From assembly GCA_022749755.1 (NCBI GenBank), contig CM040448.1, positions 2,600,481 to 2,664,480 of the forward strand: a stretch of DNA of 64,000 nucleotides, given 5' to 3'. Positions 1 to 64,000 of the stretch are shown here, piece after piece (positions within the stretch are counted from its first letter, which is position 1; each line of letters opens with the position of its first letter). The notes beneath the pieces are model-generated. The model worked only from the letters and a program-made list of their open reading frames with translations. It had not been told where the DNA came from and ran no database searches. The translations under genes were made by a program, and so were the position numbers. The DNA is from Azadirachta indica (taxonomy: Eukaryota; Streptophyta; Magnoliopsida; Sapindales; Meliaceae).

Positions 1-65
1 TTTTCTTGAATGGTGATGATGGTGTTAGAGATTATACCCGATTGGGTAATGCAATGTCGAGATAA
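1..65 (+). CDS. Possible 3' end of an unidentified gene (partial)
   Basis: Frame 3 is open from base 3 to a TAA at 63-65 and encodes about 20 residues ending in LGNAMSR. The codon choice looks coding and the AT content is lower than in the DNA that follows, which then becomes typical AT-rich downstream sequence. I do not recognise the protein. Because only 20 codons are visible this could be chance; sequence to the left of the window would settle it. Confidence 0.3.
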   Translation, partial: FLNGDDGVRDYTRLGNAMSR

Positions 66-3000
66 CAGCGGCAAATGTTGGATTTTGCACGCTTTGGAAG
101 ATGCAAAATACTAATCCTATGCAGCAGATATTGTTATAATTGTTGTATTGTACCCTAATCTCAGTTTCTAAATATAGGTTATAAATTCTTGATCTTTATA
201 GTAAACAATTATAAAAGCATAATACAATTCATAATTAGATGCAACAAAGTAAGGGGAGTTGATACTTTAAAATACAATAAAAACACTACAATACGTCCAA
301 TCAATACTCAGACATGTAAGATGATGCCAGGAAAATGATAGTAAGAGGAGTATGATTTTTTTTTTAATATTACATTACAACTAATTTGATAATAATTTTA
401 TCATAAATTTAAATATAACAGTTACATTATATCTAATACTTTTTACATATATATTGTACGCATTTATCTTTAAATTGAAGGAAATAAACCTACATTCAAA
501 TGTCGTAAAAAAAAGTTTACATACTAGTGGGAGAGTTTAGCGTGGCTCGAATACAAGCCCGCCCTAGGGCAAGAGGAATACGTTGATAAGGGCAAAACTT
601 TGACCTTAATAGTGTTACATAACAAGTAATAAAAGGAGTTTAATAATTATGAGTGGGCCTATAATTAAGTATAAGACTATCACGTGATGTAGGTAAATAG
701 CTACACAACAATCAAAATAAAACAAAGCAAAGGTTTGCTAAGCACTAGCAATAGTGTGTGATGTGTGTCACTTTCTGGGGAAAATCCCAGGAGATTTTAT
801 CATCTGGGTGGTGATGATAATGACTTATTTTGTACCATACGAAATGAAACGAATGGGTAGAAAAGTGCTATTTATGAAAGGAATTTAATGGAGCTTTAAA
901 AACAAAAGCAGAAAGAAATAGAAAGAGACCGGCAATAAGAAATGGGTTGGTGGAGGTCAGAAAGTGCTTTTGCCTATAGGCGGGGTTAAGGCGTTCTAAA
1001 CTACTGTGTAGTAAATGAAATTTATTTTGATTGCCAGATTTGCAAGAGAACAGTTTAACATTCAGAGAAATTTCACAGTAATCTTCCACCTTCTCCTGCA
1101 GTCTGTAGCTTGCAGGCTTCAAACAGTGCCTCGGTTTTTTTTTTTAAAAAAAGAGAAAAAAAAGAAAAAAAAATTAGACAGATAATAACGATAAGATGAC
1201 AAGTGACATCACAAGAAGGGTAGTAATTTAAGGTAGGCTAAACATGGCCTATTTTCAATTTTTTTTTTTATTTTAATGTTATTTTTAACTCTTTCCTTGT
1301 TATTCTCTAATTTTTTTTTACAATTTTTTTTATTAATAAATTATATCTTAAAAAATTTTAAAAATATACAAATATAATTGTAATAAAAAATTGAGAATTA
1401 TAATAATATCGTTGAAAATTATAATCGAAATTTTTTAAAAAAAATTGAGAAATGTACATGGCCTACAATTCAAAGTACCAACTATGCATATTTTTATTAA
1501 GAATTAATTATAATTAAAAGAAGTGGATAGACGAGACTGTTGAGGTGGTTATATGAAATTTGTTGTTGAAATTTAACCTTTAAGGAGTAATCGAAATATT
1601 GTTGGGGAAAAGGTTTTAAAACTTTTAATTAATTTGAGTTACATTTTATCATTATTACGTGGTGGTTACAAAGTTTTGAAATTCATTATTCACCTTGTCA
1701 ATTATATATATTTTGAGTTACAAATATTTTAAATTAATTTTTAATATATTTTTTAATACCTAATAATAACTTCTACTATATAAAAAAAATATTAACATTT
1801 ATTGAACGTAGTTTCATATTTTTACACATATGTATACATTATCTGAAAATGGTTGGATTTATATATTTTTAATGATTGAATTTGATATGTGTAATTAATG
1901 TATAATCAATACTTACAATTGTTAAGCTTTAAGGTAAAACTTATTAGCATAGTTTTGCATATTAAAAGTTAAGTTTATTTTCCACACTTACTTATGTTGT
2001 TGAAAACTTAATATTTATATTTTATAAATGCTTAAAAGATATTAAAATGAATAATCATTTACATATTGCAATATTACACAAATTTGTTCACACCATAAGT
2101 GCACATTGAACTAACTTTGTTGTTGTTGCCATGTTAGACAATGTATTTTGAGTGATTACACAATTTTATGGGCTATTAAAGGCCCAATTGATAGGCACCA
2201 ATAATTGGAACATTATGGCCAAACTCACCTTACTTCACTTAGCATTTATGCCCTAAAGTATTCTCCATGACAAATTCTTTTTCCATCCTAATTCAATAAC
2301 ACAAAAAATGCAATAAGGATCAAAATTCGATCGTATCATTAAATAATTAAGACATATAAATCCATCCATAATGTCATCGGAACAAGAAATTCATTTATTT
2401 TTTGGGAATATTTAAATCTAATTAAAAAATATTAGTAAAAGGAAAAAGATTTATGACTAATAATAATCTGCTAAAATAAGAAATAAAGATAAAACCTAAA
2501 GAAAGGGCAAGAAAGAGTTGATGTACCATGTTCCCTTCAAAATCTATGCAAGCATACCCATAGCCCATAGGTCAACTAAAATAATTGACGGGGGTAAAGA
2601 TTTTTACTTTCTAATAACAGAAAGGTGTAGACGTGAGTAGCACATGAAAGCCCATACCTCGAACATCATAATTGTGCTGCTAATACCACTTTCCTCATCG
2701 ATCTGTAGTTATTCGAAAGGTTGAAGATGTTGCAAATAAATATATAAAAATTGCTCTAGAAGGCCCAATTAAGAAGAATACTTCATATTTTGAAGATAAA
2801 AAGTCAATTGATACTTTTGGTTCGATTTTAAAAGTAGGTAATAAACTTTTTGCTATATTAAGTATGTATGGATTTATATCCCATAATTTTCCTATTTACA
2901 AAGCTGGCTTCACTCTTAACATCATCGTTTATACCTCATACATCAATAGGTTTGCTGCCATTATTTTTCAAGTTTTTTAAATAAAAAAATAAAAATAAAA

Positions 3001-3839
3001 AGTACAAACATTTTATTTATAATTACGCTACACGATGGAATAGACTGATCGCGGCCACGGGCCTTCTCATGAAAAATTATATATATACATTTTTTGAAAA
3101 TTGAGAACGTATGATTATAAGAAAATATAAATTATAATTAAATATTTAAAAATATAGAAATATAATTTTTTAAGTAACATAAAATCTTCAATTTCGTGAT
3201 TTTGTCACCTTAAGAATAATTAAATTATGTTATTTTCTTTAAAAAAATTTCTAATAATTTTATTTTGATAATTAAAAGTTACAATTGATTTTAATTTTTA
3301 CATTAATTTTAAAATAAATTGTATTGATATTCAAAATACAAACTGAAATGATAAATAAAGTGACACAAATTATATCGATGTCGTATAAGATAAAATTACT
3401 GCTTATCTCCCAAATTACTGTTATTATTTAAATTTTCTCCTTACGGTGTAACTGTATATAATTTAACACCAAAAGTTATTTTTTTCTTTTAAATTAGGAA
3501 TTTATATGACACACAAGGAGAAATTATGTGCTTGTTTGAGAAATTATAAAACATCAGAGACCCGGATGTTATTTCCGAGATCGGACGGTCAAAAATCGAT
3601 TTGACCCATCGTCAGTTACATCATCATAACCGCCCATAATTTTCTCTTTTCTACTTAATTAAGCAGTTAATTGGACATTTAAGCGATAAAATTACACCTC
3701 ACTAACAAGAGTGTCTTTATCTCCTGACCCCACACTGGTGGGCCCATTACTTACGTGGCTCAACCTCCATGCAGATGGTGTCGATGATACCGCAATATTT
3801 AATTCCTTCTCCGCTTCTATTGAAAAGGAAGTTTAGAAT
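66..3839. other. AT-rich intergenic region
   Basis: No convincing gene is seen. The region has A and T homopolymer runs (about 1135-1175, 1260-1340), many stops in all frames and no codon-like stretch. An open frame on - at 868-1122 shows no recognisable domain. The last few hundred bases, from about 3500, are the likely promoter region of the PI4-kinase gene. Confidence 0.6.
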
Positions 3840-6800
3840 ATCACCGAAAAGCGGGAGAGAAAGAGGAGAGTGAGGCATCGATCACCGTCGTTCATCTAAC
3901 TTTTCCACCCCCAATCTTGACCGTACGTCTAACCGACGGCGGGGCCTCCTGCTCGTCCCGACCGCCGTCCGATTCCCGATCTCACTAATCTCCGGTGAGT
4001 TTTCCGAATTTCTGCCTTTCTAAATCCTGTTACTTGCGTTTGTTTCTTGAGAAAATCCATGATAGATGAAAGAAAACATAGAACTAATAGGACCGTGAAA
4101 TTATAGACATTTAAGGCGGGAACACTGCTGTCATGCAAAATTTCAACGTCTGTTTTCAATATTTGTCGTGTATCTATTTATTCCATTACTTAACAACAGT
4201 TGATACGGTTTTGATCGTCTCTGATAATTTTATCGGAGGATAAATTCTAAAAATTTGTAATATTATGTTTCTTCATTTGTAAGAGAAGACTGATTAAAGG
4301 TGACGATTATACTGGTTGTTGTTTTGATCTACATTTCCGCTGCCAATATATATATATATATATATATTGTTAAAAGCATTATTTTCTTTCTTGAATTGCT
4401 TGATTGCATATCCAGTTACTTTTTAAATCTTGTTAAGAGTGAGGATAATTTTTTTAAAGACGTCAGTCGCTCTTATTACAATTTCTAAGGTTTGTTGTCT
4501 TTTATTATTATATTTAGGAGAAAGGGACATTGGTTCCCTGATATTGGTGTAGTAAATTTGACCTCAATTTATTATTATTATTTTCAATCAAATTATCAAA
4601 TAAGCATGAAACATTGCAGTCAGTGTCGTAGCTTTAGGTTGATATACAAGTTGTACAAGATATCAAATTAAACAAATGAAGATTAATCATTTTAAGCAAT
4701 TGTGTTTCACTTTGTGCTGCTGAAAAAGTATACATAGTACAAGTAGATGGTTAAGTGATTTTTGATGAGATTGATTTGTCAATTGGAGTCTATAATAAAT
4801 TTAGGTCAATTTCCTACTCCTAAATTGAGACAATTGACTCTCAAGGAAGGAAATTATTTGGCAATTTAGATGGTTTGCCCAAGGGACGTTTTTTGTTTTT
4901 CCTCATTGGCAAGCGTATGTGAGATGTAAGGATAGTCCAAGAACATTGTATAGTTATTGCATGGTTGGATCAGGTTGTGTGCCTGATTTTCTTTATTTCT
5001 CATTTTTTGTTCAATGACACTCAATTCCTGTTGCACATGAGATCTGATTTCCAAGCACGTAGTATGATTTGCTGGAGACTTCATTTCTTGGTTATTTGAC
5101 AGCTTTTGGTTAATGAGTTGAAATAAGTTTGAATCATAACATGTTTGGCCTATTATCTCCTAGGGATTTGGCTTGCTTGTTTAAATGTATGGTGGTTGAG
5201 TGATTAGCACTTCATTTTTCAAATTTTGACTCAAAAAATATCACTGTTATTTTAAATGAATGTAGATAGTAAAGTTTTGGCTCCATTCTACATGATCAGA
5301 ATTCAAGAAAATATTAACTGATAAAGAAACTTTGTTTGACACTTATTTTTTTGTGAATTATTCTTTCTTACTGCATTCCTAACAATTCTTTTGTCCATCA
5401 TTTAGTCAGCATTATCAGGTGGCTCCTCCAATGCAGCAGTTTCATTAAGTTTTTATACTTACTTATTGAAATCTGTTTCAATATGAGAATCATGGAAGTA
5501 GACTGTATTCTACTGGTCTGATTATGGTTGTTTACGGCACAGACGTTTCCCTGCAATTGTTGCCAGCATTTGAGTTTGGCGTCTGCTTGAGAGAGAAGCT
5601 CTCTGCTGCCGCCTTCTCTGCTGCTGGCTTTAAACTTTACTGCTGCGTCTTTTCCTTTCACGTCTCCTGAACTGGACTGCACTGTAAATACTCAGATGGC
5701 TGTTGCAGCCTTTAGGGGATGCATTAATGGTGAGCATGGTGGGAATAAGAGTATGGAAAGAAAACCTTCTGGAAAGAGGCGTGTGTTTGTTCAGACTGAG
5801 ACGGGCTGTGTTTTGGGTGTGGAGTTAGATAGGAGTGACAATGTCCATACAGTGAAAAGGAAATTGCAGCTTGCCCTGGACGTGCCAACTGAGGAGAGGT
5901 CACTGACTTATGGGGATATGGTGCTAAAGAATGATCTCAGTACTGTTAGAAATGATTCTCCACTTCTTCTTGCCCGAAATTGTATGCACAGAAGTTCATC
6001 TACCCCATGTCTCTCGCCTACCGGCAAGGATCTGCAGCCCAGAGATCAAAGCGGTCCGATTGAGATATTGGGATATTCTAATCACTTCTGCAGAGCAAAA
6101 CAGTTGGTGAGGGAAATTGTGAAGGCGATGAAGATGGGGATCGATCCAATTCCTGTTCGCAGTGGACTTGGAGGTGCATACTATTTCAGAAATTGCCAAG
6201 GTAAGAATGCTGCTATTGTGAAGCCAACAGATGAGGAACCCTATGCTCCAAACAACCCAAAAGGTTTTGTTGGCAAAGCTCTTGGGCAGCCAGGCCTGAA
6301 ACGTTCAGTGCGGGTTGGAGAGACTGGATTCAGGGAGGTAGCGGCTTACCTTCTTGACTATGATCACTTTGCCAATGTACCCTGCACTGCCCTTGTGAAG
6401 GTCACACACTCGATTTTTAACATCAATAATGGGGTGAGTGGAAACAAGATTCGAGAGAGGAAGCAGGTCAGCAAGATTGCATCATTGCAGCAGTTCATCC
6501 CTCACGATTTTGATGCAAGTGATCATGGGACTTCGAGCTTTCCAGTTGCTGCTGTTCATAGAATAGGGATCTTAGATATTCGGATTTTGAACACAGATAG
6601 ACATGCTGGAAACCTTCTGGTCAAGAAGTTTGATGAAACTGGGAGTTTTCGTCAAGTGGAGCTTGTACCTATCGATCATGGCCTTTGCCTTCCAGAAAAC
6701 TTGGAGGACCCATACTTTGAGTGGATTCATTGGCCACAGGCTTCAATTCCTTTCTCAGAGGATGAGCTTGAATATATAAACCTGCTTGACCCATTTCGGG

Positions 6801-7690
6801 ATTGTGAAATGCTTAGAATGGAGCTGCCGATGATTCGAGAGGCATGTCTCAGGGTCTTGGTTCTTTGCACAATTTTTCTTAAGGAAGCAGCATCTTTTGG
6901 TCTCTGTCTTGCTGATATAGGTGAGATGATGAGCAGGGAATTTCGAGGCCATTGGGACGAGCCAAGTGAGCTTGAGTTGATATGCATTGAGGCAAGGAGG
7001 TTATTAGGGGAGAGAAAGATGCTCTCTAATGTTGTAAAAGCAGCAGAGAGTGAGGAATTTCAGTTCGATATTGACTGTGAGGAAAAGGAATTTGATTTGA
7101 CCTTGAATATGGAAGAGAAATTGGCAGCCAAAAGTTTCTCTCTTGGGTCCAAAGGTGGCAATGGTCGAAATTCCCTTTTCAGGCTGGAGGAGAGTGAGGA
7201 GGAGGAGGCAGAGATTGAGGGGAACACGTTACTGTCAAAGATAGATGAATATCCTGGCCCTCTGCAGCATAGGGCTCTGTCTTTTTCAAAGTTGTCAACA
7301 TCTGTGAAAAACATGAGCATTGGTGAGAAGAGTTGGCGACATGAGGGAACTATGCAGAAAAGCGGATATTTGGCTGGTACTTCATCTGGAAATAGGAGTG
7401 TGAATGAGCAGCTGCCTGCAAGCACTAGCTTCGTGAAGGTGGCTGAGATGAATGAAGAGGAGTGGGGGCAGTATCTTGAGAATTTTCAGAAGTTGCTGTA
7501 CCCAGCTTTTACCAATCGTAAATTGGTTACTGTAGGTCAGAGGCAGAAACAGAGGCTTGGAACGTCATGCCGGTTTTAGGGAATTGATATCGCAGATTAT
7601 AGGAATTGGAACTCTAAACTTTTAAGATGTGTGGTTCTGCAAACTGCAAATAATGTAGGTAACCTTCGTTCAGTGATATACCCTTGAGAG
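3840..7690 (+). other. PI4KG: PI4K-gamma transcription unit with 5'UTR intron (inferred)
   Basis: A GC-richer block at about 3840-3991 ends in a good donor (CCG|GTGAGT, GT at 3992-3993) and looks like a non-coding first exon. The intron would end at a strong pyrimidine-tract acceptor near 5405, or directly at the AG before the ATG at 5696. The start of transcription and the choice of acceptor are inferred. If the 5405 acceptor is used, several upstream ATGs lie in the leader (for example near 5430 and 5483) and could reduce translation. A leader intron with one coding exon fits this family. Confidence 0.5.
5696..7579 (+). CDS. PI4KG: Phosphatidylinositol 4-kinase gamma (type II, ubiquitin-like domain)
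   Basis: One uninterrupted reading frame of 627 residues, about the usual length for the Arabidopsis gamma 5/6/7 clade. A single ubiquitin-like domain covers roughly residues 28-92 (RRVFVQTETG to SPLLLARN). The PI3/4-kinase-like catalytic domain follows, roughly residues 150-430, with the catalytic-loop motif NTDRHAGNLL near residue 298 and IDHG near 325 as the metal-binding DFG equivalent. The C-terminal 200 residues are acidic and Ser-rich (an EESEEEEAE stretch). Established for the family: similarity to type II PI4-kinases, and members reported to act as protein kinases at membranes or in the nucleus. The first ATG is used; an in-frame ACG 12 codons upstream lies where relatives, from memory, start with Met. 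Confidence 0.93.
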   Translation: MAVAAFRGCINGEHGGNKSMERKPSGKRRVFVQTETGCVLGVELDRSDNVHTVKRKLQLALDVPTEERSLTYGDMVLKNDLSTVRNDSPLLLARNCMHRSSSTPCLSPTGKDLQPRDQSGPIEILGYSNHFCRAKQLVREIVKAMKMGIDPIPVRSGLGGAYYFRNCQGKNAAIVKPTDEEPYAPNNPKGFVGKALGQPGLKRSVRVGETGFREVAAYLLDYDHFANVPCTALVKVTHSIFNINNGVSGNKIRERKQVSKIASLQQFIPHDFDASDHGTSSFPVAAVHRIGILDIRILNTDRHAGNLLVKKFDETGSFRQVELVPIDHGLCLPENLEDPYFEWIHWPQASIPFSEDELEYINLLDPFRDCEMLRMELPMIREACLRVLVLCTIFLKEAASFGLCLADIGEMMSREFRGHWDEPSELELICIEARRLLGERKMLSNVVKAAESEEFQFDIDCEEKEFDLTLNMEEKLAAKSFSLGSKGGNGRNSLFRLEESEEEEAEIEGNTLLSKIDEYPGPLQHRALSFSKLSTSVKNMSIGEKSWRHEGTMQKSGYLAGTSSGNRSVNEQLPASTSFVKVAEMNEEEWGQYLENFQKLLYPAFTNRKLVTVGQRQKQRLGTSCRF

Positions 7691-8677
7691 GGTAGGCTTA
7701 ATTTGCAGTTACCTTTGGATAAGTGGCCACTTTCAGATGATTATAGCTCTGTGCATTAGCAGGTGGGGAAGGATTGCAATTTTAATATCGAATGTGTTGC
7801 TTTCTTCTATATCCTAAATTTTGTGTTGAATGACTTTTCAGTGGACTATGCTTCTTTCAAAGTTCAGTTTATGTTGAATGGTTATAAAGACGAGAATATG
7901 AGAGGAAATAAGAAATATGTATATAACTCTTTTCTGCTAGGAACTGCAAACAGTGTGTGCTTGTTTCAGTTGCTTTTGCATTAAAATTGTTACTTCTGCT
8001 TGCTTATGCGTCTGGAATACTAACTTATAATAGAGTATCAGCTGACATTTAAGTCAAGATTCTTGGGTTAGTGGGCTACACCATGCTTCTTTGGTGACTT
8101 TGAATTGTTTACATATAAGATTATGTAGGATCAATCCTTTTTTCTATTTACTTTGATTACTTTTTCTTGACTATGTACCATCATCATATGAAGCTGATGC
8201 TTCATGCTGCTGAAGATGGACATATCTGTTCAAGGACAGTTGTTTCATCAACTGAGCTGCAGAACATAATGGAGGACCTGGATTACATTAATATGCTACT
8301 CTTAAATCAAAATGAACTGGATGTCCAATCTCCCATTTTGCAATTGACTTGCTACTTTTTGTGGAGTTGGGTTATATGTTTTTCCTTTTTTCTTCAATTT
8401 TATCCATTTAAAAAAGAAAGAAGAATGGTGCAGCGGGATCCAGCAACTGGGAGAATACTGGGAGAATACGGCTAGACAAAGGATATGAGGACAGTGACTG
8501 GCCCTTTTATATCACTGACATAGTATGTATAGAATTTCTAAATTGAATGCATATTTCCTGGTGTTTGCATCTTTTGATCTAAGCTGGCTTAGTGAAGAGA
8601 GAATGGTTAAAATTCCTAAACCAAAATTAGACTCAAAATCCTGAAGCAAAGGCTAAAAAGAGAAACCTTATGGCCAT
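7580..8677. other. 3' region between convergent PI4K-gamma and CRLK genes
   Basis: This region holds the 3'UTR of the kinase ending at 7579 and, on -, the 3'UTR of the CRLK gene whose stop is at 8678. Open frames on + at 7763-7984 and 8167-8475 show no family signature and lie in AT-rich context, so they are not called as genes. Confidence 0.5.
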
Positions 8678-11328
8678 TCAACACTCTTCATGCCTCTCTT
8701 TCATTTCAGCCAACTTACTGAGCTCAACCTGTTGGTCTTCTATCCGGCTTACAACTCGCGAAAATTCCCCATCAGCAAAAGACATTCTGTCTTCTTTAGC
8801 TAGGCGTCTCTGCTTTATCTTCAATATCGCCTGTGTAACTTCCCCTATTGAAGGTCGTTTTCTCGGTGATTTGTGCAAGCATTTGTGACCAATTCTAGCC
8901 AGATCCCTCACTTCTTCAATCTTGCATGCTCCAACTAGTTGCTTATCAAGTATTTCATCTACTCCATCTGAACTCATAGCCGCCTTCAAAAGAAAAGGAA
9001 AAAATTACGGCTATCATAGAAGGCATTAAGTCAGAAAGATTAACACATGAAGAGAGAGAAAATATACATACAAGATTAACATATTCCATCAAGTTTTGGT
9101 GTGGGTGAATAGCAGTTATGAGTTCAAAGATGATAACACCAAAACTGTAGATATCACTTTTCATTGTGAACTTGTTGGAGGACATGTAAGCAGGGTCTAT
9201 ATATCCATATGTACCTTTGAGGCCAGAGTTCCGGCCATCAAAGACTTCTTCTTTTGACAGCCCAAAATCAGCAACCTGTCATGGGGTATTCATGAAGATC
9301 AATAATGAATACAAAACCCATGTAAAACTTCAGGATCTTCTCGTTAAAGTGAAAAAGACTTAAACAGTATGGAAAGAAAACATATGCTTTGTGCTAGCTT
9401 ACCTTTGCACTCATGGAGTGGTCCAGCAATATGTTAGCGGACTTTAAATCACGATGTATAACAGGAGGAACTGCCTGTTCAAAGAATTACCACACGAGGA
9501 CCTTAGATTAAATGAGCAATTTGCCAAGGTAATGTGAGATCATATCTTGGTTAAACATACCCCTTCATGAAGATACTCAATTCCATGTGATACATCCAGA
9601 GCTATTTGAAGCCTTTTGTCCCAACTCAAAACCTGTTCTTCACCTGAGCAAATGCGCAAAAGCATGCTTTTCAGCAAAAGTTTCACATAATGATCAATCA
9701 AAAGCAATTGGGAACAGCAGGCATAGATGATGGTGTGCACAATCCTTGAATACCATAACCACCAACCAGATCGATAATTTAAGCACAATATTTTTCCTAT
9801 TACAGCCACAGAACACTCATTTAACTTGATAAAACTTTGTAATATTTTAATTCAGTTGAAATAATTTAAATGTATTTGACATCAACTCTTGGCATGGAAT
9901 TATTAGCATAGGAATGTTTCCAAGCTTTTAAAGTTACCTGTACCTTTAGAAAATTTTTTGAGTTTAAGTTTAGTTGTGAGATATAAAATGCAAATTAAGA
10001 AGTTAGCTCCAGATATGACATTGACATAGCCTGACCAAGCAACATGCAGTGATAATAAATCTCATTTTTTCCAATGATGAATTTCAACATAATTATACCA
10101 TTCAATGCCTTTTTACTTAGAAATCTCTTTCTTGGATTAATGTGAAAATCTCCCGGATGCAATAATCACAAAGTAAATAAATTCTAATATAAGAGAAGAA
10201 GGCCTCCAAGCTTACTATATAGAAGGTTTGCCAAGCTTCCATTACTCATAAACTCGTATATCAGCATGTACTTTCCTTTATCTACACAATATCCTATCAA
10301 ATTCACAAGATTCCTATGATGCAACCTTCCCAGCAGACATACCTGCAAAAATGCCGAATAATATCCTAATAGGTGGCTCAATCATAAATACAAAAGAATG
10401 TTAAATAATCAACTGGAGAACAAGTTATACAATTCACAGTATTTGGAATCTTCCACTAATAGAAAACACTCTATAATTTGAAATAGGAAAATATAAATTT
10501 TGGTCGCACTGCATTGTCTAGAGGACCATTGCTTTATCCTTTTTTCCTACTTCTAAACTTACAGATATTATCCATAACAGCAAATCCTTGCTGAATAAAT
10601 TAAAATAATCTTTGCCCATATTAATTAAAATTGTTTTTATAAGAGAAGAATTAAACATTCTGGGCATGGCCACCTTTCTCTTTGTTAAGGGAAAAGTAAA
10701 ATTATTTTCCTCTACATAAATCTTGCTAAAACATCTCTTACCTCTGTTTGAAACTCTTTTTCTCCCTGATGTGAATTAGAAGCAAGCACCTTTACAGCTG
10801 CTACTCCTCCTGTAGGCATTGTAGCTTTATATACTGGACCAAAAGCCCCTTGTCCCAAAATAGTAGTGAAGTTTTGTGTAGCTTTCTGAATATCCCTGAA
10901 AAGCACAGTTAGATTGAAATGCATTAGAATATGACTTGAATACTTTCAGTGCTACGTCATTAAAAATTATCAAGCTTGTCTATAATTTAGAAATCTACGT
11001 ACTTGTAAGCATATCTAGGTATGCCTGAAGCAGAAACAAACCGATCTTTACTGTGATTACTCCACCAGGAAACCTGAGAGTTTTTCTGAGGGTATCCCGA
11101 TTCCTTAACAGTTATGGAATTTGATAGAGATGCACTATAATCAATGCTTGTGCCCAAGCCATTTACACGTATGGGATGAGTAGCAACACTTCGTTCATTA
11201 GAACTCCGCTGAAGATGAGCACGCCTCTTGTACCACTGAAGGCCGAAAAATACCAGTGCGGCTATCAAGATGCCAAGGGCCAAACCAACACAGATGCCAA
11301 TAATAACCAAATCACTTTTCTGCACCAT
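8678..11328 (-). CDS. CRLK1: CRLK1-like calcium/calmodulin-regulated receptor-like kinase
   Basis: Seven coding exons on the minus strand, read in the order 11328-11003, 10895-10742, 10342-10216, 9643-9561, 9474-9403, 9275-9072, 8983-8678. All junctions are GT-AG and in phase, giving 423 residues (Arabidopsis CRLK1 is about 440). There is no long ectodomain: MVQKSD is followed at once by a transmembrane segment (about residues 7-30) and a basic stop. Kinase features: glycine loop LGQGAFG (from 122), Lys144, [11 protein letters not shown] (Asp239), ADFGLSKE (Asp257), then [10 protein letters not shown]. The C-terminal tail contains an RxxxKIKQRR-type basic stretch where CaM binding would be expected. 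In Arabidopsis CRLK1 links Ca2+/CaM to a MAPK cascade in cold responses; that role is inferred here from homology. The start is fixed by the family N-terminus [11 protein letters not shown]. Confidence 0.93.
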
Positions 11329-12420
11329 TCTTTGGTCTCTTTTGAAATTCAGGCAATGAAAACATCTTGCAGGCAAAAAGTGCCGCAAGCTTCTTGTCCA
11401 ATTATGAACAGAACTTTACATAAACTTAGAAAACCTTTTCCTGGAAGAATTGGGGAACACAGGAAGTCAAAATATGAAAATTTTATAGTTTATGCTCTGA
11501 AAAATATGATAATACTAGTTAATCATGTGTGTCCATACACACAGATAGCTGGCATAATGCCACCAACCAACATCTGCGGATGAGTTAGAAGGATTTTTTT
11601 TTATTTAACTTTTTTTCAAAGGATTTTTTTTATTTAACCTTTTTTTTGTTTCATCATCCCAATAGATGAAGAGCAAAAGAGAACCCATGGCAAGTTTTCA
11701 TTGTTCAGAAGATGATTGGGAATACACAATTTACAGATATAAGGATTGTGTTCAATTTGTGCACACATTGAACAAATGGGAAAATAAAATCTAATTAGGA
11801 GATTCCTCTTCTCTGAGTAACTTGCCAATATGTTGCTGATAATGCTATAATCCTCTGTATACTTTACACACAAGGCGCTAAAACTGTTCATAAGCAGAAG
11901 TTTCTATTGATCATATAATTTATTCAGCGGCCATATCAGATCAATTATCCAGATTCCTGATAGCACAAAGCTCCATCTTACAGACTTGCCACATAGAAAG
12001 TATGACAATGGCAACAATAACAACCAGAAGGATCAAACTACTTTCATCAAAATTCCGGCGAATTACCCCCAAACAGCCAAACCCAATAACCAAAATCCAC
12101 AGTAGAAGAGAATCAAAGACAAAACAAAAATCTAAAAACCCAACAAATAATCCATGAATCAATTACATAAAATCGCATACCTTATCAAACTAAAAATCTC
12201 AGAAAAACAGATAATCATCAGTCAACTGTGCTGTGCGCTCCCCCCAGAAGCTGTTTTGAATTGAAACTTCTTATTCCCAGCGACCCAGTTCAAGAAAACA
12301 ACTTCAGAAACTGTACACAGACTTTTAAAAACAAAAAGAAAATGAAAGACAGAGAAAGAAAAGAAAGAGTCTTAGTTGGAGGCTCAGGTGAAAAGCAAAA
12401 TAAAGAAACGCGGTTGTTAA
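11329..12420 (-). promoter_or_regulatory. CRLK1-like 5'UTR with probable leader intron, and promoter
   Basis: On - there is a strong donor GATAAG|GTATGC near 12180 and a plausible pyrimidine-rich acceptor ending CTGCAAG near 11363. This suggests a non-coding first exon at about 12181-12420 and a leader intron of about 0.8 kb. Open frames here (11176-11583 +, 11634-11891 -, 11941-12162 -) have no homology signal and fit intron sequence. Confidence 0.45.
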
Positions 12421-15080
12421 TAATGGAATAGCACGGGATGGGAATAATTGTTCAGGTAATATTAAAAAATATGCAGCCGGTAAACTTCGTGATAATTGAT
12501 TTGGCTCTTCTACATACAGTGGTGATGGGTTCAGTAACTGTAAACTTAGACGTATCCGCCACTCTTAAGTCTCTTGTTTTATCTCCATTTGTTCTCCTCT
12601 TCTTTTCTTACAATTTTAGATATATTCTTTTTTTTTTTATATTTAAAATATTATTTAAATAATAGATCTGGCATTGCATCAATTAATAAATCAGAACAAT
12701 ATGTTCATTGATTGTTTAAATCATGTTAAATTATTATTTTTGTATTTATTATTTACTGTATGAGATAATGTCTGATAAAGTAAATATATAAAGTTATTAC
12801 GGAAATAGATGCTTTTATTTTAAGACCATCTATTTAGACTTTTTTCACGTCTACATGTAAATAATTTGAAAAAGAAAATTCCTTCAAATAAAAAATTGTT
12901 AAATTTTAGTGCTAAAACATTATTCTTCTTTAAATAAAAAAGTAATATAATAAACAGTATCCTTTATATAAAGGCGAATAATATTTTCATATATCAATGC
13001 GTTAAAAAATTTGATGTTTAAATAATATTTACATATATAATAAGCTATTTTAAATAAAAAAAAAAATCAAAGTCTTGCATTGTATTATTTTTTTTAGTAT
13101 TTTTTATTTTATTCTTTTATATATTGACAATTTTCAATTCACTTCTAAATCTATTACAAGTATTCAGTTCAATTCCAAAATTTTAAGTTGTATGGTTATT
13201 TTTAGCATATGAAAAAGTAAAATTATAATTTATAATTTTAAAATTAATAAAAAATAATTTTTTGCCGGGTCTATTCCGTTTCTTCTTCTTCTTTCTCTCT
13301 CTACTTCTTTCTTTTTTTCTCCCTCTCATTTGTTATTATCCCTTTTTTTTTTTTTTTTTTTAAATCTTCCTATCTTCTTTTCTCTTTCTTCTTTTTCCAC
13401 ATCTGTTCTTCTCTTTTTTTTTCCTTATTCTTAGCCTCTTTTTTCTTTTTCTTCTTCTCCTCCCTCTATTTTCTTTCCCTTTTTTTCACTTTTCATCTTC
13501 TCTATCTATTTTTTTTTTAATTTTTTTCTTCTTTCCTCATTTATTCCTCCCTTTTTTCTTCTTTTTGTAATAATTATATCATTTCACATGTATTAAATAT
13601 TATAAAAGATAATAAAATCTTTTTATTGCTCAATAATTAGACTTAATAGTTTAGAGCAGTTGAGTACTTACAAAAAATGTAGAGACAGTTTAAGAGATTA
13701 TCAATATATGAAGGAGATAAAAACGAATATTGTCTTTTTTTTTTTTTTTTAAAAATAGGTTGAATATGATATCCCAAAACTGTACCAATAGTTATTTCAT
13801 TATTTAGCAGTTGACTTGAAGAGAAAACCGAAATATCTTATCAACTGATGTAGGGTATATATTTTTCTCAAAATTAGATAATATATATTTATATTTATAT
13901 TCTTCTTTTGATTTTTGTTTGTTTTGAAAAAGAAAATTTAAAAAAAAAAATAATAGTGGGATTTGGTAGGTGAGGGTGATTACTGAATTAAATAGGGTCT
14001 AAGTGGCCGGCCTTTAATATAATTAATTGTGTAAAATCTCAACTGAATTAATAAAAACAAGAATGAGTATAAATTAAGTTGCCTACTTTTAATAGGTTAC
14101 TACTTTTTTTAATTTTTATTTTTTTATCATTTTGTATTTAGAACTGCAGAAAATGGAAGAGACAATTAAATTAAGCATATATGAAATATTATAGTAGATT
14201 TGTAATATTTCATTTTTTATCTAATTAGACTTAATTAATTGGTATACTCAAAGTTTAAAACAAACCAAATCAAACCAATTAGATTAATTTCATTTGATTT
14301 GGGTTATCTAATTTGCACTCAAGCCCAAAATTTATTTCTTATTTTTGTAATTAATAATGGGATATAAATACTTTTAAAAATATAATATAAATAGTTTGAA
14401 CAAAAGCTTCAATTTTGTTTGATTTGAATTAGTTATACCAATAGAAGAACATTCAACCATTCCAATTTGGCAATTTAATTAATTAATAGAGTTGAAAAAG
14501 ATTTTGTCCAATTCAATTCAAACAAACTCAATGGGATGGTAATATTTTTCTCACCCTTTATGTAATTAATAAAGAAGCACTTCCAAGTTCAATATAAATA
14601 TTTCAAGTTTATTAAATTATAATTTAAAATTTATTTTTATGAATTTTTTTATTTTCTATATTATATGTCCCGTTTATTAACCATCATCATTACAACAATT
14701 ATAATTAATATTTAGAAAGAGTTTGTTTTCTTATGCTAATGGTTCTTAAAATTTGGTCAATTAATCTCTTTAATTCTATTGGTTTTAGAAATATCCAAAA
14801 AAATCATAATCCATTAATTTTATAAAGTTTGTTGATTTATACTTATTTTTATAATATTTATAAACTGTTAAATTTTGACACTTTTTTGCTCTTAAAATTG
14901 TATCTCATATATGTATTAGTTATGATGTATTAATATTTATATTTGTTAAATTTAATATTAATCTTTGAAACTATCCAAATCTAATAGTTTATAAATTATG
15001 TAAATAATTGTATAAAATTAAGCGATTGTTGAATAGTCCTCTATATTTATGTAATATATATACACGTACTATTATGATAC
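12421..15080. other. AT-rich spacer upstream of the GDSL array
   Basis: No gene seen. It contains a pyrimidine-rich block (see the entry at 13266-13566), several poly-A/T runs and weak AT-rich palindromes. Confidence 0.55.
13266..13566. repeat. About 300-bp strand-asymmetric polypyrimidine tract
   Basis: The + strand is almost entirely C and T, with T-rich runs broken by TTC, CTC and TCTT units. Purines are rare throughout. No coding frame is implied. Confidence 0.75.
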
Positions 15081-16089
15081 TTTTGAATGGCTAAATATGA
15101 TGGCCAAATATTATAAATGAGGTCTCTTTGTGGATACCCATTTTTGCTTAATGTCTGCTTTTAAGCCAACTCACCGTTGCCAACTTAATTATCAATCCTA
15201 GCTTAGGCAACTGATCATTTTCATGTTTTGTGAATATGGGGCAAAGTGCTTTGCCAAAAGTGCTTTGGTTACCATTTATGAATCATAACACATCCATGCA
15301 TCTTGAATTTGTTCACGTATTTTCGTTAGGAGTTAATATCTATAAATATATATTTGCCGGCCAAGACTAATTTCGTGAAATAAATGTATGTTGAGAGATT
15401 TAATTTACATACTACATTAAACCACTTTTAGGTATATGTAGTCTGAAAAATGTTCGTACTAGTTAATTTAATAGATAAAATTGATTAAAATGATATAAAA
15501 GTTTTGAAATTTAAATATAATTCACAATAAAATTAAAAAATAATTTATACATATTTATATAATATTCAAGTAACTTTTTTTTAAAAAAATATGAAAATAT
15601 TTGTTATGTCTTTTAATTCTTTTACATTATAATCAAGCTCATGTATATTTACTTAGTTTAATTTCTTTCTAAACATATGTATTAAATTGAACACAATGGA
15701 TGCTACACACTAATATTTAAGAAATCAGAAAATTCCATATAATTAATTATAATATATATGATGGTATGAAGGTCTCTCTTTGAAATTGAAACCGAAAATC
15801 ATCGTGCAATCTAGAAATTCTGAATTTCACACAAGTAGAAAATGAGATGGGGTACATATAGCTAGGCTAATTAATATTATATATAAAATTAATAAAATAA
15901 TATTCTTGTTTTATTTATGTGTATATGTGTTGATATATTAATTTGTAACTTGTAAGTCAAAAGGCTTAACAAACCTTCCAAATATTATTCTCATTTAATA
16001 AAGCGAATTTGCATATGCTAAACCATCCTGATCAACTCTTGCCCCTTTAATTTTTCCATTTCCTATGATTTTCCACGTGAATATTATTC

Positions 16090-16095
<6 letters not shown>

Positions 16096-16121
<26 letters not shown>
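16096..16121. repeat. (TA)n microsatellite in G1 upstream region
   Basis: About 26 bp of alternating T and A, roughly 120 bp upstream of the G1 ATG. The right-hand duplicate has only a short remnant at the same place. Confidence 0.8.
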
Positions 16122-16126
<5 letters not shown>

Positions 16127-16243
16127 CCTTTCATTTAAGCGTACACTACACATATTTTTTCTCGTTTTCTTCTAACCCAAACACTGCTATATATCTAGCT
16201 ATCCTCCCAAAACACTTATGCAAAATAACTCCATTATTGAAGC

Positions 16244-17795
16244 ATGATCACCTTGATCAACAGCAGAAATAGCTCTATAATGTCATCATTCGTTTTATTT
16301 CTCTTCATCATTTCCCTTCATTTATGCGTAACCAGCAGTGCAAGAACGCCGGCCCTGTATGTTTTGGGGGATTCGTTGGTTGACAGTGGCAACAACAATC
16401 TTCTATCTACGATTGCTAGGGCAAATTACTTGCCCTATGGTGTTAATTTTGTCAAGAAAGCCACTGGAAGATTCACCAATGGTAAAACTGCTGCTGATTT
16501 TATAGGTATATCTATACATACATACTGATTCATATATATTAAGAATTTCCTTTTTTTTTTTTTTGATAAAATGAGATCAACTAAATTAATTTCTTTTGTT
16601 GTGATGCTAATTTAATTAGCTGAGTTTCTGGGGCTGCCCTATTCTCCACCATATCTGAGCATACGTAACAATTTACCAGTTACTGGGTTGAATTATGCAT
16701 CTGGGTCCTGTGGCATTCTTCCAGAAACTGGTAGCTCCTATGTAAGTTTAATTTCAAAAAAAAATTTTACTAATCAATTAATATATATATATATATATAA
16801 TGTGTGTTTTAATATATATAATACAACATAATTGCAGGGAAAGTGCTTGAATTTTGAAGAACAAGTGAGTTTATTCGAAAAGACTGTTAAGTTGCTGCAG
16901 CAGAAATATTTTAAAAGCTCAGAAGAGCTTTCAGATTATTTATCAAAGTCGATATTCATAATTTCCATAGGCAGTAACGATTACATAAATAATTATTTCG
17001 GTACCTCGTTGTTCAATACAAACAAAGATTACCCTCCCCAACAATTTGCTCAACTGCTTGTTGACAAACTCTCCATCCAGCTCCAGGTTAGCTCTGATCT
17101 TAATTTCATGATAAAACAAGAACACATATAAGTTATAAGACAAAGTTTGCATGCCAATGAGTTGTAGTGAACAAAATTGAAAATTGTATATAATTTGCTG
17201 CTGCATATATATGCATGCAGAGGCTATATAAGTTGGGAGCGAGGAAGATGGTGGTGTTGGAGCTTGGTCCCATAGGGTGTATCCCATCGATTACAAGAAA
17301 ATCTGAAAACAAAGGACATTCATGTGTCGAAGACAAGAACCAGATTGTCCTTCACTTCAACAAATTGCTGCCTTCAATCTTACAGAACTTGACTTCAACT
17401 CTCAATGCGTCTATCTTTGTTAATGGTCAAGTTCATTCCCTAACCTATGATGCTATTATAAATCCTTCCGAGTATGGTTAGTACTTTTTAAACTTAATTA
17501 ATTAAGTTTAAAGTTTATATATACAAATAATATAAAATTGATATTATTAATTATTGTTATATTTATATAATTGCGCGCAGGATTAGTGGATTCAAGCAAT
17601 CCATGTTGTCGGGCAATTTTGAATGGGACGTCAGAATGCATTCCATTACTGAAGCCATGCAATAATGCAGATGAACACTTCTTCTGGGATGGTTATCATC
17701 CTGCAGAAGCTGTGTATTCACTTGTAGCATCTCGTTGTATCAACGATTCCTCTGTTTGCGTTCCTTTCACTTTAAATAAGCTCGCAAATATGTGA
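16244..17795 (+). CDS. GDSL esterase/lipase G1 (SGNH hydrolase, secreted)
   Basis: Five exons 16244-16505, 16620-16741, 16838-17086, 17221-17476, 17581-17795; all junctions are GT-AG and in phase; 367 residues. Residues 1-33 form a signal peptide (hydrophobic [12 protein letters not shown]). SGNH blocks: [13 protein letters not shown] with nucleophile Ser44, Gly in [20 protein letters not shown] (Asn), and WDGYHPAE with Asp333 and His336. This is the plant GDSL extracellular lipase family, in the group that includes GLIP7 and At1g29670; the natural substrate is unknown. The GDSL block has VLGDS instead of the more common VFGDS. Conserved Cys pairs near the C-terminus (PCC, ECIP, PCN) suit a secreted protein. 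It is the parent or sister of G2. Confidence 0.92.
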
Positions 17796-18110
17796 ACACA
17801 CATATTATTGCTTGCTTAATTGCTATATACATTTATACCTAAACGATTTATAATAAATATATATGATATTAACTATATCCCTGATTCATTTTCATTCGTT
17901 AATTTATTTAATTATTCGTTGACTTAATAATATTTTAATTGCAAGTCGAATCAAAATATGTAAATTACATACAGGTGGTAAAATTCTATATTGTGATTTA
18001 TAAACATGATATTAGTTACCTTCTCTTTCTGCGAAGCATGATATTTAAAGAAAGCAGTAAGCACTGTAAGTTTGGGAGCAGCAATTAATAGTAGCACAGA
18101 AAAAAAGAGA

Positions 18111-18954
18111 GTGCCTTGCCTTACATATTTATTTTAAAATAATAATTATATCCTTGTTAGCTAACAGTTATTCAACGAAAATTATTATTAAATTTAAAAA
18201 AGGGAGAATGTTCAGTTTTATCCTGATTTTTGTATTAATACTCTATTATTTTTCTATATTTTCGTTAATATTTCATTATCCTTTGAGTTTCGATTTTACT
18301 CTTTAATATTTCAGATATTTTTTATTTTATTATTTTATAATTAAAACATGAACCAATTGAATCGAAGGGAAAAACCGCAAAAAAATTAGAGTTAGGAAGG
18401 TGATGGGATATTAGAAAAAATATAAGAGACCAATGGAGTATTGGCTCAAAAATTAAGGGGGTAATGAGCATTCTCCCTTTGAAAAAATATAAATCTATTT
18501 ATCAAAAATACATTAACAAATAGTATACTAATAATATATTTTTTAAATATATTATAAAATTATACATTTTATAAATAATATTTATTTTTATTATGTTATA
18601 TACATATATATATTAAATATATAATATGTTTTATACACATAATATAAATTATAATATACTCATAAGTATTGTACTATAGTATATTTTATTTATATATTAA
18701 TATTTATTTATGATTTATTTTATTTATTTTTCTAATACTTAATTCATACTGAATTGTTAATATATTATAAAATAAATAAATTTTATATTTTAATTATAAT
18801 ATATTAACAAGTATCATTTATATTATTTATGTAAATTTATGATATGTTTATAAATATTGTATTATTAATGAACTATAAAATAATATTATATTTTAAAAAT
18901 TTAATAATAATTTTTGTTGAATAACTGTTATTGATAGGAGTATAATCACCATTT
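18111..18954. other. Spacer between G1 and G2 duplication units
   Basis: No gene. The first part contains a MITE (18199-18480). The rest, about 18480-18930, is extremely AT-rich low-complexity DNA. Confidence 0.6.
18199..18480. mobile_element. MITE-like element, family A, copy 1
   Basis: A 282-bp segment starting AAAGGGAGAATG and ending with its reverse complement CATTCTCCCTTT. The inverted similarity continues well inside (ATATTTCATTATCC near 18270 against the reverse complement of GATGGGATATTAG near 18402). There is no coding capacity. A related copy lies at about 59498-59762. The superfamily cannot be named without a clean target-site duplication. Confidence 0.7.
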
Positions 18955-21900
18955 TGAATGGCAAAATGGGGTGGCAAAAAATTATAATTGATGTCTCATT
19001 GTGGATACCCATTTTGGTTTAAAATCTGCTATCAAGCCAAACTCACCACTGCCAACTTATCAATCCTAGCGTAATTAGCTAACTCTCAATCATTTTCGAG
19101 TTTTGTTAATATATATTACAGAGGTTTTGTGAATATGGGGCAAAGTGCTTTCCCAAAAGTGCTTTGGTTATACCATTTATGGATCGTGCGACATATCCAT
19201 GCATCTTGAATTTGTTCATTTGTTTATTTCCGTTAAGAGATCATACCTATAAATTAATATATATTTGCCGGGAAAGACTAATTTTGTGAAATAAATGTAC
19301 ATATGTAGGTTGAGAGGTTTAATTTATTTGCTACATTAAACCAGTTTTAGGTATACGTAATTTCAATAATGTCCATACGAGTTAATTTAATCCAGAAAAT
19401 TGATTAAAATGATATAAAAATTTTGAAATTGAAATATAACACTCACATTAAAATTGAAAATTAATATATGCATATTTATATAATATTCAGACAACGTGCC
19501 TTTCTTTTTTAAAAAATGTGTGAAAATAATATTTGTTATGTGTGAGAATAATATAATCAAGTTCCTATATATATTTATTTTGTTTCTTTATAACGATTAC
19601 TATGTATTAGATTAAACATAATTAATGCATGTTGTTAATTTCAATGCATGATACACATTAATATTTAAAAACTCAGAAAATTCCATATAATTATTAATTA
19701 TGATATGATGGTACGAAAGTCTCTCTTGAAACTGAAAATTAATCATCATGCAATCTAGAAATTCTGATTTTTACACGAGAAGAAAATGAGATGGTGTAGG
19801 CTAATTAATATTATATGTGAAATAAATAAATAAATAAATATTCTTGTTTAATTTGTATATATGTTGATGATAAATTAATTGTCAAGTCAAAAGGCTAAAC
19901 AAACCTTCCCATTATTCTCATTTAATAAAGCGAACATGCTATGCGTCACCATCCTCAACTCTTACCTTCTCCCTTTAATTTCTCCATATCCTATGATTTT
20001 CCATGTGAATATTATTCTATATACATATGTCTATCCCTTCATTTAAGCATACGTTACACATATATTTTCTCTCCTTTTCTTCCTCCCCAAACACTTGTGC
20101 AAACTCCATTACTGAAACATGATCATCTTGATCAGCAGCAGAAATAGCTCTATAATATTATCATTCATTTTGTTTCTCTTCATAGTTTCCCTTCATTTCT
20201 TCATAACCAGCAGTGCAAGACCGCCGGCCCTGTATGTTTTGGGGGATTCGCTGGTTGACAGTGGCAATAACAATCTTCTACCCACGATTGCTAGGGCAAA
20301 TTACTTGCCCTATGGTGTTAATTTTGTCAAGAAAGCCACTGGAAGATTCACCGATGGTAAAACTGCCGCTGATTTTATAGGTATATATATATATACATAC
20401 ATACTGATTCATATTTATATATATTAAGAATTTCTTTTTTTTATAAAATGGGACCACCTAAATTTCCTTTGTTGTGATACTACTTTGATTAATTAGCTGA
20501 GTTTCTGGGGCTGCCCTATTCTCCACCATGTCTGAGCATTCGTGACTATTTGCCACTTACTGGGTTGAATTATGCATCTGGGTCCTGTGGCATTCTTCCA
20601 GAAACTGGTCGCTCCTATGTAAGTTTAATTTCAGACAAAATTTTACTAAGTAATTAAATGAATTTAATTCATCACGTGTTTTTTAATATAATATAATATA
20701 ATTGCAGGGAAAGTGCTTGATTTTTGAAGAACAAGTGGGTCTATTCGAAGAGACCGTTCAGTTGCTGCAGCAGAAATATTTTCAAAGCTCAGTAGAGCTT
20801 TTAGATTATTTATCAAAGTCGATATTCATAATCTCCATAGGCAGTAACGATTACATAAATAATTTTCTGGGTACCTCGTTGTTCAATAAAAACAAAGGTT
20901 ACCCTCCCCAACAATTTGCTCAACTCCTTGTTGACAAACTCTCCGACCAGCTCCAGGTTAATGATAGAAATACAGCTCTCTCTTAATTTCATGATATAAC
21001 AAGAACATAAAGCTATAATACAAAGTTTGCATGCCAGTGAGATACAGTGAACAAAATTGAAAATTGTATATATGTATGTATGCATATATGCAGAGGCTAT
21101 ATAAGTTGGGAACGAGGAAGATGGTGGTGTTGGAGCTTGGTCCCATAGGGTGTATACCATCGATTACAAGAAAATCTGAAAACAAAGGACATTCATGTGT
21201 CGAAGAAAAGAACCAGATTGTCCTTCACTTCAACAAATTGCTGCCTTCAATCTTACAGAACTTGACTTCAACTCTCAATGCGTCTATCTTTGTTAATGGT
21301 TAAGCTCATTCCCTAACCTATGATGCTATTATAAATCCTTCCAAGTATGGTAAGTACTTTAAACTTAATTAATTTAAATTTTATATGTAAAATATATCTT
21401 ACTAGCTAGCTTATTTATTCTTGATTCATAGATTATATATATATATATATATATAATTGCAGGATTAATGGATGCAAGCAATCCATGTTGTAGCGCAATG
21501 TTGAATCGAACATCAGGATGCATTCCATTACTGAAGCCATGCAATGATGCAGATAAGCACTTCTTCTGGGATGGTTATCATCAAACAGCAGCTGTGTATT
21601 CACTTGTAGCATCTCGTTGTATCACCGATTCTTCTGTTTGCGTTCCTTTCACTTTAAATAAGCTCCTAAATATGTGAACAGATATTATAATTATTGCTTG
21701 CTTAATTGCTATATATATATATTGATAATAAAGTTTATTGTGTAGAAAAAAATTAATTACTAGCAATTAATAAACAATATAATACTGATTCATTTTCATT
21801 TGTTTATTCGTTGACTTATTAATATTTTAATAACAAGTCGAATCAAAATAGGTAAATTAAATACAGGTGGTAAAATTCTGTTGTAAATAAACATGATATT

Positions 21901-22000
21901 AGTTAGTTACCTTCTCTTTCTGTGAAGCAGAATTAAAAAAACCAGTAACCACTGGAAGTTTAGGTGCACCAATTAATAGTAGCATACAGAAAGGATAGAG
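18955..22000 (+). repeat. Tandem segmental duplication, right copy (contains G2)
   Basis: Aligns with the segment from about 15085 to 18110 in promoter, exons, introns and 3' flank. Boundaries are approximate. Confidence 0.75.
20119..21677 (+). pseudogene. GDSL esterase/lipase G2, single nonsense mutation in exon 4
   Basis: Same five-exon structure as G1: 20119-20380, 20497-20618, 20708-20956, 21094-21349, 21463-21677, with identical exon lengths and intact splice sites. In exon 4, where G1 has a CAA glutamine codon, G2 has TAA at 21301-21303. Translation would stop after 280 of about 367 codons. This removes the end of exon 4 and all of exon 5, including the WDGYH segment that carries the catalytic Asp and His. 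The rest of the frame is open, so the lesion looks recent, or it could be an allele or base-call error. Other changes: YHQTAA replaces YHPAEA in the lost block, and Cys replaces Tyr in the SPPYL motif. A product truncated as predicted should be inactive as an esterase. Confidence 0.85.
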
Positions 22001-22118
22001 CCTTAATTTATATTATTTATTTATATTTAAAATAATAGCTCATCAGCACTGGGCACAGAAAAGCCTTTTCCATTTTTAATTATAGAATTTATAAATATAG
22101 ATGAGATAAATATTCATT

Positions 22119-22192
22119 GGCCTATTAGCTCAGCTTGTTAGAGCGTCGTGCTAATAACGCGAAGGTCGCAGGTTCGAGACCTGCATGGGCCA
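22119..22192 (+). tRNA. tRNA-Ile (AAU), copy 1, D-loop altered
   Basis: A 74-bp cloverleaf. The acceptor stem GGCCTAT pairs with ATGGGCC (one U-G), the anticodon stem is TCGTG/CGCGA, the loop is CTAATAA with anticodon AAT at 22153-22155, and the T-arm is GCAGG TTCGAGA CCTGC. The D-loop reads AGCTTGTTAG where the other copies have GGTTAG, so one of the invariant G18-G19 bases is lost. This could weaken D-T loop contact and the A-box. A T-run about 10 bp downstream could serve as a Pol III terminator. There is no intron. Confidence 0.9.
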
Positions 22193-22618
22193 AAAAATAA
22201 TATTTTTAAATTTTTAGATAATTCTAATAAGGACTCAGTATATTTTGCTTTATATCATCCAGAACCATGATGTTTTTCAGATATATTAAATGGACGCATT
22301 TGATTTATATTATTATCTAATAATATTTATAAAAAGACCGACTTGTTCTCATATTAAATTTTGAAATATTTTTATTATTATGGTTTGTATGATACAATTG
22401 TATATATTGTCATTAAATGTTTGAAAGGAAAAAAATTCCATTATCCTTATAACTTACAAATGTATTGGTAACTTCAAAGAAGTACTAAAAACTCATTAGT
22501 AACTCAAAAAGCATTAAAAATTTATCAGTAACTTAAAAAAAATATTATTACACATAAATATCTCTGATCCATTCATCTTCTTCTTCCTCACCAACTAAAC
22601 CATTGAATTTGAAACACG
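22193..22618. other. Spacer between tRNA copy 1 and G3, likely G3 promoter
   Basis: AT-rich. Contains an imperfect direct repeat of about 30 bp (about 22465-22552), described separately, and a C/T-rich leader-like stretch just before the ATG. Confidence 0.5.
22465..22552. repeat. Approximately 30-bp imperfect minirepeat upstream of G3
   Basis: Three units built around GTAACT(T/C)..AAA..TAAAAA. The same minirepeat occurs upstream of G4 at about 32890-32990. Confidence 0.6.
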
Positions 22619-24204
22619 ATGTTGATCATCAGCAACAAAACCTCTGTAATATTTGCGTTCATTTTTCTCTTGACATTTTCCCTCCATTTCTTCCCATTTC
22701 TGAGCAGTGCAGCTGATCAGCAGCTCGCACCGGCGCTGTATGTTTTCGGGGATTCGTTCTTGGACAGCGGCAACAACAACCGTTTGCCGACGACTGCTAA
22801 GGCAAATTACTGGCCCTACGGCATTAATTTTAAGAAAGCCAATGGAAGATTCACCAATGGTAAAACGGCCGCCGATTTTATAGGTATCTATCTATATATG
22901 CTGATTTAATTTATATCATCAAATTATCTACATATACCGAATAATAATTGTTTAACTTGTACGTAGTATGTATATGATGCGTTTTCTTTTGTTCTGATAT
23001 TAATTAGCTGAGTATCTGGGGCTGCCGTATCCTCCGCCATATCTGAGAACACGTAAACATTTACCACTAACTGGCTTGAATTATGCATCTGGCTCATGTG
23101 GCATTCTCCCAAAAACTGGAAGCCCCTTGGTACGTAATTAAATTAAGTTTAATTTCCAACAAAAATTTCAATGATTTCCCTTTCAAATTAATTAATAATT
23201 GATCAATATATATATTTATATATATTTACATTTGTGTGGGTTGTAATTAATATTGAAGGGTAAATGCTTGAGCTTTGAAGAACAAGTGGGTTTATTCGGA
23301 GACAGTGTTAAGTCACTGCAGCAGAGATTTTTTAACGGTTCCAGAAAAGAGGTTTCAAATTATTTATCAAAGTCGATATTCATAATCTCAGTAGGTGGTA
23401 ACGACTACCTGAATAATTATCTTGAACCCTCATTTTTCAATACAAGCAAACATTACTCTCCCCAGCAATTTGCTCAACTCCTCTCTCACAGACTCTCCCA
23501 CCAGCTCGAGGTAATTAACTAATTAACTCTCTCTAGATCATCTCTTTCCCTCCAAAAAAAAAAAAAAATAAAATTAAGGAAATTAATTAATATGATTATT
23601 ATATAATATGGATGCATGCATGCATGCATGCATTCAGAGGCTGTATAAGTTCGGAGCAAGAAAGATAGTGGTGTTCGAGGTGGGTGCGATCGGATGCATC
23701 CCCTATGTTAGAAGGAAATACGAACACAAAGGACAAGTTTGTGTTGAAGACAAGAACCAGCTCGTGTCTCATTACAACAAGCTGCTTCCTCCATTGCTAA
23801 AAAACTTGACTTCATCTCTCAAAGGCTCCACTTTTGTTAATGCTCTAGTTGAATCATTTGGCCATGATGCAATTAATAATCCATCTAAATACGGTAATAA
23901 TTAAGTAATTAATTTATATATAAATTAGTCTCCTTAATTTCATTAATTAATTGACATGAACAATTAATTAACTAATTATGCAGGCTTTGAGGATGGAAGC
24001 AAGCCGTGTTGTACAACATTGTTTAAGGAGTTATCACTGTCAGAATGCATTCCATCACAGAAGCTATGCCGTGATGCAGATAAAAACTTTTTCTGGGATG
24101 GTTATCATCCTACACAACATGTCCATTCACTCGTAGCATCCCTTTGTATCAACCACACATCTATTTGTACTCCTTTCAACTTAAATCGGCTCGTCAAAAT
24201 CTGA
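22619..24204 (+). CDS. GDSL esterase/lipase G3 (secreted)
   Basis: Exons 22619-22883, 23008-23129, 23259-23510, 23638-23893, 23984-24204, all in phase; 371 residues. Signal peptide about residues 1-31 ([18 protein letters not shown]), then [18 protein letters not shown] (nucleophile Ser), [20 protein letters not shown] (Asn) and [11 protein letters not shown] (catalytic Asp and His). VGGND replaces the common xGSND in block III. It pairs with G4 as a second subgroup of the array: both have QQLAPALYV after the signal peptide, Trp in ANYWPYG, and HVHSL instead of AVYSL after the catalytic His. Secreted acyl-ester hydrolase by family; substrate unknown. Confidence 0.92.
23611..23634. repeat. GCAT repeat at the intron 3 acceptor of G3
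   Basis: A run of GCAT units directly before the acceptor TTCAG of exon 4. Shorter ATGCATGCA runs lie at the same place in G1 and G4. Confidence 0.75.
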
Positions 24205-24222
24205 AGACTACTTTATTAATTA

Positions 24223-24294
<72 letters not shown>

Positions 24295-24896
24295 AAAATA
24301 TATATAATATCCATGAAATTTTGTCACCAAATTGTAGTACTTAAAAAGTTAAAATTAATTATGTCAGTTATTTAGTATTTCTCTTATGATTATAAATTAA
24401 AACACATACCATTGGTGCGCGAGGGATATTTTTCTTGGAATTTTGCATAAGATGATTTGTAATAATAAATTAGAGTGTGTTTGTGATTAATTACTATACT
24501 TTTGCAATACCGCAAGTGTGATAAATTGTTTTATTTAATTTTTAGAAAAGATAATCCTCGTCAATTCACAGTATTATCAGCAATTAAAAGTGTTTTGTTA
24601 ATTTTAAGTATTAGATATATTTTTATTAAAAGAAGTAAAATTAAATATTTTTGTTCCCTAATTTTATTTTTATTAAATATTACATATTTAATTTATAATT
24701 TACGTTAAAAATTTATTGAGAATCGAAAATCTTAATCAAATAGACTTTAAAAACACTTAAATGTTTATACTGAATTTAGACAATGACTGACCTTTAAAAA
24801 AAAAAAAACAGATTATAGAAATTTAGTTTGAACTCTGATACGGTGGACTCGAACTCTACATTTAGGGGTAGCCGTAACTATTTTAAGATAAAAAAA
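24205..24896. other. G3 3' flank
   Basis: Includes an (ATT)n microsatellite and AT-rich DNA. An open frame on + at 24502-24708 is low-complexity and not called. Confidence 0.5.
24224..24292. repeat. (ATT)n microsatellite downstream of G3
   Basis: More than 20 tandem ATT units about 20 bp after the G3 stop codon, so probably within its 3'UTR. Length polymorphism is likely. Confidence 0.9.
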
Positions 24897-26078
24897 TGGG
24901 GTTTTAACAAATACCTTCTCTGAAATTTGAGATTTTAACACTTAAATGAAAGGTTTAAGGAAAGGTACACTTACTTCTCCTAAACCATTAGTTGATCATC
25001 CAATTTTATTTATATGATTATAATACCCTTAATTGCTTCAAAGTAAAGTATAAGAAATTTAATTTAATGTAATCAAAAATAATTTTAATTTATATTTATT
25101 TAAAAATTAAAAATTTAATTAATGACAATTTAATTTAATAATTTTAGTTTATGTGTATCTAATATTTATGAAAATTAAGAATTTAATTAATGATAATTTA
25201 ACTTGATAATTTTATTTTATATTTATTTAATATTTATTCAAAATAGAAATTTAATTTTTATTTATATATCATAATTATCTAAATCTTAAATCCTAATATG
25301 CAAAATCGTCTCCTCTCTTACTCCCCTCTTTTGCAAATTTTCCAGCAATAAACTATATTTTTTTAATTTCACTAAATAATTTCATAATCTTATCAATCTC
25401 ACTCTTCTTATAAAAATACTTTAATACAAGATCTATGTCATACACATTCATATTAAATCCACACTTCAATATTAATCTTATAACTCGTAAATCAAATGTA
25501 AACTTTTGGGTTTACACAAAAATTTGATGGAATTACGTAATGGCGTAACATTAGAAAAAATATCAACATGACTAAATTGCTAATTTTAATATCATTAAAT
25601 AAATTTTTAATTTAAATAAATATTAAATGAATATAAATTATAATTCTCATTAATCAAAATTTTAATTATTTTAACTTTTTGAACATCAAATAAATTAAAA
25701 TTAAGTTTCTTAAACTTTATTTTGAAGCAATTAAGAGTATTATAATTATTTTAAGTGAAAATATATGGTCAATTGACAGTTTAAGGGAGGTAAGTGTGTC
25801 TGTTCTTAAAATTTTTATTTAAGTGTTAAAATTACAAATTAAATTGTCATTAATTAAATTTCTAATTTTTAAATAAATATAAATTAAAAAATTATTTTTG
25901 ATTATATATAAATTAAATTTTTTATATTTTATTTTGAAGTAATTAAGGGTATTATAGTCACATAAATAAAATTGAATAGTCAACTAATCCTTCAGGAGAG
26001 ATAAGTATAACGTTTCTTAAACCTTTCATCTAAATATTAAAATCTTAAACTTTAGGGGAGGTATGTGTTAAAATCCCA
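24897..26078. mobile_element. Foldback element with about 250-bp terminal inverted repeats
   Basis: The left end (TGGGGTTTTAACAAATACC...) and the reverse complement of the right end (TGGGATTTTAACACATACC...) match with scattered differences for about 250 bp, including AAAGGTTTAAG and ATTAGTTGA(T/C) blocks. The flanks share TAAAAAA (24889-24895 and 26079-26085), a possible 7-bp target duplication, although it is low-complexity. The interior (about 25740-25830) contains a further inverted copy of the end sequence. No transposase frame is present, so it is non-autonomous. It ends only about 25 bp before two G-boxes in the SWIM gene promoter. Confidence 0.75.
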
Positions 26079-26099
26079 TAAAAAATTTGATTATTACCG

Positions 26100-26667
26100 C
26101 TACACGTGTGCCACCCACCCACGTGTCTTTCTCCCTTAATGTTTCATTGTCGAACTTAGAACTTTCAAGTCCTGTCCGTCGCAGAGTTACTCACTCCTCA
26201 CGAGCTTTCATCTTTCTGGCGCTGCTATTACCAGGTACGCGTAGTTTTAGTTTTAATTTTTGCTTTTGGGTTTTCGTGAAAACGGAAGAAATGAACGGAA
26301 AGTTCTTTAATTTACGAATAAAGCCGAACTCTTTAAATTCTAAGTAACCGAGTTTAATTTGACGTCGTTGTTTTTTTAGTCTACTAATTTTGTGGTTTAC
26401 TTACTGCTTGATCTTGGACCGGTAGAATTGTTACTGAGGTGGAAAAAGAAATAGGGTTTTTCGAGTAAATGCTTTCTTATGGTTCAATTTTGGTTACTCG
26501 CCCATTTTGAGGCTTACTGATGCCTTTGTTTTAGGGCCAATGATGGGAATTTCATTTATCTTGTTTCCTCTTTTGTGACCACAGTGTGAGACTTGGATTT
26601 CAACTGAAATGATTTTCTTTGTTGGGTAGTAGGGTTGTAATTGTAAAGTCTGCTGTTTACATTGCAG
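26100..26667 (+). promoter_or_regulatory. SWIM gene promoter and leader exon/intron
   Basis: Two CACGTG G-boxes at 26103-26108 and 26120-26125, in ACGTG contexts typical of bZIP/ABRE binding. A leader exon would end at CCAG|GTACGC (GT at 26235) and the leader intron at TTGCAG directly before the ATG at 26668. The promoter function is inferred from motif and position only. Confidence 0.55.
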
Positions 26668-29600
26668 ATGGCTCGCTGGGACGAGATTTTGTCCCTTCCT
26701 GTGCAGAATCCTCCAACCTTAGAGTTTTCGGCTGTTGATATTGTTTGGTCTAAGGTTGAAGGCTGGCGTGACAAATTAGATAGAGTTGCTTTAATTCCAT
26801 TTGCTAGAGTGGATGATTTTGTTAGAGGTGAATCTTCAAACAAAGACTGCCCCACAAGATTTCATGTTGAAGCAAGGCGGCGCCGTTCTGCAACTACATC
26901 TTACAAGCCAAAGGTTGATGGTATTCTTGAATATATTCTGTAAGTTTCGCAATTTTTTTATAGTATTTACTACTCTGTTTTCTTGAATCTTTTGAAGTTT
27001 AGTGATCTTGTTTAATATGCAGGTATTGGTGTTCATTTGGTCCTGATGACCATCGGAAGGGTGGCATTGTACGACCCAGTAGGAATACATATGTCCCAAA
27101 GAAGAAAAATGCAGGCCGTCCTAATACTAAGAGAGGGTGCACATGTCATTTTATTGTCAAACGGTTGATTGCTGAACCATCAGTAGCACTTATCATCTAT
27201 AATGATGATAAGCATGTGGACAAAAATGGATTGCCATGCCATGGACCACAGGACAAGAAGGCTGCCGGAACACGCGCTATGTTTGCCCCATACATCTCGG
27301 AGGATCTCCGACTTCGTGTGCTATCTTTACTATATGTTGGGGTCTCTGTGGAGACAATAATGCAGAGACACAATGAATCGGTAGAGAGGCAGGGTGGTCC
27401 ATGTAACAGAGATGACCTTTTAACCCACAGGTATGTTCGAAGACAGGAGAGGAGCATTCGACGTTCTACATATGAACTGGACTTGGATGATGCAGTCAGT
27501 GTGAAAATGTGGGTTGAAAGCCACCAGAGTCATGTTTTCTTCTATGAGGATTTTTCTGATTTTGACCCTTTCACTTTGGGTATTCAAACAGAGTGGCAAT
27601 TGCAGCAGATGATACGATTTGGCAACGGCAGCCTTGTAGCTTCTGATTCAAGGTTTGGAACAAACAAATTAAAGGTTTGTCTTTTTTGGTTTAGATGATG
27701 ATCTACGTATTGTTGATTGTTTTTGTCAATTGCATTGGAAGCCTTCACATTCCTTGGAAGCTAATTAAATTTTTCTCTACAATTGTATGTAGTATCCTTT
27801 GCACAGTCTTATAGTGTTCAATTCAGATAACAAAGCCATTCCAGTAGCCTGGATAATAGCCCCAAGATTCGCTAGTGTAGATGCGCATAGATGGATGAGG
27901 GCTCTTTACAATAGAGTTTGCACAAAAGATCCCACTTGGAAGTTGGCTGGGTTTATAGTTGATGATCCAGCAACTGATGTCCTTACAATCAGGTTAGTCT
28001 TTTCATCTGAACTCAATTTAAGATGATTGTATGCTTCCTAGTTTATTATTGGGTTTTTGGTGAAAAATCTTGCCAAGCAAGGTGCCCATACATAATTACT
28101 TGATTTAACTGTTTATGACTAGTAAGTTTGAAACCCCTTGTGTGTGCAATTAGAATTGTAAATGCTCAATGCTTATTAATCATATTTTCTGGCCGAGGCC
28201 CACTTACTTCTGAACTTGGTGGCTCTAAATTTGCTTAACGTTGAGATTTAGGAACCATGTAAAGAATTCATTTTTGTAGGATTGTTCGTTTCCAATCACA
28301 AGTAAGATTGAGTTCAAAGGCACAGTCTGTTGATTTTTATTTAGTTCTCAACTTGAGACAAGATGTGGCCTTGGACAATTTGGTTCAATGAGCAACCATT
28401 ATGGAATGATAAGGGGATATACCATCTGCTCTCTTTATTTAATAAATATCACTTACTTGAACTAAGTTTTTTTGCCTTTTTTGTTGCACTGTACTCAGGG
28501 ATGTGTTTCAGTGCTCTGTATTAATATCTATCTGGCGTGTTCGCCATGCATGGCATAAGAACTTGGTGAAGAGATGTTCAGAAATAGAGATGCGTGCTGA
28601 GATTTTTAGACGGCTTGGGATGGTAGTAGATGACATCTGCAGAGGACATGGAAATGTGGCTTTGTTTGAGGATTGCATGCAAGATTTCATGGATGGCTCA
28701 GATTTCATGGATTACTTCAAGGCAGTTTGGTACCCAAGGATAGGTGAGTTACATTTTTCATCTATACCGGTAAGACCAAGTGGTAAAATTGTTTTACTTT
28801 CTTCTCTACTTTAGTGTGCAAAGGGATTGGTTGGCACAATTGAAGGGGTTGAAGTATGCCTTTGTTGAACTGTAGGTTCAAAATATAGTGGCAAGCTTTC
28901 AGTTTAACTTTTTTATTCCATTGACTTTTTTTTTCCCACTGTTTTGCTTTATATATATTGAAAAGCTATCTATTTCCTGAAAGGATTTAAATTAAATGGC
29001 CTCTTCCTCTCAGGGAGTTGGATCACTGCACTAAAAACTCTACCACTTGCCAGTAAGGAGACTAGTGCCACGATGGAATTTTACCACAATCAGTTGAAGG
29101 TCAGGTTGTTGAATGAAAAGGATCCTGTTGTATATCAACGCGCTGATTGGTTGGTTGATAAGTTGGGTACTAAAGTGCATTCCTACTTCTGGCTTGATGA
29201 ATACTCAGGGAAGGATGACTTTGCACGATATTGGAAAGATGAGTGGGTAAGTGGTTTAACGTCTTGGCGCAAAGCATTGAAGATTCCAGATTCCAATGTT
29301 TTGATTGAAGGTAGATGTGCAAAAGTTATTGATCAGCTTGATAGAGATAAAGCATATGTTGTGTGGAACCCTGGTTCACAGTTTGGCTTTTGCAATTGTA
29401 GTTGGGCAGAAATGGGCTATCTGTGTGAGCATTTGTTGAAAGTTATTAAAGTCTGTCGCAAACAAGGCTCCATTCCTCCTTCTGTCAGCTTATTTCAATA
29501 TAACCACACCCTGATTGATATGCTACACTGTTCACCCGATGATTCTCTATTTCGTGATCATGCTTTTTCTTTAGCAGTCTCTGTACAGAAGCAGTTAAAT

Positions 29601-30763
29601 GCGTTAATAGATTTTGAAAGTGGCCAGACTACTGTAGATCCTGTTGAGAAACGAATCGTGGATACAAATGAGCAACAAATTGTGGGGACTGTCTTTACCG
29701 AGCAAGATAGAGAATTAGTAAATGAGAGTCATAGTATGAATGATGTTGTATCATCTCAACATGAGAAGGATTGTGCGGGTGAAGAAGATGCTCTCTGTGG
29801 AACTGCTAATAATTTGGGTGGTGAGCTGATTAATCAGTCAGTCGGTGGGAATGGTGTTTGTGATGAGACTACTGAAGAAGAAAATTCTTACACAAAGATA
29901 GAAGTTGATCAGTCACCCATATATATTTCCACCCCCAGATTAGTTTCTGTTGATGACATCGTGTCTGCTGATGGCTTCTCCAAGAACGAAGGGCGAGTAT
30001 TAATTTCAGATGCTGAAATTATTGGTAATGCACATTTGATGGATGCTGCTTTCACTGACCAAAATGGAGCTGAAGAAGTTATCTCAAATAAAGATTCCCA
30101 TCAAGCTTTCATGGATGTAGAGCCACTGGCCATTAATATCCCTCCATTGACAGTGGAGTTGCTAGAGCAATGCCCTGTGTCTCCTCAGCATGGTGTTACT
30201 GGCCTTGACCCTGATCTGCCAGTTCTCTCTAATAAAGTAGACAGTAATTCCGTCTCTGATGAGGCCTCTCTGTCCATGCCTGTGCCAGTTGAGTCAAAAG
30301 TGGTTAGTGTGATTGAAACTTCAGGTGTCGTGAACAACAATGGAAATGAGTTAGAATGTGCAAATGTGACTGCAGCTAATGGCCCTTGCTCTACCAAAAA
30401 TGTGGTGGCATTAGATGCAACAAATGATTCTAATAATCTTCCAAACGACAAGGCAGTTCATGGTATAACTTCTTTAAACTCAGAATCATCAAGAAATCAA
30501 CCTTCAATGCCAAGTGACCAGGACAAACAAGAATCGGTTCAGGTTGCATCACTAGAAAGCGATTCTTTCAAGGAGCCATGGATTGATAAACCTTCTCTAA
30601 CTAAATGTGATCTCAAAAGGAGTGCCAAGGATGGTGATTGTGATAATGAACTCATCATTCCCAAGAAAACCAAAATAGATAATGAGCCGGGCAACCGCCT
30701 AGAAGTTAATAGTAGCTGCAATATTACTGCCAATGAGGGAACTGCTTCCGTTTGGCAGATTAG

Positions 30764-30798
<35 letters not shown>

Positions 30799-30824
30799 CA
30801 CCGCCGGCAAGTCCCAAGCCTTGA
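26668..30824 (+). CDS. SWIM zinc-finger protein derived from a MULE transposase (At1g60560-like)
   Basis: Five coding exons 26668-26939, 27023-27674, 27793-27992, 28499-28743, 29014-30824, in phase; 1059 residues. The N-terminal part (about 1-220) has a CxC...Cys-rich FAR1/MULE-type DNA-binding region (CSFGPDDHRK...GCTCHF). Residues about 235-350 match a MULE transposase-like core (SDSRFGTNKL, FNSDNKAIPVAWI, FIVDDPATD). A SWIM finger CNCSWAEMGYLCEH (CxC...CxH) lies near residue 583. The remaining 400 or so residues are an acidic/Ser-rich, probably disordered tail ending in 11 Ala. There are no terminal inverted repeats around the gene, which is spliced, has a leader intron and belongs to a conserved plant family, so it is a domesticated gene and not a live transposon. 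Expected nuclear DNA-binding role; function not established here. The ATG lies directly after the leader-intron acceptor. Confidence 0.9.
30765..30797 (+). repeat. (GCT)11 polyalanine-coding repeat
   Basis: Eleven identical GCT codons close to the 3' end of the SWIM gene, followed by SPPASPKP and the stop. Use of a single codon points to recent slippage expansion. Confidence 0.95.
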
Positions 30825-32129
30825 GAAACATCAGACCTATGATGGCATTGCCTCTAACCAATGAGTGACGGTTGATATTAAGTATTGTTGAGTCATCTAA
30901 CCTAACATTCCTTCTTTTCATTCTCTTTCATATATTCATTCATTTGTAACTAACGGTTTGCATGAGTTCACCAAGTTATAGATTATACCAGGTTTAACAA
31001 TGAAGAACCTTACATCATCAATTTTGACTGTTTTGAGGAAATTTAATGTTATCGTTGTCTAACATGATTCTAATGAAAAGCATGTCAAATTTCTACTTCA
31101 TTGGATGGCTTGTGTGGTGGAATGCATCCTGATAACCCATTAAACACTGTTTTACGACGTAAGAGGAGTTTTGCAAATTGTTGGAGAGAGTATTGTTTGT
31201 TTATGTTGAATAATAAGGAGGGTTTATGATATATAATGAAGTAGGGAGCTGTTATTGCCTGCCTATTCCTACAAATAAAATGAAACCGTAATGACAGTAA
31301 ATTTCAAAAAATTTAAGACAAAATCTGGCCTACAAAATATTATTAAACAAACAAGTATAAGTGTATATGGATGATTAATAAATATTATTAGCTTTTAAAT
31401 ATAAATAAACAAAAATTAAACATAAGCGACCAATTCTATTTATATAAATTAACGTGATAATATTATATTATTATTATATATCTTATATATTTTACATTTT
31501 TATTTTACTATCTTAAAAATGTAATCTTAAAAATGTAGAACATGTGATTCTAATATAATATTATTAATGTTATTGTATATTTAGAGATAATTTTTATCTA
31601 CAACGTTTTTTATGGTTGATCCCGTTATTATGTTTCTTCTATACATTTGACAAACCGCAAACCCCGTAGAGAGGAATTCAATTTTTGTACAAGAAATAAA
31701 GCCTTACTTTGGCCGTTAAATAAGATTTGGTTAGTAGAGAAGAATTTAATAAAAGATGGTGTTATAAATATAAAAAAAAGATGTTAAAAAGTTTAAGATA
31801 AACAGTGTTAATGTGGGGAAGTATATTAATTTCGGATTTAGATTCAATTCTTACTTTTTCTATCCTAAACTTTTAAAAATATATTAATACGTGACATGAT
31901 TTAAAATAAAAGACTGATATTATATTTTAAAAACTATACTAATTAATCTTAAAATTATTTTTTTAATATAATAAATTGTGGTAACTAATTAATAAAAATT
32001 TCTAAAATGTAACCTTATCCTTCTATTTTAAATCATACCATATATCAATAAATTCTTAAAGGTTCAAGACAAAAAAGATTAGATCTTGATCCAAGTTCAT
32101 TAATTACGTGGTGAAAATTTTAATTGAGT
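30825..32129. other. SWIM gene 3'UTR and AT-rich spacer
   Basis: The first few hundred bases are probably 3'UTR. From about 31270 the DNA is AT-rich without coding signal. Confidence 0.5.
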
Positions 32130-32203
32130 GGCCTATTAGCTCAGTTGGTTAGAGCGTCGTGCTAATAACGCGAAGGTCGCAGGTTCGAAACCTCCATGGG
32201 CCA
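32130..32203 (+). tRNA. tRNA-Ile (AAU), copy 2, T-stem mismatch
   Basis: A 74-bp cloverleaf with anticodon AAT at 32164-32166, the normal D-loop GTTGGTTAG, and the same GGCCTAT acceptor 5' strand as the other two copies. The T-arm reads GCAGG TTCGAAA CCTCC: one C-C mismatch in the T-stem and G-to-A in the T-loop. Because TTCGA is kept, the B-box may still work, but the tRNA fold is weakened. A T6 run two bases downstream is a good Pol III terminator. Confidence 0.88.
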
Positions 32204-33097
32204 ATATTTTTTCTGATGTTAATTTTGGTGAAAACATCTGAATCCCTAAGAATTTTCATAATTTTAATTAAGGAAATAATTTCCAAAATGTTAATTAACT
32301 TTACAAAACCTCTCACAAATTTTATATTAAGCTAGTTTTTTGAATTTTTTTGAATTTCAGATGTCAGTCAATTGATGATGAATTTAGTTTAGATCGCAAT
32401 ATTATTGCAGGGGAGATTCATTTCAATCTCGATTAATATGAAAAAATATTCAAATATTAAGATGTGTTTATTTTTTTAATTTATATTTGAAAACATGTTA
32501 TGATATAATTAAGTAAAAAATTTTAATTTAAATTTAAATAATCAAATATGTAAATAAGTACTGTATTTTTATTTAGTTTTAAAAACACAGTAACGGTGAA
32601 GTTTTTAATTTATGTTAATTTATTTATATTTAAAAGCTAATAATATTTTATTAATTATCTATCTAAGCATCTTTGTTAGTTAGTGATATTACGTAGGACT
32701 AAAATTTTTCTTCATTTTTGAAATTTATTGTTGTTACAGTTTCATTTTAATTGTTCAAAAGTGTTTTTCATTCACCCTTTTAAATAATATTTAATTGTGC
32801 AATAGAAAATAATATATTTTACAAAAAATAAAAAATTCAATTTTTTTAGATAAAATATTTATTTGAAGTAAAAAGTTCATTATTCTCGTAACTTAAACGG
32901 TTTATGGGTAACTTAAAAAAGTATTAAAAATTTATCCCTAACTTAAGAAACTAATAAAAATTTATTTGTAACCTAAAAAAGGTATTATGCATTAGTATAA
33001 ATTTGTCTAAATTTGTCTGAAACATCTTGTTCATCCTGGCCAATTAAATAGTATGATCATTCTTTCTTCATTGATTATATTCCATTGAATTTGAAAC
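32204..33097. other. Spacer between tRNA copy 2 and G4
   Basis: AT-rich with no coding signal; the right end resembles the G3 upstream region and holds the shared minirepeat. Confidence 0.5.
32890..32990. repeat. Approximately 30-bp imperfect minirepeat upstream of G4
   Basis: Three units of GTAACTTAAAAAAGTATTAAAAATTTAT type, the counterpart of 22465-22552 upstream of G3. Confidence 0.6.
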
Positions 33098-33371
33098 ATG
33101 ATGTTGATCATGAGCAAGAAAACCTCCGTAATATTTTCATTCATTTTTCTCTTCATCTTTTCCCTTCATTATTTACCGTTTCTGAGTAGTGCTAGTCAGC
33201 AGCTTGCACCGGCGCTGTATGTTTTCGGAGATTCGTTACTCGACAGTGGTAACAACAACCATTTGCCGACGATTGTTAAGGCAAATTACTGGCCCTACGG
33301 CTTTAATTTTCCCAAGAGAGCCACCGGAAGATTCAACAACGGTAGATCTTTCGCGGATTTCACGGGTATAT

Positions 33372-33403
<32 letters not shown>

Positions 33404-34736
33404 GCTTGCTGATTAATTACATTAAATTTTCGAGAAGCATACACATAAATACTTTGTTTAATTTCTACGTATATGTTGTGCATATTATATACATATATAT
33501 ATATATATATATAATATGCGTTTAACGAATTAGCTTATATACGTTGTGATATCAATTAATTTAATTAGCTGAATATCTGGGTCTGCCTCACCCTCCACCA
33601 TATCTGAGTACACGTAACAATATACCACTTACTGGATTGAATTACGCATCTGGAGCATGCGGTATTCTCCCAAAAACTGGAAGCGCCTTTGTAAGTTTTC
33701 GAACTTAAAATTTTATTTCCCTAGCTAGCTCTTTCAGCTACGGCTAGCATCTCTTAATTAATTAATTAATTAAGTGTTTTAATTGCTTGCAGGGGAAGTG
33801 CTTGACTTTTGACGAACAAGTGGGTTTATTCGGAGAGACTGTTAAGTTATTGCGGCAGAAATATTTTAAGCAAGGCTCCGAAAAAGAGCTTTCAAATTAT
33901 TTATCAAAGTCGATATTCTTAATCTCAGTAGGCAATAACGACTACCTACTCAATTATCTTCCAAACTCATTATCCAATGGAAACAAATATTACTCTCCCC
34001 AGCAGTTTGGTCAACTCCTTGCTCACGCACTCTCCCACCAGCTCGAGGTAATTAATTAGTACATAACTCCATGATCTACTTCCGGGCTTAAAGAGATTAA
34101 ATACAATATTGATATTTGTATGTATATATGCATGCATATATGCAGAGGCTATATAACTTTGGAGCAAGAAAGATAATGGTGGGGGAGGTGGGTGCTATCG
34201 GGTGCATGCCGGCGATTACGTGGAAATATCATCAACACGTTAATAGAGAATTTTGTGATGAAGACATGAACCAGCTTGTGTCTCATTTCAACAAGTTGCT
34301 TCCTCCAATGTTTAAAAACTTGACGTCATCTCTCAAAGGCTCAACTTTTGTTATCGGCCATATCCAATCATTTACCCATGATATAGTTGATAATCCATCT
34401 AAGTACGGTAAGTAGCTACCTAGCTAGATAGGGACTATTTTTAATTCATTAATTCATTTTAATTAATTAAGTTGATCAATATATACATATATTGGTGCTG
34501 GTGGATGCATGCTTGCAGGTTTTGAGGATGTAAGTAAACCGTGTTGTGCGACATTGTTGAACGGCTTATCAGGATGCATTCCTTCAAAGCAGATCATATG
34601 CCATGATCCAGATAAAAATGTTTTTTGGGATGGTTTTCATCCTACAGAACATGTCCATTCACTCCTATCATCCTTTTGTATCAACGATACATCTCTTTCC
34701 ACTCCTATCACCTTAAGTCAGCTCGTAAAAATCTGA
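33098..34736 (+). CDS. GDSL esterase/lipase G4 (secreted)
   Basis: Exons 33098-33365, 33569-33690, 33793-34047, 34146-34407, 34519-34736, in phase; 374 residues (373 if the second ATG at 33101, which aligns with the G3 start, is used). Signal peptide with [17 protein letters not shown]. Blocks: [33 protein letters not shown] (block III Gly-Asn-Asn-Asp instead of Gly-Ser-Asn-Asp, catalytic Asn kept) and [11 protein letters not shown] (Asp, His). Exon 4 is 6 nt longer than in G1, the added residues lying in the [11 protein letters not shown] loop. Closest to G3. Intron 1 has (CA)n and (TA)n runs at 33372-33402. Confidence 0.92.
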
Positions 34737-35432
34737 AGAAATTAATATTAAGGCAATCAAATCAACCTATATACGTGATTGTTTGATGTATAATTCTCCT
34801 ATGTACTTGTAGTTTTGTCGATCCTCAAGGAAGCCATTAATTTCCTTTCCTCTTCAATTTTCAGAATAGGAGGCCTCCTAAAATCTTTTAAAATTAATAT
34901 TATATCATATGTTCATCAATTGATTATATAAAATATAAGATTATATTAACTATTTTTACATTTCTATTTAATAATTATTGATTGTAAACTTGTATTTTTA
35001 TTCAATAGAAGTTGGATCAAGAAAAAAAATTCTAATAATTAAACTATTGCAAATCACCATGTAATTATCTACAGATGGGTGGGAGTGGGATGACATATCC
35101 ATAAATTTTCTTTTTATTCAAAACATGTACACAAAAAGGTCAAAAGGCTTAACAAACCTCTCCATAATCAATTAATAAAGCATGCATGCATCATCACTCG
35201 TCACCCTTCAATTTCTCCATTTCCATGTGAATAGCAGCCCCTTCATTTAAGACACTTCCTTTCCACATTAAACAAAGCCAAAAATATTCCCATAAAAATA
35301 CCAACGCAATAAAACATTAATATTACGTTACAAAATTGATTAATTAGTTTCTCGCCTTCATTTTCCTTCTCACCAAACAGCACTATTCTTTCTCCTTAAT
35401 TTCTTCGTTCTTTCTGTGAACTCCGTTCAAAC
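34737..35432. other. G4-G5 spacer and G5 promoter
   Basis: AT-rich. Holds an RY motif CATGCATG at 35181-35188, next to an AATTAATAAAGC block that also occurs upstream of G1, G2 and G6. Confidence 0.5.
35181..35188. promoter_or_regulatory. RY element (CATGCATG) upstream of G5
   Basis: Canonical RY motif bound by B3 factors of the ABI3/FUS3/LEC2 type in seed genes. It is about 250 bp upstream of the degraded G5 start. A matching motif lies upstream of G6. Function is inferred. Confidence 0.5.
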
Positions 35433-37900
35433 ATGAGCAGCAGCAGCAGCAGCAAAAGCAAAAGCTCTGGCAATATTTTCGTTCAACAATAATATATTCC
35501 TCTTCCACATTTTCCTTCATTTCCTCCCGTTCATGGTCAGCAGTGCAGCTCCGCGTGCACCGGCGCTCTACGTTTTCGGGGACTCCTTATTCGACAGCGG
35601 CAACAACAATTTCCTCCCCACGATTGCCAAGGCAGATTACTCGCCGTACGGTGCAAATTTTGTAAAGAATAGCACTGGAAGATTCACCAACGGTAGAACT
35701 GTCGCAGACTTCATAGGTATATGTTTTATTAATTTGCTGATGATTTACAATTTTACGAAAGGAAAAAATAAATACTATGTATATCATTCATCGATGTATA
35801 TATATTATGAAATATAGAGAATTGATGAACATGTATAAATTTGTATGTATTTTGTAAAATATGAACGTACGTTCTAATATTTGTTTGTTTTTGATTGTTC
35901 ATATATATAATTATATAATTAATTATAGCTGAATTTCTGGGGCTGCCATATTCTCCACCATTTTTGAAACTACGGGACAAGTTACCACTTACTGGCTTAA
36001 ATTATGCGTCTGGCTCATGCGGCATTCTTCCAGATACTGGACGCCACCATGTAAGTAAATCTTTTTTGTTTTGTATATTCTATTCTATTTTTGGATTATA
36101 TTAATGTGATTTGTTTCACGAAAGTCGGCTGAATCTCAGTGAATTTGAATGCGTTTAATTTCATTGATTAGAAGATTAGATAAAATTTTGTTTTGATTTT
36201 ATCTAATTAATTAATTTTGTGGTCACAAATCTTCTTTAGGATATGTCTTAAATTTTGACCATATAATATATGCTTCTTTTATTTAATTAATGTGTCCTTT
36301 CTCTTGAACATGAAGCTAAATTTTCTCTATTAACATGGAATTATTTTATAAATATAATTTATATTTATACTTTGAGGTTTATAATTAATAACATATATAA
36401 CAAATTCTTATTACGTGTCTAATGTATAAAGAATGAACTGATATATCAAAATAGGAAAAATCTTTCTTAAGATTTAAAATATTTAATATGTATATATAGT
36501 CAAAAATATTTTGTGGATTATTTTAAAGTGTTGGTAAATTTATAAATGTTGTGTTAAAAAATTATTTTTCTTAGGAAACACCTTTTTAACACACTTCAAA
36601 TAAAAAATATTAATGCAATCATTATGGCTCAAATAACTTATCATGTGAGTATACTTTTTATTGACATAAAGTAGTTTAAATATAAAGTTAACAATCATGT
36701 CACACCCGAAAGTAATAGGTGTTATATTAATTAGAATAGAGATTTGGTATCCTAGTTTTATATATCGTTATTATAGGTATAATTATTTTTCTATTTTTCT
36801 TGTGGAACTAATTATTACTGATCGATCTCTACCAGTAAAATAGCGAGATATCAGTATTTGGGGTTCCAATTGCTAACATGAGAGGCTTTTTGATTACTAT
36901 ATTAATGATTGAAAAAGAAGAGATTGTACAATAATGAATATCTACATATCTTATATTAAATAATTAGCTAATGTGCATTAATATTGTTTGCAGGGCAAAT
37001 GCTTGAATATTGAAGAACAGGTGGGTTTATTCAAAGAGACAATAAAGTTGTTGCTAAAACATTTTAAAAGCCCACAAGAGCTCTCGAATTATTTATGGAA
37101 GTCGATATTCATAATCTCCATTGGCAGCAACGATTACATTAGTAATTATGAGGATTCTGACACAAAGAAACGTTACCTTCCTCGAGATTTTGCTAAACTT
37201 CTTGCGAATAAGCTCTCAGGCCAGTTCGAGGTAATTGATCAGTTTCTGCGTGTATTTGATGAATATCGAATGTTTAGAATATGTTTATTATTGTTGTACT
37301 TTAACTTTAAAAGCGTGTCAACTTTTAGAGACTATATAACTTGGGAGCGAGGAAGGTATTGATGTTCGAGATCGGTCCAATAGGATGCATACCGTCGATT
37401 ACAAGAAGAAATAAACACAACGGACAATGTGTTGAAGAGAAGAACAAGCTTGTGTCTGTTTTCAACAACCTGCTTTCTCGAATGCTACAGAACTTGACTT
37501 CGACACTCAAAGGCTCCACCTTTGTTTATGGTCACGTTAATCCGCTAGGCTACGATGCTGCTCTAAACCCTTCCAAGTATGGTAAGTTTTTCAAAACAAC
37601 AATCAAAATACTTCGTAAATTTTTCAGAAACATTTTCAGTTTTTTCGAATATTAATCTTTATTTTGTTGGTTAATTATTAATTAGGCTTGGTGGATGCAA
37701 TCAATCCCTGTTGTATAACATGGTTGAATGGGACATCAGGGTGCATTCCATTTCTGAAGCCATGTAGAAACCCAGATAAACACTATTTTTGGGATGGTTA
37801 TCATTCAACAGAAGCTGTGTATTCAGTGTTAGCGTCACATTGTATCAACGATAAATCTGTTTGCATTCCTGTCAGCTTAAATGACCTCGTAAATATGTGA
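35433..37900 (+). pseudogene. GDSL esterase/lipase G5, frameshift in the signal-peptide exon
   Basis: The mature part is intact: exons 35533(or upstream)-35716, 35929-36050, 36994-37230, 37329-37581, 37686-37900, in phase, with [33 protein letters not shown] and YFWDGYHSTEA. The expected start ATG at 35433 is followed by six AGC codons and then reaches TAA at 35490-35492. The frame that encodes the signal-like [15 protein letters not shown] and continues into the enzyme is one base off; compared with G3, one extra base lies around TCTGGCAATATT (about 35466-35475). The first usable in-frame ATG is at 35533 (336 residues), giving an enzyme with no signal peptide. It is therefore either a young pseudogene or a mislocalised protein. 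Intron 2 is long (943 bp). Confidence 0.75.
35436..35453. repeat. (AGC)6 trinucleotide repeat in G5 exon 1
   Basis: Six AGC units directly after the ATG at 35433. Length change by whole units would not shift the frame; the lesion is further downstream. Confidence 0.85.
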
Positions 37901-38128
37901 ACATGAAGACGAAGGAGAAGAAGGGATGATTAAGGAATCCTCTCTTCATCTAATATTTCTCTAATTTTCTTTTTTAAGGAGATTATGACATACATAGATC
38001 ATATAGAGTTTAAATATTTATTGCCTTTTACAATTTTAGTCAGCTACCAAAGCGATTGTTCTGTTTTATGTCAACTATTAAACAAAACCATTTACATTAA
38101 TATGCTTGGTTGAGAAACTTTGTCAATT
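37901..38128. other. G5 3' flank before tRNA copy 3
   Basis: Short AT-rich spacer, probably with the G5 3'UTR. CAA just before the tRNA (TTTGTCAATTGG) fits plant tRNA start sites. Confidence 0.4.
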
Positions 38129-38202
38129 GGCCTATTAGCTCAGCTGGTTAGAGCGTCGTGCTAATAACGCGAAGGTCGCAGGTTCGAGACCTGCATGGGC
38201 CA
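38129..38202 (+). tRNA. tRNA-Ile (AAU), copy 3, intact
   Basis: A 74-bp cloverleaf, anticodon AAT at 38163-38165, normal D-loop (CTGGTTAG) and fully paired T-stem GCAGG/CCTGC. It shares the GGCCTAT acceptor strand (a U-G pair at position 5) with the other two copies. This is the best candidate of the three for a working gene. Confidence 0.95.
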
Positions 38203-39413
38203 ATTACTGTTTAATATATTTTCTTTATGATAAAATAATATTTAGATCCCTAAGGTTTTACATATTTTTATATAAGGATGTACATTTCTCTTTATATCAT
38301 TTAGATCCCAATCAAAAATAATTTTGTAATATAATTTTTCAAAATTAGACCTTATTCCTCTTCTGAATTATATATATATTTTTTCTTTTTACATACATCT
38401 AGATGCAGTATTCTTGCTCATAATGTAAGGTCTAATGAAACACAGATAACAAAAGAGTCGTGAGTTTTTGCCTCGATATGTGATATTTTTTATATATGGC
38501 TTGTAAACATAAATATATGTATAATATTTAATAGTTAATAATCTTATTTTATAAGTTTTAACTTTAAGACACATTATCTTAATCACAAATATATTTTATA
38601 TGATATAACCTTTTTTTCAATACAAAGTTTCTAAGAAAGTTTGTATTTATTTATTTTTCACTTAATTATTTATACGATACCATAGTCATGGAGACCACTT
38701 CTAATCTACAGTTTGATAAAATATGAATTAATGATATTATATATTATTGGTTTGAACTGTGATGATATCATATACATTATTATATATTAAGTGATAAACC
38801 ATCATTGAGCATTAGCATATATGTTATATGCCCATACTCTAAGATTTAATGGATTATTATTATTATTATTATTATATATCTAAAGCCAACTCAGGCCAGC
38901 ATACATAAGTGCATTAATTTGATAGCAAATAAACCAGAAAAATTGGGATTCTCTCCTTATATGATGTCTTTTTTAAGTTATTAAAAATCTTATTTTATTA
39001 AGAATTCAATATAAACAAATTACATTATAAATAGAAGAGAGCGTGAGAGAATTGTCGAAGAAAGAGAATTGTCTATTATTATTATGATGATAGTGTAGGA
39101 TTAAAATTTAATTATTTTCTATTTTTATTTAATAACAATTATATTTTATTTGAAAAAGAAAATCGGATTAAAAAAGAGCATCCAGCCGCCCGCTTTAGGT
39201 ACACGTCAAAGTTCCATTAATTATGATGGTATTCATACGCGAAAATTATAGTGAAATCTGCAAATTCTAATGTTCAAAAAAGTCAAAAGATGGGATGAAT
39301 CGAGGATTTTTCCTAACTTTTTTTCAAAAAAGGAAAGTATAGAAAAAGGCTTTATAATTTTTTTAAAAAAAAAATCTTAATAAACAAACCATCAACATAA
39401 TAGTTTAATAAAG

Positions 39414-39421
39414 CATGCATG
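39414..39421. promoter_or_regulatory. RY element (CATGCATG) upstream of G6
   Basis: Same motif and context (TTTAATAAAGCATGCATG) as upstream of G5, about 265 bp before the ATG. A role in seed or embryo expression is inferred, not shown. Confidence 0.5.
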
Positions 39422-39446
39422 CGTACCACCTTCAGTTTCTCCATCT

Positions 39447-39554
39447 CCATGTTAATTGGTAGCTATCCCTTCATTTAATTAATTAATACACTTTCTTTCT
39501 CCATGTGAATTGGTAGCTATCCCTTCATTTAATTAATTAATACACTTTCTTTCC
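39447..39554. repeat. 54-bp tandem duplication in G6 promoter
   Basis: Two adjacent, nearly identical units, each starting CCATGT and running through AATTGGTAGCTATCCCTTC to the ACACTTTCTTTC end. Single copies of related sequence lie at the same place upstream of G1, G2 and G5. Confidence 0.85.
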
Positions 39555-39683
39555 ATAGTTAAATAACAAAGCATAAATATGATAATAAACTAAATATATT
39601 TTACGTGTTATATATAGTTGATTTCCTTGCCCACCAAACAGCTTGCAGGCTAGCCCTTTTCTTTGTGTAAACTCCATTGAAAC

Positions 39684-42600
39684 ATGGACAGTTCATTCAG
39701 TACTTTCCCCTTCATCATTGTCATCATCTCCCTTCAATATCTCTTCCCGTTGATCAGCAGTAGCAGTGCTGCAACTCATCAGCAGCTTGCACCGGCCTTG
39801 TACGTTTTCGGGGATTCCTTGCTCGACAGCGGCAACAACAATCTGCTGCCGACGATTGCAAAGGCAAATTACTTTCCCTATGGGGCTAATTTCGTCAAGA
39901 ACAGCACTGGAAGATTCACCAATGGTAGAACAGTCGCCGACTTCATAGGTATAGTTCATCAATTCAATGCAATGCTGAATTACTAAAATTATTTATATTA
40001 ATTTATTATTGTTATTATTATTATTCTGATGATTATTATTATTTTTTTGAATTAATTAGCCGAATTTCTTGGGCTGCCTTATTCTCCACCATTTATGACA
40101 ATACGTGATAAGTTACCGCTTAGTGGCTTGAATTATGCATCTGGTTCATGCGGCATTCTTCCGGAAACTGGTCTCCTCGATGTAAGTAATATAATTAATT
40201 ATTTTTTTATTTTTTATTTAAATTCCGTATGTGTTTAGTCTAGTTTCAGCATAAGAAGTAATTGGCTGAATGTTAATTCTAAGTTAATTTGAATGGATTG
40301 ATCTAATAATTTAGAAGAAAAAAATTCATGTTTTTATAATTTTGACGAAATAATTTTGTTCCCGTAAATAATCTTGCTTGACTAAATTAACTCTTAATCA
40401 ATTGTATTTTCTTTATTAACATGGAATTATTTTGTAGTTTTAATTATAGATTAGAATAAAACGAAGTCCTTCTCTCGTTTGGTATCATATCGACTTCCCA
40501 TTATATGTTATGTTAATATCATGTTACAAGGCGTCTAAATAAAAATTTGTATTAATTAGGCAAAAATTTATAGTGGGTAACTCAATATTAGGCATAAATA
40601 GTTGAACTAATTAAATTGAGTTAATTGATTATCAATTAAATTAATTAATTAATTAAACATAGCCGCCAAATTTTAATAAGTAAAGTCCTAACTAAAGCCG
40701 ACTCTTTGTAACCAAGTTTGTACATAAATCTTAGGATAACAATGAATTACTCCATTTAGAATTGAAATCCTAGCAATAAATAACAAGAACAATATTACAT
40801 AAATAATTTTTTACACAAATTGACATGATATACTGTAAATTTGTTTTCAAAAAATTAAAAATAATAATAATAATTAATTTGTAACATATATATCAAGCTA
40901 GCGTCTCAAAAATGTTAATTAAAGATAGCCCCAAAGGCAACTATAATCCCACTAACATTAGTTGTACTGTTCTATCGTGCTTTCATTTATTAATTAAAAA
41001 TGTAGCTTTGATTCAGGATATGTAGCGTCCAAACATCTTTTAAATTTAACTGAGTCACGTTATTATAATAGCAGAACACGAAGTCAATTGTAAATATAAT
41101 ATAATATAATATATATAGAGAGAACGAGGAAGGGTCAACCGCCCTACAAAATTATATATATTATTATACTAGTTAATGCCTAATTGAATTGAGATATTTT
41201 TATCATTTAATATTAAATTTAGATCCTATGTTAATTATAATATATTAATTATACATTAATTATATGTATCAAATTTAATTTTAACTATTAAAAACATTTA
41301 AATTTAACATTTAATAAATAGTGTAAAAATAAGTATAATTTTATATGTACGATAATCCATCCCCAATATATATACATATATACATATATATATATATATA
41401 TGAGACAGGATCACTAATCCCTTTTTTTTATACAAAATTTTATATCCATTATAAATCGTTGGATATAAATACATCCAGTGGTTGAAATTGCATATAACCA
41501 TATAATTAATACATATGTCAAATACAATCTTAACTGTTGAGTGTCCAACAGTTTACAATTGATATAAAATTTTGTGTAAAAAAAAAAGTTATTAATTCTG
41601 CCCCATATATATATATAAGAGTATGATCAGCAGTCTCTTTATTTTACATAAAATCTTACATTAATTATAAATCGTTAAATATAAACACATATAACGGTTG
41701 AGATTGCATTTGACTATATAATAAATACATAATTAATGCATACGTCAGATCTAATCTCAATCGTTAGATATGCTAATATCTAATAGTTTATAATTGATAT
41801 AAAATTTTATCTAAAAAAAAAAAATTGTTAATCTTATCCATATATATATATATATATAACTAATTAGTTTATGCGAAACTTAGGAATATTGTTTGTCAAT
41901 TAATTTAAAGACTGTACACCTTTGAAATTCTCTTTTTAAGAAAACTTAATGCATAGACATTATATTTTACGTTCAATTAAAGGTTTATTAAAAAATAATG
42001 AATTTTTATTATTTGCTAGAATCGAGTTATTAAATAAATGAATTTTTTTCTTAAAATTTAAAAGAGTTACTGAATAAAAAATAATTTTATAACTTAACAT
42101 CGGTTTTCTTTTCAATTTGAAGCGTTTACTTTTTAAAATGCTTCTCTTCCACTCAAACGCTTTACGACACACTTTTCAAGTCATTATTATAATTTAATTA
42201 ATTTATAGGTATATAGTTTTGATTGACATTAATAATAAAATTCATAATTATCTTACACATAGCAACTATTAATAATAGATGCTATATTAATTGAGATAAA
42301 GATTTTATATTTCAAAACTAATTTTAGATTAATGTTGTGGATATATATTAGTTTAATTCATAAAATCTTTTGGGATGATGTAAAAAGTGATCTATAGTTA
42401 AATTATGCTCACATTAAAATTTTGAAAGGTCTAGTGATTTATTTATATATAATATTTAAAAAATAGATTAATTATATATGTTACGTATACAAAGTTAGCT
42501 ATACAACATGATACCATATTAGCGACAAAATAAAATTAATTTATTAATTGATTCATGACAATTAATTACTGATACAGGTCACATTTAGCTCAATTTGTAC

Positions 42601-43635
42601 ATGTAAGATTAGTTTTGATTAAATAGAAAACCTTTATGATTAATTCTCCAATATATAACTCCTATACATCTTAAATGAATTAAGTAATGTTTTTGCAGGG
42701 AATATGCTTGAATTTGGGAAAACAAGTAGATTTATTCGAAGGGACAGTAAAGTTGTTGAAGAAACAATTTAGAAGCTCAGAAGAGCTTTCAATTTATTTA
42801 TCAAAATCGATATTCATAATCTCAGTCGGCAGTAACGATTACATGAATAATTATGTTGAAACCTTATTATTCAAGCATTACACTGAGCAGGAATTTGCTC
42901 AACTCCTCGTACATAAACTCTCCTTCCACCTCCAGGTTCTGTCTGATCAGTACTCTTTTCCTCACATATATTTAGTTTGATATATATGAGGATTAATTAC
43001 TTCATGTATCCATGTATGTATATATTCTGCAGAGGCTATACAGCTTGGGAGCTAGGAAAATTATAGTGTTCGAGATCGGACCGATCGGCTGCATGCCGTC
43101 GATTACAAGAAACTATAAACACAAAGGGCAATGTGTTGAAGACAAGAACCAGCTTGTGTCTCTTTTCAACAATATGCTACCTGCAATGCTACAAAACTTA
43201 ACTTCATCTCTCAAAGGCTCTATCTTTGTCAATGGACGAGCTCATTGGCTAGGCTATGATGCTATCATAAATCCTTCCCAGTATGGTAAGCTTCAATTAA
43301 GTAAGCGTGTATATATATGATCATACAAGAAATTAAATGTGAAAATTACTTAATATTTCTTATGTAATCATATAATATTCTTCACGAAATTGAAATTACT
43401 TTTGAAATGCATGTATGTAGGTTTAACGGATGCCACCAATCCATGTTGCACTGCTTGGTTCAATGGAAAATCAGGTTGCATTCCACTTCAAAATCCATGC
43501 AGTAACCCAGATGAACATTACTTTTGGGATGGTTATCATCTTACTGAAGCTGTGTATTCAGTCATAGCTTCCCGTTGCATCTACGATACATCTGTTTGCA
43601 TTCCTTTCAATTTAAAGAAGCTCGTAAATAAGTGA
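39684..43635 (+). CDS. GDSL esterase/lipase G6 (secreted), long intron 2
   Basis: Exons 39684-39948, 40060-40181, 42699-42935, 43033-43285, 43421-43635, all in phase; 363 residues. Signal peptide about 1-29 ([17 protein letters not shown]), then Ser-rich linker, [44 protein letters not shown] with catalytic Asp and His. Exon 3 begins G-I-C-L where the other copies have G-K-C-L. It is closest to G5 in exon 1 ([20 protein letters not shown]) and in the shared sequence of intron 2. Intron 2 is 2517 bp against 96 bp in G1 and has gained two MITE-like elements. The splice sites around it remain canonical, so a functional gene is likely. Confidence 0.9.
41402..41604. mobile_element. MITE-like foldback element, family B, copy 1 (G6 intron 2)
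   Basis: About 200 bp. The left end GATCACTAATCCCTTTTTTT...ACAAAATTTTATATCCATTATAAATCGTTGGA is matched in reverse complement by the right end (ACACAAAATTTTATATCAATTGTAAACTGTTGGAC), so about 60 bp at each end can pair. There is no coding capacity. AT dinucleotide runs flank it, so a TA target site is possible but not provable. Confidence 0.65.
41618..41839. mobile_element. MITE-like foldback element, family B, copy 2 (G6 intron 2)
   Basis: Same family and orientation as the previous element, separated by a short (AT)n run. Shares the internal TATAAATCGTT...AACGGTTGAGATTGCAT block, and its own ends pair (TTAATTATAAATCGTTA against ATAATTTATAAACTATTA-like reverse complement). Slightly longer through indels. 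Confidence 0.65.
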
Positions 43636-44999
43636 ACAAATATTAATCGCAACAAGTAACTACATATGTCACTAAATATTGTTCTTCTTGTTGTACATTG
43701 TTACTAAAAATATATTCTAAATGAGTATTTCTATATATACAATATTACAATCTCCGTTTAAATTTTATAGGTAATGTAAATTTATATCTTCTAATTTGAT
43801 GTGAATGTTCTATTATCATCATACACTTATAGAAAACTCTTGCAATTTAACTTTTGATTATTTTCATTTAAATTGATCGTTAATAGTTAATCAAAATATG
43901 ATATATTACTGTACTTCTTAATGTGTTTGTGTCTATATACAGGGGGATTTTTCCTGTAACAAAATGACTAAATTATCTTTAAAATAATAAATCTCAACAA
44001 ATAAATAATTAACATGCTACCAGGTAACTTAAGATTAAAGACTATTTAAGTCTCTTTTTTTAAAAAAAAAAAAAAAGATTATGAAGTTATTTGAAATACA
44101 TAGATCAATTATATTCTTATTTGTAAAATTATATAAATTAGGGACCCGAGTGTCATTATCCCAATCGAGAACAAGTGTGGGGAATTGTTTCACATCGCCA
44201 TGGAAGATAGAGAAAACTGTATTTTTGTGGGTGCTTAAAGTAGAGCACATGACAATCTTTATGTGCCCTTTAAATTGCAACTTAATTAATTAGTTCGTGA
44301 CAGAAATTCCTCCAAACTTAGATAACATGGACTAGGAAAGAAATAGGAATAATAACTTTCACATGCAAATTCATGTCTTCCACTTGTGTGTATATATACT
44401 TAATAATTTGTAAGTTCAAATTTACATGAAAAATTATCTATGGTTTTATTTTTATCAATAATGTGCTAGAATGTTTGAAATTGCGATACTTATAATTTAA
44501 AAGTTATATATAATTATGATAATATAAAATTATTAGTTATTCAATATGAATGAATATACGGATATATGTATAAAAATATTAGCTATCAAATGAAACTAAA
44601 TGTTTATCAAATATTAAATTAAAAATAAACACAACAATTTCAAACATATCTTCGATAACAAAACAATAAATATAACTTCACAAAACTTGTTCTCTGACAA
44701 GAGAAAAGCTTATAACAAAGGCACACATACAATGTACAGAACTTATGTATTTCTACTAATCGTCAGATTTCTTTGTTACTAATTAAAACAAAAAACATTT
44801 GCTTCTTCCTATGCATCCATGCCTTGATGGCATGGCTTCGCAAACTACCTAATTAAGAAAAGTAAAAACTACAGCAAAAACGAAATTACTTATCCTGTAT
44901 GTTAAGGGACTTCACTTCCTGTTAGGGCAAAATTGTGAGCCTGTCTAGCTAATACAACATATATATCTAAAGAACTAAATGGCTAACTAAACTAGTTAA
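43636..44999. other. Spacer between G6 and the RGF locus
   Basis: AT-rich, with the 3' flanks of G6 and, on -, of the RGF locus. Open frames at 44035-44280 (-) and 44081-44293 (+) are opposite one another and have no family features. Confidence 0.5.
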
Positions 45000-46588
45000 T
45001 CAGTGCCGAGGCTCGTGATTGTTGATTGGAGGCTTGCGGCCAGGCTTAGACATTCCTCTGTAATCTTTCTGCATCAGGTTCTCAACATCTTTAGCCGCCA
45101 TAAGAAACCTTTTTGTTTCTTCAATATCTCTCAGATGATCATCAGCATCAAGAGGTTCTTGGGCGACTAAATTTTCAGACATGGAAGAGCTTTCCAAGCT
45201 GGTTATAGGTTTCACTGTCTTTGAATCTTGAGGTTGCATTTGCTTGGAGTTCGAGAGAGACACAGCTGGCTTACTCCTAGGTATTCCCAAGCTTGCAGTT
45301 CTCAATGTCTTGCGGTCCAACATGTTGATATTCTTCCTCTGTTGTGACAACATAAAGTAGTGTGAAATGTTAGATACTAATAAGAGGTAGCTGGCTAGGT
45401 TAGTCAAATAAAGTAACCTTTTATTGTGAATTGTGCTGATTTCTCGCTACAGTAAGATTCCTTAAAGGTTAAGGTTTTCTTTTTGGGTAAAGTTTGTGTT
45501 CATATGTTATGTCTGCCTGTGAAAGTGTGTGCGTGTAAGATAGTAATAGATAATCACCTGATCATCATCTTGATTGTGATCAAATCTTTGAAAAGACTTC
45601 TTTGAAGCTTCACTACGGCTCTTTCCTGCATTAAAAAGGAACAGTCATGTGTGATGCACCGTAGGTTATATATTTAATTAACTTGTTCTACCACAACTCA
45701 CATACATACATCCAAACTTTTGCAACAACATATATATTCTCACAAGTAGCTGATCAAGAATACGAAAATCCATTTTATACACAACAAAAGAGTTTCTGGC
45801 GAATACAACAGCATGATACATATAATTCTAGCTTGCTAGACCATTTACTATAAGGCTACTAAGCTAGCTATATATAAGGCTGCAGACAAAATTAGGGATT
45901 ATCCCAAAAGTGTACTTTCACTGATTTGGATCACTCAGTTATGTTTAGGAGGATGGTGTTTAGGCCCATGATAATCAGAGTTGAAAGCTACAAAACCAGC
46001 TGCATTATTCAACTTATGACCACTTTTATAATCAAATTTCCTTTTCACACATAAATCTCCTCTTCCTTCAAACTCAAATTTTCCATCAGAACGACTTGCA
46101 CCTGAAATCTTCGAAGTCTCAAATTTATCCATCGCCTTTGGCTCCTTTTCATACTCTTTCCAAAGCATATGTGCCGCCATTTTCCTTCCTTGAAGCCACA
46201 GTTTCCCCATGCTGAAGCTAGTAACACCATGATCATCAACAAGTTCCTGCGTGCGTTTCTATTTTTAGGTCATGACTATACACTAATTCAAAGAATAGAC
46301 AAATGATCGATGTGTTACACGATCAAAAATCAAAATAGATGCAACAAGTTTAGCCTACCTTTTGAGCAGAAACACCTTGTACTTCTCGATCACTTGCAAG
46401 TGCAGTTGCTTCATCTAACAAAAGGGTAAAATAATTAATTAATTAAGATCATAAGCGCAACCTCCACAAAATCAATGGAGAAGAAAGCATTTTTTACCTT
46501 GAGCGAGTGCAAAAGGGAAGTCTCTTACACCATGCATAACAAAGAGAAGCCCTAATAATATTATGGTTAATAGCCTTATGTTCACCAT
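45000..46588 (-). CDS. RGF/GOLVEN/CLEL peptide precursor, isoform B (alternative 3' end)
   Basis: Proposed minus-strand exons 46588-46498 (shared signal peptide), 45625-45558, 45338-45000. Phases match exactly (exon 1 ends in phase 1, the 68-nt exon accepts phase 1 and leaves phase 0), giving 165 residues. The C-terminus carries DYRGMSKPGRKPPINN (from residue 145) and five extra residues. This has the family's Asp-Tyr, Pro and KPPI-N pattern but differs from isoform A. The 310 bp between the isoform A stop and the 68-nt exon contain no signal-peptide exon, which is why sharing of exon 1 is proposed. A further in-frame option is exon 2 (46414-46359) joined directly to 45338. The peptide end is clear; the splice model is inferred. 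Alternatively it is a tandem gene that has lost its first exon. Confidence 0.6.
45935..46588 (-). CDS. RGF/GOLVEN/CLEL peptide precursor, isoform A
   Basis: Three exons on the minus strand 46588-46498, 46414-46359, 46246-45935; junctions are GT-AG and in phase; 152 residues. Residues 1-29 form a signal peptide (IRLLTIILLGLLFVMHG). A variable, basic and charged pro-region follows. The last 13 residues, DYHGPKHHPPKHN (140-152), match the RGF/GLV consensus: Asp-Tyr for tyrosine sulfation, Pro residues for hydroxylation, and a final His-Asn at the stop. Family role: a secreted, sulfated peptide sensed by RGFR/RGI LRR receptor kinases that maintains the root meristem and affects gravitropism. A second Asp-Tyr (KFDYKSGHKLNN) lies about 25 residues before the peptide and looks like a degenerate motif. 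Exon 1 can also be joined in frame to the isoform B exons. Confidence 0.88.
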
Positions 46589-49500
46589 TTTTTGTAGCGA
46601 TTCTTCTGTATTTTTGGGGAGTATTTTTTTTTTTTTTCAACGAAATCAAGAGAGGAACCTTGCAAACCTAGGGTGAGCTTTATAGAGAGAGGTTCAAACC
46701 AAGTCAAAGCTAGGGTTCCGACACCTGCCTATATATAAAATATTTCTTCTGCACACAAACAATATAAAACTGAAAATTTAGAACTAAAATATTTAATAAA
46801 TTAAGAAACAGAAAACAATGTTCTGTTTCCCTTTGAATTTGGTTTTATCATTGAACAGGACCATTTTGGCATGGTCTCGAAGTGCACATTTAATATCGTT
46901 TGAATAGAAAGCATATATGTGTTGCCATGCATGCAATTAATATATACATGTAAATACAAGCATATCCGTGGAAATTTACTCAATTTTATCTTATATAATG
47001 GACAATATTCTAGGACTTTCTGCAGCAGTTCATGAATCCGAAAACAAAAAAAATGTTGCTGGACCACAAAGTCTTCCCCAAAATTTCTAGCAGTTTTCTC
47101 ATTTTCCAAATGAAATATTAATTAATTTTATCTACAGTTCCAGTTGGCTACCTGATTATGGTTTGGTATATATCTACTCTATATCGTAGCTTTGTAGCTA
47201 TTTTTAAATTAAAAAATTAATTAATAATGTTTAGTTTTCGTGAAAATCATGCTTTGAAGCTTAATTAAGTTGTTTAATATTAGATTATTAGCTTATTTTA
47301 AATGTATTTACACTAATGAAAGGAGCCTTTGGGTTGGAAACATATTTAGATAGTAGGGTCAAACTTCAAAGTATACAAAAGTCTTAGTCAGAGATTCGGT
47401 CTAAGTGGAAATTTTATGAATAATAAAATAAAATAAAAAATGCTATAAAATTAACAATTGGATTCAACTTCCATTGGATACCCTATTAGGGTTTAGGCAA
47501 ATATTTTCTTTCCCTATAATTCCTAAATCCAAAATTTAAGCAAAAACAGTAGTGTGAGGTCTGGAATCTTTCTGATGATCATCTGTATGCATTGCTTCAC
47601 AATTCAAACTTGATAATCCATTTATATTGGTCATTGTTATTAGTCCTAACTAACGATATAATTAATGCTTAACATTATTAACAAAAATAACCATGACGAT
47701 TTCAAATTTTCTTTTTTCATGATGAAAAATAATTATTCATTGCTAATTAAGATAATTAACAAAAGTACTTCCTTTTATAGACATTATCTCTATAACCTAG
47801 TTAGAAGATAAGTATTCCCATTACATATACATATATAAATAAAAGAAACTTATTTAAGTGAAAAAAGGGTCATTAATTCTACAAGTAAAAGAGTTAGAAT
47901 ATCGTTGTAATCGGTGAAAAGTTGAGGGTGGTGAATTAATGAAGAAAATAACATGTATAGTTCCCAAAGAGGAAGAGAAAGAGGAGCATGAGCGTGAGCA
48001 TGAGCATAAAATTAAGAGCTGTGGAACATGGCAAGTGATTGTGCATAGAATTTCTAAATCACATGAACTTTATTTTATAATAAATTATTAATTATTATAA
48101 ATTGTTTAGTGTTACCATTTTAGAACACGAGGGCAGGGGCGTGTCCTCCAACTTGATCCTTGTGATTTTCCCTTGAGAATTGCGTTTTGTGCTACTAAGT
48201 CGGTTCTTTGTAATTTCTTCGTTTTCATCTGATCATTTTTGTACAAATTAAGAGGCTTCACTTTACAGCTGATTGATCATCGAGCCAACTCAAATTGGAT
48301 AGACCAAAAACAAGCTAGCATGCACCGTGCCCAAAATAAATAAAAAGTATAATCTATAAGCACTTATTTCACTATATAATATATATATATATGCTCTCAC
48401 TTCAAAACAATGCTGCTCTCTTTCCGTTCTTTCCTTTATATCCTATAAAATTAAACGATTAATTGCTGTAAGCAAGCAAGCAAGAAAGCCACATGTTGCA
48501 ATGCTCACACTCCAATACAACACTCTTCTTGCGTTAATGCCTTTTTCCTTCTTTAATTCTCTATCAAGTTACTTAGCAAGATAAGTTATGATCATCATGT
48601 CCTTTTTCTTTCTTTAAAGCTCCGTAAACGAGCTTTGGACACATGGAGACTAAGTATGGCTCCATTTACCAAAGTTATGTCTTCTAAATTTACTAATTAA
48701 TTAAAATATATTCATTTTCATTGTATATTAAGTGTCTATATATAGTTTAGCTAGTACTAATTAACTAGATGATAATGATTATAATCTTTGGTCTTTGTGG
48801 GTTTAGGATTTGTATCAATCTTGTACGGGTTTGTAGCTTTTGATTTCTGGGGATTCCAAGTTTCACATGGATGATGAAAACTACTGTTTGGATATGCGAT
48901 AAGAGTCATGTTACGGTCCATAAAATTGTCCGACATAATCTTTAATATTTTGTCATAATTTTTAAATTTTATTAAAGTTTCTTCAATATATATAATTCTA
49001 TAAGTTGTCTATTGCTACGAAAGAACTGAAAAAAAATTTTTAAAAAAAATATACAATACGATTTCATCTACTTTAACCATATGGATATGATGGATGTATT
49101 GTCATTTTAGCACTTTGATGTTCAATTTTCAAAGAAATTAAAATGGTTTTTTTTCCTTTAATAAGGACATTGTCACATGTACGCTAGTATCATTTTTATA
49201 ATTTAATTTAGAAGGGCATTCCCAATATTATATTGGGACTATTTGATATTGTCATGAAAATATTCGAGAACCCAAGAAAAGAAAAGATTCCTTTTAGACT
49301 AGCTTTTGGTTAATTTCGGGTTAATTTTCTTATAAAATTTTCCTCAAATAAAATTTTCTTATCTTTCCACCCATCCCCACTAATTACTTTTTATTTTCCT
49401 ACTTACTTTTATGTTCGTTTGTTTTTATGAAAAATTTAATATTCTTTAAATTAGATATAGATATATATATAATCTCATAGCATTACTCAAAAATACTTTA

Positions 49501-50055
49501 AATTATTATTTTATAACATGAGTCAAAAATAGTATATTTGTTAGTTGGTTAGTATAAGTATTTATCTGAATTATTATTTTTACACTATTATTCAAAAATA
49601 TTTTAATAATATAAAGTTTTCTTTGGTCCATATTATTTATTACCTAAAATTAATTGTCTTTAACTCCTGCTGCACAAGCTGAGGCTTGGCCTAGCAAACA
49701 AAACCAGGCCAGACCTACTTAAACATCAAAACCTAATTACCAATTTGCCATCCAATCTATGTAACCTAAATATAGCCCCAACTTCCTGCCATAAGCTTGC
49801 TATTTCTAGTGCAAGTACCAGATTGTTAAATCCTAGAAGCAACATGCAGTGTTAACTGCAATTAGGAGGAAGAGGGAGAAAGTAGAAGTAATCATAGAAA
49901 CCCAGATCAGTGGAAAACAATACAATTTTTAGGACAGTAGTAAATACAGATTAAAAGCTGATGGTAACAGTTAACAACCATCTCTTCAATAAAACAAACA
50001 AGAAACTGAGAACTTCTTTTCATTTAACAGAGAAAACTCAGTTACGGACAAAACA
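46589..50055. other. Long spacer between RGF locus and G7, including RGF promoter
   Basis: No gene recognised. The first few hundred bases are the RGF promoter region on -, with a poly-A run (- strand) at about 46625-46640. The ORF at 46801-47109 (-) has no family signature. A short GAGCATGAGCGT-type repeat is at about 47980-48005 and an (AT)n run near 48378. Confidence 0.5.
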
Positions 50056-52734
50056 TTGTTTCTTTGCATTTCGGTGATACAACAGCTTCTGGTAAATCCT
50101 CACCATCGACAAGCGAGTGATACTACTCCTCTAGCACCAGCCATGTTCCTCTTTGGAGACTCATTGACTGACACTGGAAACAACAACTGCATACCATCAA
50201 TGGCACGAGCAAACTATTTCCCTTATGGGATTGATTTCGGCTATCCTACCAGAAGCTTCTGCAATGGACTTACTGCCGTTGATTATGCAGGTACTTCAGG
50301 ATATAACACACACACACAGCCACCATCTTATCTTGAAAGGATGCCAAAATGTCATATGTTCCCTTAACTTCTTTGTAATTTGTAGCTCACAAACTTGGTT
50401 TGCCAGTGATTCCACCATATCTATCTTTACAATCAACTACAACAAGCATCTTGAACGGAGTAAACTATACATCTGCTGCAGCTGGGATTCTTGAGGAGAC
50501 TGGCCAGCATTATGTAAGTTTCTTGTTTTCACTTCATTAAAGGAAAAACTAACTGCTTCAGGATGTTAGATGGTTTAACTGTATCATATAGTTAAATATT
50601 ACGGAGTTCGAAGTAAATATAGCTATATAACATGTGAAGTAAATTAAGAGCAGAAAAAGACTAGATTGGTGACTCACACTCCTTATTATTTAGGTTTTTG
50701 TGTGCCTCTTAGAACTAAATCATGCTCTCCATTTGGTAAATGGCCCATCATCTCAATATATGGAAGTTACAATATTCAAAAATTTGCTAAGGATTACTTC
50801 TTTCGGGAAGCAAGGATAACATTTTGAGAACACCATCACACTGCATCTACAACCACTTTTCCAAAATCCTAACAAACTGAACCAGTATATAGCCAAGTCA
50901 ATATTCCTTATTAATATAGGCAGCAATGACCATATCAACAATTATCTCCTGCCAAGCATGTATGAAAGCAGCCAAATCTATGACGGTGAAGCTTTTGCAG
51001 ATCTCCTTATCAACAAGCTCTCAGAGCAATTATCAGTATGTCATCACCGTTAACCTTGAGTATAAGTTTCTCTTATAACATATTTTTTTCGTCTTATAGA
51101 AGTTTACTTGGAAGATGGTTAAAAATGCATGATTCAATAATGAACTAAGGACATAATTATTAACATACAGTAATTTTGAAAATGATACATCTAGATACAT
51201 CTAACTGGAAAGTGACTTCATGTCCACCGAATTCCATAAATTTTCTCAAGGTAATAAACTTAATGGCTAATATCAGGTAGTTAGATGTTACAGAACCCCA
51301 AAAGAAGGATATGGACAGGATGCAGATAAAATCATACCTGAATACCATCAGAAGTAGCTTAGCCATATTGCCAGAAATGGCCTAAATAGAGTATCTTGAA
51401 CATGATGCCTGAACTGATGGACTAACTGATAGTCATTCTGGCTCCATCAGATTAAATTCTCCCAACCACCCACTAGTAATATTAGCAAAACCTGCATTAT
51501 GAAGAAAGAGAAAAGGGGTAAAGATAATTATATAGACTCGCCCTTTATTATAGTAAATGCATTGGTGGTTCATGCAATGATAATTTTTCTATTATGTTGT
51601 CTTTTCCATTTTCTAGGTTAATTTTATGCAATACACAATGGCAGCACCCGCAAACTATAAAGCTTTATACCAAGCACGACTTCAATAGTAAGGTTATGGA
51701 AAACTTAGCTTTTTTTTTCTTTGGAGAACATAGCTTGAATACACAATAAATGCAAGAAAAATACACATGGAACATGAACAAACTAATGTATTCCAAGAAT
51801 TTAGAAGCAGCTAAATGAAAGTCCTCCATTTCTCACCAAAAATTGCAACTGTTCATGAAGAAACTGGAACACAAGCCTAGATAATAATAGTAATAACGAA
51901 AACAATAATAAATGATAATTTCTTTATTTTAGAAGTTGTACAAGTTCAGAGCCCAAAAAATGTTGTTAGCTGGACTCGCACCACTTGGTTGCATACCCAG
52001 TCAACTATCTTTGGCAAGCGGCAAAAACTGTGTTGAGCAGGTCAATGAGTTGGTTACCGTGTTCAACAGCCGCCTCATTCGGCTCATCAACACTCTTAAT
52101 GCCAGCCTCCCAGGCTTGATCTTTGTTTATGAAAACATCTACGATCTTTTCTATGACATGGTCAGCAATGCTTCTAGCTATGGTAACTACTGCAATCCTC
52201 CATAGAGTAAGTGACTTTTATGGTTGAAAAAGTGGGGGTTTGCTTAGAAACCAGAACAGTTTTCAGCACATGACAACATTTTCTGTTTAAAAATCAATGC
52301 ATAAATCATTCAATCTAAACATAACTTTTTCACAATCAGAAATAACTGTTGGTCATGAAAACTTCTCTTAATAATTCTGGATGTATTTACTAAATCAGCC
52401 AAAAAGATACAATAGTAGCAACCATTAACTTGGGTTAGCTAGGGAACAGATAATTCCTCCTAAATTTCCAAACAAAAACTATTCTATCTAAATTGTGCTA
52501 TGGTTCCAATTTTCAGGGTTTCTTGTTGCAGACACAGCTTGTTGTGGTAATGGGAGGTATGGAGGGTATTTTACCTGCCTTCCCATGCAGCAACCATGCA
52601 TCATCAGAAATCAACACATCTTCTGGGATTCTTTCCATCCAACCCAAGCTGTCAATGCCATTATCGCTGACAGCTGCAATAACTTTAGAACCACGTGCTA
52701 CCCAATGAGCATAGACCACCTGGCACAACTATAG
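50056..52734 (+). pseudogene. GLIP7: GLIP7-like GDSL esterase/lipase G7, degraded
   Basis: Exons by homology: about 50056-50290, 50386-50513, about 50790-51035, 51933-52182, 52517-52734. Blocks present: LFGDSLTDTGNNN, NYTSAAAGILEETG, IGSNDH and IFWDSFHPTQA with the catalytic Asp and His. Two defects: (1) no ATG begins the frame between the stop at 49990 and residue Met of AMFLFGDS (50143), and the expected start reads ATTG; (2) exon 3 has an in-frame TAA at 50817-50819, in the segment GKQG-stop-HFENT, and its acceptor is one base out of phase. Block III reads SNDH instead of SNDY. The gene is more divergent than G1-G6. In Arabidopsis GLIP7 (At5g15720) is the neighbour of the same F-box gene found next here, which supports orthology. 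Confidence 0.78.
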
Positions 52735-54288
52735 AGAAAAAAAAACGTGCACTGCACCACAGACTCCACTTCTAGTAGTGCTCTGTTTTTCCATCTGGAT
52801 GATGCCAATGTGCAGTAATATTATGGCATTGTCATACCATGAAACAAAACTTCAGAAAACCAAGAACATTGTTTGTTCGTTTGTCTAACTATGAAGTATA
52901 TCAACTGATCAACAGAAGACATCATAATTTGTTAGAATAAAGAGAAGCCGCAACACATCTAACCTTATTGTAAAACAAGGCTTGCAAGCTAGATGAGAAA
53001 CTAAAGCAACCAAAGAGATTACAGATTAATTCCCAGTGAAAAATCACTTCTAAGATAACTAGGACAGAAGAACAAGCAAAATCACTGCCCATGATGCACC
53101 CAATCCCAAAACAGAGGCTCTTGCTGCTGCTTTGAAGATAAAGAAAATTCTCCTACCTGATTACTTGAAGAAAAATGACAGTGAAAATTGCAGTTCGTCT
53201 AAAAAAAATGCTACGGATCAACAGAAGAGCCCCTCTCTTATCTGTCAAAATAGAGAGATCTTCCTGCATGACATGCTAGAGACTCGAGGAAAAGATCGAT
53301 TGAGTCCCCTCTGTTTAGCTAAGTATTACAAGATCACAGGTGCAAGCTCATGAAAAGAATAACAAAAAATCAGATGAAATCATCTGATTATTGCATATAA
53401 TTAAAATATTGTCATGGACCAATAAAAGAATTACATTTGATTACCCCTTTAACAATCACAAACAATTTCAAGTAAATTTCTAATTATGAGGACCAGTGAT
53501 CATTCAAATTCCAGCATACTCTCCTTGATGGCAACTCATGCAAATTTAAAAAGAAAACTAATTTTCTTTTAACAAAAAAATTAAAAACAAAAGACATGAA
53601 TTCTAAACTTAAACAAAAGAGAACGATTTACACAGAAGAATATTGATCAACACCAACAATAATATATGAACCAAGATGATAAATATTAAGAAAGTTAAAA
53701 ATGTTCAGTATATTGCCACTTGCACGTGCCGAACAGTATCAAAAAGTGTACAAAAGCTTTAAAAAGAAAAGGAAAGAAAAAATCTTCTTACAATTGTCTC
53801 CCAGACATTAGCATACATGAAGTACAATGTATATTCGGCCCAGTTCTATTCAAGTTGTCAAAGTACAATAGTACCCACTCCATATGCACAGAACCAAGGT
53901 ACCACATGATACCAAGGAATGCTTTCTAGAAAATTTAGTTGACAGCTTGCTTCCAAGCCTACTTCCTCAATTGAATCTATCAAGGTATCCCAACCAAATT
54001 GACATTCTAACGTCACCAATGGTATGACTGATCAAAAGAGGGCATTGGCTTCTTGGAATCTATATTTTTAATGCATTCCACACCGCACCAATAATACTGA
54101 TGCAGCAAGCAAAAATCACCGAATTTGGATCATAAATCAGCCAGCAACAGTCAACAGGCTTTGTGAGGATCGGTAGAACAATTGGAAGAGGGATCAGGTA
54201 AAAGAAGAGGCAAAAAATGAAGATGATGCCCTTCATAAACCTCTAAGTAGCACCAAAAATGTTGAGACACAAAGCTAAAATTTCCCAG
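52735..54288. other. Spacer between G7 and the F-box gene
   Basis: Contains the 3' flank of G7 and, from about 53900, probably the 3'UTR of the F-box gene on -. Open frames at 53132-53353 and 53720-53929 (+) lack any recognisable feature. Confidence 0.5.
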
Positions 54289-55584
54289 TCAGTGGATGGA
54301 GGCATCAAATCGTGGCTCATAGAAGCAGACCTGGCTGTTATATGACTGAAGAGCACACCCAGCAATCCAAGACCAAACCTTTTTATCCACATCATAAAGA
54401 AGGCCCTTTCCCTGGTTCCAGGATGTAAAACAGATCAAATTATCCTGTCCAAAGCACTCAAATCTCTCAGCTGATAGTCTCAATAAAGCTCGAAAATACT
54501 TTGGTGGCATCCTACTTATCTCTACCCACATAATCTTTGAATGATCCAATTCCCAAATTCTCATGCTCTGGAGAGTACTATAGAGACCAATCCTTCCAAC
54601 TAGAAACAGACGCTTTTGTGTACCGGCAACCAAATACCCATCTAACAAGGACCGTGGAAACTTAGCCGGAATGTGTTCCCAGTAACCTGTGTCTAGCCGG
54701 TACATCATTAAACCAAGCGGCGAAAGAGTTTCCAAATACAACCTGGAGTCACAATAGGCCATCTTTGAGGAGCAAAGATTAACTGCAGGCATTATTTGGT
54801 GAACAGACCATCTGTCAAGTTTTGAATCATACACTTCAGTGGGCAATGACTTGTCACCATATATATCACTAGTTGCAATCACTCTGAATGATCGGTCTAC
54901 TCGATCAACAACCATTATCAACTGTCTTTGCTGATTATAATGCATGCTCGGCAATGTCCTCCATGTTTGTGTAAGTGGATTACACACTAATGTTTTGAAA
55001 GTTAGCCCATCAAGCCCAGAAAAACAAACAAGACCACCTGAAGAACCAACCAACCAGAATGCCCACTGAGGCAAAAAATTAAATGGAATCCTATACCATG
55101 TCTTCAGCGGCAAGCTAAACACTGAGCATTGTGGTGTCTGAGAGTTCTTCCAAAATGTAAGAAGACAAGGCCCATGAGATGGCACTTGAGAGTGGAATTT
55201 AAGAAAACTAGTGTCCTGAAGAATCGAATTCCAACGTTTACATACAGAACGAAGCCGAAAAATCATAAAGGGAGGAACCCTAGCCAAAATCTCATTTAAC
55301 AAGTCTTCAGGCAGCATTGCCCAAATGTTATCCTCCATTTGGATATCTGGGTGGACTGCTTTACCAAATGTAGCAGCCGTTTCCTCATCTAAACCACGAG
55401 GCCTGGTCTTAACCACCTTTTGCCTAGAAGGGCTTGTATTTCTCGTCCCGACACGACCCATTGGACTTGTATTCCGAGAACCACCACCCCTGATAGGAGA
55501 CACCTGCTTAGGACATCTCTCTTGGGTATTAGATACAGTAGATACCGCAGACCCAGAATCCGAAGTTTCAGAAACACCATCCAT
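54289..55584 (-). CDS. F-box/kelch-like protein (At5g15710-like)
   Basis: Single coding exon, 431 residues. The N-terminal 80 residues are Ser/Thr/Arg-rich with the repeated RNTSP motif ([18 protein letters not shown]). An F-box covers about residues 83-125 ([33 protein letters not shown]), followed by a kelch-like/galactose-oxidase-type C-terminal domain with repeated strand patterns ([38 protein letters not shown]). It should act as the substrate-binding subunit of an SCF ubiquitin ligase; the target is unknown. Start: the first ATG in the frame (55584); an upstream in-frame TTG is ignored. A leader intron is likely, with a donor CAAAG|GTAACC on - near 56046. Confidence 0.93.
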
Positions 55585-56150
55585 GGTAAAAACCCTCAAA
55601 GAACTCAATTAACCAAATACCAGATATGCTCTATACCAACTGCATACTCTGATTTCACGTTTTGCGCACCAAAAGATCAAAACTTTCAAACTCAAATGCT
55701 GAATTCAGTAACAACCCAATAACAATTCTGGTACAAACACCAAATACAGAGTCTTAATTCACTTTTCAGACACCAAAAGATCCAAACTTTCGAGCACAAA
55801 TATTGATTTCAGACCTCAAACAACAATACACCCAGTTCCAAACAACAAACCCCAAACAAATATCAACACCAACCGACACTAAACTTATTCCCCAAAATAC
55901 CTAACTTTTAGTCAGATCCCCAAATGAACCTCTTCAAAATATGATAAAATTATTCAAATAAAAGCTAAAAAAGAGCTACAGAACAAAGATCAATTGAGAA
56001 TATTATAAAGATTGAAGCTTTTGAGGATTTCAGACGGTGGGTTACCTTTGAATTCAAGAATCAGCAATCTGAGTTTTGGCTTTAGCGAGAGGTGATAGCT
56101 TTTTATCAGAAGTTAAACAGAAGGCAAATGGACATAGAAATGAGAGAAGA
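55585..56150 (-). promoter_or_regulatory. F-box gene 5'UTR with probable leader intron
   Basis: On -, a donor CAAAGGTAACC at about 56046 suggests a non-coding exon at roughly 56047-56150 and an intron reaching towards 55640. The acceptor cannot be fixed. Open frames on + at 55325-55722 are shadows. Confidence 0.4.
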
Positions 56151-57965
56151 ACCTAACCAAGAGACTGTTTTTTCTTACATTGTTTCTGATTTGTTTTGTC
56201 ATTATTTGGTGAATAAAGTGAAAAAATAAAAAATAATTTCGGAGACTACTGTTATGGTGTGCCGTTTGTTGCTTATGATGTTGACGCTCGCCCAATCATT
56301 GCGTGACATCTCATCAAACTTTGAAAATTCGCTTGTCAACTGTATATCTTCGAGGAGTTCTTTTGACTGTCAAAATTTAGTGAAGATTTTGATTTTAATT
56401 TTGTTTTTCCCACCAATAAGTAAGCAAAAAATATATATATCTTTTTCCATTTGTCCATTCATATATATTTCATTAAAACAAGAGAAATAAATTTAAAAAG
56501 AAATGGGAATACCGTAATAAATATAATAATAGCAGATGTAATGTTTGATAGAATGGACGGTGATGATTGATGGGGAAGTTTAACTGTTAAAGAGGAGAAA
56601 TGATTGCAACTGTAGAATGCTTTTGATTTCAAAAGAATATTAAAGTATAAGTTAATGGGGTCCATTAAATGCTGTTAGTTTCTGATTATTGGCCTCCACT
56701 AATTCTTCCAGCCGGTCTTTGAAATCTTTGATTACAAACATAGCCGTTCATTTAACATATATACTAGGTGGGCCAACTACATATTCGCCGCGCCTCTTCC
56801 GATTTAAACCTACAAGTAAAAAATTTTTTAAAAAAATACGAACATAATTTTTTCAATTTTGTTTCTAGATTGAAATTACTGTTTTATATTTTTTACTATT
56901 TGTTTTAAAAAATTATGAAGTATTGACAGTATGGATCTGATGTGACAAGTGGAGGTAGCCCAAGAGCCCAAAAGGCTCAACCGCACCAACCAAACTAATC
57001 GAGCCCATAACATGCTCCATTATTATTATTATTATTATTATTTTTTAAGTTCATTAATTTTAGTATTTATTTCTTGATTTACATTATAATATTGTAAGGA
57101 AAATTATGGTTAGAATAGTTGGGCACTTTCAATTTTAGCAATTATGTTGACGTTGTTCTTTGGTAGCTTGCATGTTGAAGTCATAACTTTACGCACAAAG
57201 ACAAGTAGTACCCACTTAGATATTACAAATTCTGTCCAAAATTAGAAAGAATATTTATATACCACACATCCTTGCCCCATTTAAGTACTCAGGCCTTAGT
57301 TTGCACATTTTCACATTTGTTCTTTCATATTAATTTTTTTTAATAAAATAAATGTAGTTCAATAGCAATCACTCTTACTTTTTTATAACATTATATATTA
57401 CATATCATAATTTATTGATAATATATTTATTATATGCATCAACACTCAACTAGAAGTAAAAAATTTAAATAACTATAGTTACGATGCAGTCTAATAATTT
57501 ACTTGCACAATTAGTAAGATTTCTGCCCTCGCATGACGAATAGAATTCTATTCATATATTGTAAAAAAGTTTCACTTTTAATGTATTTTAATAATATAAT
57601 TTATCTCTTTTATCTCCTTAATTATATTATAAGGACGAATACCGTTTACTTTGAAATTAAATTTTTAAGTAACGTCATAGTTATAAATATCATAATCTCT
57701 TCTTTATCTTTATATAGGCAAAATTTTGCAGTAATTAAGGATTCGCATTTGCTTATCAAAGTATGGAAAATATGATGAAGAACTTTTTGTGGCAAAAGTG
57801 AAATTTCAAAATTTAACCTTTTTTAGATTCATAGTATGTAGTGAAGAAAGCTCAAAATATATCACGAAAGTTAATCAACACGCATATCACATCACCTATC
57901 CAATCAAACTCGGAACACAAAGATAAAGTCAACTTTTTGTGAGAATGACATCTCAAGCAATGGAA

Positions 57966-57991
57966 ACACACACACACACACACACACACAA
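57966..57991. repeat. (CA)n microsatellite
   Basis: About 13 CA units in an intergenic region. Confidence 0.9.
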
Positions 57992-59497
57992 GTTTTGGAG
58001 AAATAAATAAATAAACCCATGCTTGCCAAATTTTAAATGAAAAATTAGTGCAAAAATGTTAGGTACAAAGGCATGGCCCATGAAAGATAACAATTTGAAA
58101 AAGAAAGATAATTATCATTTTCTTGTAGTCTTAAGTGATTGATGAGTGGAGCCTTTTTGTGAATATAAATTCTTAAATCCTTCACTAAATGTCAAATAAT
58201 ACTGAGACATTCATTTGCAATTATGAGAAGAGTGATTCCATTTTTCCTTCCTTATGACCCAAAACCCATCTCCCATTTTTGTGACTATGTGACTACAAGC
58301 ATGTGTCATGGTTTAAATTTGGTTTTTCACAACAAAATTTTCCACTTTTTTACAAAAAAAATAATGTCGAATTTTCCGTTTAATCAAATTCAATAAGTAA
58401 CTATTAAATTTCATTGTCAAATTTGCCTAGTTTTCTTTGAAGTGTTAACACTCAATAAATTAATTAACATTGTTCTATAAATCAACTGTAATTGAAATTC
58501 ATTCTAAATACTTACCCAACTCTAAATATATAGATAAATCAATTTCCTCTTAAGTAACAGAAAGAATAACATTCATTCAATTTACATAATAATTTTAATA
58601 TCTTATGAATAAGCATAAACTAATGAGTATGATATTCTTAATTAAATCTAATAAGTTTGATTAGTGTTAGAATAAATACTCGTTTAAAAAAGTTCTAATA
58701 CTTTTAAAAAAATAATTTTTTTTTTAAAATGTTTGCAAATGAAGCTTAGATGAATGAACATGATAGTTTAGTAGTTTATTCTTCCATGGATGCATTGGGC
58801 AAGGAACAAAAAAATGTGGGATCCCTATCCTAAAGCCAAAGTCATATAATTCACACTTGGAAAGAAAGGAGCTCCCATGATCACTTAATTTCTTTTTCAT
58901 TCTTTGCTGGCTACTTTTGTTCTTTTCTATAAAATTTTTAGCAAAGTAAAGCAAATTCCCTTTTTTTTTTTTTTGGTTTTGTATAACAAAAAATATCAAG
59001 GCGTGCGAAGGCAAGAGATAGACTATATTATTGATTCCACGAGCATGAGTTTCTTTTCTTTGTTTATTGCCACAAAAAAAAATATAAATAAAAATAAACC
59101 CACTACTGGATAACTATTAATATTAGTATTTGAAGTTAAGTTTAATAATAATTTGATGAAATTATGGTGAAATTGATTTGATAATTAATCGATTAAGATG
59201 GAAAGTTAAAGTGAAATTATGTTTTAAAATTATTTGACCCTAAAATTTTTTGACTAATATTAATAGAATTGTTTTATTAAAAATTTTCAACTATTAGATT
59301 AAGATAGAAATTTATGTTTGACTAATTGATAGAAGTAAAGATTAATATATACGAATTATGCTTTTGTTAAGATAGACTAATATACATTCATATATATAAA
59401 GTTTGAATTACGAGTATAAAAGTTCGAAGATTCAATAATAAAGTCACAATTTTCATAAAAGTTAAAATTAAATTCTTAGATAGAATTGTAATTATTT

Positions 59498-59762
59498 AAA
59501 AAGAAAAATATCCATTTCTCTCATATTTTGTAATTAATACCCCATTATTCTCTATTTTTTTTAATATTTCATTACCTTTTAAGTTTTAATTTTACTTTTT
59601 AATAATTTAAATATTTTTAATTTTGTTAAAGTATAAATTAATTGAATTGAAAGATAAAATTTAAAGAAAATAAGAGTTAAAAGTTGGTAGGATATTAAAA
59701 AAAATATAAAGAAGTAATTGGATATTAACTAAAAAATAAGAGAAAAACGAATATTCTTCTCG
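59498..59762. mobile_element. MITE-like element, family A, copy 2
   Basis: About 265 bp, related along its length to 18199-18480 (shared ATATTTCATTA, TTTTACT(C/T)TTTAATA, AATTGAAT(C/T)GAA(A/G)G, GATATTA blocks, in the same order). Its own ends are inverted (TCCATTTCTCT against the reverse complement of AGAGAAAAACGA). Older or more diverged than copy 1. Confidence 0.65.
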
Positions 59763-60170
59763 TTCAAAATCTCAACTGTATAACTGTGTTTTTTTTATAT
59801 TTTCTTAAAAAGAAATTTATCTTTTAGAGTTGGATAATTTAAATAAATAATATATATTTCAAGATTCAGATTCAATCAAGAATTTTTTATTGAATAAAAA
59901 CTTAAAAACAAGAGAGGTAAATTGGAAGGAAGGGTTGAGTGCCTAATAAGGTCAAAAATATGATCAATAAAAAACAAAAATAATACAATCACCGCCTGTG
60001 ACGGACCTCTCCACACAGTTCCAGCTAGCCGTTACAAACTCACCGCACACAACTTCGCTCCAACTAAAAGAGAAATTAAAATTAAAAAAAAAAAAGAAAA
60101 TTCCAAAATTAAGCTGGCAGCTTTGGATAACAAAACAAACAAACAGACCCTTCCGCTTGCCCTACAAGGA

Positions 60171-60264
60171 CACGTGTCGTTCTGTTACTAACCTCACCCG
60201 TGTCTATCAAAATATTACCATCACCTGATTATTTCCCCGAGGTTTAATTATAAAATCACACGTG
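60171..60264. promoter_or_regulatory. G-box pair upstream of the alpha/beta hydrolase gene
   Basis: CACGTG at 60171-60176 (in GACACGTGTC) and at 60259-60264, about 340 and 250 bp upstream of the ATG. Typical bZIP/bHLH sites; activity is inferred. Confidence 0.5.
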
Positions 60265-60511
60265 CTCGTTTCCATTTCTTCGCCGGAATTTCCTCCGCCC
60301 TCCCTCTCAAGAATCCTCCAAACCCTCTCAGTTTCCCTCAATTTCTCGCCGTTCAAACAGTTTCCGGACAACTCCTGAGTTTCAGTTGTCTCCTTTCTTC
60401 TCCACTTACTTGAACTCGAAGCTGACTCTCGTTTGATTTGACTATGTATTGACTAAACAGTTTCGAAATAGTGTTAACCTTATAGCTTTCTTCTCTAAAA
60501 AAATATTGGGG

Positions 60512-62942
60512 ATGGGGGCGGTGACGTCGACGATGGCGGCGAAGTTCGCCTTCTTTCCGCCGAGTCCGCCGTCATACGCGCTGGAGGAGGTGGCGAAGGA
60601 GAAGCTGGGGATGACGGGGGTGGTGATGAGGGAAAACGTCGACATTTTGAAGCTAGATACCAAGAGAGGGAATCAGGTGGTGGCGTTATATATTAATAAT
60701 CCAGCAGCTAAGTTGACCTTGCTGTATTCGCATGGTAACGCTGCTGATCTGGGTCAAATGTACCAGTTGTTTTACGAACTCAGTGTGCATCTTCGAGTCA
60801 ACTTGATGGGGTCAGTATGGATTTACTTGTCATATTGTATTTGGGTTTGTATGTTTTTGCGCGCTCTATTTTTTAATTTGTGAGTAAAGTTGGGAAATTT
60901 TGTATAGCAGATCCTGGAAGTTGTAGAATTCGTCAGGATATCTACTAGTAGGGGAATTTTTTTCACTAAATTTTACAAAATCTTAGAGTGGTTAAACATA
61001 TTAAGTTATTGAAAGTAGAATTATGACGTGTGTGCGTAAAGTTATTGAATGTTTGGCTGTTTTGTGCAGGTATGATTATTCTGGGTATGGGCAGTCAACT
61101 GGGAAGGTACGGTTTTTGGATTTTTGTTTTACGCTTGGTTGCTGAGAAAATGTGGGAAAATAAGAAATTTGAATTTTGGTACTTTGTATGTTAGTAATTA
61201 TTTGGTAGATGTGGAAAGGACTGTTAACTGTTCATTATGGAAACTTACAAGTCTTTTAGCATACTACAGTTCCTTGACAACCAAACATAATAATAGATTT
61301 TTGAAAGAAGTTTTAACACTTTGTTTGGGATTGCTGAAATTTGTTTTCTGTATTCTATCTCTTGAACAGCCAAGTGAGCAAAACACTTACTATGACATAG
61401 AAGCTGTATATAGATGTCTTGGAGAAAGATATGGGGTGAAGGAGGAAGATGTTATCTTGTATGGGCAATCAGTCGGGAGTGGACCCACTCTAGATTTGGC
61501 AACTCGGCTACCAAGATTGAGGGCTGTAATTCTCCACAGTCCGATCATGTCTGGTCTTCGGGTCGTGTATCCAGTGAAGCGTACATACTGGTTCGACATT
61601 TATAAGGTTTTTACTTTATAGAATTCACAATTTTAGACGCTCTGATGCCTTATTAGCTGAATAACTTTATTGATTGATTGATTGTTTCTGTTTGTGGCGC
61701 AGAATATTGACAAAATACCACTTGTCAATTGTCCAGTCCTAGTGATTCATGTAAGCACTTCTCCTCTTGTTAAATGATGGTTTAAGTTAAGGCTACCATT
61801 CTTATATAATGAGTTGATTGGCCATTGGCTATCTGAGACCTTTGCTTCTTATTACCCTTCCCCTGATTCTTTCTGTTTCCTTCTAAACCCCTATAAATTT
61901 TGTTTTCTGAGAAACTAAACTGTTTTTAGAAATTCCTTTTGGCTCATCTGAATCTGGTCATTGCCATATTCACTTGAGGAAGATTTCGAGGTGAATCACC
62001 AAGTTTTTCAAGTTTAACCATCTTATTTATGTGACTGTATTGTGTTCTAAAACAGCCATTTGATGAATTTAAAAGGGTCTAAATGCATGAAACTTTTTAA
62101 CTTTCTAGTAGTGGGTTATGTCATTTTGGATTTTAATTTTTGGGCATGTTTAGGTGGCTGTGGGTCCCACACACAATTAAAGTCTACGATTTTTTTTTGT
62201 CAGCACTCTTTGCACACTTATACCTGTTTTTAACAATAATTTGCCCCATCTCTAGCATGCTTGAGTTGCAGTAAAATTTTCTTGGAAAGTTTGAATTGGC
62301 ATATCATCTAAATGTGCATAACCTGAACATGCTGGCCATTGGTCAATTGGTGGGGTTTCTGTTCTTCATGTAACAAAATCAATTTTGCACAATTTGGTTT
62401 CATGTAACATGCAGTGGTTTTTGGAAGCATGCCCATGTACTGAACTATCTTGTTTTGTGAATTTTGTGTTCCACTTTCAGGGAACTGCTGATGATGTTGT
62501 GGATTGGTCACATGGTAAGCAGCTTTGGGAACTCTGCAAAGAGAAATATGAACCATTATGGATTAAAGGAGGGAATCATTGTGACTTAGAGCTTTATCCC
62601 CAATACATCAAGCATCTCAAGAAGTTCATATCAGTAATTGAGAAATATCACGTGAGAAACAGAACTGTGCCAGTTATGGATCAATCAGGGAATCCTCGGA
62701 AGAGCACAGATTTTAGAGACACGTCCATGCTAAGGGCCACGCTAAGTATAGAGAAGTGTAGGCTGAGTGTTGACCAAGGAGAAAAACCGAGGCAAAGCAC
62801 TGATCGTAGAGAAAAATCAAGAACCAGCACTGATAGGAGAGAAAAATCCAGAAAAAGTGTGGATCACCCAGAAAAAACTATTAGTGTCATAGATCCACCA
62901 GAGAAAGCGAGGAACAGCATTGACCGGTCAGCCATGATTTAA
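60512..62942 (+). CDS. ABHD17-like alpha/beta-hydrolase with a repetitive C-terminal tail
   Basis: Exons 60512-60810, 61070-61106, 61370-61606, 61703-61750, 62481-62942, in phase; 360 residues. The core (about 1-250) has YSHGNAAD (oxyanion strand), [12 protein letters not shown], the nucleophile elbow [20 protein letters not shown] (acid Asp) and GGNHCDLE (His). Animal ABHD17 proteins are S-palmitoyl-protein depalmitoylases; the plant members are largely uncharacterised, so the activity is inferred. Unlike ABHD17 there is no N-terminal Cys cluster. The last 100 residues are a hydrophilic tail of about 12-residue repeats of the type S(T/V)D-x-x-EK-(P/S)-R. The ATG at 60512 is chosen because the family starts MG(A/G)[14 protein letters not shown]. 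Confidence 0.92.
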
Positions 62943-64000
62943 CTCTACAAGAATTTTTTTTCCATTAAGCTTTTCTTCCTTAAACAAATTGTGGGAATAC
63001 AGTGGCACAAATTTATAGAAGCAGTTTACTGACCTTGGAACTGAATTGTTCTTACAGGTTAGGAGGCATGATGAGATCAGTCAGACTATGCAATATTGAT
63101 TGCTTCAAGCCTACAGCAACAAGTGTGTAGGAAGCAGAAAGGTCAGTCCACAAATAGCAGTCATAATTTGCTTCACTTCTATTTATTTAATTGGTTAGTG
63201 GGGTTTTTTGGGTGATAGGAAAAATATCTTATTGTTGCCCAATCCCCAGAGTAAGAAAAGGAAATTAATTCGATCAAGCAAATTATTTATTTCACTTATT
63301 TTCTTTCCCAGTTAATAAATCTTCACTTGCTCCCTCTCTCCTTTCATGTGCATTCATGTTGATATTTTTTCTGAATTAATCACATATGAGTGTCTGATTT
63401 AGATTGGCCATGCTACTCATGAAAACCTTGTTCATGATGTTTTGTCTTTATGCCAGCATTGGTTTCCAAACAGGTAAAAAGTTGGCAACAATCTGTGCTT
63501 AAGAAACATTTCCTGCTCAAAGTGAATTTCTTGCTGTAGTGTTGCGATCACTGTTACTAAACCTTACTGTTACTGAACTTAAACTTAGGAGGTGAATATA
63601 GTGACCTCTAAATGTAAATATCATAGTTAAATCGTATTGCACTTCAATGCCAAATCAAATCCATAACAACGCCACTAGAATGACCAAACTTTCTGCTGAG
63701 TGTTATCTAAGGAGCATCAACACAGTCCCATTTCTCATCCTTCAACATTGTTTTGATGCATTATAATTTATCAAACATCATGCAATTCTTGTAGATAATA
63801 CACGTAAGAGAAGTCTTAATGCCATATTGGTGATACATGTATAATTCCCAGAAGACTGTAAATAATTATTTCTACCGAAGAATTTGGTCATTTTGATGGA
63901 AGTATAAAATGATCTTTTAGTAGTAGTACCTTGTCCAATATTGTTGAAATGTGTAGCTGGTTGCTAACATTGAAGCTGAGGGAAAGAGCTGTGGTAGAAG
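62943..64000 (+). other. 3'UTR and downstream flank of the alpha/beta hydrolase gene
   Basis: No further gene is recognised up to the window edge. The first few hundred bases probably belong to the 3'UTR. Confidence 0.45.

Follow-up and report, generated by a model that had tools for sequence, protein, structure and literature searches.

RGF/GLV/CLEL precursor genes with two alternative peptide ends have been described from conifers; the articles cited here were available in part, and what is reported from them holds for those parts. In spruce, the loci CLEL14/CLEL22, CLEL18/23/24, CLEL15/25 and CLEL20/26 were found to be two-ended; these cases are from conifers alone, and the mechanism was stated not to be known from other plants (Strabala et al. 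2014, PMC4016512). The same article reports that splicing of the Arabidopsis CLEL genes leaves the peptide unchanged, and it places spruce CLEL16, which is related to the alternative form, closest to AtRGF4 (PMC4016512). Gymnosperm pairs of group H and group R with N-termini common within each species, possibly arising by alternative splicing, were described by Furumizu and Sawa 2021 (PMC8329595). These H/R pairs were recognized only in gymnosperm lineages, with possibly independent origins; between pairs, conservation was confined to the mature peptides, and their frequency within and outside gymnosperms was posed as a question (PMC8329595).

The two peptide types were reported to differ in vitro, the affinity of one receptor being overall higher for H-type than for R-type RGFs (cited in PMC8329595). 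The H-type peptides were assigned to root meristem upkeep, RGF4, RGF6 and RGF9 to gravitropism and RGF7 to immunity (PMC8329595, PMC11534595, PMC3764427), and the loss of RGF4 was found to cause gravitropic defects (PMC3764427).

In the available text of a 24-species survey of the RGF family, splicing is unmentioned and one RGF domain is given per protein (PMC8708909), and one splice variant among the Arabidopsis GLV proteins is mentioned without detail in PMC4526923. Nothing similar to the two-ended design was found in the available parts of PMC9066070, PMC11756074, PMC13074997, PMC4750175, PMC5641559 and PMC10638237, and no angiosperm report of a two-ended RGF gene was found in the literature searched, in which subscription journals and bioRxiv were thinly covered. 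A preliminary description of the locus treated below knew of no earlier account of its arrangement; the same layout is present in spruce (PMC4016512).

Structure of the two-ended locus

The genome analysed comprised 280.8 Mb in 21 contigs, and the window, that is the whole 64-kb stretch of DNA that was analysed, corresponds to C9:2600481-2664480. The exons were read on the minus strand, and splicing and phases were computed by script. The locus was confirmed to contain one signal-peptide exon followed by two complete in-phase RGF/GLV/CLEL ends, an H-type and an R-type, with the following features (window positions):

46678..46720, minus strand: putative shared promoter block, CGGAACCCTAGCTTTGACTTGG... 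with TATAAAG, for which a partial counterpart lies upstream of the C6 paralog (11-base match, E 0.056)
46498..46588, minus strand: exon 1, 91 nt, which holds the start codon and encodes the signal peptide MVNIRLLTIILLGLLFVMHGVRDFPFALAQ; phase 1 at its end; donor GTAAAA
46359..46414, minus strand: exon 2, 56 nt, common to both forms
46102..46246, minus strand: exon 3a, 145 nt, common to both forms, with a GRKM motif; phase 1 at the internal donor
46096..46107, minus strand: internal donor TTTCAG/GTGCAA (GT at 46101-46100), where the switch between H and R is proposed to lie
45935..46101, minus strand: H-only extension of exon 3, stop codon included; part of an intron in the R form
45938..45976, minus strand: H-type RGF peptide DYHGPKHHPPKHN, resembling the AtRGF1-3 peptides (PMC11534595)
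45558..45625, minus strand: exon 4, 68 nt, R form only; acceptor TTTTTAATGCAG
45000..45338, minus strand: exon 5, 339 nt including the stop codon, R form only
45018..45065, minus strand: R-type RGF peptide DYRGMSKPGRKPPINN, 16 residues, like AtRGF4/GLV3 DYPIYSKPRRKPPVNN (PMC11534595)

Exon 1 was common to the H and R forms and was found to start alike in the Citrus, Pistacia and Quercus models. The complete H exon spanned 46246-45935 with the acceptor ...CGCACGCAG, and its H-only extension showed protein similarity to relatives and to the C6 paralog. The short form (H) was found to be a 152-aa precursor ending in DYHGPKHHPPKHN, and the long form (R), made of exons 1-2-3a-4-5, a 232-aa precursor containing DYRGMSKPGRKPPINN followed by a short tail; the two ends were spaced 911 nt apart. 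GT/AG borders and matching phases were found at exons 1, 2, 4 and 5, and the exons proposed in the preliminary description (46588-46498 ending in phase 1, 46414-46359, 45625-45558 and 45338-45000) were all recovered by the splice script. That description did not mention the in-phase donor within the H exon.

With regard to family membership, exon 1 was found to be strongly hydrophobic (12-residue mean 3.14), as the signal peptide of RGF/GLV/CLEL precursors requires. Both ends contained a near-C-terminal peptide of 13-16 residues with a DY start and a PP.(H/N)N end, which fits the Arabidopsis table (PMC11534595) and bears out the earlier view of both as complete RGF/GLV/CLEL peptides. The Pfam GLV1-2 family was matched at E 0.4, below the cut-off, by a 165-aa R form assembled on the earlier route, and no Pfam match was found for the H form; the PF27951 annotation was carried by related database proteins (precomputed). 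The R peptide was found to contain SKPGRKPPINN where KPRRKPPINN is present in the database protein P0001 (93% identical), Citrus and Acer, that is, a change from Arg to Gly within the presumed hormone.

In the 309-nt gap between the H stop codon and the R exon, a scan for an ATG followed by a phase-1 GT found no signal-peptide-like exon, and the best 12-residue Kyte-Doolittle mean was 1.46 as against 3.14 for exon 1; the second unit was correctly said beforehand to be without a signal-peptide exon of its own. This gap argues against a tandem pair of RGF genes in which the second would have a promoter and a first exon of its own, as do the presence of exon 1-3a counterparts in most of the relatives' R models and a copy on C6 with the same layout. 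A TATAAAA string in the gap fits the tandem arrangement, and tandem RGF genes are in themselves unremarkable, but this explanation is considered extremely improbable.

The internal donor of exon 3

The locus is read here, with high confidence, as a two-ended RGF/GLV/CLEL precursor gene in which the use of the internal donor of exon 3 would decide between the H and the R peptide. The cut lies 145 nt into the H exon (ATTTCAG/GTGCAAGT) and leaves phase 1, as exons 4 and 5 require, and the R frame was checked. Against MAG/GTRAGT the internal donor matched at six of nine positions, whereas the donors of exons 1, 2 and 4 matched at 7, 7 and 8, respectively. A weak donor within an exon able to end the message has the look expected of a regulated choice, and it could also be little used.

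Exons 1-2-3a, together with one promoter, would supply the signal peptide and the pro-region to both precursors. Where the internal donor is left unused, the RNA would be read to the in-frame stop and yield the H-type hormone DYHGPKHHPPKHN; where it is used, the H end would be spliced out and exons 4 and 5 joined, followed by the production of the R-type hormone DYRGMSKPGRKPPINN. The two outcomes are mutually exclusive for each RNA because the H end sits in the intron of the R form. A message that keeps this intron and splices exons 4 and 5 has the H stop codon before a junction, and real H messages are therefore expected to end before exon 4; the H form would arise by cleavage and polyadenylation before that exon. 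Both RNAs would presumably be made in this plant, at a regulated ratio, and the tyrosine-sulphated mature peptides would act through the RGI/RGFR receptors. The earlier proposal that one promoter and one signal-peptide exon serve two alternative RGF ends is thus supported, by a different splice route.

The upstream region of exon 1 was compared between C9 and C6, and short common blocks were found at similar distances from the ATG. Among them are TTGCATGCATGGC, of 13 bases (E 0.004, at about -350), and GCTTTGACTTG, of 11 bases (E 0.056); the best C9/C6 match in the gap before the R exon was 9 bases (E 0.27). The upstream blocks point weakly to one shared promoter for both ends. The TTGAC core in the 46678..46720 block is W-box-like.

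The C6 and C4 paralogs and other RGF genes of the genome

A protein search of the same genome with the R end found one further locus, C6:14719411-14719590 (E 0.007). The C6 locus contained a signal-peptide exon of 88 nt, an exon 2 of 80 nt and an exon 3a of 142 nt, followed by the internal donor TTTCAG/GTGCAG at the same position as the C9 donor. Its H end was ...MAGFTAFNADYHVPKSHPPRNN and its R exon, in which exons 4 and 5 are present as one, was 254 nt long and ended in DYAAHGAARHKPPINNNEPLSQDHMLP; both products were in frame. The C6 donors matched MAG/GTRAGT at 6 (internal), 8 (exon 1) and 6 (exon 2) positions.

Beside both the C9 and the C6 copy, a third gene accompanies a PI4-kinase-like gene; the gene order is kept and the block is inverted. 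The PI4-kinase-like pair (window 5591-7579 and C6:14759782-14761578) matched at 61% over 609 residues and was Pfam-checked, and the third gene pair matched at 73-84% in three pieces, each 24-30 residues long, where the compared stretch ends. The remaining C9/C6 matches were short weak pieces and a retroelement-like set whose order was not kept (C9 2697292-2700656, C6 14746272-14749164). With three anchors over about 60 kb, C9 and C6 appear to stem from an old duplication, segmental or whole-genome, and the two-ended layout, being present in both, would predate the duplication and have stayed in both copies. The PI4-kinase-like gene at window 5591-7579 was found to contain an open frame of 662 codons.

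The C9/C6 differences at the three codon positions were 5/6/12 in the last 26 aligned H-end codons and 9/8/9 in the last 26 R-end codons, and in the whole segments 18/21/23 (H-only) and 34/30/38 (R-only). A leaning towards third positions is thus seen in the final H-end codons alone. Because the copies are very diverged, the pattern of the whole segments and of the last 26 R codons is not clearly coding-like, and the C9/C6 dN/dS was set aside as a test of coding constraint, the copies being too diverged for it to decide. In the R-tail tree C9 was grouped with Citrus (97/92); since 13 of its 17 inner branches are open and C6 has a long branch, the tree does not date the duplication.

A third paralog, L050, was found on the minus strand at C4:11961582-11964761, with a protein-search match at C4:11963082 (E 0.009). 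Its exon phases (1, then 0) agree with those at C9, and its H end is DYRAPRHHPPKNN. At the place of the split codon it reads AGT GGC AGT, with GGC instead of GGT, so that the donor is absent there, and no R motif was found within 1.5 kb beyond its H end. The C4 paralog, without donor and R motif, is a natural control for the putative switch.

Exact motif scans of the genome found HHPPxHN at five places and RKPP-I-(H/N)N at four. Both ends were present within 1.5 kb on each side at the C9 locus alone among these exact-motif places, in a census that is incomplete, as the C6 and C4 loci, with different endings, were missed by it and found by the protein searches. No H motif was found within 1.5 kb of the three other R-type genes, L014, L015 and L016.

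Models of related species

Three protein searches returned 51 distinct proteins (P0001-P0051), the best 7998 candidates being scored in one of them, and no gymnosperm names were found among the profile-search entries (best 7998 candidates scored). An R end was contained in 44 of the 51 proteins, and seven contained an H peptide and no R end. The H peptide formed the end of the model in P0009, P0010, P0011, P0012, P0045 and P0051 and was followed by 52 residues in P0050; P0050 and P0051 were weak matches (E 0.004 and E 0.02). Four R-exon fragments (P0001, P0008, P0020 and P0040) were set aside from the 44, P0020 being assigned to them by eye with a tail that matched the motif used by the script, which left 40 R-type models with upstream sequence.

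In 23 of the 40 models the protein continued directly after (I/N/T)SG with sequence other than the H-only segment; as relatives were compared as proteins, this is the probable place of the splice. Fifteen others ran past the donor point (SGA...) into H-only-like coding sequence, and two (P0018 and P0041) differed; the GGRK-like motif of exon 3a was kept in all 40. The entries were redundant (six Populus among the 23) and mostly predicted models, and RefSeq 'LOC' models usually draw on RNA-seq. The 23 models spanned 15 genera (Citrus, Quercus, Pistacia, Castanea, Carya, Juglans, Prunus, Populus, Vitis, Macadamia, Manihot, Morus, Diospyros, Punica and Handroanthus), which are taken here to represent nine plant orders. 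The orders looked up were Proteales for Macadamia, Ericales for Diospyros and Lamiales for Handroanthus, and also Ranunculales for Stephania, which belongs to the 15 models running past the donor point. The models thus give signs, in at least 15 genera, that the two-ended H/R layout may be widely conserved in eudicots. Such a search of relatives had been proposed beforehand, and the donor position and both ends were found to recur in the models and in the C6 paralog. Their recurrence in relatives and at a second locus of the same genome makes the two ends more than chance.

These models also bear on the route that had been proposed for the R form, in which the signal-peptide exon is joined directly to the 68-nt exon (46498 to 45625), or exon 2 to the last exon (45338), and the shared pro-region is skipped. 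The phases of both joins match, as was claimed and as the script found, but they would do so for any exon set with these phases. None of the 40 upstream-bearing R-type models fits either join, whereas 23 continue from the internal donor and all keep the GGRK-like motif, and the direct-join protein used as a search query returned no such form. Both joins, exon 1 to 4 and exon 2 to 5, were accordingly rejected, and this route is judged very improbable.

The 15 overrunning models resembled the H-only segment in Vitis, Populus, Prunus, Malus, Theobroma, Quercus, Acer, Citrus, Pistacia and Stephania, nine of the 15 being aligned for this likeness. Since their donor lies somewhere beyond SG, either its position varies or the predictors may err; besides faulty predictions, such models may represent a third product that unites both regions in a single protein. 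In the Theobroma and Stephania models the reading frame passes through the H region and on into R, and the H end may therefore be degenerate there. The string FVAF.ADY was found before the R end in P0035 (Theobroma) and in P0047 and P0049 (Stephania), which would give two DY motifs per precursor.

In Pistacia the two ends were found in separate models: Pistacia vera LOC116140797 (P0006) has DYRGMPRRKPPINN as its R-type tail, whereas P. integerrima Pint_18910 (P0011) stops at the H-type DYHGPKQHPPKHN, with 3 differences in 93 residues up to EISG. Both isoforms annotated together in one gene were found in none of the retrieved genes. In alignment A2 (16 R-type sequences) the glycine of the split codon was invariant and its serine nearly so, which adds little because mostly models with that junction were picked. 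The R-type proteins, where named, were mostly 'uncharacterized' or 'hypothetical' and are thus easily missed.

A relative was found whose H ORF is 91% and whose R ORF is 93% identical to the one at C9, each on a 3599-base contig that is probably the same one. This, together with the intact frames and GT/AG borders of both ends in C9 and C6, stands against one end being a relic, with H alone or R alone made in this species and the other decaying. Pointing towards a relic are the PGRK of the R peptide, which is PRRK in P0001, Citrus and Acer, the C4 paralog with an H end alone in the stretch read, and the H region of Stephania, which looks degenerate. Such decay is judged improbable, and the reading with two alternative ends is preferred.

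Other features of the window

The window was found to contain three tRNA-Ile (AAT) genes, identified by ARAGORN and Rfam and spaced 6-10 kb apart:

22118-22193, plus strand: tRNA-Ile (AAT)
32129-32204, plus strand: tRNA-Ile (AAT)
38128-38203, plus strand: tRNA-Ile (AAT)

No further RNA genes were found in the window by ARAGORN and at the Rfam gathering thresholds. An F-box protein with beta-propeller/Kelch matches was present at window 54289-55608 on the minus strand in one open frame of 439 codons.

Comparison with known systems

PROSCOOP10 is likewise one plant gene giving two secreted peptides; these come from separate regions of one precursor (PMC9784617), whereas the C9 peptides would come from alternative ends. 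Arabidopsis RGF4/GLV3 (AT3G30350) contains the 16-residue R-type DYPIYSKPRRKPPVNN with the same RKPP(I/V)NN ending as the R end at C9, and RGF2 and RGF3 (DYWKPRHHPPKNN and DYWRAKHHPPKNN) contain an H-type ending like the C9 H end and the C4 paralog (PMC11534595). All three are tabulated with a single peptide each (PMC11534595), unlike the two-ended C9 locus.

The gymnosperm H/R pairs (PMC8329595) resemble C9 in having H and R precursors with a common N-terminus. The spruce CLEL loci have the same layout, with ends about 1 kb apart as against 911 nt at C9 and the donor AG^GTA as against CAG/GTGCA (PMC4016512). As in the scheme of Strabala et al., an alternative donor in the terminal coding exon with peptide 1 was found at both C9 and C6, and a downstream exon with a different CLEL peptide was found in phase to the same signal peptide. 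The two-ended design known from conifers very likely extends, through the present locus, to eudicots. As the two RGF types reportedly have different receptor affinities and roles, the splice choice would change the message sent from one promoter. The idea of different receptor preferences in the preliminary description finds partial support in the in vitro binding cited in PMC8329595.

The present eudicot locus, with its exactly placed putative switch site, its second copy in the genome and a donor-less paralog, bears on the question of frequency raised in PMC8329595. The same kind of switch and an RGF4-like second end make a common origin with the spruce loci an attractive hypothesis. It is tentatively suggested, at somewhat less than an even chance, that the seed-plant ancestor had a two-ended H/R switch that still operates in conifers and many eudicots, and that Arabidopsis RGF4 (R) and RGF2/3 (H) are its split remnants. 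If this is true, the model plant hid a hormone-identity switch about 300 million years old.
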